Source of the DNA: Bombella intestini
Lineage (GTDB): Bacteria; Pseudomonadota; Alphaproteobacteria; Acetobacterales; Acetobacteraceae
DNA: 64,000 bases
Assembly (NCBI RefSeq): GCF_002003665.1
Contig: NZ_JATM01000001.1
Coordinates: 496,001-560,000 of the forward strand
Direction of reading: 5' to 3'
Shown: positions 1 to 64,000 of the stretch, piece by piece
Layout: every line of letters starts with the position of its first letter
Numbering within the stretch: position 1 is the stretch's first letter
The notes under the pieces: generated by a model
Told to the model about the DNA's origin: nothing
The model's input: only the letters and a program-made list of their open reading frames with translations
The model's database searches: none
Made by a program: the position numbers and the translations under genes

Positions 1-558
1 AAGACCACCGGCCACGAACACGGGAACCTCTGTAATATTGGGAAGGATTTCCTGCGCCAGAACATTCAAAGATACTGGCCCGACATGCCCGCCTGCTTCG
101 GAGCCCTCAATAACAAGAGCTTCGATCCCCAGCTTCACGAGCCGCTTACCCAGAGCCAGCGCAGGCGCAAACCCCATGACCCGTGCCCCGCCGTCACGCA
201 CCCGCCGGATGGTAGCACCAGTCGGCACGCCACCAGCCAGCACGACATGCGTCACCTTATGGGCAAGGCAAACATCCACGAGCGCATCTAGCTTCGGGTG
301 CATAGTAATGAGATTCACACCGAAGGGCTTATCCGTCAGTGCCTGAGTGGCGACAATCTCTTCCTCAAGGCGTTCTGGCTCCATCGCCCCACAGGCGATC
401 ACTCCGAAACCACCTGCATTAGAAATAGCTGAAACCAAATTGCGCTCACTCACCCATGACATGGCACCGCCAAGAAGAGCATAGCGGCTGCCCAGAAAGT
501 CACATCCCGGCTTCCAAAGCTGATCCAGCGTTTCGCGTGCGTTCATTGTCCCACTCAT
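1..558 (-). CDS. Nitronate monooxygenase / NAD(P)H-dependent flavin oxidoreductase, 3' part missing
   Basis: An FMN-dependent TIM-barrel oxidoreductase of the 2-nitropropane dioxygenase family. About 186 N-terminal residues are present and the rest lies outside the window. The start of the barrel (SRYALLGGAMSW, then GFGVIACGAM) and the family motif EGSEAGGHVGP are visible; family members use these to bind FMN and position the catalytic histidine. The ATG at 556-558 overlaps the lysC stop codon (ATGA), so translation is probably coupled to aspartokinase. Members oxidise nitronates, but some act as enoyl reductases, so the substrate is not fixed by this fragment. Confidence 0.85.
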   Translation of the reverse strand, partial: MSGTMNARETLDQLWKPGCDFLGSRYALLGGAMSWVSERNLVSAISNAGGFGVIACGAMEPERLEEEIVATQALTDKPFGVNLITMHPKLDALVDVCLAHKVTHVVLAGGVPTGATIRRVRDGGARVMGFAPALALGKRLVKLGIEALVIEGSEAGGHVGPVSLNVLAQEILPNITEVPVFVAGGL

Positions 559-1865
559 GCCCCTGCTCCTTCGGCCGCATCCAGCCCGTAGGCCGTATGC
601 AGCGCCCGCATGGCCAACTCCATATATTCTGCATCAATCAGAACGGAAATCTTAATTTCGCTCGTAGAAATCACCTGCAGGTTGATTCCTTTTTCTGCCA
701 ATGTCCGGAACATAGTGGTCGCCACACCCGTGTTGGAGCGCATACCCACACCGACCACACTGATCTTTGCAACATTCTTGGAAGTATTCAGGTCCCCATA
801 ACCAATCTCGGGGCGCATTTCTTCCAGAATCTGGCAAGCCCGGTCTTCATCTCCCTTGCTAACAGTAAAGGTCATGTTCGTGCTACGATCCGCACCGATG
901 CTCTGCACGATCATATCCACATTCAGTCCCGCAGCGGAGAGGGGTTCAAATATTCTTGCTGCAATGCCCGGCTCATCAGGCACCTGCCGGATGGTGATCT
1001 TCGCATCATCCATGGAATACGCAATACCGGTCACCAGCTTCTTTTCCACGCTTTCGTCCTCATCCACTACAATGGTTCCGCTGTTCTCATCCGTCTCCAC
1101 GAAGGAGGACAGAACACGCACATGCACCTTTTCCCGCATGGCCAGCCCCACGCTGCGGGTCTGAAGAACCTTGGCACCGACAGAGGCCAGCTCCAGCATT
1201 TCTTCATAAGTAATCTGCTCAAGACGGCGGGCCTGCTTCACGATACGCGGGTCGGTCGTATAGATACCATCCACGTCCGTATAAATATCACACTGATCAG
1301 CCTTGATCGCAGCAGCCAGTGCTACAGCAGAAGTATCGGAGCCACCCCGCCCCAGCGTGGCAATGCGCCCTTTGGCATCCACGCCTTGAAAGCCTGCAAT
1401 CACAGGCACGATACCCTGATCCATACACTGGCGCAGAGCCGTTCCATCTACATTCTCGATAGCGGCGCAACCGTGCATCTCATCAGTCAACAAGGGAATC
1501 TGCCACCCTTGGAATGAACGAGCCGGCACGCCCAGCGCTCCCAGAGCGATAGCAAGCAAACCACTTGTCACCTGCTCGCCCGAGGCCACCACGGCATCAT
1601 ATTCCGCCGGGTCTGCCTGCGCATTCAGCGTGCGGCAATAATCTACCATCTGGTTGGTCACGCCTGACATAGCGGAAACAACCACCGCCACACGCTGACC
1701 TTTGGCTCTTTCCTTCCGGACCTTCTCCGCTACAATGCGGATACGTTCTAGGTCTTTGACGGACGTCCCGCCAAACTTCATTACGACCGTACGGGGGGCC
1801 GACCGACCTGAGAAAGCACTATCAGCAGATCGTGCTGCATCATCCGAACAGTCGTGTATAGACAT
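555..1865 (-). CDS. lysC: Aspartate kinase
   Basis: Phosphorylates L-aspartate at the first step of lysine, threonine, methionine and diaminopimelate synthesis. The kinase signature KFGGTSV lies at residues 30-36, the GRGGSDTSA loop at about 172-180 and TDVDGIYTTDPR at about 196-207. Two ACT-type regulatory domains follow, at roughly 280-350 and 365-430, as in feedback-inhibited aspartokinases. At 436 residues it is about 25 longer than usual because of a polar N-terminal extension. A start at Met29 would give the canonical N-terminus, but GGAG lies 11 bases before the upstream ATG. It is divergent from ubiG and overlaps the next gene by four bases. Confidence 0.95.
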   Translation of the reverse strand: MSIHDCSDDAARSADSAFSGRSAPRTVVMKFGGTSVKDLERIRIVAEKVRKERAKGQRVAVVVSAMSGVTNQMVDYCRTLNAQADPAEYDAVVASGEQVTSGLLAIALGALGVPARSFQGWQIPLLTDEMHGCAAIENVDGTALRQCMDQGIVPVIAGFQGVDAKGRIATLGRGGSDTSAVALAAAIKADQCDIYTDVDGIYTTDPRIVKQARRLEQITYEEMLELASVGAKVLQTRSVGLAMREKVHVRVLSSFVETDENSGTIVVDEDESVEKKLVTGIAYSMDDAKITIRQVPDEPGIAARIFEPLSAAGLNVDMIVQSIGADRSTNMTFTVSKGDEDRACQILEEMRPEIGYGDLNTSKNVAKISVVGVGMRSNTGVATTMFRTLAEKGINLQVISTSEIKISVLIDAEYMELAMRALHTAYGLDAAEGAGA

Positions 1866-1991
1866 CGGGCAGAAAGCTCCAAGAATAAGGCTATCATTAC
1901 ATAAATATCCGTTTCACATAGCTCTCCTGCTCTTTCACGTCTAGCCACAACATGGCAGAAAAGCACCATGAAAGCCGGGAGGAGCGTCAGA

Positions 1992-2756
1992 ATGCCTGTT
2001 TCATCACCTTCACCATCTAGCGAGCCACACAAAGAAACATCATCTGTTATCGATGATGAAATCAATCAGTTCAGTGCGCTTGCGAAAGACTGGTGGAATC
2101 CAAAGGGTCCCATGGCGCCACTCCATGCCATGAACCCCCTACGAACCTCTTGGATCGTCAAACATCTTCCCACTTCACTGTTTCAGCAGCCCGAACCACC
2201 AACCCTGCTAGACATCGGTTGTGGGGCTGGACTGGCAAGTGAACGCTTTGCCTCCTTAGGGTTTGACACACTAGGAGTTGATGCCAGTGAAGATGGCATA
2301 CAAGCTGCTAAGGCACATAAGAGCCTCCATCCCCTCCCCCCTCAGGCGGCTCCATTGCATTATCTATGTGGCAATGCAGAAACCCTTCTTGATGAGGGGC
2401 GGCAATTTGATGTGGTCTCGGCACTAGAAGTCATTGAACATGTGAGAGACCCTCAGGTCTTTCTTTCCCTACTGGCGAGGCTCACCAAAAAAGGTGGCTA
2501 TGTTGCCGTCTCTACTATGGACCGTAGTCTGCGTTCCTTCCTCATGGCCAAGCTAGGGGCAGAATATGTGCTGCGCCTCCTCCCTGTCGGCACCCATGAC
2601 TGGAGAAAGTTCATCCGCCCGGCAGAGCTAGACAGCATGGCCCGACAAGCGGGGCTTCGGCTACTAGACCTGAAGGGCCTCTCCTACCGCCCGCCACACT
2701 GGCGGGAAAGCCATGATACCAGCATCAATTACATTGCCCTCTTTCAGAAAGACTGA
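1992..2756 (+). CDS. ubiG: Ubiquinone biosynthesis O-methyltransferase UbiG
   Basis: Class I SAM-dependent methyltransferase performing the two O-methylations in ubiquinone synthesis. The N-terminal INQFSALAKDWWNPKGPMAPLHAMNPLR segment is typical of UbiG. The SAM-binding motif is LLDIGCGAGLASERF, followed by acidic VDAS, and LEVIEHVRDP is the post-II motif. The ATG at 1992 is preferred over the in-frame ATG at 1968 because GGGAGGAG sits eight bases upstream of it. That gives 254 residues, close to the family length. Divergent from lysC; the ubiG-lysC neighbourhood is common in alphaproteobacteria. Confidence 0.93.
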   Translation: MPVSSPSPSSEPHKETSSVIDDEINQFSALAKDWWNPKGPMAPLHAMNPLRTSWIVKHLPTSLFQQPEPPTLLDIGCGAGLASERFASLGFDTLGVDASEDGIQAAKAHKSLHPLPPQAAPLHYLCGNAETLLDEGRQFDVVSALEVIEHVRDPQVFLSLLARLTKKGGYVAVSTMDRSLRSFLMAKLGAEYVLRLLPVGTHDWRKFIRPAELDSMARQAGLRLLDLKGLSYRPPHWRESHDTSINYIALFQKD

Positions 2757-2760
2757 CCAA

Positions 2761-2795
2761 AAAGAAAGGCGCCACAAACGGGCGCCTTTCCTTTG
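2761..2795. terminator. Bidirectional rho-independent terminator between ubiG and the lactonase gene
   Basis: A perfect 10-bp stem, GAAAGGCGCC at 2764-2773 with GGCGCCTTTC at 2781-2790, has a seven-base loop. Read on the minus strand it is followed by TTTTT, and on the plus strand by CTTTG. It lies between two convergent genes, so it probably ends both transcripts, with the better U-tract serving the lactonase side. Confidence 0.8.
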
Positions 2796-2817
2796 CTCTA
2801 TCGACCTCTGAAACTGA

Positions 2818-4059
2818 TCAGGAATCAGCCACCATAAAAGCGAAGGTCGTCGGGCTACCAACAGCAGTAAAGTGATTGGTGAAGACCGGCTTGCCTGTCT
2901 CACGGTCCACACGGAAAGCCGTGACGGAGTCAGACCGCTGGTTGGCACAGAACAGGAATGTCCCGCTCGGGTCGAACATCATAGCACGACCGTAGTCGGC
3001 ATGCATCCAGACCTCATCCTCCAGCGTCAACGTACCATCCATGCCCACAGAGAAAACGGCCAGAGAGTCACCCAGACGGTTGGAAACATACACAAACCGC
3101 CCACTCTCAGCGAGGAGGATCTCAGCCGCCAGCGTAGAGCCCCGGAAATGAGACGTTACAGTGCTGACAGACTGAATCTGCGTAATGGCGCCTGTCTGCG
3201 GGTCAAACTTGGACACCACAACCTTAGAATTCTGTTCACAGAGGTTGTACAGCACACGGCCTGAGTGATCGAACACGAAGTGACGCGGTGCAGAACCCGG
3301 CTCCATCTCATAGAACGGTGTTTTGGCCGGAATCAGCTTCCCTGTGGCCAGATCAAGCGTCCAGACATAGACACGGTCCAGCCCGGCATCATCCACCAGA
3401 ACGAACTTGCCGCTCGGATCGGTCGCAACCATGTGCGGATGAGCGCCAGAGTGGTCGGAAACAGCGAAATTACCTTCAGGATTATCCGCAGCACGCTCCG
3501 GCTGTTTCGGGCCGCTATTACGGACAACATCTGTTGCCTTACCCAAAGAGCCATCGGCATGAATAGGCAGAACAGCTACGCTGCCGCCCACATAGTTAGC
3601 GACTAGCAGATACTTCCCGGATGGATGGACGCTCAGGTGAGCCGGCACAGCCCCGCCGGAGCTAACACTATTGATCTTAGCCAGTGTTCCGTTGCGTGTA
3701 TCAACGGAGAACGCCGTCACAGAACCACTTCCGGTCTTATCAAAATCATCAATCTCGCTAAGAGCGTAAAGGAACTTCCGGTTACGGCTCAGCGTAATGA
3801 AAGACGGGCTGGGAATGTCCATAAACGTGGCGACCGGTGTCAAAAAGCCGGTATCACGATCCATCTCAAAAACAGAAATCCCCTTGCCGTTGCCTGCGCC
3901 ACCTGGAGGGGCATGTTCCGTATAGCCACCAACAAAGCACAGAATACGGGGTAGCGGTCCCTTCTGGGCCTGAGCTGCTCGCAAAGGCGACAGGGCCGTA
4001 GCAGCCCCCAGTCCGGCAAGCCCCAGAGCAAACTGACGCCGGGAAAGATTCTGTGACAT
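2818..4059 (-). CDS. Tat-exported lactonase, 6-phosphogluconolactonase-type beta-propeller
   Basis: Seven-bladed beta-propeller of the YkgB/Pgl lactonase family, 413 residues from the chosen start. The N-terminus MSQNLSRRQFALGLAGLGAA is a twin-arginine signal (SRRQF, then a hydrophobic stretch ending near AQAQ), so the mature enzyme should be periplasmic. Propeller motifs include HLSVHPSGKYLLVANYVGG and PRHFVFDHSGRVLYNLCEQ. The start at 4059 is supported by AAGGAGG seven to eight bases upstream; the longer in-frame start adds nine residues and lacks such a site. Export argues against cytoplasmic 6-phosphogluconolactone as substrate. Hydrolysis of gluconolactone made by periplasmic dehydrogenases is a reasonable inference, not a demonstrated activity. 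Confidence 0.85.
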   Translation of the reverse strand: MSQNLSRRQFALGLAGLGAATALSPLRAAQAQKGPLPRILCFVGGYTEHAPPGGAGNGKGISVFEMDRDTGFLTPVATFMDIPSPSFITLSRNRKFLYALSEIDDFDKTGSGSVTAFSVDTRNGTLAKINSVSSGGAVPAHLSVHPSGKYLLVANYVGGSVAVLPIHADGSLGKATDVVRNSGPKQPERAADNPEGNFAVSDHSGAHPHMVATDPSGKFVLVDDAGLDRVYVWTLDLATGKLIPAKTPFYEMEPGSAPRHFVFDHSGRVLYNLCEQNSKVVVSKFDPQTGAITQIQSVSTVTSHFRGSTLAAEILLAESGRFVYVSNRLGDSLAVFSVGMDGTLTLEDEVWMHADYGRAMMFDPSGTFLFCANQRSDSVTAFRVDRETGKPVFTNHFTAVGSPTTFAFMVADS

Positions 4060-4177
4060 AGTGTAGTTATCCTCCTTCAACTTCACCCCTATGGGAAGAA
4101 CGGAGTGACGCTACCAAAAAACACCGTCCCCCATAAGAGTTATTCGCAGTTTGGAGGCAAAATGACATGGAAGCCAA

Positions 4178-4660
4178 TCACTTTACCTTCATGCGGCACT
4201 GCTTACCGATTACCGGATTTGCGATACGGCTCCATGTCTGCGTCTCACCAAATAAGCTGAGGCCAACATACCCACGCAACTTCAGGGTATCCCCCTTCCC
4301 GGACCACATGATGGCCTGATATGTCCGGCCAGTCCTCGGGTCCAGAATCGTACCATGCCACTGCCCGCTCTTATGGCGTTGCATGTTGCTGATGATCTCC
4401 AGCCCACATTCCGAACGGCCCCAGACATCCTTCTCCGGTTCGGCCTCCGTATAATCCATGCCGACCAGCCAACCACAGAGGCGGTCACCATCCGATGGGC
4501 AAGAAGCAATGTTAAAAATCCCATCCTTTTCCGCCACCAGCCACATTCCCTCAAGGTTGGATGGTGTTCGGGCTTGCCCCTGCGGAACCGCCATAACAGC
4601 CCCGACAAGGACAAGAAGGGATAGTGAGAGCCTCTTCTTAACGATGCCCAAGAAGCGCAT
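4178..4660 (-). CDS. Secreted DUF2147-family protein
   Basis: A small exported protein of unknown biochemical role. From the preferred start MRFLGIVKKRLSLS the product has 160 residues. It has a signal peptide with a hydrophobic core LSLLVLVGAVMAVPQGQA and then a DUF2147-like domain: EGMWLVAEKDGIF, CGWLVGMD, and the late LKLRGYVGLSLFGETQTWSR. Two cysteine pairs could form disulfides after export. The start lies inside the 3' end of grxC, overlapping it by 23 bases, so the genes are probably cotranscribed. A longer in-frame start at 4696 would extend the N-terminus by 12 residues and spoil the signal peptide. Confidence 0.75.
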   Translation of the reverse strand: MRFLGIVKKRLSLSLLVLVGAVMAVPQGQARTPSNLEGMWLVAEKDGIFNIASCPSDGDRLCGWLVGMDYTEAEPEKDVWGRSECGLEIISNMQRHKSGQWHGTILDPRTGRTYQAIMWSGKGDTLKLRGYVGLSLFGETQTWSRIANPVIGKQCRMKVK

Positions 4661-4898
4661 CAAGCTGCCCGTCCTGCTCCAGCTGCATGAGCTCACTGCA
4701 CCCTCCTATGGATTTCCCATCAATGAAAATCTGGGGCACCGTTGTTCCCCCGCCTGAACGCTCCCGTGCTGTCTCCCGCTCGGCAGAGCCACGAGGGGCA
4801 TGGATTTCCTCAAAAGGTGCGTTCTTGGCCTGAAGTAGGCTGATAGCCCGGACGCAATACGGGCACCCCGGCTGCGTGTAGATTTCGACTTTTGACAT
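4638..4898 (-). CDS. grxC: Glutaredoxin 3
   Basis: Glutathione-dependent disulfide oxidoreductase of 86 residues, the usual GrxC length. The dithiol active site CPYC is at about residues 11-14 in YTQPGCPYCVRA. The cis-proline motif TVPQIFI and the glutathione-binding GGCSEL follow. AAGGA lies about nine bases before the start. It sits 33 bases downstream of comF and overlaps the DUF2147 gene; a comF-grxC pair is common in alphaproteobacteria. Confidence 0.95.
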   Translation of the reverse strand: MSKVEIYTQPGCPYCVRAISLLQAKNAPFEEIHAPRGSAERETARERSGGGTTVPQIFIDGKSIGGCSELMQLEQDGQLDALLGHR

Positions 4899-4931
4899 AT
4901 AACAGTCCTTTCTGATCCAGAAGGCCGGATG

Positions 4932-5684
4932 TCACGTCAATGTCACCCGGGCTGTTACAAGAATATCTACCGAAACGCATTCATGCTCAAGTAATGCTTT
5001 CGCACAGGCCTCAGCCGTGGCGCCGGTTGTCAAAATATCATCAACTAGCACGACAGAACGGCCGCGTAATAAATCCCGGTAACGAGGCCGCACTGTAATG
5101 GCACCAGCCATCTGCTGGTACCGACCATGTCGGGAACGCCCTGCAAGAGCAACCGTCTTGAACCGGCGATGCAAAGCGGTCGGGTAACAAGTAAGGCCTC
5201 TTCTACGGGCTAGATGGTTCGCTATCAATGCCGCCTGATTGTAGCCCCTCTGCCACAAACGCCCACGATGCACGGGGACAGGCACCAATACCACCGCCCT
5301 AGACATCAGCAGATCATCACCTGCTTGCGCCATAAAAGAGGCCAAGGCGGCGGCACGTTCAGTCCGCCCCCCATATTTCAGCCCCATGAGAAGAGTGCGT
5401 GCCTGTCCTTCATACAAAAAAGCCGCTCGCCCTCTATGCCATGCCGGCGGACGGATCTCACACTCCTTACAAAGTGCCCCACGTTCGGCCATCTCTTCTT
5501 GCGTGATGGGTACAGCGCACACATCGCAAAAGGGAGCGTGGACAAAGCGAAGCCCTGCAAAACAGCTTCCACACAGAAAGCCACCATGAACGGCTATTTC
5601 TGCACCACACGAAACGCAACTGGGCGGAATGAGCCAGTCCAGCACATTCCGCCCAAGCTGTTTACCTCTACTAAGCCAGTCCAT
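4932..5684 (-). CDS. ComF-family amidophosphoribosyltransferase-like protein
   Basis: Double-zinc-ribbon protein with a type I phosphoribosyltransferase domain, 250 residues. The N-terminus carries paired cysteines CVSCGAE, CGSC, CDVC and CKEC, a likely zinc-binding module. The PRPP-binding loop is VVLVDDILTTGATAEAC near residues 213-229. ComF is required for DNA uptake in competent bacteria, but homologues in this clade occur without a complete competence system, so the cellular role is uncertain. A hairpin just upstream separates it from the phosphohexomutase gene. Confidence 0.85.
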   Translation of the reverse strand: MDWLSRGKQLGRNVLDWLIPPSCVSCGAEIAVHGGFLCGSCFAGLRFVHAPFCDVCAVPITQEEMAERGALCKECEIRPPAWHRGRAAFLYEGQARTLLMGLKYGGRTERAAALASFMAQAGDDLLMSRAVVLVPVPVHRGRLWQRGYNQAALIANHLARRRGLTCYPTALHRRFKTVALAGRSRHGRYQQMAGAITVRPRYRDLLRGRSVVLVDDILTTGATAEACAKALLEHECVSVDILVTARVTLT

Positions 5685-5706
5685 CTCTTAGAACATCAGC
5701 CATCCC

Positions 5707-5732
5707 TAGCCGGGGAAACACTCCCCCGGCTA
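5707..5732 (-). other. Perfect 9-bp inverted repeat upstream of comF
   Basis: TAGCCGGGG at 5707-5715 pairs with CCCCGGCTA at 5724-5732 around an eight-base loop. It lies between the phosphohexomutase stop and the comF start and has no U-tract on the minus strand. An attenuator, RNA-processing site or weak terminator are all possible. Confidence 0.55.
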
Positions 5733-5761
5733 TGAACGCATACGGCCCGGACACACTGTAA

Positions 5762-7171
5762 TCAGTGCCCAGCGGCTGCGGCCTCAAAGTCAGGCGCTTG
5801 AAGCCCAGACGCTTCCAGCTGACTAACAAAAGCCTTTTTCAGGCGGGCCAACCCCTCATGGGACTGTGCCTCGATACGCCCAACAAGAACTGCCTGCGTA
5901 TTGGAGGCACGGAGCAACCACCAGCCATCAGCCGTATTCACCCGCACACCATCCACAGAGGAGACATCAGCCCCTTCCTTTTTCAGACGTTCTGCAACTT
6001 CCTTGATGACATCGAACTTGCGTGTATCCTCACAGGGGAAACGCAGCTCCGGCGTATTGACCATCTGTGGCAGGGCCTCTCGCATGTCGGCCAGCGTGCC
6101 GGGCAGACGAGCTACGATACCAAGAATCCGGATTGCCCCGTACAGCGCATCGTCAAAACCGTACCATTTATCAGCAAAGAAGATATGCCCGGACATCTCA
6201 CCTGCCAGAGGAGAGGATGTTTCCGCCATCTTGCTCTTAATGAGAGAATGGCCAGTCCGCCACATAAGCGGTTCACCACCAGCCTTGCCCACTTCATCGA
6301 ACAGAACCTGACTAGCTTTAACATCCGCAATAATAGTGGCACCCGGATGTCTCTTCAGCACATCACGAGCGAGTAGAACCAGAATCTGGTCGCCCCAGAG
6401 AATCTCACCCTTGCCATCTACAACGCCGACACGGTCTGCATCGCCATCAAAGGCCACGCCAATATCGGCCTTCTTTTCCCGAACCGTCTTGATCAGATCC
6501 TGAAGATTGCCCTCAACAGTTGGGTCAGGGTGGTGATTCGGGAATGTCCCGTCAATCTCGGGATACAGTACCGTATGCTCACCCGGCAGCTTCTTCACCA
6601 GACGTGCCAGCACATCACCAGCAGCGGAGTTACCATTATCCCAGACGACTTTGAGCGGCTTTTCACCGTCATAGTCCTGAAGCAGACGCTCAATATAAGC
6701 CTCGGAAGGATCGATCGTTTCGACCTTTCCCTCTGCCTTGGGCACAACATCCCCTGCGGCTGCCAGACGGCCAACTTCACGAATCTGCTCACCAAAGAAT
6801 GGCTTGCCCTTCAACATCATCTTAAAGCCGTTATGGTCGGGCGGATTATGGCTGCCGGTTACCATAATGGCACCATCGGACTTCCCCGTAACAGCCGCAT
6901 AATAGAGCATGGGGGTCGGCCCACGCCCGACACGGCGCACTGTCACACCGGAATCGACAGCCCCCTGAACAAGGGCCTTTTCCAGCTCCGGTGAAGAAAG
7001 GCGGCCATCATAACCGACCGTCACCACACTTCCCCCATCACGGCGGATCATGCTCGCAAAAACACGCCCCAACGCATAGGCATCCTCGGGGTGCAAGGTT
7101 TTGCCCACAATGCCACGGATGTCATACTCGCGCAGGCTGGTAGGCTCAAAATGATGCTTAAACCCGGTCAT
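5762..7171 (-). CDS. Phosphomannomutase/phosphoglucomutase
   Basis: Alpha-D-phosphohexomutase interconverting 1- and 6-phosphates of glucose and/or mannose. In the 469-residue product the phosphoserine loop TGSHNP is at 106-111 (Ser107), the metal-binding DGDADR at 242-247, and the sugar-binding GEMSGH at 324-329. The C-terminal phosphate-binding domain ends in RASNTQAVLVGRIEA. The GEMSGH signature is that of dual-specificity PMM/PGM enzymes such as AlgC. It lies 16 bases downstream of galU, so the pair can make UDP-glucose from glucose-6-phosphate for envelope polysaccharide. Confidence 0.93.
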   Translation of the reverse strand: MTGFKHHFEPTSLREYDIRGIVGKTLHPEDAYALGRVFASMIRRDGGSVVTVGYDGRLSSPELEKALVQGAVDSGVTVRRVGRGPTPMLYYAAVTGKSDGAIMVTGSHNPPDHNGFKMMLKGKPFFGEQIREVGRLAAAGDVVPKAEGKVETIDPSEAYIERLLQDYDGEKPLKVVWDNGNSAAGDVLARLVKKLPGEHTVLYPEIDGTFPNHHPDPTVEGNLQDLIKTVREKKADIGVAFDGDADRVGVVDGKGEILWGDQILVLLARDVLKRHPGATIIADVKASQVLFDEVGKAGGEPLMWRTGHSLIKSKMAETSSPLAGEMSGHIFFADKWYGFDDALYGAIRILGIVARLPGTLADMREALPQMVNTPELRFPCEDTRKFDVIKEVAERLKKEGADVSSVDGVRVNTADGWWLLRASNTQAVLVGRIEAQSHEGLARLKKAFVSQLEASGLQAPDFEAAAAGH

Positions 7172-7187
7172 GACCTTACATCCTCTC

Positions 7188-8057
7188 TCAAAGATATTTC
7201 TTCAGGAAGGCACGGACATCACCGGCCAGATCGTCACGCTCCAGAGCCATAGCGATCTGCGCCTCAAGGAAACCCAGCTTGCTGCCACAGTCAAAGCGCG
7301 TGCCCTCATAACGCAGACCATGGAACGGCACCTTGCCAATCATCTCGGCCATGGCATCCGTCAGCTGGACTTCACCACCAACACCCTTCTTCAGGGCAGA
7401 CAGAGGCTTGAGAACATCAGCCGTCAGGACGTAACGGCCGATAATAGCCAAATTAGATGGTGCAACGGCCGGGTCCGGCTTCTCAACAAGCCCCTTGACC
7501 TCTACCTTGCGGCCATCATCCTCACCGATTTCCAGCACGCCATAACGGTCTGTCCACTCTTTGGGAACCTCATCAACCGCCACGACATTGCCGCCTGTCT
7601 GATGATAAACATCAGCCAGCTGGGCAACACAGCTACGCCCACCCTTCACGATGTCATCCGGCAGAAGAATGGCGAAAGGATCATTCCCGATGAAGTTACG
7701 GGCACACCAGATGGCGTGACCAAGCCCAAGCGGCACCTGCTGACGAACCGCCACAAGAGACCCTGCCTCTACGCTGCTGCTTGAAAGAGCCTCGATAGCA
7801 GACGTCTTCTGACGTTCCCGCAATGTGCTTTCCAGCTCATAAGCAATATCAAAATAATCAATCAAATTGTCCTTACCGCGAGCCGTAACCAGACAGAACT
7901 CCTCGATACCAGCAGCGCGAGCCTCATCAATGGCGTACTGGATCAGAGGCTTGTCCACGACAGGCAGCATCTCCTTCGGCATAGCCTTTGTCGCCGGGAG
8001 GAAACGGGTCCCCAGGCCTGCGACTGGCAAAACAGCTTTTTTCAATGGCTTGATCAT
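7188..8057 (-). CDS. galU: UTP--glucose-1-phosphate uridylyltransferase
   Basis: Makes UDP-glucose from UTP and glucose-1-phosphate. The nucleotidyltransferase signature GLGTRFLPATKAMPKEMLPV starts at about residue 15. VDKPLIQYAIDEA, the metal-binding LLPDDIV and the late VQLTDAM motif also match GalU. Length of 289 residues is normal for the family. It is transcribed with the downstream phosphohexomutase gene (16-base gap). UDP-glucose would feed cellulose, exopolysaccharide or glycolipid synthesis. Confidence 0.95.
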   Translation of the reverse strand: MIKPLKKAVLPVAGLGTRFLPATKAMPKEMLPVVDKPLIQYAIDEARAAGIEEFCLVTARGKDNLIDYFDIAYELESTLRERQKTSAIEALSSSSVEAGSLVAVRQQVPLGLGHAIWCARNFIGNDPFAILLPDDIVKGGRSCVAQLADVYHQTGGNVVAVDEVPKEWTDRYGVLEIGEDDGRKVEVKGLVEKPDPAVAPSNLAIIGRYVLTADVLKPLSALKKGVGGEVQLTDAMAEMIGKVPFHGLRYEGTRFDCGSKLGFLEAQIAMALERDDLAGDVRAFLKKYL

Positions 8058-8204
8058 CTGAGCTCTCTCTTCAATTCAAGATATACCAACGCACTACGGC
8101 TCCCTCTTAGGGAATGCAGGCCGCAGGGCAAGGTGTAACCCAAAGTACATCTCGGATACAGAGTCTATTCCGATACCGACAATCAGTTTTTTCTGAAAAT
8201 GACG

Positions 8205-8228
8205 TAACATGGTGTTTCAACCATGTTA
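8205..8228. repeat. Perfect 8-bp inverted repeat between galU and tRNA-Leu
   Basis: TAACATGG at 8205-8212 and CCATGTTA at 8221-8228 flank an eight-base spacer, 34 bases beyond the tRNA 3' end. It may terminate the tRNA transcript, although the T-run is poor (CGTCATTTTC), or act as an operator for galU. The remainder of 8058-8261 shows nothing I can name. Confidence 0.45.
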
Positions 8229-8261
8229 ACTAACCATCTCTCTACCTATCTAGGGAGAGTA

Positions 8262-8347
8262 TGGTGCGGCCGAGAAGACTCGAACTTCCACGGGGTTTCC
8301 CCCACAAGCACCTCAAGCTTGCGCGTCTACCATTCCGCCACGGCCGC
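8262..8347 (-). tRNA. tRNA-Leu (anticodon GAG)
   Basis: The 86-base minus-strand gene folds as a class II tRNA. Acceptor arm GCGGCCG pairs with CGGCCGC, followed by the discriminator A and an encoded CCA end. The anticodon arm CAAGC-TTGAGGT-GCTTG gives anticodon GAG. A long variable arm (TGGGGGAAACCCC) and the T-arm GTTCGAGTC are visible. Confidence 0.95.
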
Positions 8348-8431
8348 CCCGTGGTTCGCAGTCTCGTTTCCTCGTCTGAGGCGTGACCGCTTCGGTGAAA
8401 TGGCCTATAGCCCATCAAAACAGAGAGGGCA

Positions 8432-9130
8432 ATGGTCATGACACAGTTTTATAAAGAAATTATCTGGCAGACGGATAAAAAACTCTGCCCCTACCCGGAA
8501 GCTCTCGCTTTCATGCGCCAGCAAGTCGAGGCCATACATCGTCAACAAGCGCCCCAACGTATCTGGCTGACAGAGCACCCACCCCTTTATACGGCAGGCA
8601 CCTCGGCCAAGGCTGAAGACCTCATCAACCCACATAATTATCCGACCTTTGAGGCTGGGCGTGGGGGACAGTGGACTTATCACGGCCCGGGGCAGCGTCT
8701 CGCCTATATCATGCTGGACTTAACACGCCAGCACGGCCCTCTCCCCCCTCGAGATATCAGGGCATTCGTCCAAATTCTGGAACTTTGGCTCATTATGAGC
8801 CTTCAGGACATGAATATTGACGCCTTCACACGGGAAGGACGCATTGGTGTCTGGTGCTTTGATGCTCAAACTGGACAAGAAGCCAAAATCGCCGCTCTAG
8901 GAATCCGCGTCACACGCTGGGTTAGCTGGCACGGCATCTCGCTGAATGTTTCACCGTCACTTAGTGATTTTGAGGGAATCATTCCTTGCGGCATCCGTGA
9001 CTATGGCGTGACCAGCCTACAACGCTTCAACCCGTCCCTGCACATGCAGGAGGCCGATGCTGCTCTTCTGAAGAACTGGACAAGCCTGTTCGGCCCGCCA
9101 GCTCTGCCTTCCGCTACTCCGGCAGGATGA
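8432..9130 (+). CDS. lipB: Octanoyltransferase LipB
   Basis: Transfers octanoyl groups from acyl carrier protein to lipoyl domains of 2-oxoacid dehydrogenases, the first step of de novo lipoylation. In 232 residues the BPL/LplA-like fold shows [26 protein letters not shown], a lysine in [14 protein letters not shown] that matches the LipB catalytic Lys, and GIIPCGI with its cysteine. GAGAGG lies immediately upstream of the first ATG; a second ATG two codons later has more usual spacing and is an alternative start. The 3' end overlaps the convergent LolA-like gene by 17 bases. Confidence 0.95.
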
Positions 9131-9746
9131 AGCTATCTTCAGAAACGGGCTGATTCTCCTGCACATCGAACAGGGAAAGACCAAAATGATGATTCCGGGC
9201 ATCAACACCCTGTATGCCTACGAGTGTCAGCTTACCATGCACATCTGCAAACTGGAGGGTCAGCAATCCTTGAGAAGGATTGTTGGCCTCCGCTACGGAT
9301 ATCTGAATCGATTCAGCACCACGGGAGACGTTGGTAACCTGAATATCCCCATCGAAGCTGACCGGACGACGGAGCAACAACCCAAGCGGATTTCTCTTGA
9401 GGGATAGGTGCGTTACCGCACCATTATCGGCATTACGCAGGACAAAATGTCCATCCCGGGCCACGGCCCGCATGGCATGGGGCACTTCGTACACCATCTC
9501 GAAGCGGCCGGGCGTATAAGTGAAATGCCCATCACCCTGCTGGGCTGGGCCGGTCTGCACAAATGATGCCTGCAAAGAGGTCAACCCGTTGAGATAACTT
9601 TCCACCCGGTGGATGTCGTGCTGGTCATTCGTGACCAGATGATCATAACCGGATGTAGCACATCCTGTCAGACCTACAGCACCCAGCGGACCAGCCACCA
9701 CACCCACCCAGAGCAGCAGGCTACTGGCAATCATACGCCGCTTCAT
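9114..9746 (-). CDS. LolA-family lipoprotein-carrier protein with a lipobox
   Basis: A LolA-fold protein, 210 residues, probably in outer-membrane lipoprotein trafficking. After a signal sequence the sequence LTGC is a good lipobox (Cys29), so it should itself be lipidated. The fold is suggested by [16 protein letters not shown], then [19 protein letters not shown], typical of the beta-sheet that binds acyl chains in LolA. Classical LolA is soluble, while LolB is a lipoprotein with the same fold, so this could combine or replace those roles. It overlaps bolA by four bases (ATGA). The LolCD exporter is encoded at 18.2-20.1 kb. Confidence 0.8.
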
Positions 9747-10042
9747 GGCTGGTTTTCCCCTTTCAAAGACAGAGAGAGAGCGTGAAGTCCTGTCTTAAAT
9801 TCTTCAGCTAGAAGGTCATGCACAAGCCGGTGTCGGACCAGAGTTTTCATACCGTCAAACCGACTGCTGACGACATGCAGGTGATAATGTGTTTCGCCTA
9901 CCTGCGCTGGTCCTCGGCTCTGCTGAGCCTGAGTCTGCATGGCAGCATGGTGACGATGACGGGCACTATCATCCCGAATTTCCAGCACGGAGGGATGCAG
10001 AGCATCCTCTAGCACCGCCTTTATGCGGTCGCCTCTTTTCAT
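9743..10042 (-). CDS. bolA: BolA-family protein
   Basis: Small BolA/YrbA-type protein of 99 residues from the chosen start MKRGDRIKAVL. The family core is clear: RDDSARHRHH, GETHYHLHVVSSRF and RHRLVHDLLAEEF. Known BolA proteins bind monothiol glutaredoxins and iron-sulfur clusters, or regulate envelope genes. Start choice rests on GGAAGAG eight bases upstream; a longer in-frame start at 10096 adds an unconserved leader. It is divergent from the J-domain gene and coupled by ATGA to the LolA-like gene. Confidence 0.9.
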   Translation of the reverse strand: MKRGDRIKAVLEDALHPSVLEIRDDSARHRHHAAMQTQAQQSRGPAQVGETHYHLHVVSSRFDGMKTLVRHRLVHDLLAEEFKTGLHALSLSLKGENQP

Positions 10043-10167
10043 TGGTTCTCTTCCACGCTTATTTACAGAGTTACAGGCTCCGTCTGTCATATTCATAACA
10101 GGAATCTTTCTCTCCTGAGAGAAAGGATGCTTGCATCCATGCCAGACCTCCCCCCATATCGTCCATT

Positions 10168-10779
10168 ATGCAATGCAAACCACCCAGACATAAAGCCTTT
10201 GCACCGGACCCGGACGCTCCCCAGCAATGCTGCGACCATCCGGATTGTGACAGGCCAGCAGGTTACCGTGCTCCCCGTGGGCGGGATAATCTGCGCAGCT
10301 ATTACTGGTTCTGCTTAGAACATGTCCGCCAGTACAACGCCAACTGGGACTACTACCGAGGCATGACACCGGGGCAGATTGAACGCCACCTGCGGGAAGA
10401 TACCTCATGGCAGCGTCCTTCATGGAAAATGGGAACCCCAGGCCACGATTCCGCGCGCGCATCCTTCGCACAGGATGATCTGCATGACCCGCTGGATATC
10501 CTGAGAGGGTACAAAGCCCGCACCTCTCGAGAGGCCGAAACGAGGCAGCATGCTCCCGCCGCCCTGCGTGAGCCGCTAGCACAGCTTGATCTTGAGTGGC
10601 CGACTACGCTTGAGATTGTCAAAACCCGCTATCGTGTTCTCGCCCGCCGCTATCATCCAGACGCCAATCAGGATGATCCCCGAGCCGAAGAACGCTTCAA
10701 GGTCATCGGTACGGCTTATGCATCATTGCGGGATCATCTCACCCATAGCATGGAGCAGGAAACTGCCGATGTCGGATAG
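10168..10779 (+). CDS. J-domain (DnaJ-like) co-chaperone
   Basis: A 203-residue protein with a C-terminal J domain: LEIVKTRYRVLARRYHPDAN (His-Pro-Asp at about 165-167) and AEERFKVIGTAYASL. The first half has CCDHPDC and FCLEHVRQYN, a conserved cysteine/histidine pattern found in the alphaproteobacterial J-domain protein next to cobS. It presumably stimulates a DnaK ATPase on a specific client. Its fixed location between bolA and cobS hints at a metal- or cofactor-related client, which is inference. No strong ribosome-binding site is seen. Confidence 0.85.
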   Translation: MQCKPPRHKAFAPDPDAPQQCCDHPDCDRPAGYRAPRGRDNLRSYYWFCLEHVRQYNANWDYYRGMTPGQIERHLREDTSWQRPSWKMGTPGHDSARASFAQDDLHDPLDILRGYKARTSREAETRQHAPAALREPLAQLDLEWPTTLEIVKTRYRVLARRYHPDANQDDPRAEERFKVIGTAYASLRDHLTHSMEQETADVG

Positions 10780-10807
10780 CTGCCCTGCCTCTACTTCCTC
10801 TTTTCAT

Positions 10808-10841
10808 GACCGGGTGATTGTGTAATCGTACTTACCCGGTC
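10808..10841 (+). other. Hairpin after the J-domain gene
   Basis: GACCGGGT at 10808-10815 pairs perfectly with ACCCGGTC at 10834-10841. Inside the loop GATT and AATC can form a second short stem. Only CTTAAT follows, so it is a poor intrinsic terminator. It immediately precedes a tandem repeat in the cobS leader. Confidence 0.5.
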
Positions 10842-10843
10842 CT

Positions 10844-10883
10844 TAATAGGACAGACAGTTCTCTAATAGGACAGACAGTTCTC
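10844..10883. repeat. Exact 20-bp tandem duplication upstream of cobS
   Basis: TAATAGGACAGACAGTTCTC occurs twice head to tail (10844-10863 and 10864-10883) without a mismatch. The copies end 40 bases before the cobS start. They may be duplicated protein-binding sites or a recent slippage event. Confidence 0.9.
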
Positions 10884-10906
10884 TGATTGTCCATACCACC
10901 TTACTA

Positions 10907-10925
10907 ATGACAGGAATCATGTCAT
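10907..10925 (+). promoter_or_regulatory. Possible hairpin around the cobS ribosome-binding site
   Basis: ATGACA (10907-10912) and TGTCAT (10920-10925) form a perfect 6-bp inverted repeat. The Shine-Dalgarno AGGA lies in its loop and the cobS ATG begins in its 3' arm. Folding would affect access of ribosomes to the start codon. No cobalamin riboswitch is recognisable here. Confidence 0.4.
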
Positions 10926-11892
10926 GGCTCTTCCTTCATCACAGTCCCTCTCCGAAACACTGCCCCAGACACCTGATAGTCTGAAATCCGCCCGGGAGCT
11001 GTTCGGGCTTGATCTGGACCTTGAAGTGCCTGTCTGGTCGCAGAAGACCGACCATGTCCCTGACATCGACCCAGCCTATCAGTTCGACCGGGACACAACC
11101 CGTGCCATCCTCGCTGGATTCATGCACAACCGCCGCGTGCTGGTTCAGGGGTTTCACGGTACCGGGAAGTCCTCCCACATCGACCAAATCGCCGCACGGC
11201 TGAACTGGCCCTGCGTCCGCATCAATCTGGACAGCCACATCTCCCGTATCGACCTCATCGGCAAAGATGCCATCACGCTGGAAGACGGCAAACAAGTCAC
11301 GGAATTCCGTGAAGGACTTCTGCCATGGTGTCTTCAGAATCCATGTAGCCTGATCTTTGATGAATATGATGCCGGACGTCCCGATGTTATGTTTGTCATT
11401 CAGCGTGTTCTGGAAACTGACGGCGCCCTGACGTTGCTGGACCAGAACCGTGTCATCCAGCCACATCCCTCTTTCCGCCTCTTCGCCACGGCCAATACGG
11501 TTGGTCTGGGCGATACGACCGGGCTGTATCATGGCACACAGCAGATCAATCAAGGCCAGATGGACCGTTGGAACATTGTCACCTCCCTAAACTATCTGCC
11601 CAAGGAACAGGAAATCCGCATCATCAAGGCCAAGATGGGCGATGCTCTGGAGGAAACCCTCATCGGTCAAATGGTGGAGCTGGCAGACCTTAGCCGTGCT
11701 GGCTTCATGAACGGGGATATTTCCACCGTGATCTCCCCTCGGACGGTTCTCTCGTGGGCTGAGAATATCAGCATCTTCAAGGATGTGCCTTTCGCTTTCC
11801 GTCTAAGCTTCCTCAATAAATGTGACGAAGCCGAACGCAGCATCGTAGCTGAATATTATCAGCGCTGCTTCAACGCCTCACCATTGGGTTAA
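10924..11892 (+). CDS. cobS: Cobaltochelatase subunit CobS
   Basis: AAA+ ATPase subunit of the aerobic cobaltochelatase, which with CobN and CobT inserts cobalt into hydrogenobyrinic acid diamide. Walker A is GFHGTGKSS at about 76-84, Walker [10 protein letters not shown] at about 143-151, and [19 protein letters not shown] is the sensor region typical of CobS. Length of 322 residues is normal. AGGA nine bases upstream supports the ATG. cobT follows after five bases. No cobN is in the window, so whether the chelatase is complete cannot be judged. Confidence 0.95.
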
Positions 11893-11897
11893 GTCTG

Positions 11898-13721
11898 ATG
11901 TCTGATCCGCACGAACTCTTCCGCAAGGCAATATTTGCCACGCAACGCGCCCTGAGTGGTCATCAGGATGTCCCTATGACGCCCGCTCTGGCCTCTCTGG
12001 AGCGTGCGGCTCTAACCCCTGAGGATAAAACTTACATCCGGGGTGCCACGGATGCCGTGGCTCTGCACCAACGCCACCATGACCCGAAGAAGCGCATCAC
12101 CATTCCCGATGCTCAGACCCAGACCATCACTGACAACATGGAACAGGCCCGCTGCGAGGTTTATGGTGCCCGCCATATGGCTGGGGTTCAGGCCAATTTA
12201 GAGGATTATCTGGGGCGGCGTCTCCATGCCCTCAACAGTGCGAAAATGATTGAACGGGATGACATGCCCGTTCCCCTCGCATTGGAGCTCCTCACACGGG
12301 AAGCCCTCTCCGGCCGGAAATTACCCGAGAACATAACCGGCCCCGCATTGGAGCAATGGCGTCAGTCTCTCAGCCCTAAAGCCCGTGAAGCTCTGGCCAA
12401 ACTGGCTGACGTACAGAATGACCAGACACTCTTCAATCAGGCCTCCCAGCGTTTCGTGAAGGCCCTCACCACAAAGGAGAGTGACGAAAGAACGGAAGAG
12501 CCTGACCCTTCAAAATCCCGTGGGCAGAGCCAGGATGACAACACGGAAGGTGAATCTTCCGCTCCTGATCCACAAGGACAGGACGAAGAAGACGGCAGCA
12601 CAGACGATACTCAGGCAGCCCTGAGTGATGATTCAGACGACTCTGCTAGCCCAGACGGTTCATCGTCTGATGAAATGGAAGCAATCCTAACAGAAGGCGA
12701 AAACGGGTACGAACAGCCTGCTGGTCCATCTGCCCAACCTGAAGAAGAAAGAGAATGTCCCGTAAAGGGTCTAGGGGGCTATCACGCCTATACGCAGGAA
12801 TTTGACGAAGAGGTCCACGCTCATGACCTCTGCGACCCTACCGAACTAGACCTCCTCCGGGAAAAGCTGGATGAGCAGTTGCAGCAAACACAGGGCTTTG
12901 TCTCCCGTCTGGCCCACCGCCTGCAACGTAAACTGCTAGCCCAGCAACAACGGCATTGGCATTTTGATCAGGAAGATGGGATTCTTGATGCCGCACGCCT
13001 ACCCCGTATCATCAGCAATCCTTCCTTGCCCCTTTCCTACAAGCAGGAGGGCGATACCAATTTCCGTGATACGACCGTTACGCTGCTCATCGATAACTCG
13101 GGCTCCATGAGGGGACGTCCGATTACGACCGCCGCCATTTGTGGGGACATTCTGGCCCGCACATTGGAACGTTGCGGCATCAAGGTCGAGGTTCTGGGCT
13201 TTACAACCCGAACATGGAAGGGTGGCGAGAGCCGGGTGAAATGGACGCAAGCAGGCAGACCACCAGAGCCGGGTCGCCTGAATGACATCCGCCATATCAT
13301 CTATAAATCAGCAGATACGCCATGGAGACGAGCCCGGCGCAATATCGGGCTGATGTTGCGAGAAGGGTTACTGAAAGAAAACATCGATGGTGAAGCCCTG
13401 CTTTGGGCATGGAAACGCCTGAAACACCGCCCAGAACATCGCCGCATCCTCATGGTTATTTCCGATGGGGCGCCGGTGGATGACAGCACCTCCTCCGCCA
13501 ATGGTCCTGAATATCTGGACTTGCACCTCCATCGTGTCATCCATCAACTGGAGAATGACCATGCTGGGGAGCTGCTGGCCATCGGTATCGGGCATGATGT
13601 CACACGCTATTACGCTAACAGCGTGACCATCAGTTCCGCCGAAGACCTTGGCGACACGATGGTTGCCCAACTCACTGCCCTGTTTGCACCACCTACTACC
13701 CGAAAAGGGCGGAGGGGATAA
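11898..13721 (+). CDS. cobT: Cobaltochelatase subunit CobT
   Basis: Scaffold subunit pairing with the CobS AAA+ ring. The 607-residue protein has a helical N-terminal part, then an acidic, Ser/Asp/Glu-rich low-complexity stretch at about 190-295, and a C-terminal von Willebrand A domain. The VWA metal-ion-dependent adhesion site is [13 protein letters not shown] at about 396-408, followed by [11 protein letters not shown] and [10 protein letters not shown]. Magnesium chelatase ChlD has the same design. It lies five bases after cobS and is followed closely by a secreted protein of unknown role. Confidence 0.95.
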
Positions 13722-13774
13722 TTTTCCCTCCCCCATTGCCAGACCTTTCAGACTCCGCCACTCTTCGAGGCATT

Positions 13775-14671
13775 ATGCTACATCATCCTGCCCGTTTTCT
13801 CCGTATGCTAGCCAGTACAGCTGGTTTCTCCCTACTGGCACTAGGCGGTCTGACTACCCTGCCTGCCGCCTCGGCTGATACATTGCCGCACCTTTCAGCA
13901 GAATGTTTCACCTACTCTCCCGGGCAGGTCATCAAAACTGGGCATGGTGTCACGATCAAAGGCATGCAGGCCGAGCTAACAGGTACCCAGCACCGCATCT
14001 CGGTCACCTCCACCACAGCAGTTGATCACAAGAAGAAATTGGATGCAGCCGCCCTAACCCGCCTCAATGCGGCGGTCGCTTATGCCGCACTGACGGCTTA
14101 TCACCGGGGCATGACAGATGTTTGCTCTACCCAGCCTCTGCCAGAAATAGAAGAAGTAAAAAATACCCTGCCAGAACTACACTGGGCCGGCATCACCATG
14201 ACCCGTCCAGACCGGGTCTCCACGGCCAGCTCAGCGCATGTCAATGTTCTCAGCACCACGCCGACCATTCATGTCGTATTCTCTGCAGAGGGCCTTCATT
14301 CAGCTGGGGCGATTCTGCTTCCCCCTGCCCTCTCTGGCGATGTCAGCTTCGTACCCGCCGCAAAACCACCTTATCATCTGACCATTAACAGCCTTCAGAC
14401 CGCTATCAATGGCAGTGATATAAAGGGGTCGGGAACCGTTGTTGCTGGCGAGGGGACCAAGAACCTCCAAGCCAATATCCACCTCTCCATTGGTCGAATT
14501 GGCAAGATGATTTCTCAAGTCCACCAGCTAGCACCGGCCAAGATCCAGGCAGCCTTAACTATTGCCCGCATTTTTAGCAAGGACGAGCCAGACCATCATG
14601 TAGGTTGGCACATCAGCGTGAATAAAGGGACCATCACGGTCAATGGTATTAGTATCCCCATCGCATTCTAA
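13775..14671 (+). CDS. Secreted protein of unknown function downstream of cobT
   Basis: I do not recognise this 298-residue product. It starts with a signal peptide (basic HHPARFLRML, hydrophobic core AGFSLLALGGL, probable cut after AASA). The mature part is rich in Thr, Ser, Ala and His, with alternating hydrophobic residues that suggest beta-sheet, and it has two cysteines (ECFTY and DVCSTQ). There are no further membrane segments, so it should be periplasmic or secreted. The ATG at 13775 is chosen for CGAGG upstream and a proper signal peptide; an in-frame TTG at 13736 is an alternative. It is 53 bases after cobT, so cotranscription is likely. Confidence 0.7.
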   Translation: MLHHPARFLRMLASTAGFSLLALGGLTTLPAASADTLPHLSAECFTYSPGQVIKTGHGVTIKGMQAELTGTQHRISVTSTTAVDHKKKLDAAALTRLNAAVAYAALTAYHRGMTDVCSTQPLPEIEEVKNTLPELHWAGITMTRPDRVSTASSAHVNVLSTTPTIHVVFSAEGLHSAGAILLPPALSGDVSFVPAAKPPYHLTINSLQTAINGSDIKGSGTVVAGEGTKNLQANIHLSIGRIGKMISQVHQLAPAKIQAALTIARIFSKDEPDHHVGWHISVNKGTITVNGISIPIAF

Positions 14672-14683
14672 TGCCTAATGCGA

Positions 14684-14717
14684 AAAAGTCCCGCCTCTCT
14701 GGCGGGACTTTTCTTTT
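14684..14717. terminator. Bidirectional terminator between the secreted-protein gene and dnaE
   Basis: A perfect 12-bp stem (AAAAGTCCCGCC at 14684-14695, GGCGGGACTTTT at 14701-14712) has a five-base loop and T-rich flanks on both strands. It ends the plus-strand cobST transcript and the minus-strand dnaE operon. Confidence 0.9.
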
Positions 14718-17700
14718 TCAAACCTGTTCCAACTTTTTGATCCCCTCCAACGTGTGCATCTGCTCAGCCAGACGGGGCGTAACACGGTAGAAACCTGGTA
14801 ACCTGATCTCAATAGCCTGTGTTTCCTCAACTGTCGGCAACAGCACAACACGCCCTTGCCCGCCTCGGACATCATTCAGCATGTCATGAAGGGGGGACAA
14901 AGCGACCTCATTATCAATCCAGATACGCAACTCCCCTTGCTCATTGGCAGCTGCTGTTTCTAGGTCCTGCACGCTATTCGCCGTGATACGCAGGGCGTCT
15001 CCATCCAGCTTCAATTCCGCCTGCACGAGTACAGCCTGACCCGCCACAAGCAAATCCCGGCAGCTCTGCAATGTTTCGGAAAATAGCGTGACCTCACAGC
15101 CGCCGGTAGCATCCGTCAGTGTGACCCACGCCATCTTTTTGCCTGTTTTTGTGGGACGCTCCTTTTTGTCCACCACACACCCAGCAATAGAAACACGCAT
15201 CACGCCTTCATGCGCCTTGCTCTCCAACTGAAGGGCTGGCGTAATCCCCAATCGGCGCAACACCTGCTTATAGGCATCCAACGGATGGGCGCTCATATGA
15301 AAGCCGATAACGCTGGCCTCATGGGAGAGCCGCTCAAAATCTGGCCACGGACGAACCTTCTTCAACCGCAAAACTTCCCGTAAGCTGCTATCTACGCCAC
15401 CGCCAAAAAGCCCCGCTTGTCCTACTTCCTTCTCCTGTGCACGGGACTGCGCCCGGCGCAGAATGATTTCCGCACTAGCAAAAACCGTGTGACGGTCCGG
15501 CTCCAGACTCTCGAAAGCTCCTGCCTTAGCCAGACTCTCCATCTGTATCTTGTTGATGTGCCGGGAATCACACCGTTCTGCAAAATCGGTCAGGTCACAG
15601 AATGGCTTCCCTCCTCGGTCCCGCACCAAACCTTCCATCGCTACGAACCCAACCCGCTTGACGGCAGCCAGAGCGTAACGGATGCCCAGCTGTCCATCTT
15701 CCATTTTCTCAATGGAAAAATCGGCCTGCGATTTATTAATGTCCACCGGCAGGACGGGAATCCCCATCCGCCTAGCTTCCTGACAAAGAGCCGCCAGCTT
15801 TTCTGTCTTTTCTCGTGCCAGAGACATACAGCCTGCAAGGAACGCCACTGGATGGTTCGCCTTCATCCATGCTGTCTGGTACGAAACAAAGGCATAGGCT
15901 GCTGCATGGGATTTATTGAACCCATAATTGGCGAATTTAGCCATGAGGTCGAACACCTCTTCGGCCTTCTCCGCTGTAATGCCCCGCTTCGTAGCACCTT
16001 CGCAGAAGATGGCTCGCTGCTTTTCCATCTCCGAGGCGATCTTCTTACCCATAGCCCGCCGCAGCAGGTCAGCACCGCCCAGACTGTAGCCGGCCATCTT
16101 CTGGGCAATCTGCATCACCTGTTCCTGATAGACCATAATGCCGTAGGTCTCTTCCAGGATTGGGCGGATCTCCTCATGCGGCGGTTCCCACGGTGCACCG
16201 TGTTTGCGGCGGCAATATTCGGGAATATTTTCCATCGGGCCGGGTCGGTAGAGCGACACACCGGCGATCAAGTCTTCCAAACGACTGGCCGCCATCTGCT
16301 TGAGCATGTCCCTCATACCCGCCCCTTCGAACTGGAACACGCCCGCCGTGTCCCCACGGGCCATCATCTCGAAGGTCTTTTTGTCATCCAGCGGAATATG
16401 GGAGAGGTCCACCTCCTCACCCAACTGCTTCAGGAAATCGACACCCCGCTTGAGGATGGTCAGCGTCGTCAGCCCCAGAAAGTCGAACTTAACCAGCCCG
16501 GCTTGCTCCACGAACTTCATGTTATACTGGGTAACCAGCATCTCACTTCGTGGATCGCGATAGAGCGGCACAAGCTCTACAAGATCACGATCACCGATCA
16601 CTACACCAGCTGCATGGGTCGAAGCATGACGGTACAGCCCTTCCAGCTGCAGGGCGATTTCCAGAAGGCGGCGGATCATCTCATCCGTATCCCGCATCTC
16701 CTGCAGGCGAGGCTCTTCCTCAATAGCCTGTGCCAGAGGGGTCGGCTTAGCCGGATTATTCGGAATCAGCTCCGCAACACGGTTGACCATACCGTAAGGC
16801 AGGCCCAGCACACGCCCCACATCGCGCACGGCTGCCTTGGCTTGGAGCTTCCCAAAAGTGATGATCTGCGCCACACGTTCATGGCCATATTCGTTCCGAA
16901 CATAGCGAATGACCTCATCTCGCCGATCCTGACAGAAATCGATATCAAAGTCCGGCATGGAGACACGTTCAGGATTCAGGAACCGCTCAAACAGCAGCCC
17001 GAACGGAATAGGGTCAATATCCGTGATGGTCAGCGCATAGGCCACCAGCGACCCTGCACCAGACCCACGCCCCGGCCCTACTGGAATATCATGTGCTTTA
17101 GCCCACTGGATGAAGTCCGCCACAATGAGGAAGTAACCGGGGAAGCCCATATCGGCGATGATTTTTAGTTCGGTTTCTAACCGATCCTCATACTCTGCCC
17201 GATGGGATTCACCGTCCTTCATAACGGCCAGTCGCTTCTCCAGCCCCTCCCACGCCATGGCCCGCAGGGTTTCTTCTTCTGTACTCCCCTCACGAACCTT
17301 CGGGCAGACCGGCAAAAGTGGCTTGCGGGTATTCACCGCTACGGCACAATGGCGGGCAATTACCAACGTATTGTCACACGCTTCCGGCAGGTCGTGGAAC
17401 AGCTTCCGCATTTCCTCTGGCGTCTTGAACCATGCCTGAGGGGAGACACGCCAGCGGTCTTCCTCCGCCATGGTGCGCCCCTGTGCAATGCAGAGCAACG
17501 CATCATGCGCTTCATGAAGTTCCGGCTTTGGGAAGAAACATTCATTGGTTGCCACAAGAGGCAAGTCCAACTCATCCGCCAGAGCGATTAGCTGCGGCTC
17601 GGTGATCTCCTCTCCGGCTTCATCCAACCGGTTAATCTCAACCGCTACATAGCCCTCAAACGCTTCCTTGAAACGCTCAAGCATCTGCTTTGCAGCAACC

Positions 17701-18146
17701 TTCTGCTCCCCTAGCAAAAGCCGGTTAATCGGCCCCCGGTTGCCACCTGTCAGCAGAAACAACCCGCTGGCACGGCTGCACAGCACATCCAGCGGCATGG
17801 ACGGATCGGCCGAATCTCCATTCAAAAAGCCCTGCGTGGAAAGATATTGGAGATTCTCCAGCCCTTCTTCTGTCCGGGCTAGAACGACCAGCGGCTCCGC
17901 TGGGACACCGGGCCTACCCGAAGCTGATGGCAAGGCCAGCTGGCACCCAATGATGGGCTGCACACCGGCCTTGCGGCAGCTCTGGGAGAACTCCAACCCA
18001 CCAAACATGTTGCCGCTATCCGTCAGAGCCACGGCAGGCATGGCATTCTTTTTCGCCAGCTCTACAAGTTCGGAGACACGGATCGCTCCCTGACTAAGGG
18101 AGTAAGCGGAATGATTGCGAAGATGAACAAAGCTGGCATAGGACAT
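14718..18146 (-). CDS. dnaE: DNA polymerase III subunit alpha
   Basis: Replicative polymerase catalytic subunit, 1142 residues. The N-terminal PHP domain begins FVHLRNHSAYSLSQGAI and includes AVALTDSGNMFGG. The polymerase core has PGRGSGAGSLVAYAL and the catalytic-acid motif MPDFDIDFCQDRR near 393-405, then the YRPGPMENIPEY region. A helix-hairpin-helix and an OB fold (RVSIAGCVVDKKERPTKTGK, VTLTDATGGCEVTLFSE) lie at the C-terminus. It is the last gene of the birA-to-dnaE operon and ends at a strong terminator. The PHP domain may keep metal-binding residues, but proofreading normally comes from DnaQ. Confidence 0.97.
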   Translation of the reverse strand: MSYASFVHLRNHSAYSLSQGAIRVSELVELAKKNAMPAVALTDSGNMFGGLEFSQSCRKAGVQPIIGCQLALPSASGRPGVPAEPLVVLARTEEGLENLQYLSTQGFLNGDSADPSMPLDVLCSRASGLFLLTGGNRGPINRLLLGEQKVAAKQMLERFKEAFEGYVAVEINRLDEAGEEITEPQLIALADELDLPLVATNECFFPKPELHEAHDALLCIAQGRTMAEEDRWRVSPQAWFKTPEEMRKLFHDLPEACDNTLVIARHCAVAVNTRKPLLPVCPKVREGSTEEETLRAMAWEGLEKRLAVMKDGESHRAEYEDRLETELKIIADMGFPGYFLIVADFIQWAKAHDIPVGPGRGSGAGSLVAYALTITDIDPIPFGLLFERFLNPERVSMPDFDIDFCQDRRDEVIRYVRNEYGHERVAQIITFGKLQAKAAVRDVGRVLGLPYGMVNRVAELIPNNPAKPTPLAQAIEEEPRLQEMRDTDEMIRRLLEIALQLEGLYRHASTHAAGVVIGDRDLVELVPLYRDPRSEMLVTQYNMKFVEQAGLVKFDFLGLTTLTILKRGVDFLKQLGEEVDLSHIPLDDKKTFEMMARGDTAGVFQFEGAGMRDMLKQMAASRLEDLIAGVSLYRPGPMENIPEYCRRKHGAPWEPPHEEIRPILEETYGIMVYQEQVMQIAQKMAGYSLGGADLLRRAMGKKIASEMEKQRAIFCEGATKRGITAEKAEEVFDLMAKFANYGFNKSHAAAYAFVSYQTAWMKANHPVAFLAGCMSLAREKTEKLAALCQEARRMGIPVLPVDINKSQADFSIEKMEDGQLGIRYALAAVKRVGFVAMEGLVRDRGGKPFCDLTDFAERCDSRHINKIQMESLAKAGAFESLEPDRHTVFASAEIILRRAQSRAQEKEVGQAGLFGGGVDSSLREVLRLKKVRPWPDFERLSHEASVIGFHMSAHPLDAYKQVLRRLGITPALQLESKAHEGVMRVSIAGCVVDKKERPTKTGKKMAWVTLTDATGGCEVTLFSETLQSCRDLLVAGQAVLVQAELKLDGDALRITANSVQDLETAAANEQGELRIWIDNEVALSPLHDMLNDVRGGQGRVVLLPTVEETQAIEIRLPGFYRVTPRLAEQMHTLEGIKKLEQV

Positions 18147-18194
18147 GGACTATATTTACCATGCTCCCACTCCAGTTCGGAATAGAAAACACCC

Positions 18195-18893
18195 CTATTC
18201 CTGAAAAGGAATGATCCGCCCTTCATACAATGTGACAGTACGGTCCATCGCTGCGGCCAGAGCTTCATTATGAGTAGCGATCAAAGCTGCTACGCCTTCT
18301 TCCCGCACAACACGCATCAGCTCAGTAAAGACGAGATCAGCCGTCTTTGTATCCAGATTGCCCGTCGGCTCATCAGCCAGCAGCAAACTGGGCCGATTTG
18401 CCAGTGCACGAGCAATCGCCGTCCGCTGCTGCTCCCCGCCAGACATACGCCCCGGCAAGGCCGCCAATCGATGAGACAAACCAAAACGGCCCAACAGGTC
18501 TTCCGCACGCTTCCGAGCCTCGGCGGGTTTCACGCCTGCCGCAAGCTGAGGCAGCATGACATTTTCTACGGCCGTAAATTCCCTCAACAAATGATGAAAC
18601 TGGTACACAAAACCGATTTCATCCCGCCGCAGAGCTGTACGCCCCGCCTCGCCCAGTTTGGACGTAGACTGCCCTTTAATGAAGACCTCACCCCTATCAG
18701 GGCGCTCTAGCAGGCCAGCCAGATGGAGCAAGGTAGATTTACCCGTTCCGCTTGGTGCCACAAGCGACACCAACTCACCGCTCTTCAGGGCGAAGTTGGC
18801 CCCCCGTAGGATATGCAGCTCTTCATCACCGGAATGAAAGGACCGCCCCAGTGCTTCAAGCGTTAAAACTGTGGTCTGCTTTGTCTCACTCAT
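18195..18893 (-). CDS. lolD: Lipoprotein-releasing ABC transporter ATPase LolD
   Basis: ATPase powering release of outer-membrane lipoproteins from the inner membrane. Motifs: Walker [14 protein letters not shown]-loop FVYQFHHLL, signature [16 protein letters not shown], Walker [14 protein letters not shown]-loop ATHNEAL. The start MSETKQTT at 18893 is preferred over an upstream in-frame start because it gives the normal 232 residues and overlaps the lolC stop by only eight bases, which suggests coupled translation with its permease partner. Confidence 0.95.
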
Positions 18894-20133
18894 GCCGCAG
18901 AGCCTCCACCGGGTCGGTCTTTGCCGCACGCCATGAGGGATATAGCGTAGCCAACAGCGAGAGAACCAATGACAGCACGGCGACTTCCACGACCTGCGAC
19001 CAAACTAAGCGGGCTGGGAGCCGGGCAAGAAAATAAACCTCTGGATTGAACAGGTCCGTACCCGTTAGGGATTCCAGCACGTGTCGGATCCGCTCGATAT
19101 TCAAGGCGAAGCAAATGCCTAGCCCTGTTCCCACAACCGTTCCCACCACGCCAACGGATGCCCCGCACATAAGGAAAATCCGCATCACACTGCCCCGACT
19201 GGCCCCGAAGGTCCTTAGCACAGCAATGTCCCGTGTTTTGTCCTTAACCATCATGATGAGCGAGGAAATCACGTTAAAGGCCGCCACAAGAATGATGAGC
19301 GTGAGAATGAGGAACATCACATTCTGTTCCACTGTCACGGCATCCAGAAAACCATTGGCACTTTGTGTCCAGTCCAGCACCTGAAGACGGGGATCATTCA
19401 AGGCCTCCGTAATCTGACGGCTGATAGGTCTGACATGCAGCGGGTCGGACGTGCTGACCTGCATCAACGAGACCCCATCTCCCATCATTAGGAATTTCTG
19501 GGAGGCCGCCAACGGCATGAGAATGATGTTGCTGTTATAATCATTCCAGTTGGCATCGAAGATCACAGCCACATGCAGTTTCCGCACTCGTGGCATCGTG
19601 CCGAATGGTGTGGCCTGCCCGTTGGGAGACAGGATGGTCAGTGGCGAACCGACATGCAGGCCAGCACGCTCGGCCAGCGTAACCCCCACGGCCACAGCAG
19701 AATCACCCTGGAAGTCATCCAAACTGCCTTCCATGATTCCATCACTAAGGGCTTTCCAGCTCCGCAAGTCATCCTGCGCCAGCCCTTCCAGCATGGCACC
19801 CGTGGAATAACGCCCCGCTTCTGCAAGGACCGTGCCCTGCGTCATGGGCAGAACCTGCGTCACACCGGGAACCTTCCGGATCAACGCCGCATCATCCTTG
19901 TATTCCCGGATGACCTGCCCATAGGCATAGACGTTCAGGTCCCCATGCAGACCGAGAATCCGCCCCATCAGATCGGCCTTAAAACCGTTCATCACGGCCA
20001 TGACGATAATGAGCGTCGCTACCCCCAGAGCGATCCCAACAAGGGAAAAGAGCGCAATGACGGATGCAAAGCGTTCTCCCTTACGGGCACGCAAATAGCG
20101 CAGGGCAACTGTCCGCTCAAATCGCCCGAACAT
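18886..20133 (-). CDS. lolC: Lipoprotein-releasing ABC transporter permease LolC/E
   Basis: Inner-membrane permease of the MacB/FtsX superfamily, 415 residues. The N-terminal [27 protein letters not shown] leads into the first membrane helix. A large periplasmic domain follows, and three C-terminal helices include [21 protein letters not shown] and the [23 protein letters not shown] segment. Only one such permease gene adjoins lolD, so the complex may use a single homodimeric permease, common outside Enterobacteria. It starts two bases after proS. The substrate receiver may be the LolA-like lipoprotein at 9.1-9.7 kb. Confidence 0.93.
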
Positions 20134-20135
20134 GA

Positions 20136-21452
20136 TCAGGCAAGCCCCAGTTTCGCCAGAGCCTCATCCAGAGGCAGTTCGCTCCGCTCGCCGGTAGCAC
20201 GATGCTTCAGCTCCACCATGCCTGCCTTAGCCCCACGGGGACCGACAATGATCTGCCACGGATGACCCATCAGATCGGCATCATTAAACTTCACACCAGC
20301 ACGGTCGGAGCGGTCATCATAGAGCAGGCCTTCTGGGTCACGGCTATAAATGCTCTCGCAAAGCTGGTCACACAATGCATCACCGGGACGGAGATTGAGT
20401 AGAGCCGCACGATAGGGAGCCACTTCTTCCGGCCAGATAATGCCAGCGTCATCATGGGAGGCCTCAATGATGGCCCCAACCAGACGGGACACCCCGATAC
20501 CATAAGACCCCATATGAGGATGCAGAGGCGCACCATCAGCACCACTCACTTCTACCCCCATAGATTCGGTATATTTCGTACCGAAATAGAAGATGTGACC
20601 AACCTCAATCCCACGGCCACCACGGCGGCGATCTTCCGGCACGTTCTCCCATGTGGAAAGATCGTGCTTTTCATCCGTAGCAGAGTAAGTCGTCTTTACG
20701 ATCTCACGCAGCTTCTGGAGGTCCTCCTCCTTCTGCGGATCGAGGCCGATGCTATCCCAGTCGATCTCATCCCAGCCAGCATCATAAAAGACCTCGCTCT
20801 CCCCAGTCGGGGCAAGAACGAGAAATTCGTGGCTGAGTTCACCACCAATCGGCCCCGTATCGGCTGCCATCGGCACGGCCTGTACACCCAGACGGCGGAA
20901 AATCTTCAGATATGACAGCATGATGCGGTAATAGCTCCGCACAGCATCATCGTAAGAGAGATCGAAGCTATAACCGTCCTTCATGTAGAATTCACGGCCA
21001 CGCATCACACCGAAACGAGGGCGGATCTCATCCCGGAATTTCCACTGGATATGATAAAGCATCTTCGGCAATTCACGGTATGATTTTACCGTACCGCCAA
21101 AAAGATCCGTCACCATTTCCTCATTGGTCGGACCGTAGAGCATCTCACGATCCTGCCTATCCTTAATACGCAGCATCTCCGGGCCATAGGCATCGTAACG
21201 ACCAGAACGCCGCCATAGCTCGGCCGACTGAACGGTTGGCATCAGGATTTCCTGCCCGCCAATCCGGTCCTGCTCCTGCCGCACAATGTTAGCAATATTC
21301 CGCAGGACACGCAGACCTGCGGGCAGCCATGTATAAATGCCCGATGAGGACTGCCGCACAAGGCCAGCCCGCAACATCAACCGATGAGAGGCAATCTGCG
21401 CCTCCGCCGGAACTTCTTTCAGAGTGGGCTGGAAAGCCTGACTTAACCGCAT
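20136..21452 (-). CDS. proS: Prolyl-tRNA synthetase
   Basis: Class II aminoacyl-tRNA synthetase, 438 residues. Motif 1 lies near [20 protein letters not shown], motif 2 near [22 protein letters not shown], and motif 3 near [17 protein letters not shown]. The short length shows it lacks the editing insertion of E. coli-type enzymes, as is usual in alphaproteobacteria. The C-terminal anticodon-binding domain ends in [20 protein letters not shown] ahead of the ATG overlaps the end of the RNase J gene. Confidence 0.95.
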
Positions 21453-21463
21453 GTTCTTTTTCC

Positions 21464-23122
21464 TCAGACGCGCAGGAGATGGACATCAACCAGCGGACGC
21501 TTCCGCAACTTCCGGCCTAGAGCCCGACGCAGGGCCGTGCGTGCTGCATCACGGAACGCCTGATCATCCTGCCGGAATTCATCGGGAATCTCATCAATGG
21601 CATACGCAAATTCTTCACGAATACGCGTACTTTCAGGGTCATCCCGCTCCAATAGGCCCGGCGCACTGATGCGAGGCTCCCCGATGACGTAACCTTCATC
21701 ATCCACCGCAAAGCTGGCCAGCACCATACCGTTAAAGAGCATCCGGCGACGGGCAGCCAATACACCACCCGTCATAGGCAGGAGGCGATCACCATCTAGA
21801 GCCAACAGGCCCGTTGGTGCCGTATCGACCACCTCGACCGGTCCCGGCCCCAGATTGAGGATATCACCATCTTCCAGCAACACAGCCTCTGCGCCACATT
21901 CACGGGCCAACGCCCCATGCGCCGTCAGATGGCGCCATTCCCCATGTGTAGGGATGCTGTAACGGGGCCGGACCAGACTGTAGAGGTGACGAATATCACC
22001 ACCAGTTGCATGACCGGATGTATGCACCATGCCATCTTTATCCGTCAGGACAGTTACGCCACGGCGGGTCAAGTTATCCTGCACGGTCATAACGGCCTGC
22101 TCATTCCCCGGAATGACACGGGAACTATAAATGACCGTATCCCCCTCACCCAGCGAAATCGTAGAATGAGTATCACAGGCAATGCGAGACAGGGCAGAAC
22201 GTGCCTCACCCTGACTACCTGTAATGATCATCAACAGATTCTCATCCGGAACATCCTTGATGTCATATTCCGTCAGGAAGGGCGGCAGGTCCGAGAAATA
22301 ACCACATTCACGGGCTGCGGCTTCCAGATTGCGCAAGGAACGCCCAACCACCATGATCTCACGACCAGAGGCCAAACCAGCCTTAGCGATGCTCTCCACA
22401 CGGGCAACGTTACTGGCAAAGCATGTCACGGCGACACGCCCTTCCAGCTTTGCAATCATTTCCGTCAAACCAACACGAACATCGGCCTCAGACTGGGAAC
22501 GTCCTTCCTTCATGACGTTTGTGCTGTCACCCACCATTGCGAGGACACCCTCATCACCCAGCGCACGGAACGCATCCTCATCCGTTACTGGGCCAACCAG
22601 TGGTGTCGGGTCCAGCTTCCAGTCCCCCGTATGGATAATAATACCATGAGGAGTGCGGATGGCCACGGACTGGGCTTCCACAATGGAATGGGTCACCGGA
22701 ACGAACTGAAGATCAAACGGCCCCACATCAAAGCGGGAACCCGGCATGATAATATGAATGACGACCTGATTCTGAAGGTTCGCCTCGCTCAACTTACGCC
22801 GCAGCACAGCCGCAGTGAATGGGGTGGCATAGACCGGACAACGAAGCTGCCGCCAAAGATGGGCCACAGCCCCCACGTGGTCTTCATGAGCGTGAGTGAT
22901 GACCAGCCCGTGCAAACTCTCCCGCCGCTCGGCAATGAATGTCGGGTCGGACAGCAACACATCAGCTTCCGGTGTATCATTACCAGAGAAGCCAATACCG
23001 CAATCAATAGCCAACCAATGTTCTTCTCCATCCTCACGTAGGCGATAGAGATTGAAATTCATGCCAATTTCGCCCGTCCCCCCAAGTGGAAGGAAGGCAA
23101 AATCACTCTTTTGTTCTGTCAT
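21464..23122 (-). CDS. rnj: Ribonuclease J
   Basis: Metallo-beta-lactamase/beta-CASP ribonuclease with 5'-3' exonuclease and endonuclease activity in mRNA turnover and rRNA maturation. In 552 residues the zinc-binding [10 protein letters not shown] begins at 77. [10 protein letters not shown] at about 15-24, [27 protein letters not shown] and the beta-CASP motif [11 protein letters not shown] follow. Alphaproteobacteria commonly have RNase J with RNase E. It lies 54 bases after coaX and 11 before proS. Confidence 0.95.
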
Positions 23123-23176
23123 AAACGCATCATATCCTGTTCAAGCGTTATCAGGGTGCCCGAAGGCGGTATGGGC

Positions 23177-23992
23177 CTATTGCCCGGAAAAATCGGTAAT
23201 GAAACGATCCCTATTCTGCTCGGCCAGAAGACGCAGTCCTTCCAGCGTGAGGTCAGGGGCCACTTCATCAAATAACGTCGTCCCCTCAGAGAAGAGCGGG
23301 GCCAGACCGCCCGTTGCCACAACTCTGGGGCTCTCCTGCATTTCACCAGCAATGCGGTGAACAATTCCTTCGACCAGTCCCACATAGCCCCAGAAGAGGC
23401 CTGATCGCATCGCAACACTCGTGCTGCGGCCTATTGCTTCCACAGGTCGCCCGACACTGACACGGGGCAGCCGCGCCGCCGCCTGATGCAGTGCATCCAT
23501 CGAGAGATTAACCCCCGGGGCAATCGCTCCACCGCAATAACGGCCCTGAGCATCGACAACATCGAACGTTGTCGCCGTTCCAAAATCCACAACCACCAAC
23601 GGGCCGCCACCATAAAGCTGACGGGCAGCAAGGCCATTCAACAGCCGATCCGCTCCCAACTCCGCTGGGGTATCCACCAGCACATCCATGTGCCAGTCCA
23701 GCTCATCATTAGCCACAAGAGGCTCCACATGCAGCCAGCAACGGCATAAACGCCTCAGATCATACAACGCAGCCGGAACTACCGTCCCAATAATGGCCTG
23801 CGTTATACAATCCGGGCTCAGTCCTACACGCTCCATCAAGCTGAGCAGCCAGACAGCGTATTCATCCGCCGTTCTACGGTCATCTGTCGAGATACGCCAG
23901 CGGCCTACCCATGTCCCGCCATCATGAATGGCAAAAACCACATTCGTATTGCCAGCATCAATGACGAGCAGCACATCTCCTCCCTTACTCAC
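23177..23992 (-). CDS. coaX: Type III pantothenate kinase
   Basis: Phosphorylates pantothenate at the first step of coenzyme A synthesis; feedback-insensitive ASKHA-fold enzyme. The phosphate-binding motif [19 protein letters not shown] is at about 8-26, [14 protein letters not shown] in the middle, and [10 protein letters not shown] is the adenosine-site motif. At 271 residues it is slightly longer than the roughly 255 of typical CoaX. It overlaps birA by eight bases, and the birA-coaX-rnj order is a conserved alphaproteobacterial arrangement. Confidence 0.95.
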
Positions 23993-24734
23993 AGATCACA
24001 TCACCCGTCACAACCGAGGTTACAGTACCACCGTCCAGTGCAAGCAAAAGATGTCCCTGCGCATCAAGCCCGGCAAATTGTCCTGTCTCTTCCCTACCAT
24101 GCCTTCGAAGGATCAGTCGAGTGCCCAGAGGGTGGGCACGCTGCATCCAGCCATCCCATACCACGCTCTGCCCCTCATGCTGCCAACGTTCCATCCAGCT
24201 ATCAAAAGCCTGCACGATGGCTCTGGCACAGGCTGGTGCTTCCGGTGGCGAGCAATATTCAGCCAAGGCTGCCAGGTCTCGACCTTCAACATGCGGAGCC
24301 ATACGCAAGTTCGCTCCCATGCCGATCACTGCCCAACTGGTGGCCTCTCCCCCTGCACTCGTCAGAGGGCCGGTCTCAATTAAAATACCGGCCATCTTGC
24401 GACCAGACAGCAACAGGTCATTCGGCCATTTCAGCCTTAATATGGAAGGATTCTTCTCGGGTAGAGCCGCAGCAGCAACCAGCCCATCATAAAGGGCCAA
24501 CCCTACCAAATATGGTAGAACGCTACGCAGATTCTGATTCTCGGAAAAATGAAAAAGGAAGGAAAAAGCCAAATTTCCTTCGCCACTATCCCAATTACGC
24601 CCTCGGCTCCCGCGGGCAGCACTCTGTCGCTCTGCTATTACAGCCAGCCTATCTCTTTCGCCGGCTTCAGCCCGTTCCCGACAGAGGTCGGAAGTGGATG
24701 CCAGCGTTTCATATTGTTCGAAACGCCAGGTCAT
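23985..24734 (-). CDS. birA: Biotin--[acetyl-CoA-carboxylase] ligase
   Basis: Attaches biotin to the carboxyl-carrier domain of biotin-dependent carboxylases through biotinyl-AMP. The 249-residue protein is monofunctional: it lacks the DNA-binding domain of E. coli BirA. Motifs: TLASTSDLC, the ligase loop [11 protein letters not shown] (cf. GRGRRGR), [20 protein letters not shown], and GMGANLRM. It heads the operon ending at dnaE and begins 18 bases after the tRNA-Val 3' end, so the tRNA may be processed from a shared transcript. Confidence 0.93.
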
Positions 24735-24752
24735 AGAAAACTTAATATAGGG

Positions 24753-24827
24753 TGGTGGGCAATGACGGGATCGAACCGCCGACCCTCTCGGTGTAAACGA
24801 GACGCTCTACCGCTGAGCTAATTGCCC
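24753..24827 (-). tRNA. tRNA-Val (anticodon UAC)
   Basis: A 75-base minus-strand gene. Acceptor GGGCAAT pairs with ATTGCCC, with an encoded CCA. The anticodon arm TCTCG-TTTACAC-CGAGA gives UAC, and the T-arm holds GTTCGATCC. It lies between hupB and birA. Confidence 0.96.
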
Positions 24828-24860
24828 GCCCCGAGTTATATGCAAAAGCACCTCGAAGCG

Positions 24861-24905
24861 CAACAGGGAATTATCATTTTTTTCAAAAAATTATCTTCCC
24901 CGTTG
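24861..24905 (-). repeat. Imperfect long hairpin downstream of hupB, likely terminator
   Basis: CAACAGGGAA (24861-24870) and TTCCCCGTTG (24896-24905) pair with one mismatch around an A/T-rich core that can also fold on itself (TTTTTTT opposite AAAAAA). It follows the hupB stop by about 15 bases on the minus strand. It could end hupB mRNA before tRNA-Val. Confidence 0.5.
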
Positions 24906-24919
24906 CTACGATGCCAGCC

Positions 24920-25207
24920 TTACTTGCTGACAGCGTCCTTCAGGCCCTTGCCCGGCTTAAAGCGCACGGACGTGGAGGCCGGAATATCAATCTCTTCGCC
25001 AGTGCGCGGATTGCGGCCCTTGGCAGCCTTACGAGTGGCTGTCACGAAGCTGCCAAAACCTACCAGGCGAACTTCCTGCCCCTTAGCAAGGGTCTTCTCG
25101 ATGGTGCCGAACACGGCATCCACGACATCACCAGCCTTCGCCTTAGGAAGATCTGCAGCCTCGGCAACAGAAGCAATGAGTTCCTGCTTGTTCAGAGGTT
25201 TCTCCAT
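24920..25207 (-). CDS. hupB: DNA-binding protein HU
   Basis: Nucleoid-associated protein that bends DNA without strong sequence preference. The 95-residue product starts EKPLNKQELIASVAEAA and carries the prokaryotic DNA-bending signature VGFGSFVTATRKAAKGRNPR with NP at the intercalating tip. The start is fixed by family length and GGAAAGG upstream; an ORF extension to 25270 is noncoding leader. A promoter and a hairpin are visible upstream. It follows lon, as in most alphaproteobacteria. Confidence 0.96.
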   Translation of the reverse strand: MEKPLNKQELIASVAEAADLPKAKAGDVVDAVFGTIEKTLAKGQEVRLVGFGSFVTATRKAAKGRNPRTGEEIDIPASTSVRFKPGKGLKDAVSK

Positions 25208-25236
25208 GGTAAGCCTTTCCAATGGTTGGGTGAGAC

Positions 25237-25253
25237 GGCCCCAGAAAGGGGCC
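25237..25253 (-). other. Hairpin in the hupB leader
   Basis: GGCCCC and GGGGCC form a perfect 6-bp stem with a five-base loop about 30 bases ahead of the hupB start. No U-tract follows, so it may stabilise the leader or cap lon mRNA rather than terminate. Confidence 0.5.
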
Positions 25254-25281
25254 AGAATCACATATTGCAATTTACATCTGC

Positions 25282-25309
25282 ACTATGAAGCGGTTTTCGT
25301 CCGCGTCAA
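25282..25309 (-). promoter_or_regulatory. Candidate hupB promoter
   Basis: On the minus strand, TTGACG (25304-25309) is followed after 16 bases by CATAGT (25282-25287), close to TTGACA/TATAAT. It lies 75-100 bases before the hupB ATG and would place the hairpin at 25237-25253 in the leader. Confidence 0.55.
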
Positions 25310-25335
25310 CAGCCGGAGGGCAAGAATACCCCCAC

Positions 25336-27939
25336 TTAGTGCCGAATTGAGCGAGAAATTCCTTCCCCGTTCACTTTCTTGCCGCTTCTGCCCGCCACCG
25401 GCCCTGTTGCCAAGGCTCTGGGCGGTTCTGTCAGCGCAACATTCAGCACCTCATCCATGTGCTGTACAGGGATGATCTCTAGGCCTTCCTTCACATTCTC
25501 CGGGATCTCGGCAAGGTCTTTGACGTTTGCCTCCGGGATCAGAACCGTTTTGATCCCGGCCCGAAGAGCTGCCAGTAGCTTCTCTTTCAGCCCGCCGATC
25601 TCCAGCACACGGCCACGCAGGGTCACCTCCCCCGTCATGGCGACATCATGCCGGACCGGGATACGTGTCAGAACGCTGACTAGAGATGTCGTCAGTGCTG
25701 AACCGGCTGAAGGACCATCCTTGGGCACCGCACCTTCCGGCAGATGCACATGAACATCCGTCTTCTCCAGCACGGCAGGATCAATCCCGAATGTCTCAGC
25801 ACGGGACTTCACATAAGAAAAGGCCGCAGAGACACTCTCCTTCATCACGTCACCGAGCTTACCAGTATGACGGATCGTCCCCTTACCCGGCATGGTCAGA
25901 CTCTCGATGGTCAATATCTCACCACCCACCTGTGTCCATGCCAGACCGGTCACAATCCCAACCTGATCTTCCTGGTCTGCCTCGCTATGACGGTAACGTG
26001 GCACGCCGGCGTAGGTCTCCAATGTTTCTGGCGTAACCTCGATCTTATTCACGGTGCCAGACAGAATCTCACGCACAGCCTTGCGGGCTAGACGAGCGAT
26101 CATCCGCTCCAGACTACGCACCCCTGCTTCCCGTGTGTAAGAACGGATAAGGGCCAGAAGCGCTTCATCGGTTACATGCCACTCATCGGGACGCAGGTTA
26201 TGTTCCTTGGCCTGTTTGGCAAGAAGGTGCCTTTTGGCAATTTCCAGCTTTTCCTGCTCCGTATAGCCAGACAGACGGATGATCTCCATACGGTCCAGCA
26301 ACGGCTGCGGCATATCGAGGGAGTTAGCCGTCGCAATAAACATGATGTTCGAAAGATCATATTCGACTTCGAGATAATGATCCCCAAACGTGTTGTTCTG
26401 CTCTGGGTCCAGCACCTCCAGAAGAGCCGAAGACGGATCACCACGCCAATCGGAGCCGAGCTTGTCCACCTCATCCAGCAGGAAGAGCGGATTATTCACC
26501 CCAGCTTTCTTAACGCCCTGAATAATCTTACCGGGCATGGCTCCAATATAGGTCCGCCGGTGACCACGTATCTCGGATTCATCACGCATACCACCAAGGG
26601 ACATACGGACATATTTCCGCCCCGTCGCTCTGGCGATGGACCGGGCCAGAGAGGTCTTACCAACACCCGGAGGGCCAACCAGACAGAGAATCGGGCCTTT
26701 CAGCTTCTTGGCGCGGCTCTGGACAGCCAAATACTCCAGAATACGCTCCTTGATCTTCTCCAACCCGTAATGATCGGCCTCCAGAACATCCTCGGCTTTC
26801 TGAAGAGACTTGGTCAATCTGGACTGTTTCTTCCACGGCAGAGCGACCAGCCAATCCAGATAGCTGCGGACTACTGTACCCTCAGCAGACATCGGGCTCA
26901 TGTTCCGCAGCTTCTTCAGCTCACCACGGGCTTTGTCCTTGGCCTCTTGGCTCAGGCCCTGCGTCTCGATCTTTTCTTCGATCTCACCGAGTTCATCACG
27001 ACCATCTTCACTCTCACCCAGCTCCTTCTGGATGGCCTTCATCTGCTCATTGAGATAATATTCCCGCTGGGTTTTCTCCATCTGCTTTTTCACACGGCTG
27101 CGGATACGCTTCTCTACCTGAAGCACATCGATTTCCGCTTCCATGCCGGCAAAAATACGCTCTAACCGCTCCTCAACAGAGAGGGTCTCCAAGAGTTCCT
27201 GCCGCTCAGGAATCCGCAAATTAAGATGGCTAGCAATCGTATCTGCCAAACGGGAGGGGTCTTCCAGATGGCTGACGGAGGCCAGAACCTCTGGGGCGAC
27301 TTTCTTGTTCAGCCGGGCATAATCCTCAAAGCGTTTTACAGCAGAGCGGGCCAGTGCCTCACGCTCTCCCTCCCGAGCACCCAGCTCATCGGGAAGATCC
27401 TCCACAGAGCTCTGAAAATACCCGTCCTGCTCCTTCAACTCGACCAGACGGACACGACGCATCCCTTCCACCAGCACTTTTACAGTGCCATCAGGCAGTT
27501 TCAGCAGCTGAAGAACGCTGGCAACCGTCCCAACACGGAAGACGTCATCAACGGTCGGCTCATCCTTGCCTACATCTTTCTGAGAAACAAGGATGATCTC
27601 ACGGCCATCCTCCGGCATCTGGTCCAGAGCATGGATAGACTTTTCACGTCCCACGAAAAGGGGGACGATCATATGAGGGAAGACAACAATATTCCGCAAG
27701 GGCAGCACAGGCAGGACAGGCCGCTGCTCTTTTTTACGAGCCACCTTTTTTTCAGTAGCGGCCTTTGCCGGCTGCGCCTTACTAGCAGCTACCTTTTTAC
27801 GTGGTGCCGTAGTCTTGCTCGCTTCGCCTTTAACAGCATTGGAAGTCGTACGCCGTGTACGCCCCGCATTTCCGCCGCCGGAAGTCTTCGTATCGGCAGT
27901 CTTGCGGCGACTTGTTTTTGGTTTCTTTTCGTCACTCAT
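25336..27939 (-). CDS. lon: ATP-dependent protease Lon with a basic N-terminal tail
   Basis: AAA+ serine protease degrading misfolded and regulatory proteins. The usual N domain starts with [20 protein letters not shown] only at about residue 77. The preceding segment is a low-complexity Lys/Ala/Thr/Arg tail ([34 protein letters not shown]). Walker A is [13 protein letters not shown]. The Ser-Lys dyad lies in [11 protein letters not shown] and [12 protein letters not shown]. The total of 867 residues exceeds typical Lon by about 65, accounted for by the tail. The start follows a GGAG-containing leader, and no in-frame Met occurs between the tail and the N domain. A heat-shock-type promoter is visible upstream. 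Confidence 0.96.
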
Positions 27940-27985
27940 GCTTCAGGATCTCCATAGCGGACGATCAAACCCACGCCGCCCTATA

Positions 27986-28012
27986 AAAATGGCACGGCGA
28001 GGGTTCTTTCAA
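27986..28012 (-). promoter_or_regulatory. Candidate sigma-32-type promoter of lon
   Basis: On the minus strand TTGAAA (28007-28012) is followed after 14 bases by CCATTTT, resembling the sigma-32 consensus CTTGAAA-N13/14-CCCCATNT. It lies 45-70 bases ahead of the lon start. Heat-shock control of lon is well known in proteobacteria. Confidence 0.45.
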
Positions 28013-28027
28013 TTAATGTCTCTATGT

Positions 28028-28057
28028 GGGGTATCAAGGCATAAGGGACAATACCCC
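28028..28057. repeat. Inverted repeat GGGGTAT/ATACCCC upstream of lon
   Basis: A perfect 7-bp inverted repeat with a 16-base spacer (28028-28034 and 28051-28057), just upstream of the candidate lon promoter. It could be an operator or part of clpX transcript termination. Confidence 0.45.
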
Positions 28058-28070
28058 GCCATAGCAAAGC

Positions 28071-28112
28071 ACTGACAGAAATATGACTCTACCAGTACTT
28101 TTTTCTGTCAGT
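28071..28112 (-). repeat. Inverted repeat overlapping the clpX stop codon
   Basis: ACTGACAGAAA (28071-28081) and TTTCTGTCAGT (28102-28112) form a perfect 11-bp stem with a 20-base loop. One arm includes the clpX TGA. No U-tract follows on the minus strand. It may protect the clpX 3' end or act as a rho-independent pause. Confidence 0.6.
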
Positions 28113-29370
28113 CCGCCATTTTCTTTTCATCATCCTGCTGACCGTAGACATATACCGGTTCAGCCTTGCCTTCTGCGACATCACGATTGACAACGACCTT
28201 CTCAACATTCTTTCTGCCGGGAAGGTCAAACATTGTTTCCATCAGAATCTTCTCCATGATGGAACGCAGACCACGAGCCCCTGTCTGACGCTCGATGGCA
28301 CGGGCAGCAATCCCCTTGATGGCGTCTTCCTCAAACTCCAGCTCAACCCCTTCCATCTGGAAGAGACGCTGATACTGTTTGATTAAAGCATTTTTCGGCT
28401 CTGTCAGGATCTGGACCAGAGCGGCTTCGTCAAGATCATTCAATGTCGCAATGACGGGCAAACGACCAATGAACTCCGGAATCAGACCATATTTCATGAG
28501 GTCTTCCGGCTCGATATCTTTAAGAATATCTCCCAGCTTGCGGTCATCTTCGGAGCGCACATCAGCCCCAAAACCGATCCCGCTGCCCTTGCCCCGGGCA
28601 CTGATAACCTTATCCAGCCCAGCGAACGCGCCACCACAGATGAAGAGCATGTTGGTTGTATCAACCTGGACAAACTCCTGCTGCGGATGCTTGCGCCCAC
28701 CCTGCGGAGGAACGGACGCCACAGTCCCCTCCATCAGCTTCAGCAAAGCCTGCTGCACCCCCTCACCCGATACATCACGAGTGATAGACGGATTCTCCGC
28801 CTTACGAGAAATCTTATCGATCTCATCAATATAGACGATGCCACGCTGAGCGCGTTCGACATTATAATCACAGGCCTGAAGTAGCTTGAGAATGATATTC
28901 TCAACATCCTCACCCACATACCCGGCTTCTGTCAGCGTTGTGGCATCTGCCATCGTAAAGGGTACATCAAGAATACGGGCAAGCGTCTGGGCCAGAAGGG
29001 TCTTCCCTGTACCGGTCGGGCCGATCAGCATGATATTGGCCTTGCCGATTTCGACATCCCCGGCCTTCTCGGCCTGCTCCAGCCGCTTATAATGGTTATG
29101 CACAGCCACCGAGAGCACCTTCTTGGCTTCGCTCTGGCCAATGACATAATCATTAAGGATCTGGCAGATCTCACGTGGGGTCGGGACCCCTTCACCACTG
29201 GTTACAGGGCCTGCACTCCGCTCCTCACGAATGATATCCGTGCATAGCTCGACACATTCATTACAGATGAACACGGTCGGTCCGGCGATGAGTTTTTTCA
29301 CCTCATGCTGGGACTTTCCACAGAATGAACAATAAAGCGTATTCTTGGAATCGCTATCTTTTCCGCTCAT
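28108..29370 (-). CDS. clpX: ATP-dependent Clp protease ATP-binding subunit ClpX
   Basis: AAA+ unfoldase delivering substrates to ClpP. In 420 residues, the zinc-binding domain is [15 protein letters not shown] with ICNECVELC (residues about 13-43). Walker A is [14 protein letters not shown], Walker B YIDEIDKI, and the ClpP-docking loop is [14 protein letters not shown] precedes the ATG. A 6-bp hairpin (ACCCGT/ACGGGT at 29384-29402) lies just upstream. Gene order tig-clpP-clpX-lon is standard in proteobacteria. Confidence 0.98.
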
Positions 29371-29438
29371 TACAGCTCCTCAAACCCGTATGGGAAACGG
29401 GTATGTTCAGACCCCTGAATACCCTGTGAATAATCAGA

Positions 29439-30080
29439 TCAGGCCCTCTTCTTCTCCGCCGGGTGTCGTGTCACGACCTCATCGACCAGCCCGAATTCCT
29501 TGGCTTCCGTAGCGGAGAGATAACGGTCACGCTCCAGCGCTTCTTCAATTTCTTCCAGAGCACGCCCTGTATGCTCACGGTAGATCTCGTTCAGGCGGCG
29601 GCGGATCTGAAGGATTTCACGAGCCTGAATCTCAATATCCGAAGCCTGCCCCTGCGCCCCACCGGAGGGTTGATGAACCATTACACGGGCATTTGGCAGA
29701 CAAAAACGCCGTCCCGCCTCACCAGCAGCCAACAGCAGCGACCCCATGGAAGCTGCCTGACCAATACAAACCGTACTGACCGGCGAGCGGATATACTGCA
29801 TGGTGTCGTACATAGCCAGACCAGCCGACACAACACCGCCCGGGCTGTTGATGTAAAAGGAAATTTCCTTAGTCGGGCTAACGCTCTCAAGGTAGAGCAG
29901 CTGCGCACAAATCAACGAAGAGACCTGATCATAAACCGGGCCTGTCAGGAAAATGATACGCTCCTGCAGAAGCCGGGAATAGATATCGAAAGAGCGCTCA
30001 CCCCTTGAGGTCTGCTCCACCACCATTGGAACAAGAGTATTATTGAACACGTCCAGAGGATTACGATCTTCAATGCCCAT
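29439..30080 (-). CDS. clpP: ATP-dependent Clp protease proteolytic subunit
   Basis: Serine protease forming the tetradecameric ClpP barrel. The 213-residue sequence contains the catalytic triad: Ser111 in GQAASMGS, His136 in MVHQPSGG and Asp185 in ERDRYLSA. The hydrophobic [19 protein letters not shown] strand is typical. It begins after a 150-base intergenic region following tig and runs into clpX after 68 bases. Confidence 0.98.
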
Positions 30081-30180
30081 AGGTATTTTCCTTTACAACT
30101 CCCCCTAGCCTAGCACACACCCTGAGCCCCTGTCTCTGTGTGGAGTGGACTTATGTCAGAGGAATTTTCCTGCCAAGAGC

Positions 30181-30210
30181 AAAAAAAAGGGGCAGCGGCT
30201 GCTGCCCCCC
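30181..30210 (-). terminator. Terminator of tig
   Basis: On the minus strand GGGGCAGC-AGCC-GCTGCCCC is followed by eight Ts, a textbook intrinsic terminator 20 bases after the tig stop. Confidence 0.92.
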
Positions 30211-30231
30211 TTCTTCCTTCAGGTTCGGCAA

Positions 30232-31560
30232 TCAGTCGGCATCTGGCATGTCTGCCAGTTCCTCGGCTGTCACTTCCTTATCTGTCACTTCAGCCAGCTC
30301 GATCAGATAATCGACAACCTTGTTCTCAAGGATCGGGCCACGCAGGCTATCAATGGCCTGAGGGTTCTTCGTGAAGAACTCGAATACGGCCTGCTCCTGC
30401 CCAGGATAACGGCGTGCTTCCTGCTGCATAGCGGAAAGCAGCTCTTCCTGAGAAATCTGGATGTCCTGTTTACGGCCAATTTCAGCCAGCAGCAGACCCA
30501 GCTTCACCCGGCGCTCAGCAATCTTGCGATAATCGGCACGCAGGGTTTCTTCGTCCTTAGCAGCATCCTTCTCATCAAGGCCGCCATTCTTGCGCTCTGC
30601 CTCGATACGGCTCCAGATCTGGCCGAACTCAGCATCAACCATGCCCTGCGGAGCCTCGAAATCAACCTTCTCGGCCAGAACATCCAGCAGGTCCCGCTTG
30701 ATACGCATACGGGAAAGCTGATTGTACTCTGATTCTGCCTGCTCGGTGATCAGCTTACGCATCTGCTCGACGCTCTCCAGCCCCAAGGACTTGGCGAACT
30801 CGTCATCAATAGCCGGGTTAACGGGCTTCTTGAGCGCATTGACCTTGATGTCGAAGGTCACTTCCTGGCCAGCCAGTTCCTTGGCCTGATAGTTCTCCGG
30901 GAAGGTCACTGTGATCGTGCGCTCTTCACCCGGCTTCATGCCTTCCATCTGCTCGGCAAACCCGGGGATGAAACCAGCACCGCCGATCTCAACATTGACA
31001 TCATCTGCCGTACCGCCATCAAACGGCGTACCGTCTTTTTTACCAACGAAGTTTACGTTCAGGACATCGCCCTTGCCAGCCGGACGATCTTCTTCAATCG
31101 TTTCGAACTTGCGGTTACGCTCAGCGACTTCGTTAAGAGCTTTCTCGACAACCTCATCAGCCACCTTGGCGGTGTAGCGAGTCAGCTTCGTGCCAGACAT
31201 GTCCGGTGTCGGAATTTCCGGCAGGACTTCCATTTCCAGCGTGAACTCAAGGTCCTTGCCGTCCGTACCAGCGGAAACCAAATCAACTTTCGGCTGCATA
31301 GCCGGACGGATGTCACGCTCTTCGAGCAGGGACTTCACACTCTCCTGCACCAGCTTCTCAGTTACTTCCGCCTGCACAGATTCACCGAAGCGCTGCTTAA
31401 CGACAGAAGCCGGCACCTTACCCGGACGGAATCCCGGCAGCTTCACATCACGACCCACCTCAGCTAGACGGGCATCACAACGGCCCTGCAGGTCAGCAGC
31501 GGGGATAACTACGGTAAAGGACCGCTTCAGGCCCTCTGTGAGTGTGGGCGTAACCTGCAT
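30232..31560 (-). CDS. tig: Trigger factor
   Basis: Ribosome-associated chaperone and prolyl isomerase. The 442-residue product opens with the ribosome-binding domain; its signature is LPGFRPGKVPASVVKQRFG at about 38-57. The FKBP-like PPIase domain runs from RPAGKGDVLNVNFVGKKDG to about residue 240, and the helical substrate-binding domain follows. The C-terminal end is acidic (EELADMPDAD). It lies downstream of tRNA-Leu(UAG), a common alphaproteobacterial linkage. Confidence 0.97.
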   Translation of the reverse strand: MQVTPTLTEGLKRSFTVVIPAADLQGRCDARLAEVGRDVKLPGFRPGKVPASVVKQRFGESVQAEVTEKLVQESVKSLLEERDIRPAMQPKVDLVSAGTDGKDLEFTLEMEVLPEIPTPDMSGTKLTRYTAKVADEVVEKALNEVAERNRKFETIEEDRPAGKGDVLNVNFVGKKDGTPFDGGTADDVNVEIGGAGFIPGFAEQMEGMKPGEERTITVTFPENYQAKELAGQEVTFDIKVNALKKPVNPAIDDEFAKSLGLESVEQMRKLITEQAESEYNQLSRMRIKRDLLDVLAEKVDFEAPQGMVDAEFGQIWSRIEAERKNGGLDEKDAAKDEETLRADYRKIAERRVKLGLLLAEIGRKQDIQISQEELLSAMQQEARRYPGQEQAVFEFFTKNPQAIDSLRGPILENKVVDYLIELAEVTDKEVTAEELADMPDAD

Positions 31561-31627
31561 GAAACCGCTCTTCCTTCTCTATGATAAGGGGATCATCAAC
31601 ATCGTTCTATTCAGGAGGAGACTGCCT

Positions 31628-31712
<85 letters not shown>

Positions 31713-31834
31713 ATAATCCATACGGCCTGCTCTCCAGTATCTGTCCCTTCAGCTAAGTAGGCACAGACCCTTCACTGGTCTGCGGATTTAGCGCATGAAA
31801 TCGGCATCGGCAAGGGCTTGTCTTTGCAAATATG

Positions 31835-33307
31835 TTATTTCTGCCAATATAATTTCTCTTCTTCCGCATAAGATGCCGCAGAACGGGCCACTCCCAGCTC
31901 TCCGAAAAGATCTTCTGGCACGATCCAGCCCCCTTTCTTTACAGCGGCACGCCGCCCTGCCTCGCCGTGAATCCACACTGCGGCGGCAGCAGCCTCCCAT
32001 GCTGGCAATCCCGCCGCCAGAAAAGCACCGACAAGTCCACTCAGAACATCCCCAGCCCCCGCAACAGCAAGAGCGGGTGTAGCATGCACGTTGACCGCCA
32101 CACGGCCATCTGGTGCAGCGATAAGCGTATCGGCTCCCTTAAGCACGACCACGGCCCCAAGCTGGTTGGATGCCCGCTGGACTGCTTCCAAACGATTTTC
32201 TTCACACGGCCCAAAAAGACGGGAAAACTCACCCATATGCGGCGTTATGACAGACACACCCCGCAACAACTCGGGATGTCCAGCGGCCCATGTCAACGCC
32301 CCTGCATCCGCCACAATCTTCCGATGAGCTCGCAGGAGAAGTGGCAATGTCCGCTCTACCTCCTCTTTTCCCAACCCCGGACCACAAACCCAGACATGCC
32401 GCCGCTCGTCCTTCAGTGCCTCTTCTAGGGGGAGCGTATCAACAATGGCCGCTGGGGATGCGAGTCGATACAACAGAGCGGATTCATCAGGTACCGTTAG
32501 CCGCACCAACCCAGCACCAACATGACGGGCTGCTTCAAACGCAAACAAGGCCGCACCATGCATCGCCGCACCACCACAGAGGCTCACAACACCCCGCTTA
32601 TATTTGTGATCTTCTGCCTGCTGCACCGGCAGAGGCCACAGTGCCGGCCCATTTTCCCACAATGCCGAATCTGCCAGCCCCTCCATCACAGCGGAAGGAA
32701 TGGCCAAATCAACACAAACCACATCACCACAAAGAGACCTACCCGGTTCCAACAGGTGGCCCGGCCGTTTACGGATTAAAGCAACCGTCATCAAACAGGG
32801 GGCAACCCGCCCCTTGCAGGCCCCCGTAGCACCATCTAGGCCCGATGGAACATCAATGGCGATAATTTGTCGTGCTGCCGCAAAAAACTGCTCAACCACT
32901 TCTGATAGGGGCCGATTCATCCCGGCTCCAAAAACAGCATCAATGACCAAATCAGCACGTTTGGCTTCTTCCGCCGTGAAAGCCACTACCGGCCCCTGCC
33001 AACGCTGCGCCATCATCTCGGCAAGAGTGCCACCCCCTGGCGGATGCAACACTGCTACGGAGACAGGCCAGCCACGCTCTGCCAGATAACGCGCCAACAC
33101 ATAGCCATCTCCCCCATTGTTGCCCGGGCCACAGGCCACCAGAACCCGACAAGGCCGGATATGCTGGCAGACGGTCCGTGCAGCCATCATGCCCGCTCTC
33201 TCCATGACCTGCGGCAGAATCGGAGCCATGGCACGGTCCATCAGCTTCGTATCATCGGGGGTCAGAAGAACCTGTGACAATGCTCTCTGAGATGGAAAGC
33301 AGGACAT
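31835..33307 (-). CDS. nnr: Bifunctional NAD(P)H-hydrate repair enzyme (epimerase + dehydratase)
   Basis: Repairs hydrated NADH/NADPH. The N-terminal YjeF_N epimerase domain shows VLVACGPGNNGGDGYVLARYL at about 55-75 and IAIDVPSGLDGATG. The C-terminal ribokinase-like ADP-dependent dehydratase has KYKRGVVSLCGGA, VVLKGADTLIA and the GAGDVLSGLVGAFLA motif. The 490-residue fused form is the usual bacterial Nnr. It is divergent from the CopD-like gene, and the 120 bases between it and tRNA-Leu show no further feature. Confidence 0.94.
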   Translation of the reverse strand: MSCFPSQRALSQVLLTPDDTKLMDRAMAPILPQVMERAGMMAARTVCQHIRPCRVLVACGPGNNGGDGYVLARYLAERGWPVSVAVLHPPGGGTLAEMMAQRWQGPVVAFTAEEAKRADLVIDAVFGAGMNRPLSEVVEQFFAAARQIIAIDVPSGLDGATGACKGRVAPCLMTVALIRKRPGHLLEPGRSLCGDVVCVDLAIPSAVMEGLADSALWENGPALWPLPVQQAEDHKYKRGVVSLCGGAAMHGAALFAFEAARHVGAGLVRLTVPDESALLYRLASPAAIVDTLPLEEALKDERRHVWVCGPGLGKEEVERTLPLLLRAHRKIVADAGALTWAAGHPELLRGVSVITPHMGEFSRLFGPCEENRLEAVQRASNQLGAVVVLKGADTLIAAPDGRVAVNVHATPALAVAGAGDVLSGLVGAFLAAGLPAWEAAAAAVWIHGEAGRRAAVKKGGWIVPEDLFGELGVARSAASYAEEEKLYWQK

Positions 33308-33369
33308 AACGGAATCTTCCCTCTATAAGATGTGACACCGATCATTCAGTTACACTTCATGGATTGACT

Positions 33370-33813
33370 ATGACCAGTTCCATTCTCTGGGGGCTCATCC
33401 TTGCCCTTCATCTCCTCTGCATCACCTACTGGGTTGGTGGGACAGTTTTCTGCCTCCAGTCACGCCGCACTGTCCGCCTGCTAGAGGCACAACAGGCCAG
33501 CACGGTTATACTCCAGACCTATGGCCGCTTCCTCAAAGCACTTTGCCATGTAGTGCCTGTGGCTGTTCTGACCGGAATCGCCCTCATCATCCACGCAGGG
33601 GCCTATCTGCCATGGCCGTTCCATCTCATGGCGCTTTGTGGGGTGATCATGATCGTTATTTTCCTGAGCATGCTGTTCGGCCCGCTGCGGGCTGCACGCC
33701 GTGCCATCCGTCCGCAACCACAGCTCTTTACCTCCCTACACCGGCGGGCAACACTCATGGCTCTGGTAGGCATCATTGCCATCATCGCTGGGGCACTTGG
33801 TGGCGGAGCCTGA
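33370..33813 (+). CDS. CopD-like integral membrane protein
   Basis: A 147-residue protein with four hydrophobic segments: SSILWGLILALHLLCITYWVGG, KALCHVVPVAVLTGIALIIH, WPFHLMALCGVIMIVIFLSML and the C-terminal ATLMALVGIIAIIAGALGG. The first helix with ALHLL...YWVGG resembles CopD/PF05425-type proteins, which carry conserved histidines and sometimes bind haem or copper. Function is unproven. The ATG at 33370 is preferred over an in-frame TTG six bases earlier. Confidence 0.65.
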   Translation: MTSSILWGLILALHLLCITYWVGGTVFCLQSRRTVRLLEAQQASTVILQTYGRFLKALCHVVPVAVLTGIALIIHAGAYLPWPFHLMALCGVIMIVIFLSMLFGPLRAARRAIRPQPQLFTSLHRRATLMALVGIIAIIAGALGGGA

Positions 33814-33990
33814 TTTCCCGCCTCCTTACACTATGAACTGACGGCCTATATACCTTGCCAAAAATGGCATTTAACGATAACGGATATTAACGAACCGGGG
33901 AGGTTGGGCCCCTTCCTCCCCATTCAGCTTCCGTCTGCCCAACAGGGTACCGGGCAGCCTGATCCGTAACCGAGATATTCCGAGAGTCAT

Positions 33991-36321
33991 TTGAGCAGTA
34001 AACCATCCTCTGGTCCGTCCAAGACCCGCAGCAGCACCAGCCGCGTGCGGAAAACGTCCTCTACCCGCACGAAGACACCCCGCACCGGGACAAAAACCGG
34101 GACAGAGCAGCCAGCGGACGATACTGTGCAAGATGACGCCGCCACTGCTACCCGTAAGACAACCACACGACGCCGCAGTACTACGGCTGGCACCAGAAAA
34201 AAAACTACGACTCCAGCAGAAATCACAACGGACGAAACGACAAACACTGTCGAAGCCGCAGATACTGCTGAAAAGCCGAAACGCACGACACGACGTCGCA
34301 CCGTAAAATCTGCCCCAGAAGAGACGACCTCCCATGAAGAGGTGGACGCTTCTGCCCCAGCAGAAAAACCAGTCAAACGGACACGCCGTAAAAAGACTGT
34401 CACAGAAACTGAAGAAGAGGCGGTAAAGGACGACGCCACGCCGGCTGCCGAGCCTAAAAAGACCGCTCCTAAACGCAAACGTACAGCATCCACCCGTACG
34501 GCCCAGACAGCCGAAACGGAAACCTCAGATGCCAGCACAACCAAGGCGAAACCGGCCGCAGCAACACGGACACGTCGTAAAAAGACTGTGACGGAAGAGG
34601 CTGCTCCCAAGGTCAATGAGGCAGAAGGCCCCGAAGCCTCAGTAGAGACACCAAAGCCGGCTCGACGTCGCACAACGACTCGCCGTAAAAAAACAGTAGA
34701 AGAGCCAACCGAAGCTACAGTGGCGGCCCCCTCCTCCGCTGAAGCTGAAGAGGAACAAGTCGCTCCAGCCAAGCCGGTACGCCGTCGCCGCAAAACCGTG
34801 AAGAAGGCTGAGCCGGAAACGGTGGAAGCTCCCGTGCAGGAAACAGCCACTGATGAGCCTGAGAGCAATGAGACGGAAGAGCGTATCCGTTTCAGCGATC
34901 TTGGCCTTTCAGAGCCAATCCTCAAAGCTGTTACAGAAATGGGCTACACGCACCCCACGCCCATTCAGGCGCAGGCTGTTCCGGAGATTCTGGCAGGGCA
35001 TGACGTGCTAGGCGTAGCGCAGACAGGAACTGGTAAAACAGCCTCCTTTACTCTGCCTATGCTCGAGAAACTTTCAAAGTCTCGTGCTCGGGCCCGGATG
35101 CCCCGGTCACTCATTCTTGAGCCGACCCGTGAGCTTGCCCTTCAGGTGGCCGAAAACTTCAAGCAGTATGGTGCTCATCTCCGCCTAACCCACGCCCTGC
35201 TGATCGGCGGTGGCAAGATGAACGAGCAGCGGGAATTGCTAAACCGTGGCGTTGATGTCCTCATCGCTACACCGGGCCGCCTGCTTGATATGTTCGAACG
35301 GGGCGGACTGTTGATGACACAAACCGATCTGCTCGTGATTGATGAAGCAGACCGTATGCTGGATATGGGCTTCATCCCAGATATTGAGCGTATCGTAGGT
35401 CTGTTGCCCAGACGCCGTCAGACACTTTTCTTCTCCGCTACAATGGCACCGGAAATTCGCCGTCTGGGCGATAACTTCCTGAACAGCCCGAAGGAAATCA
35501 CCGTTGCCCGCCAGTCTTCTATTACCAGCACCATCACGGAAGGTCTGCTGGTTGTAGAGAAGAAAGACAAAAACCGGGCTCTCTGCGCTCTCCTGCGGCA
35601 AGATGGCGTGCGGAATGCCATCATCTTCTGTAACCGCAAGCGTGACGTGGATATGCTGGAACGCTATCTGACACGGCAAAAATTCTCAGTCGGACATCTG
35701 CACGGCGACCTGACGCAGGACCTGCGCTTTGAAACGCTGGAACGATTCCGCACTGGTGATATTCAGATTCTCGTCTGCTCCGATGTGGCGGCCCGTGGCA
35801 TCGACATTGGCGGGCTTTCCCATGTCTTCAACTATGATCTTCCCTTTAATGCGGAAGATTATGTCCACCGCATCGGTCGTACAGGCCGTGCCGGTAAGGA
35901 AGGCAAAGCCTACAGTCTGGCCACACCGGATGAGCAGAAACTGCTTGAGGCAGTCGAGACCCTAACGGGCAAGACGATTAATCCGCTGACGATTAAAGGA
36001 TTCCGGCAGCTTGAATGGCGTGGCGACGAAGACGCTCCTTCGGCCGCCGCCCCAACAGAAGCCAAAGATCGGCCGCAAGATAGCGGGAATAAGAAAACCG
36101 CCGATGCCAAGGCAGAGAACCGCCCGGCCCGCAAAAAGCAGCCAGAACGTGACCCGCTGCCCGAGGCTCGCAAGCATGACCATAAACAGCGCTCTGGCCG
36201 GGCTGAACTTCTGCCGCCTGTACCGGAAAAGAACGGTATTCAAGATGGCTTTGGCGAGAATGTCCCAGCCTTCATGAAGGTTAGCTTCCTGCCGGAACCT
36301 CGTGACCCGTCCGAATCATGA
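33991..36321 (+). CDS. DEAD-box RNA helicase with a 290-residue basic N-terminal tail
   Basis: The helicase core starts at IRFSDLGLSEPILKAVTEMG (about residue 297), with the Q motif THPTPIQ, Walker A AQTGTGKT, DEAD-box motif II seen as VIDEADRM, SAT, and the C-terminal HRIGRTGRAG. Before it lies a long low-complexity region of Lys, Arg, Thr, Glu and Ala with repeated TRRKKTV-like units. A Lys/Arg/Glu-rich tail follows the core. The start is a TTG at 33991; no ATG exists in the frame before the core, and an in-frame stop lies 22 bases upstream. It overlaps the methyltransferase gene (ATGA), so both may act on the same RNA substrates. Such cores resemble RhlE-type helicases in ribosome assembly and RNA decay. 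Confidence 0.9.
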   Translation: MSSKPSSGPSKTRSSTSRVRKTSSTRTKTPRTGTKTGTEQPADDTVQDDAATATRKTTTRRRSTTAGTRKKTTTPAEITTDETTNTVEAADTAEKPKRTTRRRTVKSAPEETTSHEEVDASAPAEKPVKRTRRKKTVTETEEEAVKDDATPAAEPKKTAPKRKRTASTRTAQTAETETSDASTTKAKPAAATRTRRKKTVTEEAAPKVNEAEGPEASVETPKPARRRTTTRRKKTVEEPTEATVAAPSSAEAEEEQVAPAKPVRRRRKTVKKAEPETVEAPVQETATDEPESNETEERIRFSDLGLSEPILKAVTEMGYTHPTPIQAQAVPEILAGHDVLGVAQTGTGKTASFTLPMLEKLSKSRARARMPRSLILEPTRELALQVAENFKQYGAHLRLTHALLIGGGKMNEQRELLNRGVDVLIATPGRLLDMFERGGLLMTQTDLLVIDEADRMLDMGFIPDIERIVGLLPRRRQTLFFSATMAPEIRRLGDNFLNSPKEITVARQSSITSTITEGLLVVEKKDKNRALCALLRQDGVRNAIIFCNRKRDVDMLERYLTRQKFSVGHLHGDLTQDLRFETLERFRTGDIQILVCSDVAARGIDIGGLSHVFNYDLPFNAEDYVHRIGRTGRAGKEGKAYSLATPDEQKLLEAVETLTGKTINPLTIKGFRQLEWRGDEDAPSAAAPTEAKDRPQDSGNKKTADAKAENRPARKKQPERDPLPEARKHDHKQRSGRAELLPPVPEKNGIQDGFGENVPAFMKVSFLPEPRDPSES

Positions 36322-37616
36322 TGGAAGGTTCTACGCAGGCTCATGCCACTGTCGAGCAGCTTGGCCGCTCGGGGGATGGGATGGTGCGCCACAATGGGCA
36401 GGTCTGGTACATTCCCGGCACATTACCGGGTGAGCAGCTGCATCTACGCTTTCATAATGGCCAGGTAGAGCTTCTGGAGCGGGAAAGTTCCTCTGCCGAA
36501 CGGGTAACGCCCCCCTGCTCTCTCGCTGATCGCTGCGGAGGATGTGCCCTTCAGCATATGGATTCAACCACCCTACTGGACTGGAAGAAAGATCAAGTCG
36601 AGCGCACTCTTACGAAGAGCGGCTTTACTGATCTACCAGAACCCTCCCTGTATCAGACACCTCCCCATAGCCGTCAGCGGCTGGATGTGGCTTTACAGCG
36701 TGTACCGGGTGGGATGGTTCTAGGATTGCATCAGCGGGGCGGTGACCCGGTGGACATGACTGAATGTCCCCTTATCCGACCAGAGTTGCTAGCCCTTCTC
36801 CCTGCCCTCCGCCAATGTCTATCCTCTCTCGGTGCGCTAACAAGCTGTGGCAACCTTGCCATAAATCTACTGGAAAGCGGACCTGACCTAACTCTGGAAA
36901 CATCGGCGCCTTTAAGCGGCTCCGACCGGGAAAAGTTGGCCGCTTTTGCACGGGAGCACCACATCCCCCGCATCACATGGCGTCCGGCTCCGGGAAAAAT
37001 GATGGAAACAGCAGCTCAGTCTGGGCCGGTCTTTCATCATTTTGGTGGTGTGAAGGTCTCTCCACCACCTGCCAGTTTCCTTCAGGCTACCCAAGAAGGT
37101 GAACAGGCCATTCGAAACGCCGTTCTGGCTGGTCTTCCGCCGCTGAACCGAAAAGATCGAATCATCGAACTTTATGCCGGTTGTGGAACACTAACCTTCC
37201 CACTTGCACAGCATGGATTCGTGCTGGCCTATGAGGGCGAGAAAGCCGCTATTGAAGCCCTACGTACTGCCACGCATGGAAGTCGGGCTGAAGGTTTTGA
37301 GCGAGACCTCAACCGTCAGCCACTCCTCCCACCGGAACTGAATCAGGCTCGTGTTGTCGTTTTAGACCCGCCTTATGCTGGTTGCGGTAAACAGCTCGCC
37401 TCACTGCTGCGCTCCAAAGTGCAGGACATGGTATATGTAAGCTGTAATCCAGCGGCTCTTGAAAAAGAACTTCCTGCCATGAAAGAAGCCGGTTTTGCCG
37501 TTCTTGCATGGACCGTGATTGATCAATTCCTCTGGTCCACAGATGTGGAAACTGTGCTGGTTCTTTCCAGAGACCTCAAGCGCATCCGCAAGGCCGAAAA
37601 AAAGCGGAAGGGATAA
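36318..37616 (+). CDS. 23S rRNA m5U-type methyltransferase (RlmD/RumA family)
   Basis: SAM-dependent RNA uracil-C5 methyltransferase of 432 residues. An N-terminal TRAM-like segment (ATVEQLGRSGDGMVRHNGQV) is followed by the iron-sulfur cysteines CSLADRCGGC (about 71-80) and a fourth in TECPL. The SAM site is RIIELYAGCGTLTFPLA, the DPPYAGCG motif follows, and the catalytic cysteine lies in VSCNPAALEKEL. The iron-sulfur cluster would be supplied by the adjacent SUF operon products. Whether the target is U1939, U747 or tRNA cannot be told from sequence alone. Confidence 0.88.
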   Translation: MMEGSTQAHATVEQLGRSGDGMVRHNGQVWYIPGTLPGEQLHLRFHNGQVELLERESSSAERVTPPCSLADRCGGCALQHMDSTTLLDWKKDQVERTLTKSGFTDLPEPSLYQTPPHSRQRLDVALQRVPGGMVLGLHQRGGDPVDMTECPLIRPELLALLPALRQCLSSLGALTSCGNLAINLLESGPDLTLETSAPLSGSDREKLAAFAREHHIPRITWRPAPGKMMETAAQSGPVFHHFGGVKVSPPPASFLQATQEGEQAIRNAVLAGLPPLNRKDRIIELYAGCGTLTFPLAQHGFVLAYEGEKAAIEALRTATHGSRAEGFERDLNRQPLLPPELNQARVVVLDPPYAGCGKQLASLLRSKVQDMVYVSCNPAALEKELPAMKEAGFAVLAWTVIDQFLWSTDVETVLVLSRDLKRIRKAEKKRKG

Positions 37617-37630
37617 TCCCCCTTCCGCTT
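37602..37630 (-). terminator. Terminator of the suf operon, embedded in the end of the methyltransferase gene
   Basis: AAGCGGAAGGG (minus strand 37630-37620) pairs with CCCTTCCGCTT, followed by TTTTTTC. The hairpin and U-tract overlap the last codons (KKRKG) and stop of the convergent gene. Confidence 0.85.
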
Positions 37631-37655
37631 CATCGTTCCCGGATCAGCCCCACAA

Positions 37656-38012
37656 TCAAACGTGGAAGCTCTCTCCACAGCCGCAACGGCCTTTTTCGTT
37701 GGGGTTGGTGAAGGTAAAGCCCGATTCCAGCTCCTTCACCTCATAATCCATAACCGTTCCAATCAGAAAAAGTGTTGCCTTGCTATCTACCAGTAGGGTC
37801 AGGCCATGATCTTCGATCCGCTCATCACCTTTCTGGATTTCCGGTACGAAGTTCATCTCATAAGACATGCCAGAACAACCACGCTTACCAACGCTGATAC
37901 GCAGGAATTTGCCCTGCTCAGCTCCTTCATACAAGGCTTTCAAGCGGGCGGCGGCACGGTCTGTCATGGTCATCAGAGGTGGCAGACTGCGTTTTGGGGC
38001 AGTGTCTGTCAT
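37656..38012 (-). CDS. sufA: A-type iron-sulfur carrier SufA
   Basis: HesB/IscA-family carrier or scaffold of 118 residues. The three cluster-ligand cysteines are in KRGCSGMSYEMNF and GRCGCGESF near the C-terminus. Position at the end of a suf operon supports SufA over ErpA. It follows sufT by about 40 bases and ends close to the operon terminator. Confidence 0.92.
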   Translation of the reverse strand: MTDTAPKRSLPPLMTMTDRAAARLKALYEGAEQGKFLRISVGKRGCSGMSYEMNFVPEIQKGDERIEDHGLTLLVDSKATLFLIGTVMDYEVKELESGFTFTNPNEKGRCGCGESFHV

Positions 38013-38052
38013 AGGGAGTACCCTCCTGATTTTCAGTTTCCAGCGTCTTCGA

Positions 38053-38499
38053 TCAGAACATATTTAGGGCTAGACGGGCATTATCACTCATCCGGCTCAT
38101 ATCCCACGGTGGATCCCACACGACCTTGACGGTTACTTCCCGTACGGTCGGGACAGACAACACAGCATATCGCACCATCTGGGGTAACTCCTGCGCACTA
38201 GGGCAATTCGGAGCCGTAAGGGACATCTCGATATCCACACGCCCATCATCGTGCAGGTCGATAGCGTAGATCAGCCCCAGCTCGTAGAGATTGACCGGAA
38301 TTTCCGGGTCAAAAACCGTCTCGATAGCGGCGATGACCTCATCCTGCTGCGGCGGGGCATCTACAGGCGGCGGGACAAGCTCTTCTTCTCCCTCGTAAGC
38401 CTGCTCCTTTGTCGGAACAGACGGCCCATCGGGAATGGTCTCGTCCACAGCGGGAGAAACCGCTTCATCTCTGGTCTTCAGGTCGTCTGCTTCTGTCAT
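38053..38499 (-). CDS. sufT: SUF-system DUF59/MIP18 protein SufT
   Basis: Accessory factor for iron-sulfur protein maturation. The DUF59 core is VFDPEIPVNLYELGLIYAID with TAPNCPSAQELP and VVWDPPWDMSRMSD. A charged 50-residue N-terminal extension precedes it. Start MTEADDLKT at 38499 is chosen over a longer one because GAGGA lies just upstream and sufS ends seven bases before. SufT homologues support cluster delivery to aconitase-type enzymes. Confidence 0.9.
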   Translation of the reverse strand: MTEADDLKTRDEAVSPAVDETIPDGPSVPTKEQAYEGEEELVPPPVDAPPQQDEVIAAIETVFDPEIPVNLYELGLIYAIDLHDDGRVDIEMSLTAPNCPSAQELPQMVRYAVLSVPTVREVTVKVVWDPPWDMSRMSDNARLALNMF

Positions 38500-38506
38500 G
38501 ACATCC

Positions 38507-39718
38507 TCACGCAAGTAAGGCACGCGCACGCTCAATGCCATGGGCCAGAGCGTCTATCTCGTCACGTGTCGTATAAATGGCAAAACTGGCCCGGGCAGTG
38601 GCCTGTACTCCAAGCTCGTGCATCAACGGTTCAGCACAATGCTGTCCTGCCCGAATGGCAATTCCCTGTTGATCCAGCAGCACGGCTAGATCATGGGGAT
38701 GGACCCCCTCTACTTGCAGCGAGAAGACTCCTCCCCTCTCCACCGGGTTACCCATGATGCGCACCCCATCCGTCTTTTCAAGAACCGTCTGGGCATAAGC
38801 AATCAGGTCACGTTCATGTGCTTCAATTGCCTCAGCTCCCAAGCTTTCCACAAAACGGATAGCGGCCCCTAGACCCAATACTTCCAAAATAGCAGGCGTA
38901 CCGGCCTCGAACTTATGCGGAGCCTCGGCCCATGTGGCTTTCTCGAAAGAGACGGAACGGATCATGTCCCCCCCTCCAAGGAAAGGCGGCATGTCTTCCA
39001 ATAGAGGCAGCTTTCCCCACAGAATGCCAACCCCTGTTGGGCCATAAAGTTTGTGCCCGGTAAAGAGGAAGAAATCCGCTCCCAGAGCCTGCACATCCAC
39101 CTTGCGATGGACAATAGACTGAGAGCCATCAACAATGATCTTCGCACCATACTGATGAGCGAGCTTTGCCAACGTCGTTACCGGCGTGATGGTCCCCAGC
39201 ACATTGGACATATGCGTGACCGAAACCAGAGCAACGCAGCCATCACTCAGCAACTCTTCATATGCGGCAAGGTCGATATCGCCAGCCTCATTGATCGGTG
39301 CAACACGCAGCTCAATCCCCAGCCTGTCCCGCAGCATAAGCCACGGCACGATATTAGCATGGTGCTCCAGCGCAGAAATCAGCACGGCCTGCCCGGGTTT
39401 CAGCTGACTGCCCAGCGAATGGGCTAACAGATTGAAACCTTCCGTGCTGTTTTTGGTAAAGACGATCTCCCGCCGATCCGCCGCATTGAGGAACCGGGCC
39501 ACATCGTCCCGCACGGCTTCATAAGCCTGCGTGGTCCGATCGCTCATGTCATACAGGCCACGATGAATATTAGCGTAACAATGCCGTGCCGCTTCACTCA
39601 TGGCGTCGATGACGCACTCCGGCTTCTGGGCAGAGGCCGCACTGTCCAAAAAGACCAGCGGACGACCATGGGCCGTTTCGGAAAGAATGGGGAAGCGAGC
39701 ACGTACATTATCAAACAT
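38507..39718 (-). CDS. sufS: Cysteine desulfurase SufS
   Basis: PLP enzyme supplying sulfur for cluster assembly. In 403 residues, FVFLDSAASAQKPE-like entry (residues 22-34), the PLP lysine in FLFTGHKLYGPTGVGILWG, and the catalytic cysteine in RAGQHCAEPLM near the C-terminus identify a group II NifS enzyme. It overlaps sufD by eight bases. No sufE or sufU is nearby, so the sulfur acceptor must be encoded elsewhere or be replaced. Confidence 0.95.
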   Translation of the reverse strand: MFDNVRARFPILSETAHGRPLVFLDSAASAQKPECVIDAMSEAARHCYANIHRGLYDMSDRTTQAYEAVRDDVARFLNAADRREIVFTKNSTEGFNLLAHSLGSQLKPGQAVLISALEHHANIVPWLMLRDRLGIELRVAPINEAGDIDLAAYEELLSDGCVALVSVTHMSNVLGTITPVTTLAKLAHQYGAKIIVDGSQSIVHRKVDVQALGADFFLFTGHKLYGPTGVGILWGKLPLLEDMPPFLGGGDMIRSVSFEKATWAEAPHKFEAGTPAILEVLGLGAAIRFVESLGAEAIEAHERDLIAYAQTVLEKTDGVRIMGNPVERGGVFSLQVEGVHPHDLAVLLDQQGIAIRAGQHCAEPLMHELGVQATARASFAIYTTRDEIDALAHGIERARALLA

Positions 39719-40910
39719 GGCCGGGCAACGCCTTCAGCAGATAGTCACGCAGGCTCTCGTGCTCCACAAGTTCCACCGTTTCCAGCAGAAAGGCTTGAAC
39801 CAGCATGTCACGGGCCTGCTCTTCCAACACACCACGGGAGCGGAGATAGAAAAGCTGGTCTTCATCTAGCGCACCAACAGTCGCCCCGTGGCTGCACTTG
39901 ACGTCATCAGCGTAAATCTCAAGCTCCGGTTTGCTGTTCATCTGTGCTTTTTCAGACAGAAGAAGAGCCTGATTCATCTGGTAGCCATCAGTCTTCTGGG
40001 CGATCTGGTCCACCAGAATCTTACCCTGAAACACGCCCTGCCCGTTCTCGGACAAGACTGTCCGCACTGTCTGACGGGATGTGCAATCTGGCGAAGCATG
40101 ATGAATCATGGAAGACAGATCATTCAGCCGGCTACCATCAACAAGCTGAATGGCATTGACGTTCGTGTTGCTAAACGGCCCAGAAAGCTGGCTAACCACT
40201 TCTTGACGAGCCAACGCACCACCCTGATTGAGCGTGAAGCTGTCGTAATTGCTCCGCTCACCAATGCGAGCACTGATGATCCCCAGTCGAGCCGCCTCAC
40301 GGCTTTCTGCCTGATGCGTAATATGGCTGAAATGAGCCTTATCTGCACAATGGACATCCATCTGAGGATTGGTCAGATACTGGCCCTCACCAAGCTGAAT
40401 ATCCAGCAAGCTCAGCCGTGCATCTTCCTCCAAGGTGATGCTGTGATGCAGGTGGGTCGAAACACCGTCTCCCTCTGTCAGGCTGATCATAACGATCAGG
40501 CCAGCATCCGTCTTGGCAGGCACATGTAGCCGCGCCCCCGGCTGCCGCAGAGCTGCATTCAAACCAGCGGAAAAACGCCCCGCCAGCAACGCTGGCACAG
40601 CAGCACCATCGCCATATTCCTGCACATCCATGCAGGCTGGCAGATGGGACAGGCTCTTGCAAAACCGCCCGTTGGCAAAGACCAACAAGCCGTCATGAGC
40701 TGGCAAATTCAGCGCATCGACACGCTGTTTTACAGCGGCTTCGTTAAGGGCTGGAGCGGCCTGCCAAGCGACCCCGTTCAGCGACTGAAGCGGCGTGTAA
40801 TGCCATGCTTCTACCCGCCTTGTCGGCAGCCCTTCCGTCCCCAGCAGGGCTGCACGCTCCCCAGCACGACCCGTTAGGGCCTGCCAGGCTGCTGCATTGT
40901 TCTCACTCAC
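39711..40910 (-). CDS. sufD: Fe-S cluster assembly protein SufD
   Basis: Partner of SufB and SufC in the scaffold complex; 399 residues. The beta-helical core and the C-terminal family motif KCSHGATVGALDEDQLFYLRSRG identify it; the corresponding stretch in SufB is [21 protein letters not shown]. It overlaps sufC by four bases (ATGA) and sufS by eight. Confidence 0.93.
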   Translation of the reverse strand: MSENNAAAWQALTGRAGERAALLGTEGLPTRRVEAWHYTPLQSLNGVAWQAAPALNEAAVKQRVDALNLPAHDGLLVFANGRFCKSLSHLPACMDVQEYGDGAAVPALLAGRFSAGLNAALRQPGARLHVPAKTDAGLIVMISLTEGDGVSTHLHHSITLEEDARLSLLDIQLGEGQYLTNPQMDVHCADKAHFSHITHQAESREAARLGIISARIGERSNYDSFTLNQGGALARQEVVSQLSGPFSNTNVNAIQLVDGSRLNDLSSMIHHASPDCTSRQTVRTVLSENGQGVFQGKILVDQIAQKTDGYQMNQALLLSEKAQMNSKPELEIYADDVKCSHGATVGALDEDQLFYLRSRGVLEEQARDMLVQAFLLETVELVEHESLRDYLLKALPGHV

Positions 40911-41677
40911 GCTGCTGCCTCAAGAAACTGTTTGTAGCCCTGTTTTTCCAGCAGGGTGGCCACTTCCGGCCCACCACTATGGATGATGCGCCCATGCGCC
41001 ATAACATGCACACGATCCGGCACGATATAATCCAGAAGACGCTGATGATGAGTGATCACCAGAGAGGAGAAATCCGGTCCACGCAGGGAATTAACGCCGT
41101 CAGCCACAATACGCAGGGCATCAATATCCAACCCGCTATCTGTCTCATCGAGAATAGCTAGTGAGGGCTTGAGTAAACGCATCTGCAGCACTTCGTTGCG
41201 CTTCTTCTCACCACCGGAGAAGCCGACATTCACAGCACGCTTGAGCATCTCGCCGGACATGGAAAGACGGCTCGTTTCCTCCCGTGCCAGTTTGAGGAAG
41301 GACACGGCATCCAGCTCTTCCTCACCACGAGCCTTACGCACAGCATTTACGGCTGTCCGCAGGAAGTTGGCATTATTAACACCCGGCAGCTCCACAGGGG
41401 ATTGGAAAGCAAGGAACACGCCCAGCGCAGCACGTTCTTCCGGCTCTAACTCCAACAGGTCTTGCCCCTTGAAATGAGCGGAACCACCCGTCACCTCGTA
41501 ATCCTCACGCCCTGCCAGAACGTAAGACAACGTGGACTTGCCGGAGCCATTCGGCCCCATAATAGCGTGAACCTCTCCCTTAGGGATTGTCAGGTCCAGA
41601 CCCTTCAGAATTTCCTTGGGGGTTCCGTCAGCATCGATCTGGGCCTTCAGCCCTTCAATCTTCAGAAAATCACTCAT
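40907..41677 (-). CDS. sufC: Fe-S cluster assembly ATPase SufC
   Basis: ABC-type ATPase driving conformational change in the SufBCD scaffold. Walker A MGPNGSGKSTLSYVLAG, ABC signature FSGGEKKRNEVLQM and Walker B LAILDETDSGLDIDAL are all present in 256 residues. It begins four bases after sufB. Confidence 0.97.
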   Translation of the reverse strand: MSDFLKIEGLKAQIDADGTPKEILKGLDLTIPKGEVHAIMGPNGSGKSTLSYVLAGREDYEVTGGSAHFKGQDLLELEPEERAALGVFLAFQSPVELPGVNNANFLRTAVNAVRKARGEEELDAVSFLKLAREETSRLSMSGEMLKRAVNVGFSGGEKKRNEVLQMRLLKPSLAILDETDSGLDIDALRIVADGVNSLRGPDFSSLVITHHQRLLDYIVPDRVHVMAHGRIIHSGGPEVATLLEKQGYKQFLEAAA

Positions 41678-41680
41678 AGC

Positions 41681-43162
41681 TTAACCCACGCTCCCTTCCA
41701 GACTGATCTGAAGCAGCTTCTGTGCTTCCACAGCAAATTCCATCGGGAGTTCCTTGAGAACCTCCCGGCAGAAACCGTTCACGATCAGGCCAACGGCTTC
41801 CTCTTCTGAAAAACCACGGGACCGGCAATAGAAAAGCTGGTCCTCGGAAATTTTAGATGTTGTCGCCTCATGCTCGATGCGTGCGCTCATGTTGCGGCTC
41901 TCAATATAAGGGACCGTATGGGCTCCGCACTGATCACCAATCAACAGACTGTCACACTGCGTGAAGTTACGTCCATTGCGAGCCTTGGGCTGCATACGAA
42001 CAAGCCCTCGGTAGGTACTATCCGACTTCCCAGCGGAAATGGTCTTGGCCACAATGGTGGAGCGTGTATCCGGGGCAAGATGGATCATCTTCGTACCCGT
42101 GTCAGCCTGCTGATGCCCGTTCGTCACAGCGACAGAGTAGAACTCACCGACCGAACCCTTCCCTGCCAGAATGCAGGACGGATACTTCCATGTAATGGCC
42201 GAGCCGGTTTCAACCTGTGTCCATGAAATACGGGCACGGTCACCTTTGCAAATGCCCCGCTTGGTCACAAAGTTATAAATGCCGCCCTTACCGTTCTCAT
42301 CACCCGGGTACCAGTTCTGCACCGTGGAATATTTGATAAAGGCATCTTCCATCGCCACCAACTCGACAACAGCAGCATGGAGCTGGTTCTCATCACGCTG
42401 GGGAGCTGTGCAGCCTTCCAGATAGGACACAGTAGCCTGATCTTCAGCAATGATCAGCGTCCGCTCAAACTGCCCCGTATTACGGGCGTTAATACGGAAG
42501 TAGGTGGAAAGCTCCATCGGACAGCGCACCCCTTTGGGTACATACACAAAGGAACCATCCGTAAAGACGGCTGAGTTCAAAGCCGAGAAGAAATTGTCTG
42601 CCACCGGTACGACCGTACCCAGATATTTCTTCACCAGTTCTGGATGTTCGATAATAGCTTCAGAAATCGGGCAGAAAATCACACCCGCTTCGGCCAGCGT
42701 CTTACGGAAAGTTGTCGCCACAGAGACACTATCAAACACCGCATCCACGGCAACGGGTGTCTTTTGTCCTGCTCCTTCGACACCGGCCAACATCTCCTGC
42801 TCATGCAGGGGGATGCCGAGCTTCTCGTAAGTTTTCAGAAGTTCAGGGTCAACTTCATCAAGGCTCTTGGGGCCAGCCTTTTTCTTGGGCTGAGCGAAAT
42901 AGTGAGCATCCTGATAATCAATCGGCGGATGCTTGATCTTCGCCCAATTCGGCTCGCTCATTTCCTGCCATGCACGGAAGGCCTTCAGCCGCCATTCCAG
43001 CATCCATTGCGGCTCTTTCTTGCGGGCGGAAATCAGCCGGACAATGTCCTCGTTCAACCCTTTCGGGGCGAGGTCCATCTCCACATTTGTCTCAAAGCCC
43101 CATTCATAATTGGACTTGGCCAGTTTCTCGACGGCTTCACGGGTTTCCGACACAGCCGGCAT
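41681..43162 (-). CDS. sufB: Fe-S cluster assembly scaffold SufB
   Basis: Main scaffold on which the nascent cluster forms, 493 residues. [20 protein letters not shown] and the C-terminal [20 protein letters not shown] are SufB signatures, the cysteine in the latter being the cluster-site residue. CAGGGAGGATGCC precedes the ATG. The start lies 26 bases inside the upstream regulator gene, so the two are translationally coupled. Confidence 0.97.
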
Positions 43163-43631
43163 GGCATCCTCCCTGTTCCTCAGGCCTATGCATTGTCGCT
43201 TCCGCCGGTGTGGCAGAGGACGGATCGAATTTCAGCTCTGGGTTGGCCATATCAGCCAGAGTAATGGTCTCTAGCACCTGCCGGACCGCCCCATTCACCA
43301 TATCCCACTGCCCGGACAGCCCACAGGTCTCTCCGTGGGCACATTCCTTACCATCACAGCAGGCCGTCACACAGATGGGCCCATCCACCACGCTGATGAC
43401 CCGCGCCACGGAAATGTCCTTCAACTCTTCCGCCAGTCGGTATCCCCCCCGTGCACCACGATAAGAGACAACCAACCCACCGGCGGCCAGTCCTTTTAGC
43501 AGTTTGGCAACTGTGGGCTCGGGTACGCCGGTCTCCTGCGCTAGAGAGGCAGCCGTGGCTAGGCCACCACGCACGCCAAGACGCACAAGAACAACAGTCG
43601 CATAATCAGCCAGTTTGGACAGTCTCAGCAC
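43137..43631 (-). CDS. Rrf2-family regulator of the SUF operon
   Basis: Winged-helix regulator of 164 residues. The N-terminal DNA-binding domain is [19 protein letters not shown] with [32 protein letters not shown] as wing. Cysteines at 87, 91, 92, 97 and 103 (the [13 protein letters not shown] region) can hold an iron-sulfur cluster, as in IscR and SufR. The start is a GTG at 43631. It leads the operon, so it most likely autoregulates suf in response to cluster status. A palindromic operator sits in the promoter. Confidence 0.9.
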
Positions 43632-43665
43632 AATGAAAAACCTACAGCCTACATCAATGATTCTC

Positions 43666-43694
43666 TATTTAAGACCTAACAGGTCCCCATTCAA
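43666..43694 (-). promoter_or_regulatory. suf operon promoter with palindromic operator
   Basis: On the minus strand, TTGAAT (43689-43694), a 17-base spacer and TAAATA (43666-43671) form a good sigma-70-type promoter. The spacer contains the perfect palindrome GACCTGTTAGGTC (43673-43685). The first transcribed base would lie about 28 bases before the GTG start. Confidence 0.65.
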
Positions 43695-43749
43695 GGAAGT
43701 GACCCATATTTTCCTGATGGTCAAGCTTTATGTATGGTTGTAGCAGGCT

Positions 43750-43778
43750 GGTTTTTTAATTTTATATTAAAAAATACC
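43750..43778 (-). repeat. A/T-rich inverted repeat between the DUF445 gene and the suf promoter
   Basis: GGTTTTTTAAT at 43750-43760 pairs with ATTAAAAAATACC with one bulged base. It starts just after the DUF445 stop and may end that transcript. It also lies upstream of the suf promoter, which transcribes away from it. Confidence 0.4.
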
Positions 43779-43780
43779 AC

Positions 43781-45037
43781 TCACGGCACAAAATAAGCAA
43801 GCAAGCCTTCCAGTACAGCACCTATCGCAAAACCAACCACAGTGCCATTAACCCGAATATAGGCTAGGTCTTTCCCAATGCCAGCCTCCAACCGGGATGA
43901 CAGACTTTCTGCATCCCAACGCCCAACGACACGGGCAATCATTCCCGCTACATTATGTTGCATCTGTGGTAGGGCCTGAATAACTGCCTGACGCAGTGCC
44001 TGATCTAACTGAGCAGCTAGCTCCGTCTGCTGCGAAAGCATATTAATCAGCTGCTGATAGGCTGTTGTCAGTGCCTGCATACTCAGCCCATCATCCTTCT
44101 GGCTGTCCTCCTCCACCATAAGGCAGAGCCGCCGCCATAGGCCCCCGCCCCACTCCTTCACGCTATCGTGTGCAAAAAAGGTGGCGATGCCATCCATAAG
44201 CTGATGAGCGGTCTGCGGGTCTTCATCTAGGGTCTGGATTTTCCTTCTCACCCAGCGTGTAAAACCATGCCGAATTTCGGAATCCATCGGGTCCACACGG
44301 CTTAGCTCGGCCTTCAATGCGGTCAACACCTGCGTGGCTACTGACGTGCCAATGGCCCAACCAATCAGACGCCCGCCCTGCTCCCGCACACGCTTCTCCA
44401 CAAAGCGGTGCATGTCATCTTCTTTCTGGCTAACCAATTCTTTGAATTGTGCTAGGAAAAATGAAAAAACCTCTTGGTGAATCTCCCCATTCACCATAGC
44501 CCGCAAACCACGAATGACGAGAGCTGTCACATCATCTCTTTTCATCAAGGTCGGGAAGAGAGTAACCAGAAAAGAGCTACCCCGCCCATCGCCGACACGC
44601 TCCAGCACTGCTGGGGCCAGTCCTCGCAGATGCTCCAGCACCCGCCGCTCTACCTCCTCCTTCTTCAGAAAATTTGCTAGAACGGCTGGCGCATCGACCC
44701 GCTCCAGCAGGCGCAGTATTTCCTCTTCAGTCAGAAAATGTTCCACCATGAAACGCCCAAGCGCTTCTCCCAGCTGGGCTTTGCGCTGTGGCAAGATAGC
44801 CGTATGCGGAATGGGTAGCCCTAGCGGATGCCGGAACAGGGCCGTAACGGCGAACCAATCGGCCATGCCGCCCACTACGCCCGCCTGACTTCCAGCTTGT
44901 ATCATTTCAAGCCACAGTGAGGGGCCAAACAGTTTCTGCCAGACACTCAGTCGGCTGACGACAGCCAGCACAGACGTGCCCACCAACAGCAGACCGGCCC
45001 AGAGAGAAACCTTATTTTTCCGCACCGGGACGGACAT
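43781..45037 (-). CDS. DUF445 family membrane protein
   Basis: A 418-residue protein with an N-terminal transmembrane helix (SLWAGLLLVGTSVLAVVSRL), the conserved GGMADWFAVTALFRHPLGLPIPHTAILP segment typical of DUF445, a long charged helical region rich in Arg/Gln/Glu, and a C-terminal hydrophobic GTVVGFAIGAVLEGLLAYF. The family is widespread with no firm function; some members affect the envelope. Confidence 0.85.
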   Translation of the reverse strand: MSVPVRKNKVSLWAGLLLVGTSVLAVVSRLSVWQKLFGPSLWLEMIQAGSQAGVVGGMADWFAVTALFRHPLGLPIPHTAILPQRKAQLGEALGRFMVEHFLTEEEILRLLERVDAPAVLANFLKKEEVERRVLEHLRGLAPAVLERVGDGRGSSFLVTLFPTLMKRDDVTALVIRGLRAMVNGEIHQEVFSFFLAQFKELVSQKEDDMHRFVEKRVREQGGRLIGWAIGTSVATQVLTALKAELSRVDPMDSEIRHGFTRWVRRKIQTLDEDPQTAHQLMDGIATFFAHDSVKEWGGGLWRRLCLMVEEDSQKDDGLSMQALTTAYQQLINMLSQQTELAAQLDQALRQAVIQALPQMQHNVAGMIARVVGRWDAESLSSRLEAGIGKDLAYIRVNGTVVGFAIGAVLEGLLAYFVP

Positions 45038-45153
45038 GGCGACAGACTGACCTCATCATACACGCAAGTAAGGAGCGGGCTGTAGCTCCCGCAAGCATCC
45101 ATCCTGCGAAAAAAATCCAGCAGAACAGACCTGAATCACTTAGTTAACAACAC

Positions 45154-45183
45154 TTGGCTCATTAGCATAATTAAGCCTATACA
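45154..45183 (+). promoter_or_regulatory. Candidate promoter of the PEP-carboxylase-like gene
   Basis: TTGGCT (45154-45159) and TATACA (45178-45183) are separated by 18 bases, 45 bases before the first ATG. The rest of 45038-45227 shows only a weak GCGGG/CCCGC stem. Confidence 0.45.
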
Positions 45184-45227
45184 GGAACGACCGTGCCGGT
45201 AATGATGCTACACTCTTCCCGGCTGAT

Positions 45228-48050
45228 ATGAGATCAAAACAAGCGAGACTGTTCCCCATGCCTGATTGCGCCTCCCAGACTGACGCATCGCCTGCTGAAC
45301 TGATTGAATCCTGTGCCACAGTGCTGAAACGCACGCCACATGACCTTTCCAGCCTGATTATTTCTATTGCGGAAAAAACAGGAGCGGAAAAAGGCCTGGA
45401 AACAATCGGACAGGCTATACGTCTGTTACGGGATCGCAATTTCATGACCCGGGCCGATGCTCTACGCCGTTATGTTGGGCTGGAGCATGAAGGCACCATT
45501 TGCCCACCAGAACCTCGCCTGCGCAAGGTGGCCGAACAGCTAGTCGCACAGGCCCGGACACCGGAAGACCTCTCCGTGACCGGTTTTGCCGCCGTCTTCA
45601 CGGCTCATCCGACCTTTGCCCTCGCCAATGATGTCTACGAGCTTCTCGCCCGCCGGGCAGAAGACCCAGCTTGCCCGGTGCCTTCCCTACCGACACATCG
45701 CCGCGCTACACCGCCAACACTGGATGAAGAGCAAGCACTAGCCCTTGCCGCTATCACTCGTGGGCGTGATGCGCTGGACAAACTCTCAGCTGAAATCCTT
45801 CAGGCCGCACAGCGCCGCTGGCCTGATTCTAAAGAACTGACCCCAGCCCCTGTCCGACTGGCCAGCTGGGTAGGTTTTGATACGGATGGCCGCAATGACA
45901 TCGGCTGGTGGGATACAATCCGCATCCGTCTGGGTCTCAAGATCGCCCAGCTGGAGCGTCTGCTCGAAGGACTGGAGCGGATTGGCCTAAAAGACTCTAC
46001 CCTTGGCAAACGGGTTATCTCTGCTCTGCAGGCCACACAGCAGCAGCGGGAGGCCTGCCCCCGTTCCATCCCCGGCCAGACTATGAAGCCGGAAGATATT
46101 GCCCGTTTTTCCCATACTCTGATTGACCTGCGGGAAACGGCTCTCCTCAACGCTAAAGAGCTACTTCCCCTCTTCGAGGCAGAAGCTGCCGGTCTGGATG
46201 ATGCAACAGCTCGTCAGCTGGATGTCATCCGCACGGGCTTCCTCAACCATGGGCTGGGACTGTCTCACATCCACACCCGTCTCAATGCGGCGCAGATTTA
46301 CAACGTGGCCCGTACAAGGCTCGGCCTGACGGATGACCCGACATTGCCTTTCCATCGTCGGGCTCTGCTCTCTCACATTGATGCCGCCATGGACGATCTG
46401 AAGCCGCTGACCATCGACTTCGGCGCTCTGCTGGTAGAACCTAGTGCAGCATCACGCCTGATGATGACCATGGCGCAGATCCTCAAACACGTTGATTCTG
46501 GGTCTCCCATCCGCTTCCTGATCGCCGAGACGGAAAGTGGCTATACGCTGCTTGCCACACTATGGCTGGCCCGCCTCTTCGGCATCCGTGATGATCAAAT
46601 TGAAATTTCCCCGCTTTTCGAGACAGAGAGCGCTCTGGAAAACGGCGCAGAAATTCTGGAAGAAGCCTTCCGCTCTCCACACTGGCGGGCCTATCTCCGG
46701 GCTAATGGGCGTCTCTCCCTCCAATTCGGTTATTCAGATTCCGGGCGTTATGTCGGGCAGCTCGCAGCTGGTCCCATGGTCGAACGCCTCCGCCTACGCA
46801 CTCTGGAACTAATGAAAGAACATGGGCTGGACGATATCGCCCTGACCATGTTCGACACTCATGGCGAAAGCATTGGCCGTGGCGCTCATCCTTTCAGCCT
46901 AAAAGAGCGTTTGGAATATTTCTCCCCAGCCAACACACGGCAGGCTCTGCGCAAAGCAGGGATTACAAGCCGGGTCGAAGCGGCTTTTCAGGGGGGAGAT
47001 GGCTATCTCTCCTTCGGAACGGAGAACCTTGCCGCCTCCACCATTGCAACACTGGCTGAATTCGTTGCGGCACAGGGGGAACCCATTGCTGCAGAGGCAC
47101 TGAATGATCCTCTCTTCAGCAAGCCCGATTTTGCTATGGATTTCTTCTCCACCATCGCCCTGAAGATGGGGGATCTGGTTGATGACCCTGGCTACACTGC
47201 CCTGCTTAGTGCCTTTGGCCCTGCATTGGTGGACAAAACCGGCTCCCGCCCTTCTGCACGTCAATCCGACACGGCACGGGTGACACGCATCACTCATCCG
47301 AGCCAGATCCGTGCTATTCCCAATAATGCCATTCTCCAGCAGCTTGGCTGGTGGGCCAATGTTTTGCACGGCCTTGGCGGAGCTGCCCGCCGTCATACGG
47401 AACAGTTCGAGCAGCTGCGTCACAGCTCTCCCCGTTTCCGTCAGCTCATGGATTTTGCGTCTCAGGCTCTGAAACATTCAGACCTTGATGTTCTACGGGC
47501 CACTATTCATCAACTGGACCCCGGCACATGGCTGAACCGTGCAGCTGACTGCGATAATGCTGATGATCGAGTGCATTTCCTCAGCATTGCCCGTGATCTG
47601 GAAGAGCTAGAGTTTTGGAAGAGCGTTCCGGCTCTCTTCCGCCGCATCCAGCGGGAGGACATCTCCCTACGTTCCGTATGGCCGGAAGCCCCCCGCATGG
47701 ATGTGGACGAGAAGCTGCTGCACGTCATCCGCTTTGCCTTGATGGACCGTATTTGGACACTGGGGACACACATCCCCTATTTCGGCCCCCGTGGCACACT
47801 GACCCGGGAAGCTATCACAACCCTTATCCTCTGCCTTGATGTCCCACGGGCATTGCGCCTACTGGATGACCTCTTCCCCATCACAGCCCCCAGCATTGCC
47901 GACCTCGATTTCGGCGAACCTGGCGGTGCTGGTGTGGCACAGGGCTTTGCCCGTGAGCATCGGGAAATCTTCCAGCCGCTACGGGAAGCGTTCGACCTAC
48001 TCCGTGAGGTCGGTGTCGCTATCATGCACGCCAATCACTGCTTCGGCTGA
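45228..48050 (+). CDS. Phosphoenolpyruvate carboxylase homologue with altered catalytic motifs
   Basis: A 940-residue protein alignable by eye over the whole length of PEP carboxylase. FTAHPT (124-129) keeps the catalytic-type histidine but is followed by Phe instead of Glu/Gln. The glycine-rich loop is FDTHGESIGRGAHP (542-555) where true PEPC has FHGRGGSVGRGG, so the His and first Arg appear replaced by Asp and His; the later Arg remains (R551). RAIP (695-698) is kept but the Arg following it in PEPC is not seen. The C-terminus is HANHCFG instead of the usual NTG. GYSDSGRYVGQLAA resembles the YSDSGKD motif. It could be an inactive or re-purposed PEPC-fold enzyme. The second Met (45258) is an alternative start. 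Confidence 0.75.
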   Translation: MRSKQARLFPMPDCASQTDASPAELIESCATVLKRTPHDLSSLIISIAEKTGAEKGLETIGQAIRLLRDRNFMTRADALRRYVGLEHEGTICPPEPRLRKVAEQLVAQARTPEDLSVTGFAAVFTAHPTFALANDVYELLARRAEDPACPVPSLPTHRRATPPTLDEEQALALAAITRGRDALDKLSAEILQAAQRRWPDSKELTPAPVRLASWVGFDTDGRNDIGWWDTIRIRLGLKIAQLERLLEGLERIGLKDSTLGKRVISALQATQQQREACPRSIPGQTMKPEDIARFSHTLIDLRETALLNAKELLPLFEAEAAGLDDATARQLDVIRTGFLNHGLGLSHIHTRLNAAQIYNVARTRLGLTDDPTLPFHRRALLSHIDAAMDDLKPLTIDFGALLVEPSAASRLMMTMAQILKHVDSGSPIRFLIAETESGYTLLATLWLARLFGIRDDQIEISPLFETESALENGAEILEEAFRSPHWRAYLRANGRLSLQFGYSDSGRYVGQLAAGPMVERLRLRTLELMKEHGLDDIALTMFDTHGESIGRGAHPFSLKERLEYFSPANTRQALRKAGITSRVEAAFQGGDGYLSFGTENLAASTIATLAEFVAAQGEPIAAEALNDPLFSKPDFAMDFFSTIALKMGDLVDDPGYTALLSAFGPALVDKTGSRPSARQSDTARVTRITHPSQIRAIPNNAILQQLGWWANVLHGLGGAARRHTEQFEQLRHSSPRFRQLMDFASQALKHSDLDVLRATIHQLDPGTWLNRAADCDNADDRVHFLSIARDLEELEFWKSVPALFRRIQREDISLRSVWPEAPRMDVDEKLLHVIRFALMDRIWTLGTHIPYFGPRGTLTREAITTLILCLDVPRALRLLDDLFPITAPSIADLDFGEPGGAGVAQGFAREHREIFQPLREAFDLLREVGVAIMHANHCFG

Positions 48051-48078
48051 TGACGCCCTCTTAACAGAGACACTATAG

Positions 48079-48116
48079 AAAGGGCCTCTTTCCTTCCCGG
48101 GAAGAGGCCCTTTTTC
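48079..48116 (+). terminator. Terminator of the PEPC-like gene
   Basis: AAAGGGCCTCTT (48079-48090) pairs perfectly with AAGAGGCCCTTT (48102-48113) and is followed by a T-run. It also lies just beyond the convergent ClC gene, whose own strand lacks a good T-tract here. Confidence 0.9.
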
Positions 48117-48119
48117 AAT

Positions 48120-49460
48120 TCAAAGCTGATCTTCTTCTTTCCAGACACCTTCTCTTGTGCGACGCAAAGCTATATCTGGCACAAAATCAGGCCGCCATAT
48201 TTTAGGTACCCCTACCTTCTGGGACAAATAAATTCCCGTATGGCCAGAACAGAGATAGGCAACAAAACAACCTGTGGCGTAATAAACGATATTTGTCCCG
48301 CCAAAAAGTTCTACTCCCATGATCGTACAGGCCAGAGGGGTATTCACGGCACCACCAAAAACAGCCACCATACCCACAGCCGCCAGAAGATCAGTAGGAA
48401 CACCCAACACTGGCGCAAGGGCATTCCCCAAGCCAGCTCCCACAAAGAATAGAGGCGTCACCTCTCCTCCCTTATAGCCTGTAGCGAGAGCAATGACGGT
48501 AAAAACTAACTTCAGCAACCAGCTCCAATCATAATGGGCTGTACTGAAGAAATTGATGATTGAGGCCCCCCCGGCCTCTGGAGCCACAACACCAAGCCCT
48601 AGATAATCCCTTGTACCCAAAAGCCAGACCAGCAGAATGGTTGCGATGCCGCCGATGGCAGGTTGTAACCACGGTGTCGGACAAATTTTCTTAATAACCG
48701 GACCAAGCCGATAAACACCTTCTGCAAAAGCACGGCTAGCAAAGCCGAACATCACGGCAGCAACGGCTACTTTTGCCCACAATATAGCATCAACATGGAA
48801 AGGTATCTGCCCCGGTGAGGCCAGCCCCTTGAAAGTAACTGGATAAACAGCGTGGTGGATACCCCACTGATGACATGTCCAATCGGCAATGATAGATGCG
48901 ACCGCCACAGGCAATAGTGCCGAGTAATCCAGCGCACCAAGGGTCAGAACCTCCAACCCAAAAACAGCTCCTGTGATGGGCGTGCCATACACAGCCCCTA
49001 GACCGGACGCTACACCAGCTGTCAGCAAGATACTCGTGTTGCGCTTATCCAATTGGAAGAATTTGGCAAAACTACTGGCAAGGCTCCCGCCTATCTGCAC
49101 GGCCGTCCCTTCACGCCCAACAGAAGCGCCAAAAAGATGACTGATTACCGTACCAATAAAAACAAACGGTGCCATACGCAGCGGCACGCCCTCTGATGGA
49201 TTATGAATCTCATCAAGGATGAGATTATTACCACCACCCGCACGGCCGCCCCACCAATAATAGGCCAAAGCCACGGCCACACCGGCAAAGGGCAGACCAT
49301 ACAAAATAGCCGGATGAACAAAACGGTAGTGCGTTACCCACTCCAGCATCCAGAGAAAGAGAGCACAGGAACTCCCTACAACCAGGGCCAATGGCACCAG
49401 CAGCCCCAACCAGCGGAGCAGATTCAACGCAAACGGCATCACATCTTTTGATGACAACAT
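48120..49460 (-). CDS. eriC: Fluoride-type ClC (CLC-F/EriC) antiporter
   Basis: A polytopic ClC-family protein of 446 residues from the chosen start. The chloride-site motif GSGIP of ordinary ClC is replaced by GGGNNLILDEI, and the gating glutamate lies in GREGTAVQIGG (ordinary ClC: GREGPTVQ). Both replacements are typical of fluoride/proton antiporters. TGYKGGEVTPLFFVGAGLG is the conserved later loop. Start at 49460 is preferred because GAGGGAG lies six bases upstream; the first in-frame ATG (49478) has GAGGGG directly against it. A fluoride riboswitch precedes it. It should export fluoride that enters as HF, plausible in acid environments. Confidence 0.88.
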   Translation of the reverse strand: MLSSKDVMPFALNLLRWLGLLVPLALVVGSSCALFLWMLEWVTHYRFVHPAILYGLPFAGVAVALAYYWWGGRAGGGNNLILDEIHNPSEGVPLRMAPFVFIGTVISHLFGASVGREGTAVQIGGSLASSFAKFFQLDKRNTSILLTAGVASGLGAVYGTPITGAVFGLEVLTLGALDYSALLPVAVASIIADWTCHQWGIHHAVYPVTFKGLASPGQIPFHVDAILWAKVAVAAVMFGFASRAFAEGVYRLGPVIKKICPTPWLQPAIGGIATILLVWLLGTRDYLGLGVVAPEAGGASIINFFSTAHYDWSWLLKLVFTVIALATGYKGGEVTPLFFVGAGLGNALAPVLGVPTDLLAAVGMVAVFGGAVNTPLACTIMGVELFGGTNIVYYATGCFVAYLCSGHTGIYLSQKVGVPKIWRPDFVPDIALRRTREGVWKEEDQL

Positions 49461-49478
49461 CAGAGACTCCCTCACCAT

Positions 49479-49502
49479 CCCCTCATACAGTCTTATGAGA
49501 GG
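49479..49502 (-). promoter_or_regulatory. Hairpin next to the eriC start, possible riboswitch expression platform
   Basis: CCTCTCATA and TATGAGGGG (minus strand) form a 9-bp stem, with one G-U pair, and a six-base loop. It includes a GAGGGG Shine-Dalgarno-like sequence and lies between the aptamer and the coding start. It could switch translation or transcription with the aptamer. Confidence 0.5.
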
Positions 49503-49509
49503 TCTTATT

Positions 49510-49585
49510 GGCAGGAATCATCAGCCTTTCCCGACTCCTCGGGTGGCGGTTTGGCCCAATGGCCCGGTGGTAATCCATCACCGTA
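49510..49585 (-). promoter_or_regulatory. Fluoride (crcB-type) riboswitch aptamer
   Basis: On the minus strand: GGTGATGGATTACCACC, a small GGCC/GGCC stem, then AAACCGCC, a CCCGA-GGAG-TCGGG hairpin, and GGCTGATGATTCCTGC. These are the conserved boxes of the crcB aptamer (GGNGATGG...AACCGC...GCTGATG...CC). The pseudoknot GGATT with ATTCC has one U-U mismatch. It directly precedes eriC, a fluoride-transporter gene, which confirms the assignment by context. Confidence 0.88.
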
Positions 49586-49638
49586 TATTCGTGTAAATAA
49601 CACCACCATAAGATGATTTGTCAAGCGGGGATGGGACA

Positions 49639-49672
49639 AAAGAAAACCCTCCGCCAGCGAACTGACGGAGGG
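49639..49672 (-). terminator. Terminator of fusA
   Basis: CCCTCCGTCAG-TTCG-CTGGCGGAGGG (one G-U pair) followed by TTTTCTTTT on the minus strand, 30 bases after the fusA stop. It isolates the riboswitch region from fusA transcription. Confidence 0.93.
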
Positions 49673-49703
49673 CCTCCTTAAAGAATGATCGCTACAGGGC
49701 GTA

Positions 49704-51815
49704 TTAGGAACGCTCTGCGATGATCTCATCCTGCACGTTACGCGGTACCGGCTCATAGTGATGGAACTGCATGGTGAAGGATGCACGACCCTTCGTAGCA
49801 GAACGCAGATGAGAAATGTAACCGAACATTTCCTTCAGCGGCACCTGAGAACGGATCAGAACGGTGGAGCCAGATGTCTCCTGGTTCTGAATGATACCAC
49901 GGCGGCGGTTCAGGTCACCCACCACGTCACCAACGTGATCGTTCGGGGTGGTGATTTCCACATCCATGATCGGCTCCAGAATGACCGGACCAGCCTTCTT
50001 CATACCTTCACGGAAGCAAGCCTTAGCGGCGATTTCGAAGGCCAGAGCCGAGGAGTCAACGTCGTGGTACTTACCGTCTTCCAGAGTGAACTTGAAGCCC
50101 ACCGTCTCGAAGCCAGCCAGCACACCCGTCGTGGACTGCATACGCACGCCCTTATCGACAGCCGGGATGTATTCCTTCGGCACAGCACCACCGACGATCT
50201 TGTTCTCGAAGATGATCTCTTCGTCACCCTTCTCCGGCAGCGGCTCGAAGGTGATCTTCACCTCAGCGAACTGACCAGAACCACCGGACTGCTTCTTATG
50301 GGTGTAGGTCTCGGTGTGGGACTGGGTGATCGTCTCACGATAAGCAACCTGCGGAGCACCGATGTTAGCATCAACGCCATATTCACGGCGCAGACGGTCC
50401 ACGATGATGTCCAGATGCAGCTCACCCATACCGGAAAGAATGGTCTGACCTGTTTCCTGGTCTGTCCGCAGATGCAGAGACGGATCTTCAGCTGTCAGCT
50501 TCTGGAGAGCCAGCGTCATCTTCTCGACAGCATCCTTGGTCTTCGGCTCGACAGAAATATCAATCACTGGAACCGGGAACTGCATACGCTCCAGAACAAC
50601 CGGGTCAGCTGCATCAGCCAGTGTGTCACCGGTCACGGTGTCTTTCAGACCAACGAAGGCAGCAATGTCACCAGCGCCGACAGACTTCACTTCCTGACGC
50701 TTGTCAGCGTGCATCTGGAACATGCGACCAACACGCTCCTTGGTGCCCTTTGTGGTATTCAGCACGGTATCACCCGTATTCAGCACGCCACGATAGACAC
50801 GAACGAAGGTCAGTGTACCATACTTATCGGAGATGATCTTAAAGGCGAGACCAGCGAACTTGCCTTCCGGGTCAACCGGGATGATCGGCAGGAAGCTCTC
50901 GTCAACTTCCTTATCTTCCGGCGGAGCAATACGAATACCCTCAACCTCATCCGGAGCCGGGAGGTAGTCAATCACAGCATCCAGCAGCGGCTGCACGCCC
51001 TTGTTCTTGAAGGCCGTACCACACAGGACAGGGCGGAACTCACCAGAGATCGTACCCTTCTTAATGCAGCGCTTCAGAGTGGCGAGGTCTACTTCGCCCT
51101 TCTCGAAATACTCTTCCATAGCGGCGGTATCGACGCTCAGAGCCGTATCAAGCAGGTTCTGACGTGCTTCTTCAGCACGCTCCTTCATGTCGGCCGGAAT
51201 TTCTTCGTAGTGGAACTTAGCGCCCAGCTCACCACCTTCCCAGACGATGGCACGCATTTCCACCAGGTCCACAACGCCGACCATGTTCTCTTCGGCACCG
51301 ATCGGCAGCTGAAGCGGAATGGCCACGATGTCCAGCTTCTCCTTCAGTGTGCTGAAGGCATAATCGAAGTCGGCACCGGTACGGTCCAGCTTGTTGATGA
51401 AGATGATACGAGGCACGTTATAGCGGTCAGCCAGACGCCAGTTGGTCTCGGACTGCGGCTGCACACCGGCCACACCTTCGATCACGAAGATGGCACCATC
51501 GAGCACACGGAGGGAGCGGTTCACCTCGATGTTGAAGTCGATATGGCCAGGGGTGTCGATGATGTTGATGCGGTGGCCGTCCCACTCACAGGTCACAGCA
51601 GCGGAGGTGATGGTGATGCCGCGCTCACGCTCCTGCTCCATGTAGTCGGTCGTGGTGTTCCCGTCATGCACTTCACCGATACGGTGGGACATACCGGTGT
51701 AATAGAGCATGCGCTCTGTCGTCGTCGTCTTACCGGCGTCAATATGAGCGGTAATACCGATGTTGCGAATCTTTGAGAGAGCGGACTTCGCGCCCTGAAC
51801 GCTGTCGTCGGTCAC
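49704..51815 (-). CDS. fusA: Elongation factor G
   Basis: Translational GTPase catalysing ribosomal translocation. From the chosen GTG start it has 703 residues. G1 is [14 protein letters not shown]3 [10 protein letters not shown]4 NKLDR. Domain II begins [19 protein letters not shown] and domain IV has the QVAYRETI segment. The GTG at 51815 has GGAGG seven bases ahead; an upstream ATG at 51848 lacks any such signal. The antisense strand is open over nearly 2 kb, a shadow of strong codon bias. Confidence 0.97.
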
Positions 51816-51968
51816 GGGAAACCTCCAAAATGCAAGGAAAGGTGCCACCGCCTGCGCCGGGGCACCCTCATCAGACCCTGTATGAATACCAGAAAAACGG
51901 ACTGTGCCGGCAGAGTCACCCCGGAACAGCCGCCCGCCCTATACTAAGGACGGGCTCAGCTACCTAAA

Positions 51969-52274
51969 TTAGGCAGCTGGCTGGGCAGCCTTACGCTCCT
52001 GAACGCGCAGGATACGACGCTTGATAACAAGAGCCTCCGGCGTCAGTTTCCGGTTCGGTGTACCCAGCAGGAAGGAATCAAGTCCGCCATTATGCTCAAC
52101 TGTACGGATACCCTTAGCGGACAGGCGCATACGCACCGGTGCCTCGAGGATATCGGACAGGAGCGTGGCTTCCTGAAGGTTCGGGAGGAAACGGCGACGG
52201 GATTTGTTATTGGCGTGGCTGACGTTATTGCCCGTCAGCACCCCTTTGCCCGTGACATGGCAACGGCGAGACAT
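51969..52274 (-). CDS. rpmB: 50S ribosomal protein L28
   Basis: Large-subunit protein of 101 residues. It starts [31 protein letters not shown], the L28 signature region, and ends in a basic [13 protein letters not shown] tail. The start MSRRC at 52274 is conserved; GAGGAAG lies eight bases upstream. Transcription probably starts at the promoter described at 52343-52371. L28 commonly stands alone in alphaproteobacteria. Confidence 0.96.
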
Positions 52275-52342
52275 AGAACTTCCTCGATACTGTGATACGC
52301 AGAGCCGCAAAACGGCTTGGCGTGTTCCGTAAATAAGGCGGG

Positions 52343-52371
52343 CTTATGACGTATAGACGCTGATACGTCAA
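52343..52371 (-). promoter_or_regulatory. Candidate rpmB promoter overlapped by a perfect palindrome
   Basis: TTGACG (52366-52371), a 17-base spacer and CATAAG (52343-52348) on the minus strand. GACGTAT/ATACGTC (52348-52354 and 52363-52369) is a perfect 7-bp inverted repeat with an eight-base centre that covers most of the promoter. A GCCG/CGGC leader hairpin follows before rpmB. Confidence 0.5.
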
Positions 52372-52407
52372 GTCTTTCCTGCCTTTCATACCGACAGAAG
52401 TAGCCCG

Positions 52408-54213
52408 CTACCCCTCTACAACCGAATGACTTTCAACGGAACCCCCTCTCGCCTGTAATCTCCACATTCCTGCGTAAATACCTTCTTTTTCCAACAGGTC
52501 ATGATGGGTTCCCTCTTCCATCACCTTTCCACCCTCCATAACAAGAATATGGTCAGCACGCTGGATCGTAGAAAGACGATGGGCAATCACAACCGTTGTC
52601 CGGCCGGACGACAAAGCCAAAAGCTCCCGCTGTATGGCGTCCTCCGTTTTAGTATCCAAAGCACTGGTTGCCTCATCCAGCACGAGCAAGCGGGGGCTAC
52701 GCAATAGGATACGAGCAATGGCCATTCTCTGCCTCTCCCCGCCAGAAAGGCGCACACCTCGCTCTCCGACCAATGTGGCGAACCCATCCGGCAATCTCTC
52801 AATAAGTGGCCCTAACTGAGCAGCTTCGGCAGCCTGTCGGATTTCCTCTATTCCAGCCCCTACCCGTCCATAGGCAATATTTTCAGCAATCGTGGCATTA
52901 AAGAGTGATGTATCCTGCGCCACCACGCCAATCTGCGCCCGCAGGACGTCAAGCGACAGATCAGGAAGAGCCACGCCGTCCATCAGCACCTTTCCTTCCT
53001 GCGGATCATACAGACGACTGATGAGCTTCGCTAAGGTCGATTTACCAGACCCGCTACGCCCCACCACTGCAAGCATTCTGCCAGCTTCCAACCAAAAGCT
53101 AACATCCCGTAGGATCAACCTGTCCGGCTCATACCCAAAGACAACATGCTGCATCTCTAACGTGACGCCTCCGGGATGCCCTGTAGGCAGTGGCACAGGC
53201 TCTGGCGGGGACTGTATCTCCGGCTCCAAAGCCATAAGCTCTAGATAGGCCTCCATATCCACACGAGCATTACGCCAGCTAGCCCCAACATAATTCAACG
53301 CCCCGACTGAGGCATAAACACTGCGAAGATAAGTGCCCATCAGCACAAACTGTGCAACACCGATTCGATGAGACTCAATATCCAGTATAGCCATCCCCAG
53401 TAACGAGGCCGTTGCTAAAGCAATCAGAATATTGCGAATGGCCTGAGAACTCCCTACAAGTTTCTGCAACCGTGCTTCAGCTGCGCTCAAAGACTTCCAT
53501 ATCTTTTCCTGCCGCCGGCTTTCATAAGCGGCATTACCAAAAGCCCGGACAATATCTGCATTCAGCAAACTATCTACAAGATGACGGTGTGCATTGCTGT
53601 TTGCCCGATTACGTTCCCTACGGGCCTGCATCCGCCAACGCGTGAAAAGAAATGATATGCCCGCATAAAGAAGCAACGTGCCGCAGAGCAGCACCAAGTA
53701 CCAACCATCAAAAACATGCAGAACCACAAGGAATGTCAGCCCCAAGCCCAACAGGTTTGGCATGACATTAGAAAACGCCATATCCACGATCGTGCTAGCC
53801 GCATCGGCGCCTCGGTCGATGATGCGGGTCAAAGCCCCGGTCTGCCGCTGCTGGTGAAAACGGGCACTGAGTTGATGAATATGTTCCAATCCCCGCAGGC
53901 TAATCCGTTCCCGCAGCACCGTTCTTATCGGCACCATAAGCAGACTACGCACTGGCCCTGCTACTGCCCCCAGCATACGCAGGACTGTATAGCTTGCCAG
54001 TAGAAGCATGATGGCCACCAAAGCAGTCTCATGCCCTGAAAGCCGACCGACCATACCACTGAACAGCCAAGGCGTGGCAACGGCTGTCACGCTCTCCAAG
54101 ATCAGAAGAATACAAGCGCAGCAAAAGCGCAAAGACCAACCTTTCAGGGAGGGAGGACGCACTTGCTGCCAGAAGGCCCGCATAGACAAACGTCCGTTTT
54201 TTATTGCTGCCAT
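52408..54213 (-). CDS. Atm1/ABCB7-type ABC exporter (half transporter)
   Basis: Fused permease-ATPase of 601 residues. The transmembrane half starts after RPPSLKGWSLRF with helices such as ALVAIMLLLASYTVLRML; the cytoplasmic HLVDSLLNADIVRAFGNAAY and QTGALTRIIDRG segments match Atm1-like proteins. ATPase: VGRSGSGKSTLAKLISRLYDP, RLSGGERQRMAIARILL, LLVLDEATSALDTKTED, VIAHRLST. Bacterial Atm1 proteins export glutathione conjugates and metal-thiolate complexes, and mitochondrial Atm1 serves iron-sulfur maturation. Its substrate here is unknown. Divergent from the Nudix gene. Confidence 0.85.
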   Translation of the reverse strand: MAAIKNGRLSMRAFWQQVRPPSLKGWSLRFCCACILLILESVTAVATPWLFSGMVGRLSGHETALVAIMLLLASYTVLRMLGAVAGPVRSLLMVPIRTVLRERISLRGLEHIHQLSARFHQQRQTGALTRIIDRGADAASTIVDMAFSNVMPNLLGLGLTFLVVLHVFDGWYLVLLCGTLLLYAGISFLFTRWRMQARRERNRANSNAHRHLVDSLLNADIVRAFGNAAYESRRQEKIWKSLSAAEARLQKLVGSSQAIRNILIALATASLLGMAILDIESHRIGVAQFVLMGTYLRSVYASVGALNYVGASWRNARVDMEAYLELMALEPEIQSPPEPVPLPTGHPGGVTLEMQHVVFGYEPDRLILRDVSFWLEAGRMLAVVGRSGSGKSTLAKLISRLYDPQEGKVLMDGVALPDLSLDVLRAQIGVVAQDTSLFNATIAENIAYGRVGAGIEEIRQAAEAAQLGPLIERLPDGFATLVGERGVRLSGGERQRMAIARILLRSPRLLVLDEATSALDTKTEDAIQRELLALSSGRTTVVIAHRLSTIQRADHILVMEGGKVMEEGTHHDLLEKEGIYAGMWRLQARGGSVESHSVVEG

Positions 54214-54363
54214 AAAAACCTGATAAATATTCCACTGATGAGCTAAGAGCCGTCCCTAGAAGAACTTTACACCCTCCCGTCCTTTCTGCCAGCATCTGCC
54301 TGTTGACAATGCCGCTGGAACGGATGCGTCCCTGACGCCACCGCCCTCATCTCCACATCATGA

Positions 54364-55227
54364 ATGAACATTTTTGAGAACCTCATGCTGTCCTCCGCTG
54401 CCTCTCCTTTCCTCCGCCACATCGAACGATGCCGTAATGTCACCCTCCCAGCAGGGCGTCTCCCCCTGCTGCATAACGGCATAACCATCGGCCTAGTAGA
54501 CCCCACTTGCCTGAGTTGGATGACCGACCCTGCATGCGCTGACCTACTGAGGGTGAATGGAGACCACATCCTCCTCCCAGACGGGGAGAATCTACGGCAA
54601 ATCAGCACTATTCTGGCACAGCAGGAACGTTATGTGCCGTTCAAGGAGTGGTTTGATGTCCGCTCTTCCGAGGGGCAGATCATCGGACAGGTTGACCGCG
54701 GCTTGATCCCGGTCTTCGGTGTGGAGGCTTCTGGTGTCCATTTGAACGGCCTTGTCCAGAAAAATACGGGCCTGCATCTCTGGGTCGCCCGCCGCAGCCC
54801 CCACAAGCGGCTAGACCCCGGCAAGCTGGATCATCTGGTGGCCGGAGGCATGAGCAGCGGCCTCACAGCAAAGGAAACAGTCATTAAGGAAGCTGAGGAA
54901 GAAGCGGCCATCCCGGCCGACCTTTCCCGTCAGGCCCGCCATGCCAGTACGCTCCATTATGCCATGTCCCGCCCAGAAGGGCTGCGCCGTGACCGACTTT
55001 ATTGTTACGACCTCCTACTCCCGGAAGATTTTATTCCCCATATCAATGATGGCGAAGTGGAATCCTTCCATCTCATGCCGGTTGAGGATGTATTTCAGCA
55101 GGTGAGAGACACGGATGATTTCAAATTTAACGTTAATCTTGTCCTTCTGGACCTTTTCCTCCGGCTTGGGATGTTCGATAAGCAAGACAGCTCAATTCTG
55201 GCGGAGAATTTACATGGGCAAGTCTAA
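54364..55227 (+). CDS. Nudix hydrolase with DUF4743 N-terminal domain
   Basis: A 287-residue protein. The N-terminal part (HIERCRNVTLPAGRLPL to EGQIIGQVDRG) is DUF4743-like; the Nudix domain follows with LHLWVARRSPHKRLDPGKLD and the Nudix box GGMSSGLTAKETVIKEAEEEA. The box has Lys for Arg in RE-x2-EE and Ala for Gly, as in Tnr3/thiamin-pyrophosphokinase-associated Nudix enzymes, which hydrolyse thiamin-like diphosphates. The substrate here is not known. A second ATG seven codons downstream is a possible start, and no clear ribosome-binding site decides. Confidence 0.85.
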   Translation: MNIFENLMLSSAASPFLRHIERCRNVTLPAGRLPLLHNGITIGLVDPTCLSWMTDPACADLLRVNGDHILLPDGENLRQISTILAQQERYVPFKEWFDVRSSEGQIIGQVDRGLIPVFGVEASGVHLNGLVQKNTGLHLWVARRSPHKRLDPGKLDHLVAGGMSSGLTAKETVIKEAEEEAAIPADLSRQARHASTLHYAMSRPEGLRRDRLYCYDLLLPEDFIPHINDGEVESFHLMPVEDVFQQVRDTDDFKFNVNLVLLDLFLRLGMFDKQDSSILAENLHGQV

Positions 55228-55307
55228 TTGACCACCCTTTCCGGACCGCCCCACAGCAATGTGACGCCCTTCTTCATTCTGGCAAGCTGACCGAGACACC
55301 ACACACT

Positions 55308-56423
55308 ATGACCACTCCTTCCGACAAGGGTACTCCACAAATCAGGCTTACCCTGCCCTCCAAAACCCTACAGAAACGCGCTCGCGGTTTTCTTGCGTTA
55401 TTCTTCATCCTTGCTGCCCTCTGGACACTAAAAGGCATGCTGCCGGCCCTGCTATGGGGCGGCATCTTCGCTATCGCCCTCTGGCCGCTTTACAAGCGGT
55501 CGGTAAAGCGCTTTGGCCAGACCATCTGGCTGCCGCTACTCTTCACCGGCGTGCTGGCATTGGTCTTTCTAGTGCCCGTTTCCTTCATCAGCATCAAAAC
55601 CGCAGACGAGGTCCACTCTGCCTTTCTGTGGCTTGATTCAATCCGCCACCAAGGGCTACCCGCTCCCGCTTGGCTGGATCGTCTGCCTGTAGCCTCTGGA
55701 CAGGCCAAGGCAATCTGGACAGAGCATCTCAGCAACCCTGATACCCTGAACGAACTCTTCCATTCTCTGAATGTCGGTCACAGTGTTGCCGTAGGCAAAC
55801 AGTTTGGATCAGAAATCCTGCATCGGGGTATTCTGTTCGGCTTCTCGATGCTGACACTTTTCTTCCTACTCAAAGATGGCGACAGCATCATCCGTAAATG
55901 CATGATCGGATCGCAGCGTCTTTTTGGAGCACAAGGGGAAAGCCTGGCACGGCAGATCATCGCTTCCATTCATGGCACGGTTTCCGGGCTGGTTCTGGTG
56001 GGTCTTGGCGAAGGGGCCATCATGGGCGTGTGCTATGTAATCGCCGGTGCACCACAACCGCTTATCTTCGGTTTGGCAACAGCCATTGCCGCTATGGTGC
56101 CCCTACTGGGCTGGATCGCCGTAACAGGGGTCTGCCTGCTGATCGCCTTCAAGGGCAGCATGCTAGCGGCAGCCATCGTATGGCTAATTGGTGCGATCGT
56201 GCTTTTCGTAGCCGACCACTTCATTCGCCCTGTCCTAATCGGCGGCAGTACGAAGGTGCCGTTCCTCTGGGTTCTGATGGGTATTCTGGGGGGTGCAGAG
56301 ACATGGCAGCTGATGGGCTTGTTCATCGGCCCGGCCATTATGGCAGGATTGCACCTACTATGGACACTATGGACCAGCAATAAGGTCTCTGCCCACCGTG
56401 CACCACATAATGTAAAGGAGTGA
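55308..56423 (+). CDS. AI-2E/PerM-family membrane transporter
   Basis: A 371-residue polytopic membrane protein with an N-terminal pair of helices (FLALFFILAALWTLKGML, LLWGGIFAIALWPL), a soluble middle, and later helices including VSGLVLVGLGEGAIMGVCYVIAG and AAAIVWLIGAIVLFVADHFIRPVLIGG. The late VADHFIRP...GGSTKVPFLWVLMGILGGAE motif is characteristic of the AI-2E/PF01594 family. Members have been linked to autoinducer export and Na+/H+ antiport, so the substrate is uncertain. Its transcript probably ends at the terminator at 56540-56578, after crossing the antisense of tRNA-Pro. Confidence 0.85.
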   Translation: MTTPSDKGTPQIRLTLPSKTLQKRARGFLALFFILAALWTLKGMLPALLWGGIFAIALWPLYKRSVKRFGQTIWLPLLFTGVLALVFLVPVSFISIKTADEVHSAFLWLDSIRHQGLPAPAWLDRLPVASGQAKAIWTEHLSNPDTLNELFHSLNVGHSVAVGKQFGSEILHRGILFGFSMLTLFFLLKDGDSIIRKCMIGSQRLFGAQGESLARQIIASIHGTVSGLVLVGLGEGAIMGVCYVIAGAPQPLIFGLATAIAAMVPLLGWIAVTGVCLLIAFKGSMLAAAIVWLIGAIVLFVADHFIRPVLIGGSTKVPFLWVLMGILGGAETWQLMGLFIGPAIMAGLHLLWTLWTSNKVSAHRAPHNVKE

Positions 56424-56435
56424 AACCGCAGGAGA

Positions 56436-56512
56436 TGGTCGGGCAGGCGGGATTCGAACCCACGACCCCCAGTCCCCCAGACTGATGCGCTACCAGACTG
56501 CGCTACTGCCCG
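56436..56512 (-). tRNA. tRNA-Pro (anticodon GGG)
   Basis: A 77-base minus-strand gene. Acceptor CGGGCAG pairs with CTGCCCG, with an encoded CCA end. The anticodon arm TCAGT-CTGGGGG-ACTGG gives GGG, and the T-arm GTTCGAATC is clear. Confidence 0.95.
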
Positions 56513-56539
56513 TCGTCCTGCGGTGAGGAAGCTCTAGCA

Positions 56540-56578
56540 GCCTCGGACTATTCTTGCAATGGTCCGAGGCTTTTTTTT
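56540..56578 (+). terminator. Plus-strand terminator beyond tRNA-Pro
   Basis: GCCTCGGAC (56540-56548) pairs with GTCCGAGGC (56562-56570) and is followed by eight Ts on the plus strand. It fits the end of the AI-2E-family transcript; on the minus strand no U-run follows. Confidence 0.88.
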
Positions 56579-58508
56579 AACATTTTTCAGAAAGTAAGGT
56601 CTTTTTCATCCCGGCTAGTTCACCGAGGAGATCACGCAAGAGACCATCCAACTCGCTTTTCCGCTTGGCCTGAAGACGGCTATCCATCTCCTGAGCAGCC
56701 AACCTTTGCTGGAGGACAACACCCTCCCCTTCCAAAGCCCGGATCCGTTCCAAAGATTCCGCATGCCGCTCACGCTCTTCGGCAAAACCGGCTTGTTCCT
56801 GCCGCAGCTCGTCATTCTCCGCTTCGAGGCGTTCCACCTTCTCAACGATGACAGCTTGCGCAGCCTGCTTTTCTTCGCCTTCTTTCAACGAACGCTTGAG
56901 GCGCACATTTTCATCCTCAAGCGACTGCATGATTAAGACAGACTGCTCCAGCTTCCGTACGAGCTCCTGCCGCTCCCCGCTCAAGGTCTCTAGTTGGCTG
57001 GTAAGCTTCTTATGCTGAAGGGCCTCTTCTTGCTGCAACGAGTGAAGCTGTTCTTGCTCCGCCTGCAACGCCGTAAACCGACCATGCAGCTCATCAAACT
57101 CACCTTGTTTGACCTCTGCATTTTGCAGCTGCTTTTCCACTTCAGTTGTCAGACGCTCAACTGTCTCCCTCAGGCTGACAGTCTCTTCTTCCAACGTCTG
57201 ATACCTAACCTGCGCAGCTTCCCTCTGCTTTATGTCAGTAGTACGCAGCGTTTCATTTTCAGCTTCCAGAGCATGGCAGCGTTCTGCCTCCGCCCGAACC
57301 TCCTCCAGTTCTTTGGTCAGCTCCTGAACCCGCCCATGCTCGACTTGCATGTCCGCCAGCTTTCCCCTTAGCCCTTCAAGCTGGGTCAGCCGCTCCTTGC
57401 GGGACTCTGCCTCTCTCTGATGCTCTTTTGCTTCAGACCTCAGCTGCTCAATCGTCTTCTGCAACTCGTGATTGCGCTCTTCCAACGTCCGACCACGAGC
57501 TGCCTCTATTTCACGCTGTTTCTGCCCCGCTGCTCGCAGAGCCTCATTCTCAGATTCGAGGCGTTGAGCACTGGCCTGCACAGCTTCCAGCTTTTCACGC
57601 AGGGCTTGTGCTTCCTCACGCTCCGTCTCTCGCTGTTTCTGCCCTGCTAACCGCAGAGCCTCATTCTCAGATTCGAGACGTTGAGCACTAGCCTGCACAG
57701 CTTCTAGCTTTTCACGCAGGGCTTGTGTTTCCTCACGCTCCGTCTCTCGCTGCTTCTGCCCCGCTAACCGCAGAGCCTCATTCTCAGATTCGAGACGTTG
57801 AGCACTGGCCTGCACAGCTTCTAGCTTTTCACGTAGGGCTTGTGTTTCCTCACGCTCTTCCTGCAACCCGGCCAGTTCCGAACGCAACTCATCAAGCTGT
57901 AATTGTCGTTCTTTCTCGCCAGCTTCTGCCTGTTGATGCGCCTTCTTTTCTGCCGTCAGACGCTCAACAGCCTCTTGCAAAACAAGATTCTGTTCTTCAA
58001 GCTCCGCCAAATAAGCTTTTTCGTCTTCCTTTTGAGGCACAGCATCATGGGCTTGCTCAAGTGCCTCTTTCAAAGAAGTGTTTTCATCTTCCAATGTCTT
58101 AAGAGACAGAGCAATGCGGCCAAATTCTTCAAGACGCTCATTAAGCGTCTTATTTTCCTGCTGAAGTTCCTTCAGTTGATCAGACTGCAGCGACACACCC
58201 TCACCGGTCGTCTCCTCACTCCCATGAGACGATGATACGGTGTCGTCACCGATAATCCCCTCACGCTTCAGCTGTGGGACGACCTCATGACTTCGGGCAC
58301 CATCCTGATAAAGCAACCGGGCAATATTCCGCACGATCATGACGGCCCGCTCGTCATAATAGCTCTGCCCATCCCCACGCTGCTCCGTCTTAAAAACGGG
58401 ATAGAGACTTTCCCACGAGCGCAGACGGTACAGAGGCAGGCCCAGCTCTTCGGCAACACTGGCTGCCGTCCTCAGAGCATCATGCTGAGATGAATCAGTG
58501 GAAGTCAT
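56577..58508 (-). CDS. MerR-type DNA-binding protein with a giant coiled coil
   Basis: A 643-residue protein. The N-terminal MerR-like winged helix (ALRTAASVAEELGLPLYRLRSWE, then FKTEQRGDGQSYYDERAVMIVRNIARLLYQDG, about 10-75) is like the MerR gene that normally follows ihfA in alphaproteobacteria. Usual members are under 200 residues. Here residues about 105-640 form a Glu/Gln/Lys/Leu-rich coiled coil, including three near-identical 39-residue repeats (about 217-333) of the form REKLEAVQASAQRLESENEA. No membrane segment or cysteine-rich metal site is seen. The ATG at 58508 overlaps ihfA by 14 bases; a GTG three codons upstream is possible. The coiled coil suggests self-assembly or scaffolding on DNA, which is inference. 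Confidence 0.85.
   Translation of the reverse strand: MTSTDSSQHDALRTAASVAEELGLPLYRLRSWESLYPVFKTEQRGDGQSYYDERAVMIVRNIARLLYQDGARSHEVVPQLKREGIIGDDTVSSSHGSEETTGEGVSLQSDQLKELQQENKTLNERLEEFGRIALSLKTLEDENTSLKEALEQAHDAVPQKEDEKAYLAELEEQNLVLQEAVERLTAEKKAHQQAEAGEKERQLQLDELRSELAGLQEEREETQALREKLEAVQASAQRLESENEALRLAGQKQRETEREETQALREKLEAVQASAQRLESENEALRLAGQKQRETEREEAQALREKLEAVQASAQRLESENEALRAAGQKQREIEAARGRTLEERNHELQKTIEQLRSEAKEHQREAESRKERLTQLEGLRGKLADMQVEHGRVQELTKELEEVRAEAERCHALEAENETLRTTDIKQREAAQVRYQTLEEETVSLRETVERLTTEVEKQLQNAEVKQGEFDELHGRFTALQAEQEQLHSLQQEEALQHKKLTSQLETLSGERQELVRKLEQSVLIMQSLEDENVRLKRSLKEGEEKQAAQAVIVEKVERLEAENDELRQEQAGFAEERERHAESLERIRALEGEGVVLQQRLAAQEMDSRLQAKRKSELDGLLRDLLGELAGMKKTLLSEKC
57505..57860 (-). 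repeat. Three tandem 117-bp repeats inside the MerR-type gene
   Basis: Three in-frame copies encode a 39-residue unit running EREETQALREKL to LAGQKQRET. At DNA level the copies differ by only a few mostly silent bases, which indicates recent tandem duplication. The third copy has EA for ET and AAG for LAG changes. Boundaries are approximate. Confidence 0.9.
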
Positions 58509-58815
58509 TAGGGGCACCCTGCGTTACTGATCTACCGTTAACACTCTCCCGCAACAAACGAGACGGACGGAAAAACGGTACACGCCGTGCCGAGATGACG
58601 GCTTCCTCCCCCGTAAGGGGATTCCGCCCCAGACGAGGCGCTTTATCCCGCACGGCAAACGTTCCAAAGCCGCTGATTTTCAACGACTTACCCTGTTCAA
58701 GCGTCTGGACAAACAGCTCGAACATTTCCTCCAGAAACAGGATGGCCTGCTGCCGGGAAAAGCCATGCTCCCCCTGAAGGAGCTCTATCAGATCAGCGCG
58801 TGCAATTGTCTCCAT
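58495..58815 (-). CDS. ihfA: Integration host factor subunit alpha
   Basis: Sequence-specific DNA-bending protein, heterodimer with IhfB. In 106 residues: ETIARADLIELLQ start, DNA-bending signature SGFGTFAVRDKAPRLGRNP and the C-terminal RRVPFFRPSRLLRE. The start METIARADL is set by homology; the ribosome-binding site is poor and an in-frame extension to 58851 is probably untranslated. A terminator lies upstream, so ihfA likely has its own promoter. It overlaps the MerR-type gene. Confidence 0.95.
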   Translation of the reverse strand: METIARADLIELLQGEHGFSRQQAILFLEEMFELFVQTLEQGKSLKISGFGTFAVRDKAPRLGRNPLTGEEAVISARRVPFFRPSRLLRESVNGRSVTQGAPNDFH

Positions 58816-58854
58816 AATGAGAAAACGTATCACGAGCCATCTAATTAGCACACT

Positions 58855-58890
58855 GAAAAAACGAAATCCCCTGCATATAAATCAGGGGAT
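58855..58890 (-). terminator. Terminator between fabH and ihfA
   Basis: ATCCCCTG-ATTTATATG-CAGGGGAT (8-bp perfect stem, minus strand), then TTCGTTTTTT. It should end most yceD-to-fabH transcripts before ihfA. Confidence 0.8.
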
Positions 58891-58922
58891 CTCATAAGTA
58901 TCTTACCAGAAACTGAACAGTC

Positions 58923-59918
58923 TCACATTCTTATGAGTGCTGAACCCCATGTAAGACCACCGCCCAGAGCCTCCATCAGGACCAGATCACCCTGCTTGAT
59001 CCGCCCATCCCGCACAGCTTCATCCAATGCCAATGGAATAGAAGCAGCAGAGGTGTTGGCGTGGCGATCCACCGTCACTACGACCCGATCCGATGGCAAA
59101 GAAAGCTTCTTGGCCATGCCATCAATAATTCTTAGATTCGCCTGATGTGGCACCATCCACTGAATATCTGTCCCCTTAAGACCGTTAGTCTCCAAGGCTT
59201 CATCAACAGCAGCAGCCAGATTGACGACAGCATGACGGAATACCTCCCGCCCGTGCATCTTCAGAGCTACCTTGCCGGATGTACAGCCAACGGCCCCATC
59301 AACATAAAGGAGGTCCCCAAGCCGCCCATCTGCATGAAGGTGAGTCGACAATATGCCTTCACCCTCATCAGCGCCTGCCTCTAGCAGGACAGCGCCCGCA
59401 CCATCACCAAACAGAACGCAGGTAGACCGGTCTTCCCAATCCAGCAGACGGGAAAACACCTCCACGCCAATCACCATAATACGCTTGGCCTGACCCGAGC
59501 GGATCATGGAATCACCAATCGTCAGAGCATAAACGAAGCCGGAACAGGCCGCACTGACATCAAAACCAAAGCCCCGTTCCATACCCAGAGCCGCTTGAAC
59601 ACGCACAGCAACTGACGGGAAAACCTGATCCGGCGTTGATGTCGCCACAATGACGGCATCAACATCGCTAGCTGCTTTACCGGCGTGATCTAGGGCCCTC
59701 TGCGCTGCCTTATGAGCAAGTGAAACGGCCGTCTCATCCCCTGAGACGATATGACGCTGCTGGATTCCCGTTCTGGTCCGTATCCACTCATCTGATGTAT
59801 CAAGATTGAACTCAGCAGCCAGCTCGTCATTACTGAAAGCACGCTGCGGAAGAGCACTGCCGACACCTATCAGACGGGCACCCGTTACCTTGTTCCGGGA
59901 CTGTTTATCCTGCGCCAT
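58923..59918 (-). CDS. fabH: 3-oxoacyl-[ACP] synthase III
   Basis: Condenses acetyl-CoA with malonyl-ACP to start fatty acid synthesis. The 331-residue product has the catalytic cysteine in FDVSAACSGFVYAL, histidine in VPHQANLRIIDG and asparagine in DRHANTSAASIP. It starts ten bases after plsX, in the standard plsX-fabH pair linking phospholipid and fatty-acid synthesis. Confidence 0.97.
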   Translation of the reverse strand: MAQDKQSRNKVTGARLIGVGSALPQRAFSNDELAAEFNLDTSDEWIRTRTGIQQRHIVSGDETAVSLAHKAAQRALDHAGKAASDVDAVIVATSTPDQVFPSVAVRVQAALGMERGFGFDVSAACSGFVYALTIGDSMIRSGQAKRIMVIGVEVFSRLLDWEDRSTCVLFGDGAGAVLLEAGADEGEGILSTHLHADGRLGDLLYVDGAVGCTSGKVALKMHGREVFRHAVVNLAAAVDEALETNGLKGTDIQWMVPHQANLRIIDGMAKKLSLPSDRVVVTVDRHANTSAASIPLALDEAVRDGRIKQGDLVLMEALGGGLTWGSALIRM

Positions 59919-59927
59919 ATGAAGACG

Positions 59928-61031
59928 TCACTCCTGCTCTTTATTCTCTCCAGACTGCCCCAGCATACCCAGCTGGTCCAGACGGTGGCGGATCTTGTCG
60001 TTCAGACGATTCTCTACAGCGTCTATAGCGACATCCACAGCAGAGGCGAAACCTTCCGCATCGGCTCCGCCATGTGACTTCACAACGATGCCATTCAGCC
60101 CCACAAACACAGCACCGTTATAGCGACTGGGGTCAATCCATTCCTTCATCCGGCGCAAACCGGGGCGCACCAGAATATAACCAAGTTTGGTCAGCCAGTT
60201 GCTCATGAACACACTTCTGAGCAATCCGAATGCCAGCTTTAGCGCACCCTCACCCGTCTTCAGTGCAACATTGCCCGTGAAACCATCCGTCACGACAACA
60301 TCGGTCACGCCTGCAGTGATATCGTGGCCTTCTACGAAGCCATAAAAACGATCCGACAGAACGCTGTCCCGCAGCCGCTCTGCAGCTTGTTTCAGACGCT
60401 CATCACCCTTCAGCTCTTCCGAACCGACATTAAGCAGACCGATACTGGGTGCTTTGAGGGACAAAGCAGCCTGTGCAAAGGCCTCGCCCATGATGGCGAA
60501 CTCGACCAGATTACGAGCATCACAAACGATATTTGCACCAAGGTCGAGCATGACGACATCGCCACGAGCCGATGGCTGAACCGCCGCCATAGCTGGACGT
60601 GAAATACCGGGAAGAGCCTTAACAATGATCTTTGCCAGCGCAAGCATGGCACCGCTATTACCGGCAGAAACAACGCCCCGCGCTTCGCCAGAAGCTACAG
60701 CTTCCATGGCAATCCGCATAGACGATCCCCGTACACGGAGGGCCGCAGTAGGCTTCATCTCCATAGGGATACTCTCCGGCGCATGGCGCACGGTGCATAG
60801 AGCTGAAAGTTTAGGATAATTCGTAAGCGATGCGTTCAGCACCTTCTCATCACCGATGAGAAGAATCCGGATTTCTGGGTGACGGATAGCCGCCATCTCC
60901 AATCCGGCAAGAACGATCCCGGGGGCGTTGTCTCCCCCCATGGCATCAACGGCCAGGGTAAAAGGAGCTGGAGAATGTGCAGTCTGTTTTTCGACTCCAC
61001 CCTCAGCTCTAACGCCAGACGCCTCCGTCAT
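59928..61031 (-). CDS. plsX: Phosphate acyltransferase PlsX
   Basis: Converts acyl-ACP to acyl-phosphate for phosphatidic acid synthesis. The 367-residue product carries AVDAMGGDNAPGIVLAGLEMA at about 28-48, SAGNSGAMLALAKI, and the C-terminal VDVAIDAVENRLNDKI. An about 25-residue polar N-terminal leader precedes the conserved region; a GGGGG-rich sequence lies upstream of the ATG, but no clean ribosome-binding site. It follows rpmF and a terminator by about 100 bases. Confidence 0.95.
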   Translation of the reverse strand: MTEASGVRAEGGVEKQTAHSPAPFTLAVDAMGGDNAPGIVLAGLEMAAIRHPEIRILLIGDEKVLNASLTNYPKLSALCTVRHAPESIPMEMKPTAALRVRGSSMRIAMEAVASGEARGVVSAGNSGAMLALAKIIVKALPGISRPAMAAVQPSARGDVVMLDLGANIVCDARNLVEFAIMGEAFAQAALSLKAPSIGLLNVGSEELKGDERLKQAAERLRDSVLSDRFYGFVEGHDITAGVTDVVVTDGFTGNVALKTGEGALKLAFGLLRSVFMSNWLTKLGYILVRPGLRRMKEWIDPSRYNGAVFVGLNGIVVKSHGGADAEGFASAVDVAIDAVENRLNDKIRHRLDQLGMLGQSGENKEQE

Positions 61032-61076
61032 GAGTGCAGCCCCCAGAAAATCCTTGTTTTCCTGCCTAAGCAGGAC

Positions 61077-61113
61077 ACAAAAAATGCAACCCCGGACTAA
61101 AAGTCCGGGGCTT
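61077..61113 (-). terminator. Terminator after rpmF
   Basis: CCCCGGACT (61090-61098) and AGTCCGGGG (61102-61110) form a perfect 9-bp stem with a three-base loop. On the minus strand TTGCATTTTTT follows. It sits between rpmF and plsX, so plsX may be partly uncoupled from ribosomal protein expression. Confidence 0.75.
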
Positions 61114-61136
61114 TATCCAATTAAGGATACAGACTA

Positions 61137-61343
61137 TCAGGCGCGGACAGCTGTCTTCAGGGCACGGCCCTCTGCGCTGACAACCTCACGGCCATCATAA
61201 TGGCCGCAATGGCTGCATACATGATGCGGGCGCTTCATTTCGCCGCAGTTTGCACATTCAGCGTGCGCCTCAATACGAAGAGCCTGATGGCTGCGACGCA
61301 TGCCACGACGGGACGGCGTAGTCTTTCTCTTGGGGACGGCCAT
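61137..61343 (-). CDS. rpmF: 50S ribosomal protein L32
   Basis: Small zinc-binding ribosomal protein of 68 residues. [19 protein letters not shown] is the family start, and the paired cysteines CANC and CSHC (about 31-46) are the zinc ribbon, so this is the zinc-containing form. Placed between yceD and plsX, as in most proteobacteria. A long structured leader precedes it. Confidence 0.96.
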
Positions 61344-61443
61344 GGGTTTCTGCCTCTCACTGGGTTGCGTATCCGGCTTCTGCTACCGCACGGCGCGGCC
61401 TCAAGCCAGAGAAATCTCACTAGGTGTTCACCACCGCCATAAG

Positions 61444-61516
61444 CCACGGTGCTCAGGCGTGGGGCTCTAGCAGAGAGAATAACTCTCTGCAAGCCATCAA
61501 TGCCACTACGGCATTG
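61444..61516 (-). promoter_or_regulatory. Stacked hairpins and candidate promoter in the yceD-rpmF gap
   Basis: Three inverted repeats follow each other on the minus strand: CAATGCC-GTAGT-GGCATTG (61498-61516), GCAGAGAG-TTATT-CTCTCTGC (61470-61490) and CCACG/CGTGG (61444-61462). The second coincides with the spacer of a possible promoter, TTGCAG (61487-61492) and TAGAGC (61464-61469) with 17 bases between. The remaining 100 bases up to rpmF show nothing I can name. Confidence 0.5.
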
Positions 61517-61564
61517 CTCCTTGCCTCCCGCCTTTAACAGAAGGCTAGAGGAATTACCACTCCC

Positions 61565-62164
61565 TTACGGCTCTTTCCGTAATTTTTTCAGTACATCAAA
61601 CGGATTTTCTCGGGCAGTATCACGGCGTGCATCCAGCTCATCATCAGACGGCGTGACCTCTACAAATGTCTCCAGCCCAGCCCCTGCCCGGCGGGGATAA
61701 GGGGTGAGGCATAAAGCCAACTGTTCGGCTGCCGCCTCGCCTAGGTCAATCATACGGCCATCGTAGGGGATATCATCAGCATCCTCCTGAAGGAGTGCCT
61801 CAATATCAATATCCTCATCATCAGGCATCTCAGAGGCTGGAACGAAACGCAGGCTGAAAGGCTCATCAATCACTTCTTCCACCGGTTCACCCGTAATGAT
61901 GCAGGCCTGTTCCAACCGCGCCTGAATATGCCCCTCTGCCAGAACGATATTCTCGGCCCCCCGCTTGAGGTCAAAGGTACAGGAAAGCCGGTCCAGAGAC
62001 AGCAGACCAAAACGCTTCCGCAGCCCCTCTCTCTCCTCCGCATTAGCTTCCACATGCTCCCTGAGGGGACGGCCTGTCTTTGCCAAAGGAATGCGATGCG
62101 AAAATTCCGGCGTACTCTTTCCTTCAGACTGTGCTCCAGCGTCTGCTTTTCCTCCAGATGACAT
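61565..62164 (-). CDS. yceD: DUF177/YceD-family protein
   Basis: A 199-residue acidic protein. The conserved C-terminal part, IDLGEAAAEQLALCLTPYPR and NPFDVLKKLRK, is the YceD/DUF177 signature, and ARLEQACIITGEPVEEVID is the N-terminal cysteine-containing motif. Homologues associate with 23S rRNA precursors and rpmF. The start MSSGGKAD is supported by GGGAGG nine bases upstream. Confidence 0.9.
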   Translation of the reverse strand: MSSGGKADAGAQSEGKSTPEFSHRIPLAKTGRPLREHVEANAEEREGLRKRFGLLSLDRLSCTFDLKRGAENIVLAEGHIQARLEQACIITGEPVEEVIDEPFSLRFVPASEMPDDEDIDIEALLQEDADDIPYDGRMIDLGEAAAEQLALCLTPYPRRAGAGLETFVEVTPSDDELDARRDTARENPFDVLKKLRKEP

Positions 62165-62355
62165 GATGACCTCCCGGTAATTCCATAATGTGCCTCTTTC
62201 AGAAGGAGGCATGGCTGTGAAGTCAAGGTAAAACTGTGTTGACTGAAGTGCTTAGGGATGACGGACCACGAAAAAGATTGACATACCGCCCTCTCTGAGG
62301 CACCGGAAAGAGCACGTACGGCTTGCCCGCATACTATCAGGACAGTTTGCCCTTC

Positions 62356-62976
62356 ATGACCAGCTTTTCTACTGCCGCCACCTCGGACAAGAGCACCCGT
62401 TTTCTCCGTCTGACCCGCCTCATGGCAACGCATCGCCGTTGTTGGACGGGCCTACTGGCTGGGGGAATACTCATGCTCAGCGGTTGTGAAGCCATCAGCC
62501 CCCCTCCTATTCCTCGTGGGGCACTGATTGAGAAACTGGATTATGACCAGCTTGTCCTCAATTCCAGCACTCAGAATGATGCGCTGAGCATTCTAGGCTC
62601 TCCAACGGCGCATGCGACCTTCAATGACAACACATGGATCTACATCTCCATGACGAAGGACCTTGTCCCGCTGGCTCATCCTGTCGTGGATAAACAACAG
62701 ATTCTGGTGCTGAACTTCGACAACGCGGGCGTTCTCCGCAAAATGAATGTGCTGAATAAGCACGATGCCATCCGTGTCTCCATGGCGGGCGGTGCTACCC
62801 CAACACCGGGAACGCATATTTCCGTTATTCAGGAACTGCTGGGTAACGTTGGCCGCTACAACCCGATGAGCAGCATGGGCAGCACGTTCGGCGGGCTGGG
62901 AGGCAGCGGTATGGGCGCTGGCCCGATGAGTGGTCAGGGAACCGGTAACGGTGGCGTTGGCAACTCAATGCCCTGA
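62356..62976 (+). CDS. bamE: Outer-membrane assembly lipoprotein BamE-like
   Basis: A SmpA/OmlA-type lipoprotein of the BAM complex. From the chosen start it has 206 residues. GLLAGGILMLSGC is a signal peptide ending in a lipobox Cys. The core runs from RGALIEKLDYDQLVLNSST, with DALSILGSPTAHATFNDNTWIYIS and LVLNFDNAGVLRKMNVL as usual for BamE. The C-terminus is a Gly/Met/Ser-rich flexible tail (GGLGGSGMGAGPMSGQG). The start is uncertain: an in-frame TTG at 62323 and an ATG at 62422 are alternatives. Divergent from yceD. Confidence 0.88.
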   Translation: MTSFSTAATSDKSTRFLRLTRLMATHRRCWTGLLAGGILMLSGCEAISPPPIPRGALIEKLDYDQLVLNSSTQNDALSILGSPTAHATFNDNTWIYISMTKDLVPLAHPVVDKQQILVLNFDNAGVLRKMNVLNKHDAIRVSMAGGATPTPGTHISVIQELLGNVGRYNPMSSMGSTFGGLGGSGMGAGPMSGQGTGNGGVGNSMP

Positions 62977-63042
62977 TTCCCCAGCGGGATAACAAAGCAC
63001 AGGGAGGACGAATCCTCATCCAACGAGGCCCCCCTCCCTCTC

Positions 63043-63588
63043 CTACAGCCCATCAGGAAGCTGACTAACCTGTTCGGCGGCACGGAGAACTCGGCGGAAA
63101 CCATCAACGGCATTGCCATCAACCTGCCGATAAGCCAGTGTCAACACTGTGCGGATGGCCATAAAGAGCTCCGCTTCCAGCCGTCTTCCTTCATTTGTTA
63201 AGAAAACAGGCCGTTTGCGCCGGTCAGCACCGTCTTGCCGTTGCTCGACTAGCCTTTTCCCCTTGAGCTCCCCCAGTGCCCGCCCCAGTGACTGCTTGGT
63301 AATGCCGAGACGCCTGCAAAGCTCACTGGGCAACAACCCCTCATGACTGCCCAACAGGAACATAATCCGATGATGGGCGGGCCCTAGACCATGGGCATCT
63401 AGCCCACTCTCACACGCAACAGAAAGGGAACGCCAAAGCGAGAGAAAGCCTTCAAAAGACTGCCTGATGGAATGTTCTCTCAGGTACAGATGCGCATCGA
63501 CCATGGTTCGTGTGTCATTCTGTGCCACCGTCTTGCTCCTGCTGTTTTTCACACGCTCATCCACATTCAGCATACGCTTCCCAGCCAT
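63043..63588 (-). CDS. MarR-family transcriptional regulator
   Basis: Winged-helix regulator of up to 181 residues. The MarR core is LGPAHHRIMFLLGSHEGLLPSELCRRLGITKQSLGRALGELKGKRLVEQRQDGADRRKRPVFLTNEGRRL (about 68-138), with the wing D-G-A-D-R-R. The effector and targets are unknown. The N-terminal 25 residues are poorly conserved, and several later Met codons are possible starts. Divergent from rpsU. Confidence 0.85.
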   Translation of the reverse strand: MAGKRMLNVDERVKNSRSKTVAQNDTRTMVDAHLYLREHSIRQSFEGFLSLWRSLSVACESGLDAHGLGPAHHRIMFLLGSHEGLLPSELCRRLGITKQSLGRALGELKGKRLVEQRQDGADRRKRPVFLTNEGRRLEAELFMAIRTVLTLAYRQVDGNAVDGFRRVLRAAEQVSQLPDGL

Positions 63589-63781
63589 GAGGAGCCATCA
63601 AACATACGAAATAATCCACAGATAAAGTAGCTCTTCAGTATTTCCATCTTCAGAAACTATTGTCTCACGTTTTGGAGTATGATAGGCCACTTCACACTGT
63701 AATCGGATCCGCGTCCTTCAATGGGTGATGCTACAGACACCGCTCGGGAAGGATCAGAACCCCAAAGGAGATGACGACACC

Positions 63782-63985
63782 GTGCAGGTTCTCGTTCGTG
63801 ACAATAATGTTGATCAGGCGCTGAAAGCCCTTAAGAAGAAAATGCAGCGCGAAGGCGTCTTCCGTGAGATGAAGCTCCGTCGCCACTTTGAAAAGCCGTC
63901 CGAGCGCCGCGCTCGTGAGGTTGCCGAGGCAGTCCGCCGCGCTCGCAAGATGGAGCGTAAGCGTCTGGAGCGCGAAGGCTTCTAA
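63782..63985 (+). CDS. rpsU: 30S ribosomal protein S21
   Basis: Small basic ribosomal protein of 67 residues, the usual length. It starts [19 protein letters not shown] with the GTG at 63782, preceded by AAAGGAG at about ten bases. The upstream in-frame ATG at 63725 is unlikely to be used. The basic [20 protein letters not shown] tail is typical. The 190-base gap from the MarR gene contains TATGAT at 63678-63683, a possible -10 box, but no matching -35 was found. Confidence 0.97.
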
Positions 63986-64000
63986 GTTTAGCCTGTTCGT

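Follow-up and report, generated by a model that had tools for sequence, protein, structure and literature searches.

RacA of Bacillus, a MerR-type chromosome anchor with a coiled coil, binds near the origin and attaches the chromosome to a cell-end protein, DivIVA at the pole. In the MatP-ZapB-ZapA system of Escherichia coli, MatP is unrelated in sequence, and the coil comes from a separate protein, ZapB. Outside enteric bacteria, the holding of the replication terminus at the division site has been worked out mainly in Caulobacter. There, ZapT (Caulobacter crescentus CCNA_01434), a MerR-family protein encoded after ihfA, joins the terminus to the Z-ring via ZauP and ZapA (PMC7188993, PMC7858052). 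Caulobacter ZapT, a ∼21-kDa protein (His-tagged) that dimerises, binds DNA close to the terminus and shows low sequence specificity in vitro, its sites lying mostly within reading frames and lacking a motif; ZauP binding in vitro requires the ZapT C-terminus, and Gly113-Gly141 is enough for ZauP co-localisation in vivo. The same reports use ihfA-merR adjacency as a criterion for ZapT homologues (PMC7188993, PMC7858052).

The window analysed here, a stretch of 64,000 nucleotides from Bombella intestini (contig NZ_JATM01000001.1), carries on its minus strand a zapT-like gene (56577..58508) for a protein of 643 aa that consists of a MerR head, a linker, a coiled coil of ∼530 residues and a C-terminal tail. 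Its ATG at 58508 is the start also found in relatives (an alternative GTG is present 9 nt upstream), and its stop occupies 56577-56579. The first-pass annotation had described a MerR head joined to more than 500 residues of coiled coil, in a gene overlapping ihfA. Both descriptions were accurate: the arm has the predicted length and a coil signature, and the overlap with ihfA (58495..58815, minus strand) is real; it measures 14 nt in this gene, against 4 nt in most of the Bombella relatives. The ihfA product scored 88.1 bits with PF00216 and 104.3 bits with PRK00285, slightly short of the cut-off of 111 for the latter. Upstream on the same strand are an ORF that we take to be fabH-like (58923..59918), with homologues in the loci of relatives, and a presumably plsX-like ORF (59928..61031); a tRNA-Pro gene (GGG; 56436..56512, minus strand) lies immediately downstream, so that the minus-strand order is plsX-like, fabH-like, ihfA, zapT-like gene, tRNA-Pro. 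The zapT-like gene thus directly follows ihfA in a possible operon, and the same adjacency was seen in the Bombella, Saccharibacter, Gluconobacter and Neokomagataea loci that were checked. Because ihfA is paired with short ZapTs as well, this arrangement does not in itself speak for a shared role in DNA bending. A hairpin of 14 pairs with a T-run behind it (56539-56571) looks like a terminator on the plus strand only; the zapT-like gene and tRNA-Pro may therefore be co-transcribed. A chance ORF or an assembly artefact was ruled out by the independent relatives and by a Ka/Ks of ∼0.10.

The MerR-type winged-helix head comprises residues 13-84 (58257..58472, minus strand). PF13411 (MerR_1) matched residues 16-69 with 29.4 bits (cut-off 21.6), and as this was the single match in the whole 2.02-Mb genome, there is no paralogue with which the zapT-like gene could be confused; for Caulobacter, the ZapT literature counts five MerR-family proteins (PMC7188993, PMC7858052). 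Modelled alone with AF2, the head folded into a winged helix with a block pLDDT of 90-96, and the top Foldseek matches of this model were the RacA-DNA, CarH and NmlR heads, all with a probability of 1.00. The best of these was B. subtilis RacA bound to DNA (5i44; E 1.8e-3), although the identity of the two heads is only 15-16%. RacA is also much shorter than the Bombella protein. The wing (58356-58376) reads GDGQSYY in Bombella versus GGGRRYY in typical short homologues, such that the Bombella head does not have the basic R-R-Y-Y wing, which the Pfam family does not require. The net charge of the head is -1, compared with +5 in one typical homologue and -1 in a short Neokomagataea-type head. 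Judging from the altered wing and the charge, the protein may bind DNA less strongly or in a different way. Altered wings also occurred in ESL0709 and Saccharibacter.

Behind the head, a disordered linker (residues 85-110; 58179..58256, minus strand), with a pLDDT of < 50 at residues 90-107, leads into the arm. Residues 101-643 include one proline in 543 positions, and their hydrophobic period peaks at 3.49 residues. The local 3.5-residue power of residues 105-643 was 2.43, as opposed to 1.01 ± 0.30 in shuffled sequences, none of which (0 of 1000) reached 2.43; heptad periodicity and scarcity of prolines both mark the arm, which is acidic (net charge -40), as a coiled coil. In the arm of B. 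pluederhausensis the 3.5-residue periodicity was non-significant (76 of 1000 shuffles reached the observed value). Ten L..xN..L motifs were observed in the Bombella intestini arm versus 0.26 expected, and asparagine at the core 'a' position favours parallel dimers. AF2 predicted helices at residues 111-155, 160-325 and 364-639 of the full protein, with the linker disordered at ∼91-110 and the coil interrupted at 326-363 (pLDDT about 60). The heptads contain stutters, and in this model the continuity of the coil, and hence of any rod, is uncertain. An SMC- or ASRP-like arm was rejected, as NCBIfam matches fell far under the cut-off and reflected generic coil.

Purifying selection acts on the arm. 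For the whole gene, Ka/Ks was 0.104 versus B. favorum and 0.099 versus strain B3987. Within the arm, two segments stood out in the alignments with two close relatives: an N-proximal coil (residues 111-190, RLEEFGRIALSLKTLEDEN...AYLAELEEQNLVLQEAVERL; 57939..58178, minus strand) with a Ka/Ks of 0.03-0.09, and a C-proximal coil (residues 506-545, ERQELVRKLEQSVLIMQSLEDENVRLKRSLK; 56874..56993, minus strand) with a Ka/Ks of 0-0.03, which is among the most conserved segments, being strongly conserved across Bombella and partly common to Saccharibacter. Of all segments compared, the fast-evolving linker had the lowest identity and the highest Ka/Ks.

The short homologues have a leucine-rich helix at their C-terminus. 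We built a position-specific matrix of this tail from 21 distant short homologues, none of them from the clade and their windows anchored by a leucine pattern of our choosing, and scanned it along 14 clade proteins. Thirteen of the 14 had their best window at a distance of 2-5 residues from the C-terminus; in the remaining protein, from Saccharibacter sp. 17.LH.SD, the tail (10.1) was the best arm window and second to a head window (10.6). The profile peak of the 643-aa protein is a conserved helix at residues 617-638 (KSELDGLLRDLLGELAGMKKTL; 56595..56660, minus strand), a candidate ZauP-binding element. Its score of 5.9 is modest, being reached by 3 of 200 shuffled arms, and most relatives score higher. 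The strength of the argument consequently lies in the recurring C-terminal position, not in any one score.

The presumed partners are encoded in the same genome. We found zapA in all 18 genomes checked (PF05164, 55.7 bits in the genome of the window), and 14 of the 18 loci had a zauP-like ORF directly in front of it. In the genome of the window this ORF has 87 residues, is coil-like, ends 5 nt before zapA and displays an RLExAL...LExRL pattern common to the ORFs at the equivalent place in relatives. A Pfam search with it gave no match, so its assignment as ZauP rests on position and this short pattern. In three of the other four loci (L128, L134 and L135), the zapA start pattern itself failed to match; these loci are thus no real test of zauP absence. 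L128 belongs to a long-armed genome (G070). L134 and L135 are from small genomes (G116 and G029) in which ZapA matched weakly (E about 1e-6) and the ZapT frames are short, at 177 and 167 codons. With both genes apparently present, the idea that the arm substitutes for a lost ZauP or ZapA was rejected. In Bombella and Saccharibacter, the zauP-like gene contains a conserved LGFALEQ stretch (L049:2255-2518; L119-L133), which was absent from the other Acetobacteraceae ORFs examined.

Position directly after ihfA, a MerR-type head, a leucine-rich C-terminal helix and a zapA gene with an adjoining ZauP-like gene are all shared with Caulobacter ZapT, from which the Bombella protein differs by the ∼530-residue coil between head and tail. 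It is probable, in our judgement, that this protein is the Bombella orthologue of ZapT, greatly elongated, and connects the replication terminus with the cytokinetic Z-ring. Most likely, and most simply, it is a longer DNA-to-divisome tether of the ZapT kind. The N-terminal head would bind DNA; residues 111-639 would assemble into a parallel coiled coil that is mostly dimeric and, as a straight and unbroken rod, at most about 78 nm long (529 residues × 0.1485 nm); and, by analogy with Caulobacter, the C-terminal helix at the far end would dock on ZauP, itself on ZapA and FtsZ. The arm probably arose by growth of the variable linker, with the functional end on either side held fixed and with help from tandem duplication of coil units; this would alter the reach of the tether and leave the end contacts unchanged. 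In the open-licence literature searched we found no experiments on any Bombella ZapT and no description of long ZapTs; the titles and abstract openings of Bombella papers on MerR or cell division contained nothing on the zapT-like protein.

The MerR head was detected in 282 of 299 Acetobacteraceae genomes by a head search, and a broader model found a homologue in 166 of 193 alphaproteobacterial genomes. Outside the insect-associated clade the long arm is absent: ZapT is short in most Acetobacteraceae and other alphaproteobacteria, with frames of 105-391 codons among the alphaproteobacterial matches listed, and in the longest of these the part from the head onward measures only about 170 residues. 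These short ZapTs combine a fast-evolving linker with a conserved C-terminal helix. Within the clade, protein lengths are 349-748 aa in Bombella, 516-725 aa in Saccharibacter, 583 aa in one further genus and 251-258 aa in ESL0709 and its neighbour. Every Bombella and Saccharibacter genome examined has the long arm, though in two it is shorter (349 aa for the whole protein); the long-armed hosts are bee-associated acetic acid bacteria. In a FabH tree, Bombella and a related uncultured genome were grouped at 100/98, and the deeper position of Saccharibacter and other genera was weakly supported. The first-pass annotation was right that the MerR protein beside ihfA is normally short, but what it treated as a single oddity runs through the whole clade and varies in length. 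It named neither ZapT nor the conserved tail. The absence of the arm in relatives, which it had set against its own reading, held outside the clade and failed inside Bombella and Saccharibacter. Its suggestion that the coil tethers DNA at a distance in chromosome organisation gains support in outline from the gene's position and the retained ZauP-binding-like tail, whereas its suggestion of filaments gained none.

The overall design, a globular DNA-binding head with a long alpha-helical tail, is also that of the KfrA proteins of plasmids RA3 and R751, which according to the published abstract form filaments on cognate DNA (PMC7821693). A long, acidic arm (net charge -40) might likewise polymerise into threads that organise DNA without the divisome. 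We consider such a filament former improbable: a ZapA and a ZauP-like partner are retained, no sign of lateral assembly emerged, and even short ZapTs with hardly any coil, or none, share the conserved C-terminal helix, an indication that this end serves for docking. KfrA proteins, moreover, are plasmid-encoded transcriptional auto-regulators, and their abstract mentions no association with ihfA, zauP or zapA (PMC7821693).

The altered wing invites a different view, in which the head no longer binds DNA specifically and the protein serves the divisome as a structural scaffold, extending ZauP and ZapA instead of tethering the chromosome. The replacement of the wing R-R by Q-S and the slightly acidic head would fit this, yet the head is among the best-conserved segments in Bombella (Ka/Ks 0-0.06 versus two close relatives), its model resembles MerR folds bound to DNA, that of RacA most closely, and low sequence specificity is described for Caulobacter ZapT itself (PMC7188993, PMC7858052); a scaffold of this type is improbable. 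Nor do we favour an ordinary transcription regulator of the MerR type, whose long spacer would serve no particular purpose and drift in length by repeat slippage. The MerR_1 domain agrees with it, as do the repeat-rich linkers (HDAHDA, EAEAEA) of short homologues, by which length seems weakly constrained. However, the coil-forming sequence, the core asparagines and two conserved islands are maintained at a Ka/Ks of about 0.1, and the Caulobacter ZapT sites reported lie mostly inside reading frames and show no motif (PMC7188993, PMC7858052), making an ordinary regulator unlikely.

For the preferred reading, an elongated ZapT, the clade is a natural length series: both ends are kept and the middle is stretched (∼250 to ∼750 residues), so that the importance of tether length can be tested directly. 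By the same reading, 'MerR family regulator' annotations beside ihfA may be division-chromosome linkers. That the ZapT arm is an evolvable molecular ruler, in which repeat copy number sets the terminus-to-Z-ring distance, is a doubtful extension; if true, the distance of the terminus would differ measurably between closely related Bombella species, whose proteins span 349-748 aa. The repeat in question is a 117-bp (39-aa) tandem repeat inside the arm (57514..57857, minus strand; TRF score 618), present in 2.9 copies here, as against 1.9 in B. favorum and 2.1 in strain B3987. The B. favorum protein is shorter by exactly one 39-residue unit once two additional residues close to its N-terminus are taken into account. 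As 39 residues equal five heptads plus four residues, stutters are expected. From these sequence comparisons, the linker appears to have been turned into coiled coil in Bombella, Saccharibacter and one further genus, partly via the 117-bp repeat. Low-complexity repeats (HDAHDAHDA, EAEAEAEA) were also seen at the linker position of short homologues, in Neokomagataea-type loci (L021, L026 and L029) and in two others (L019 and L024), suggesting that the linker is repeat-prone beyond Bombella.
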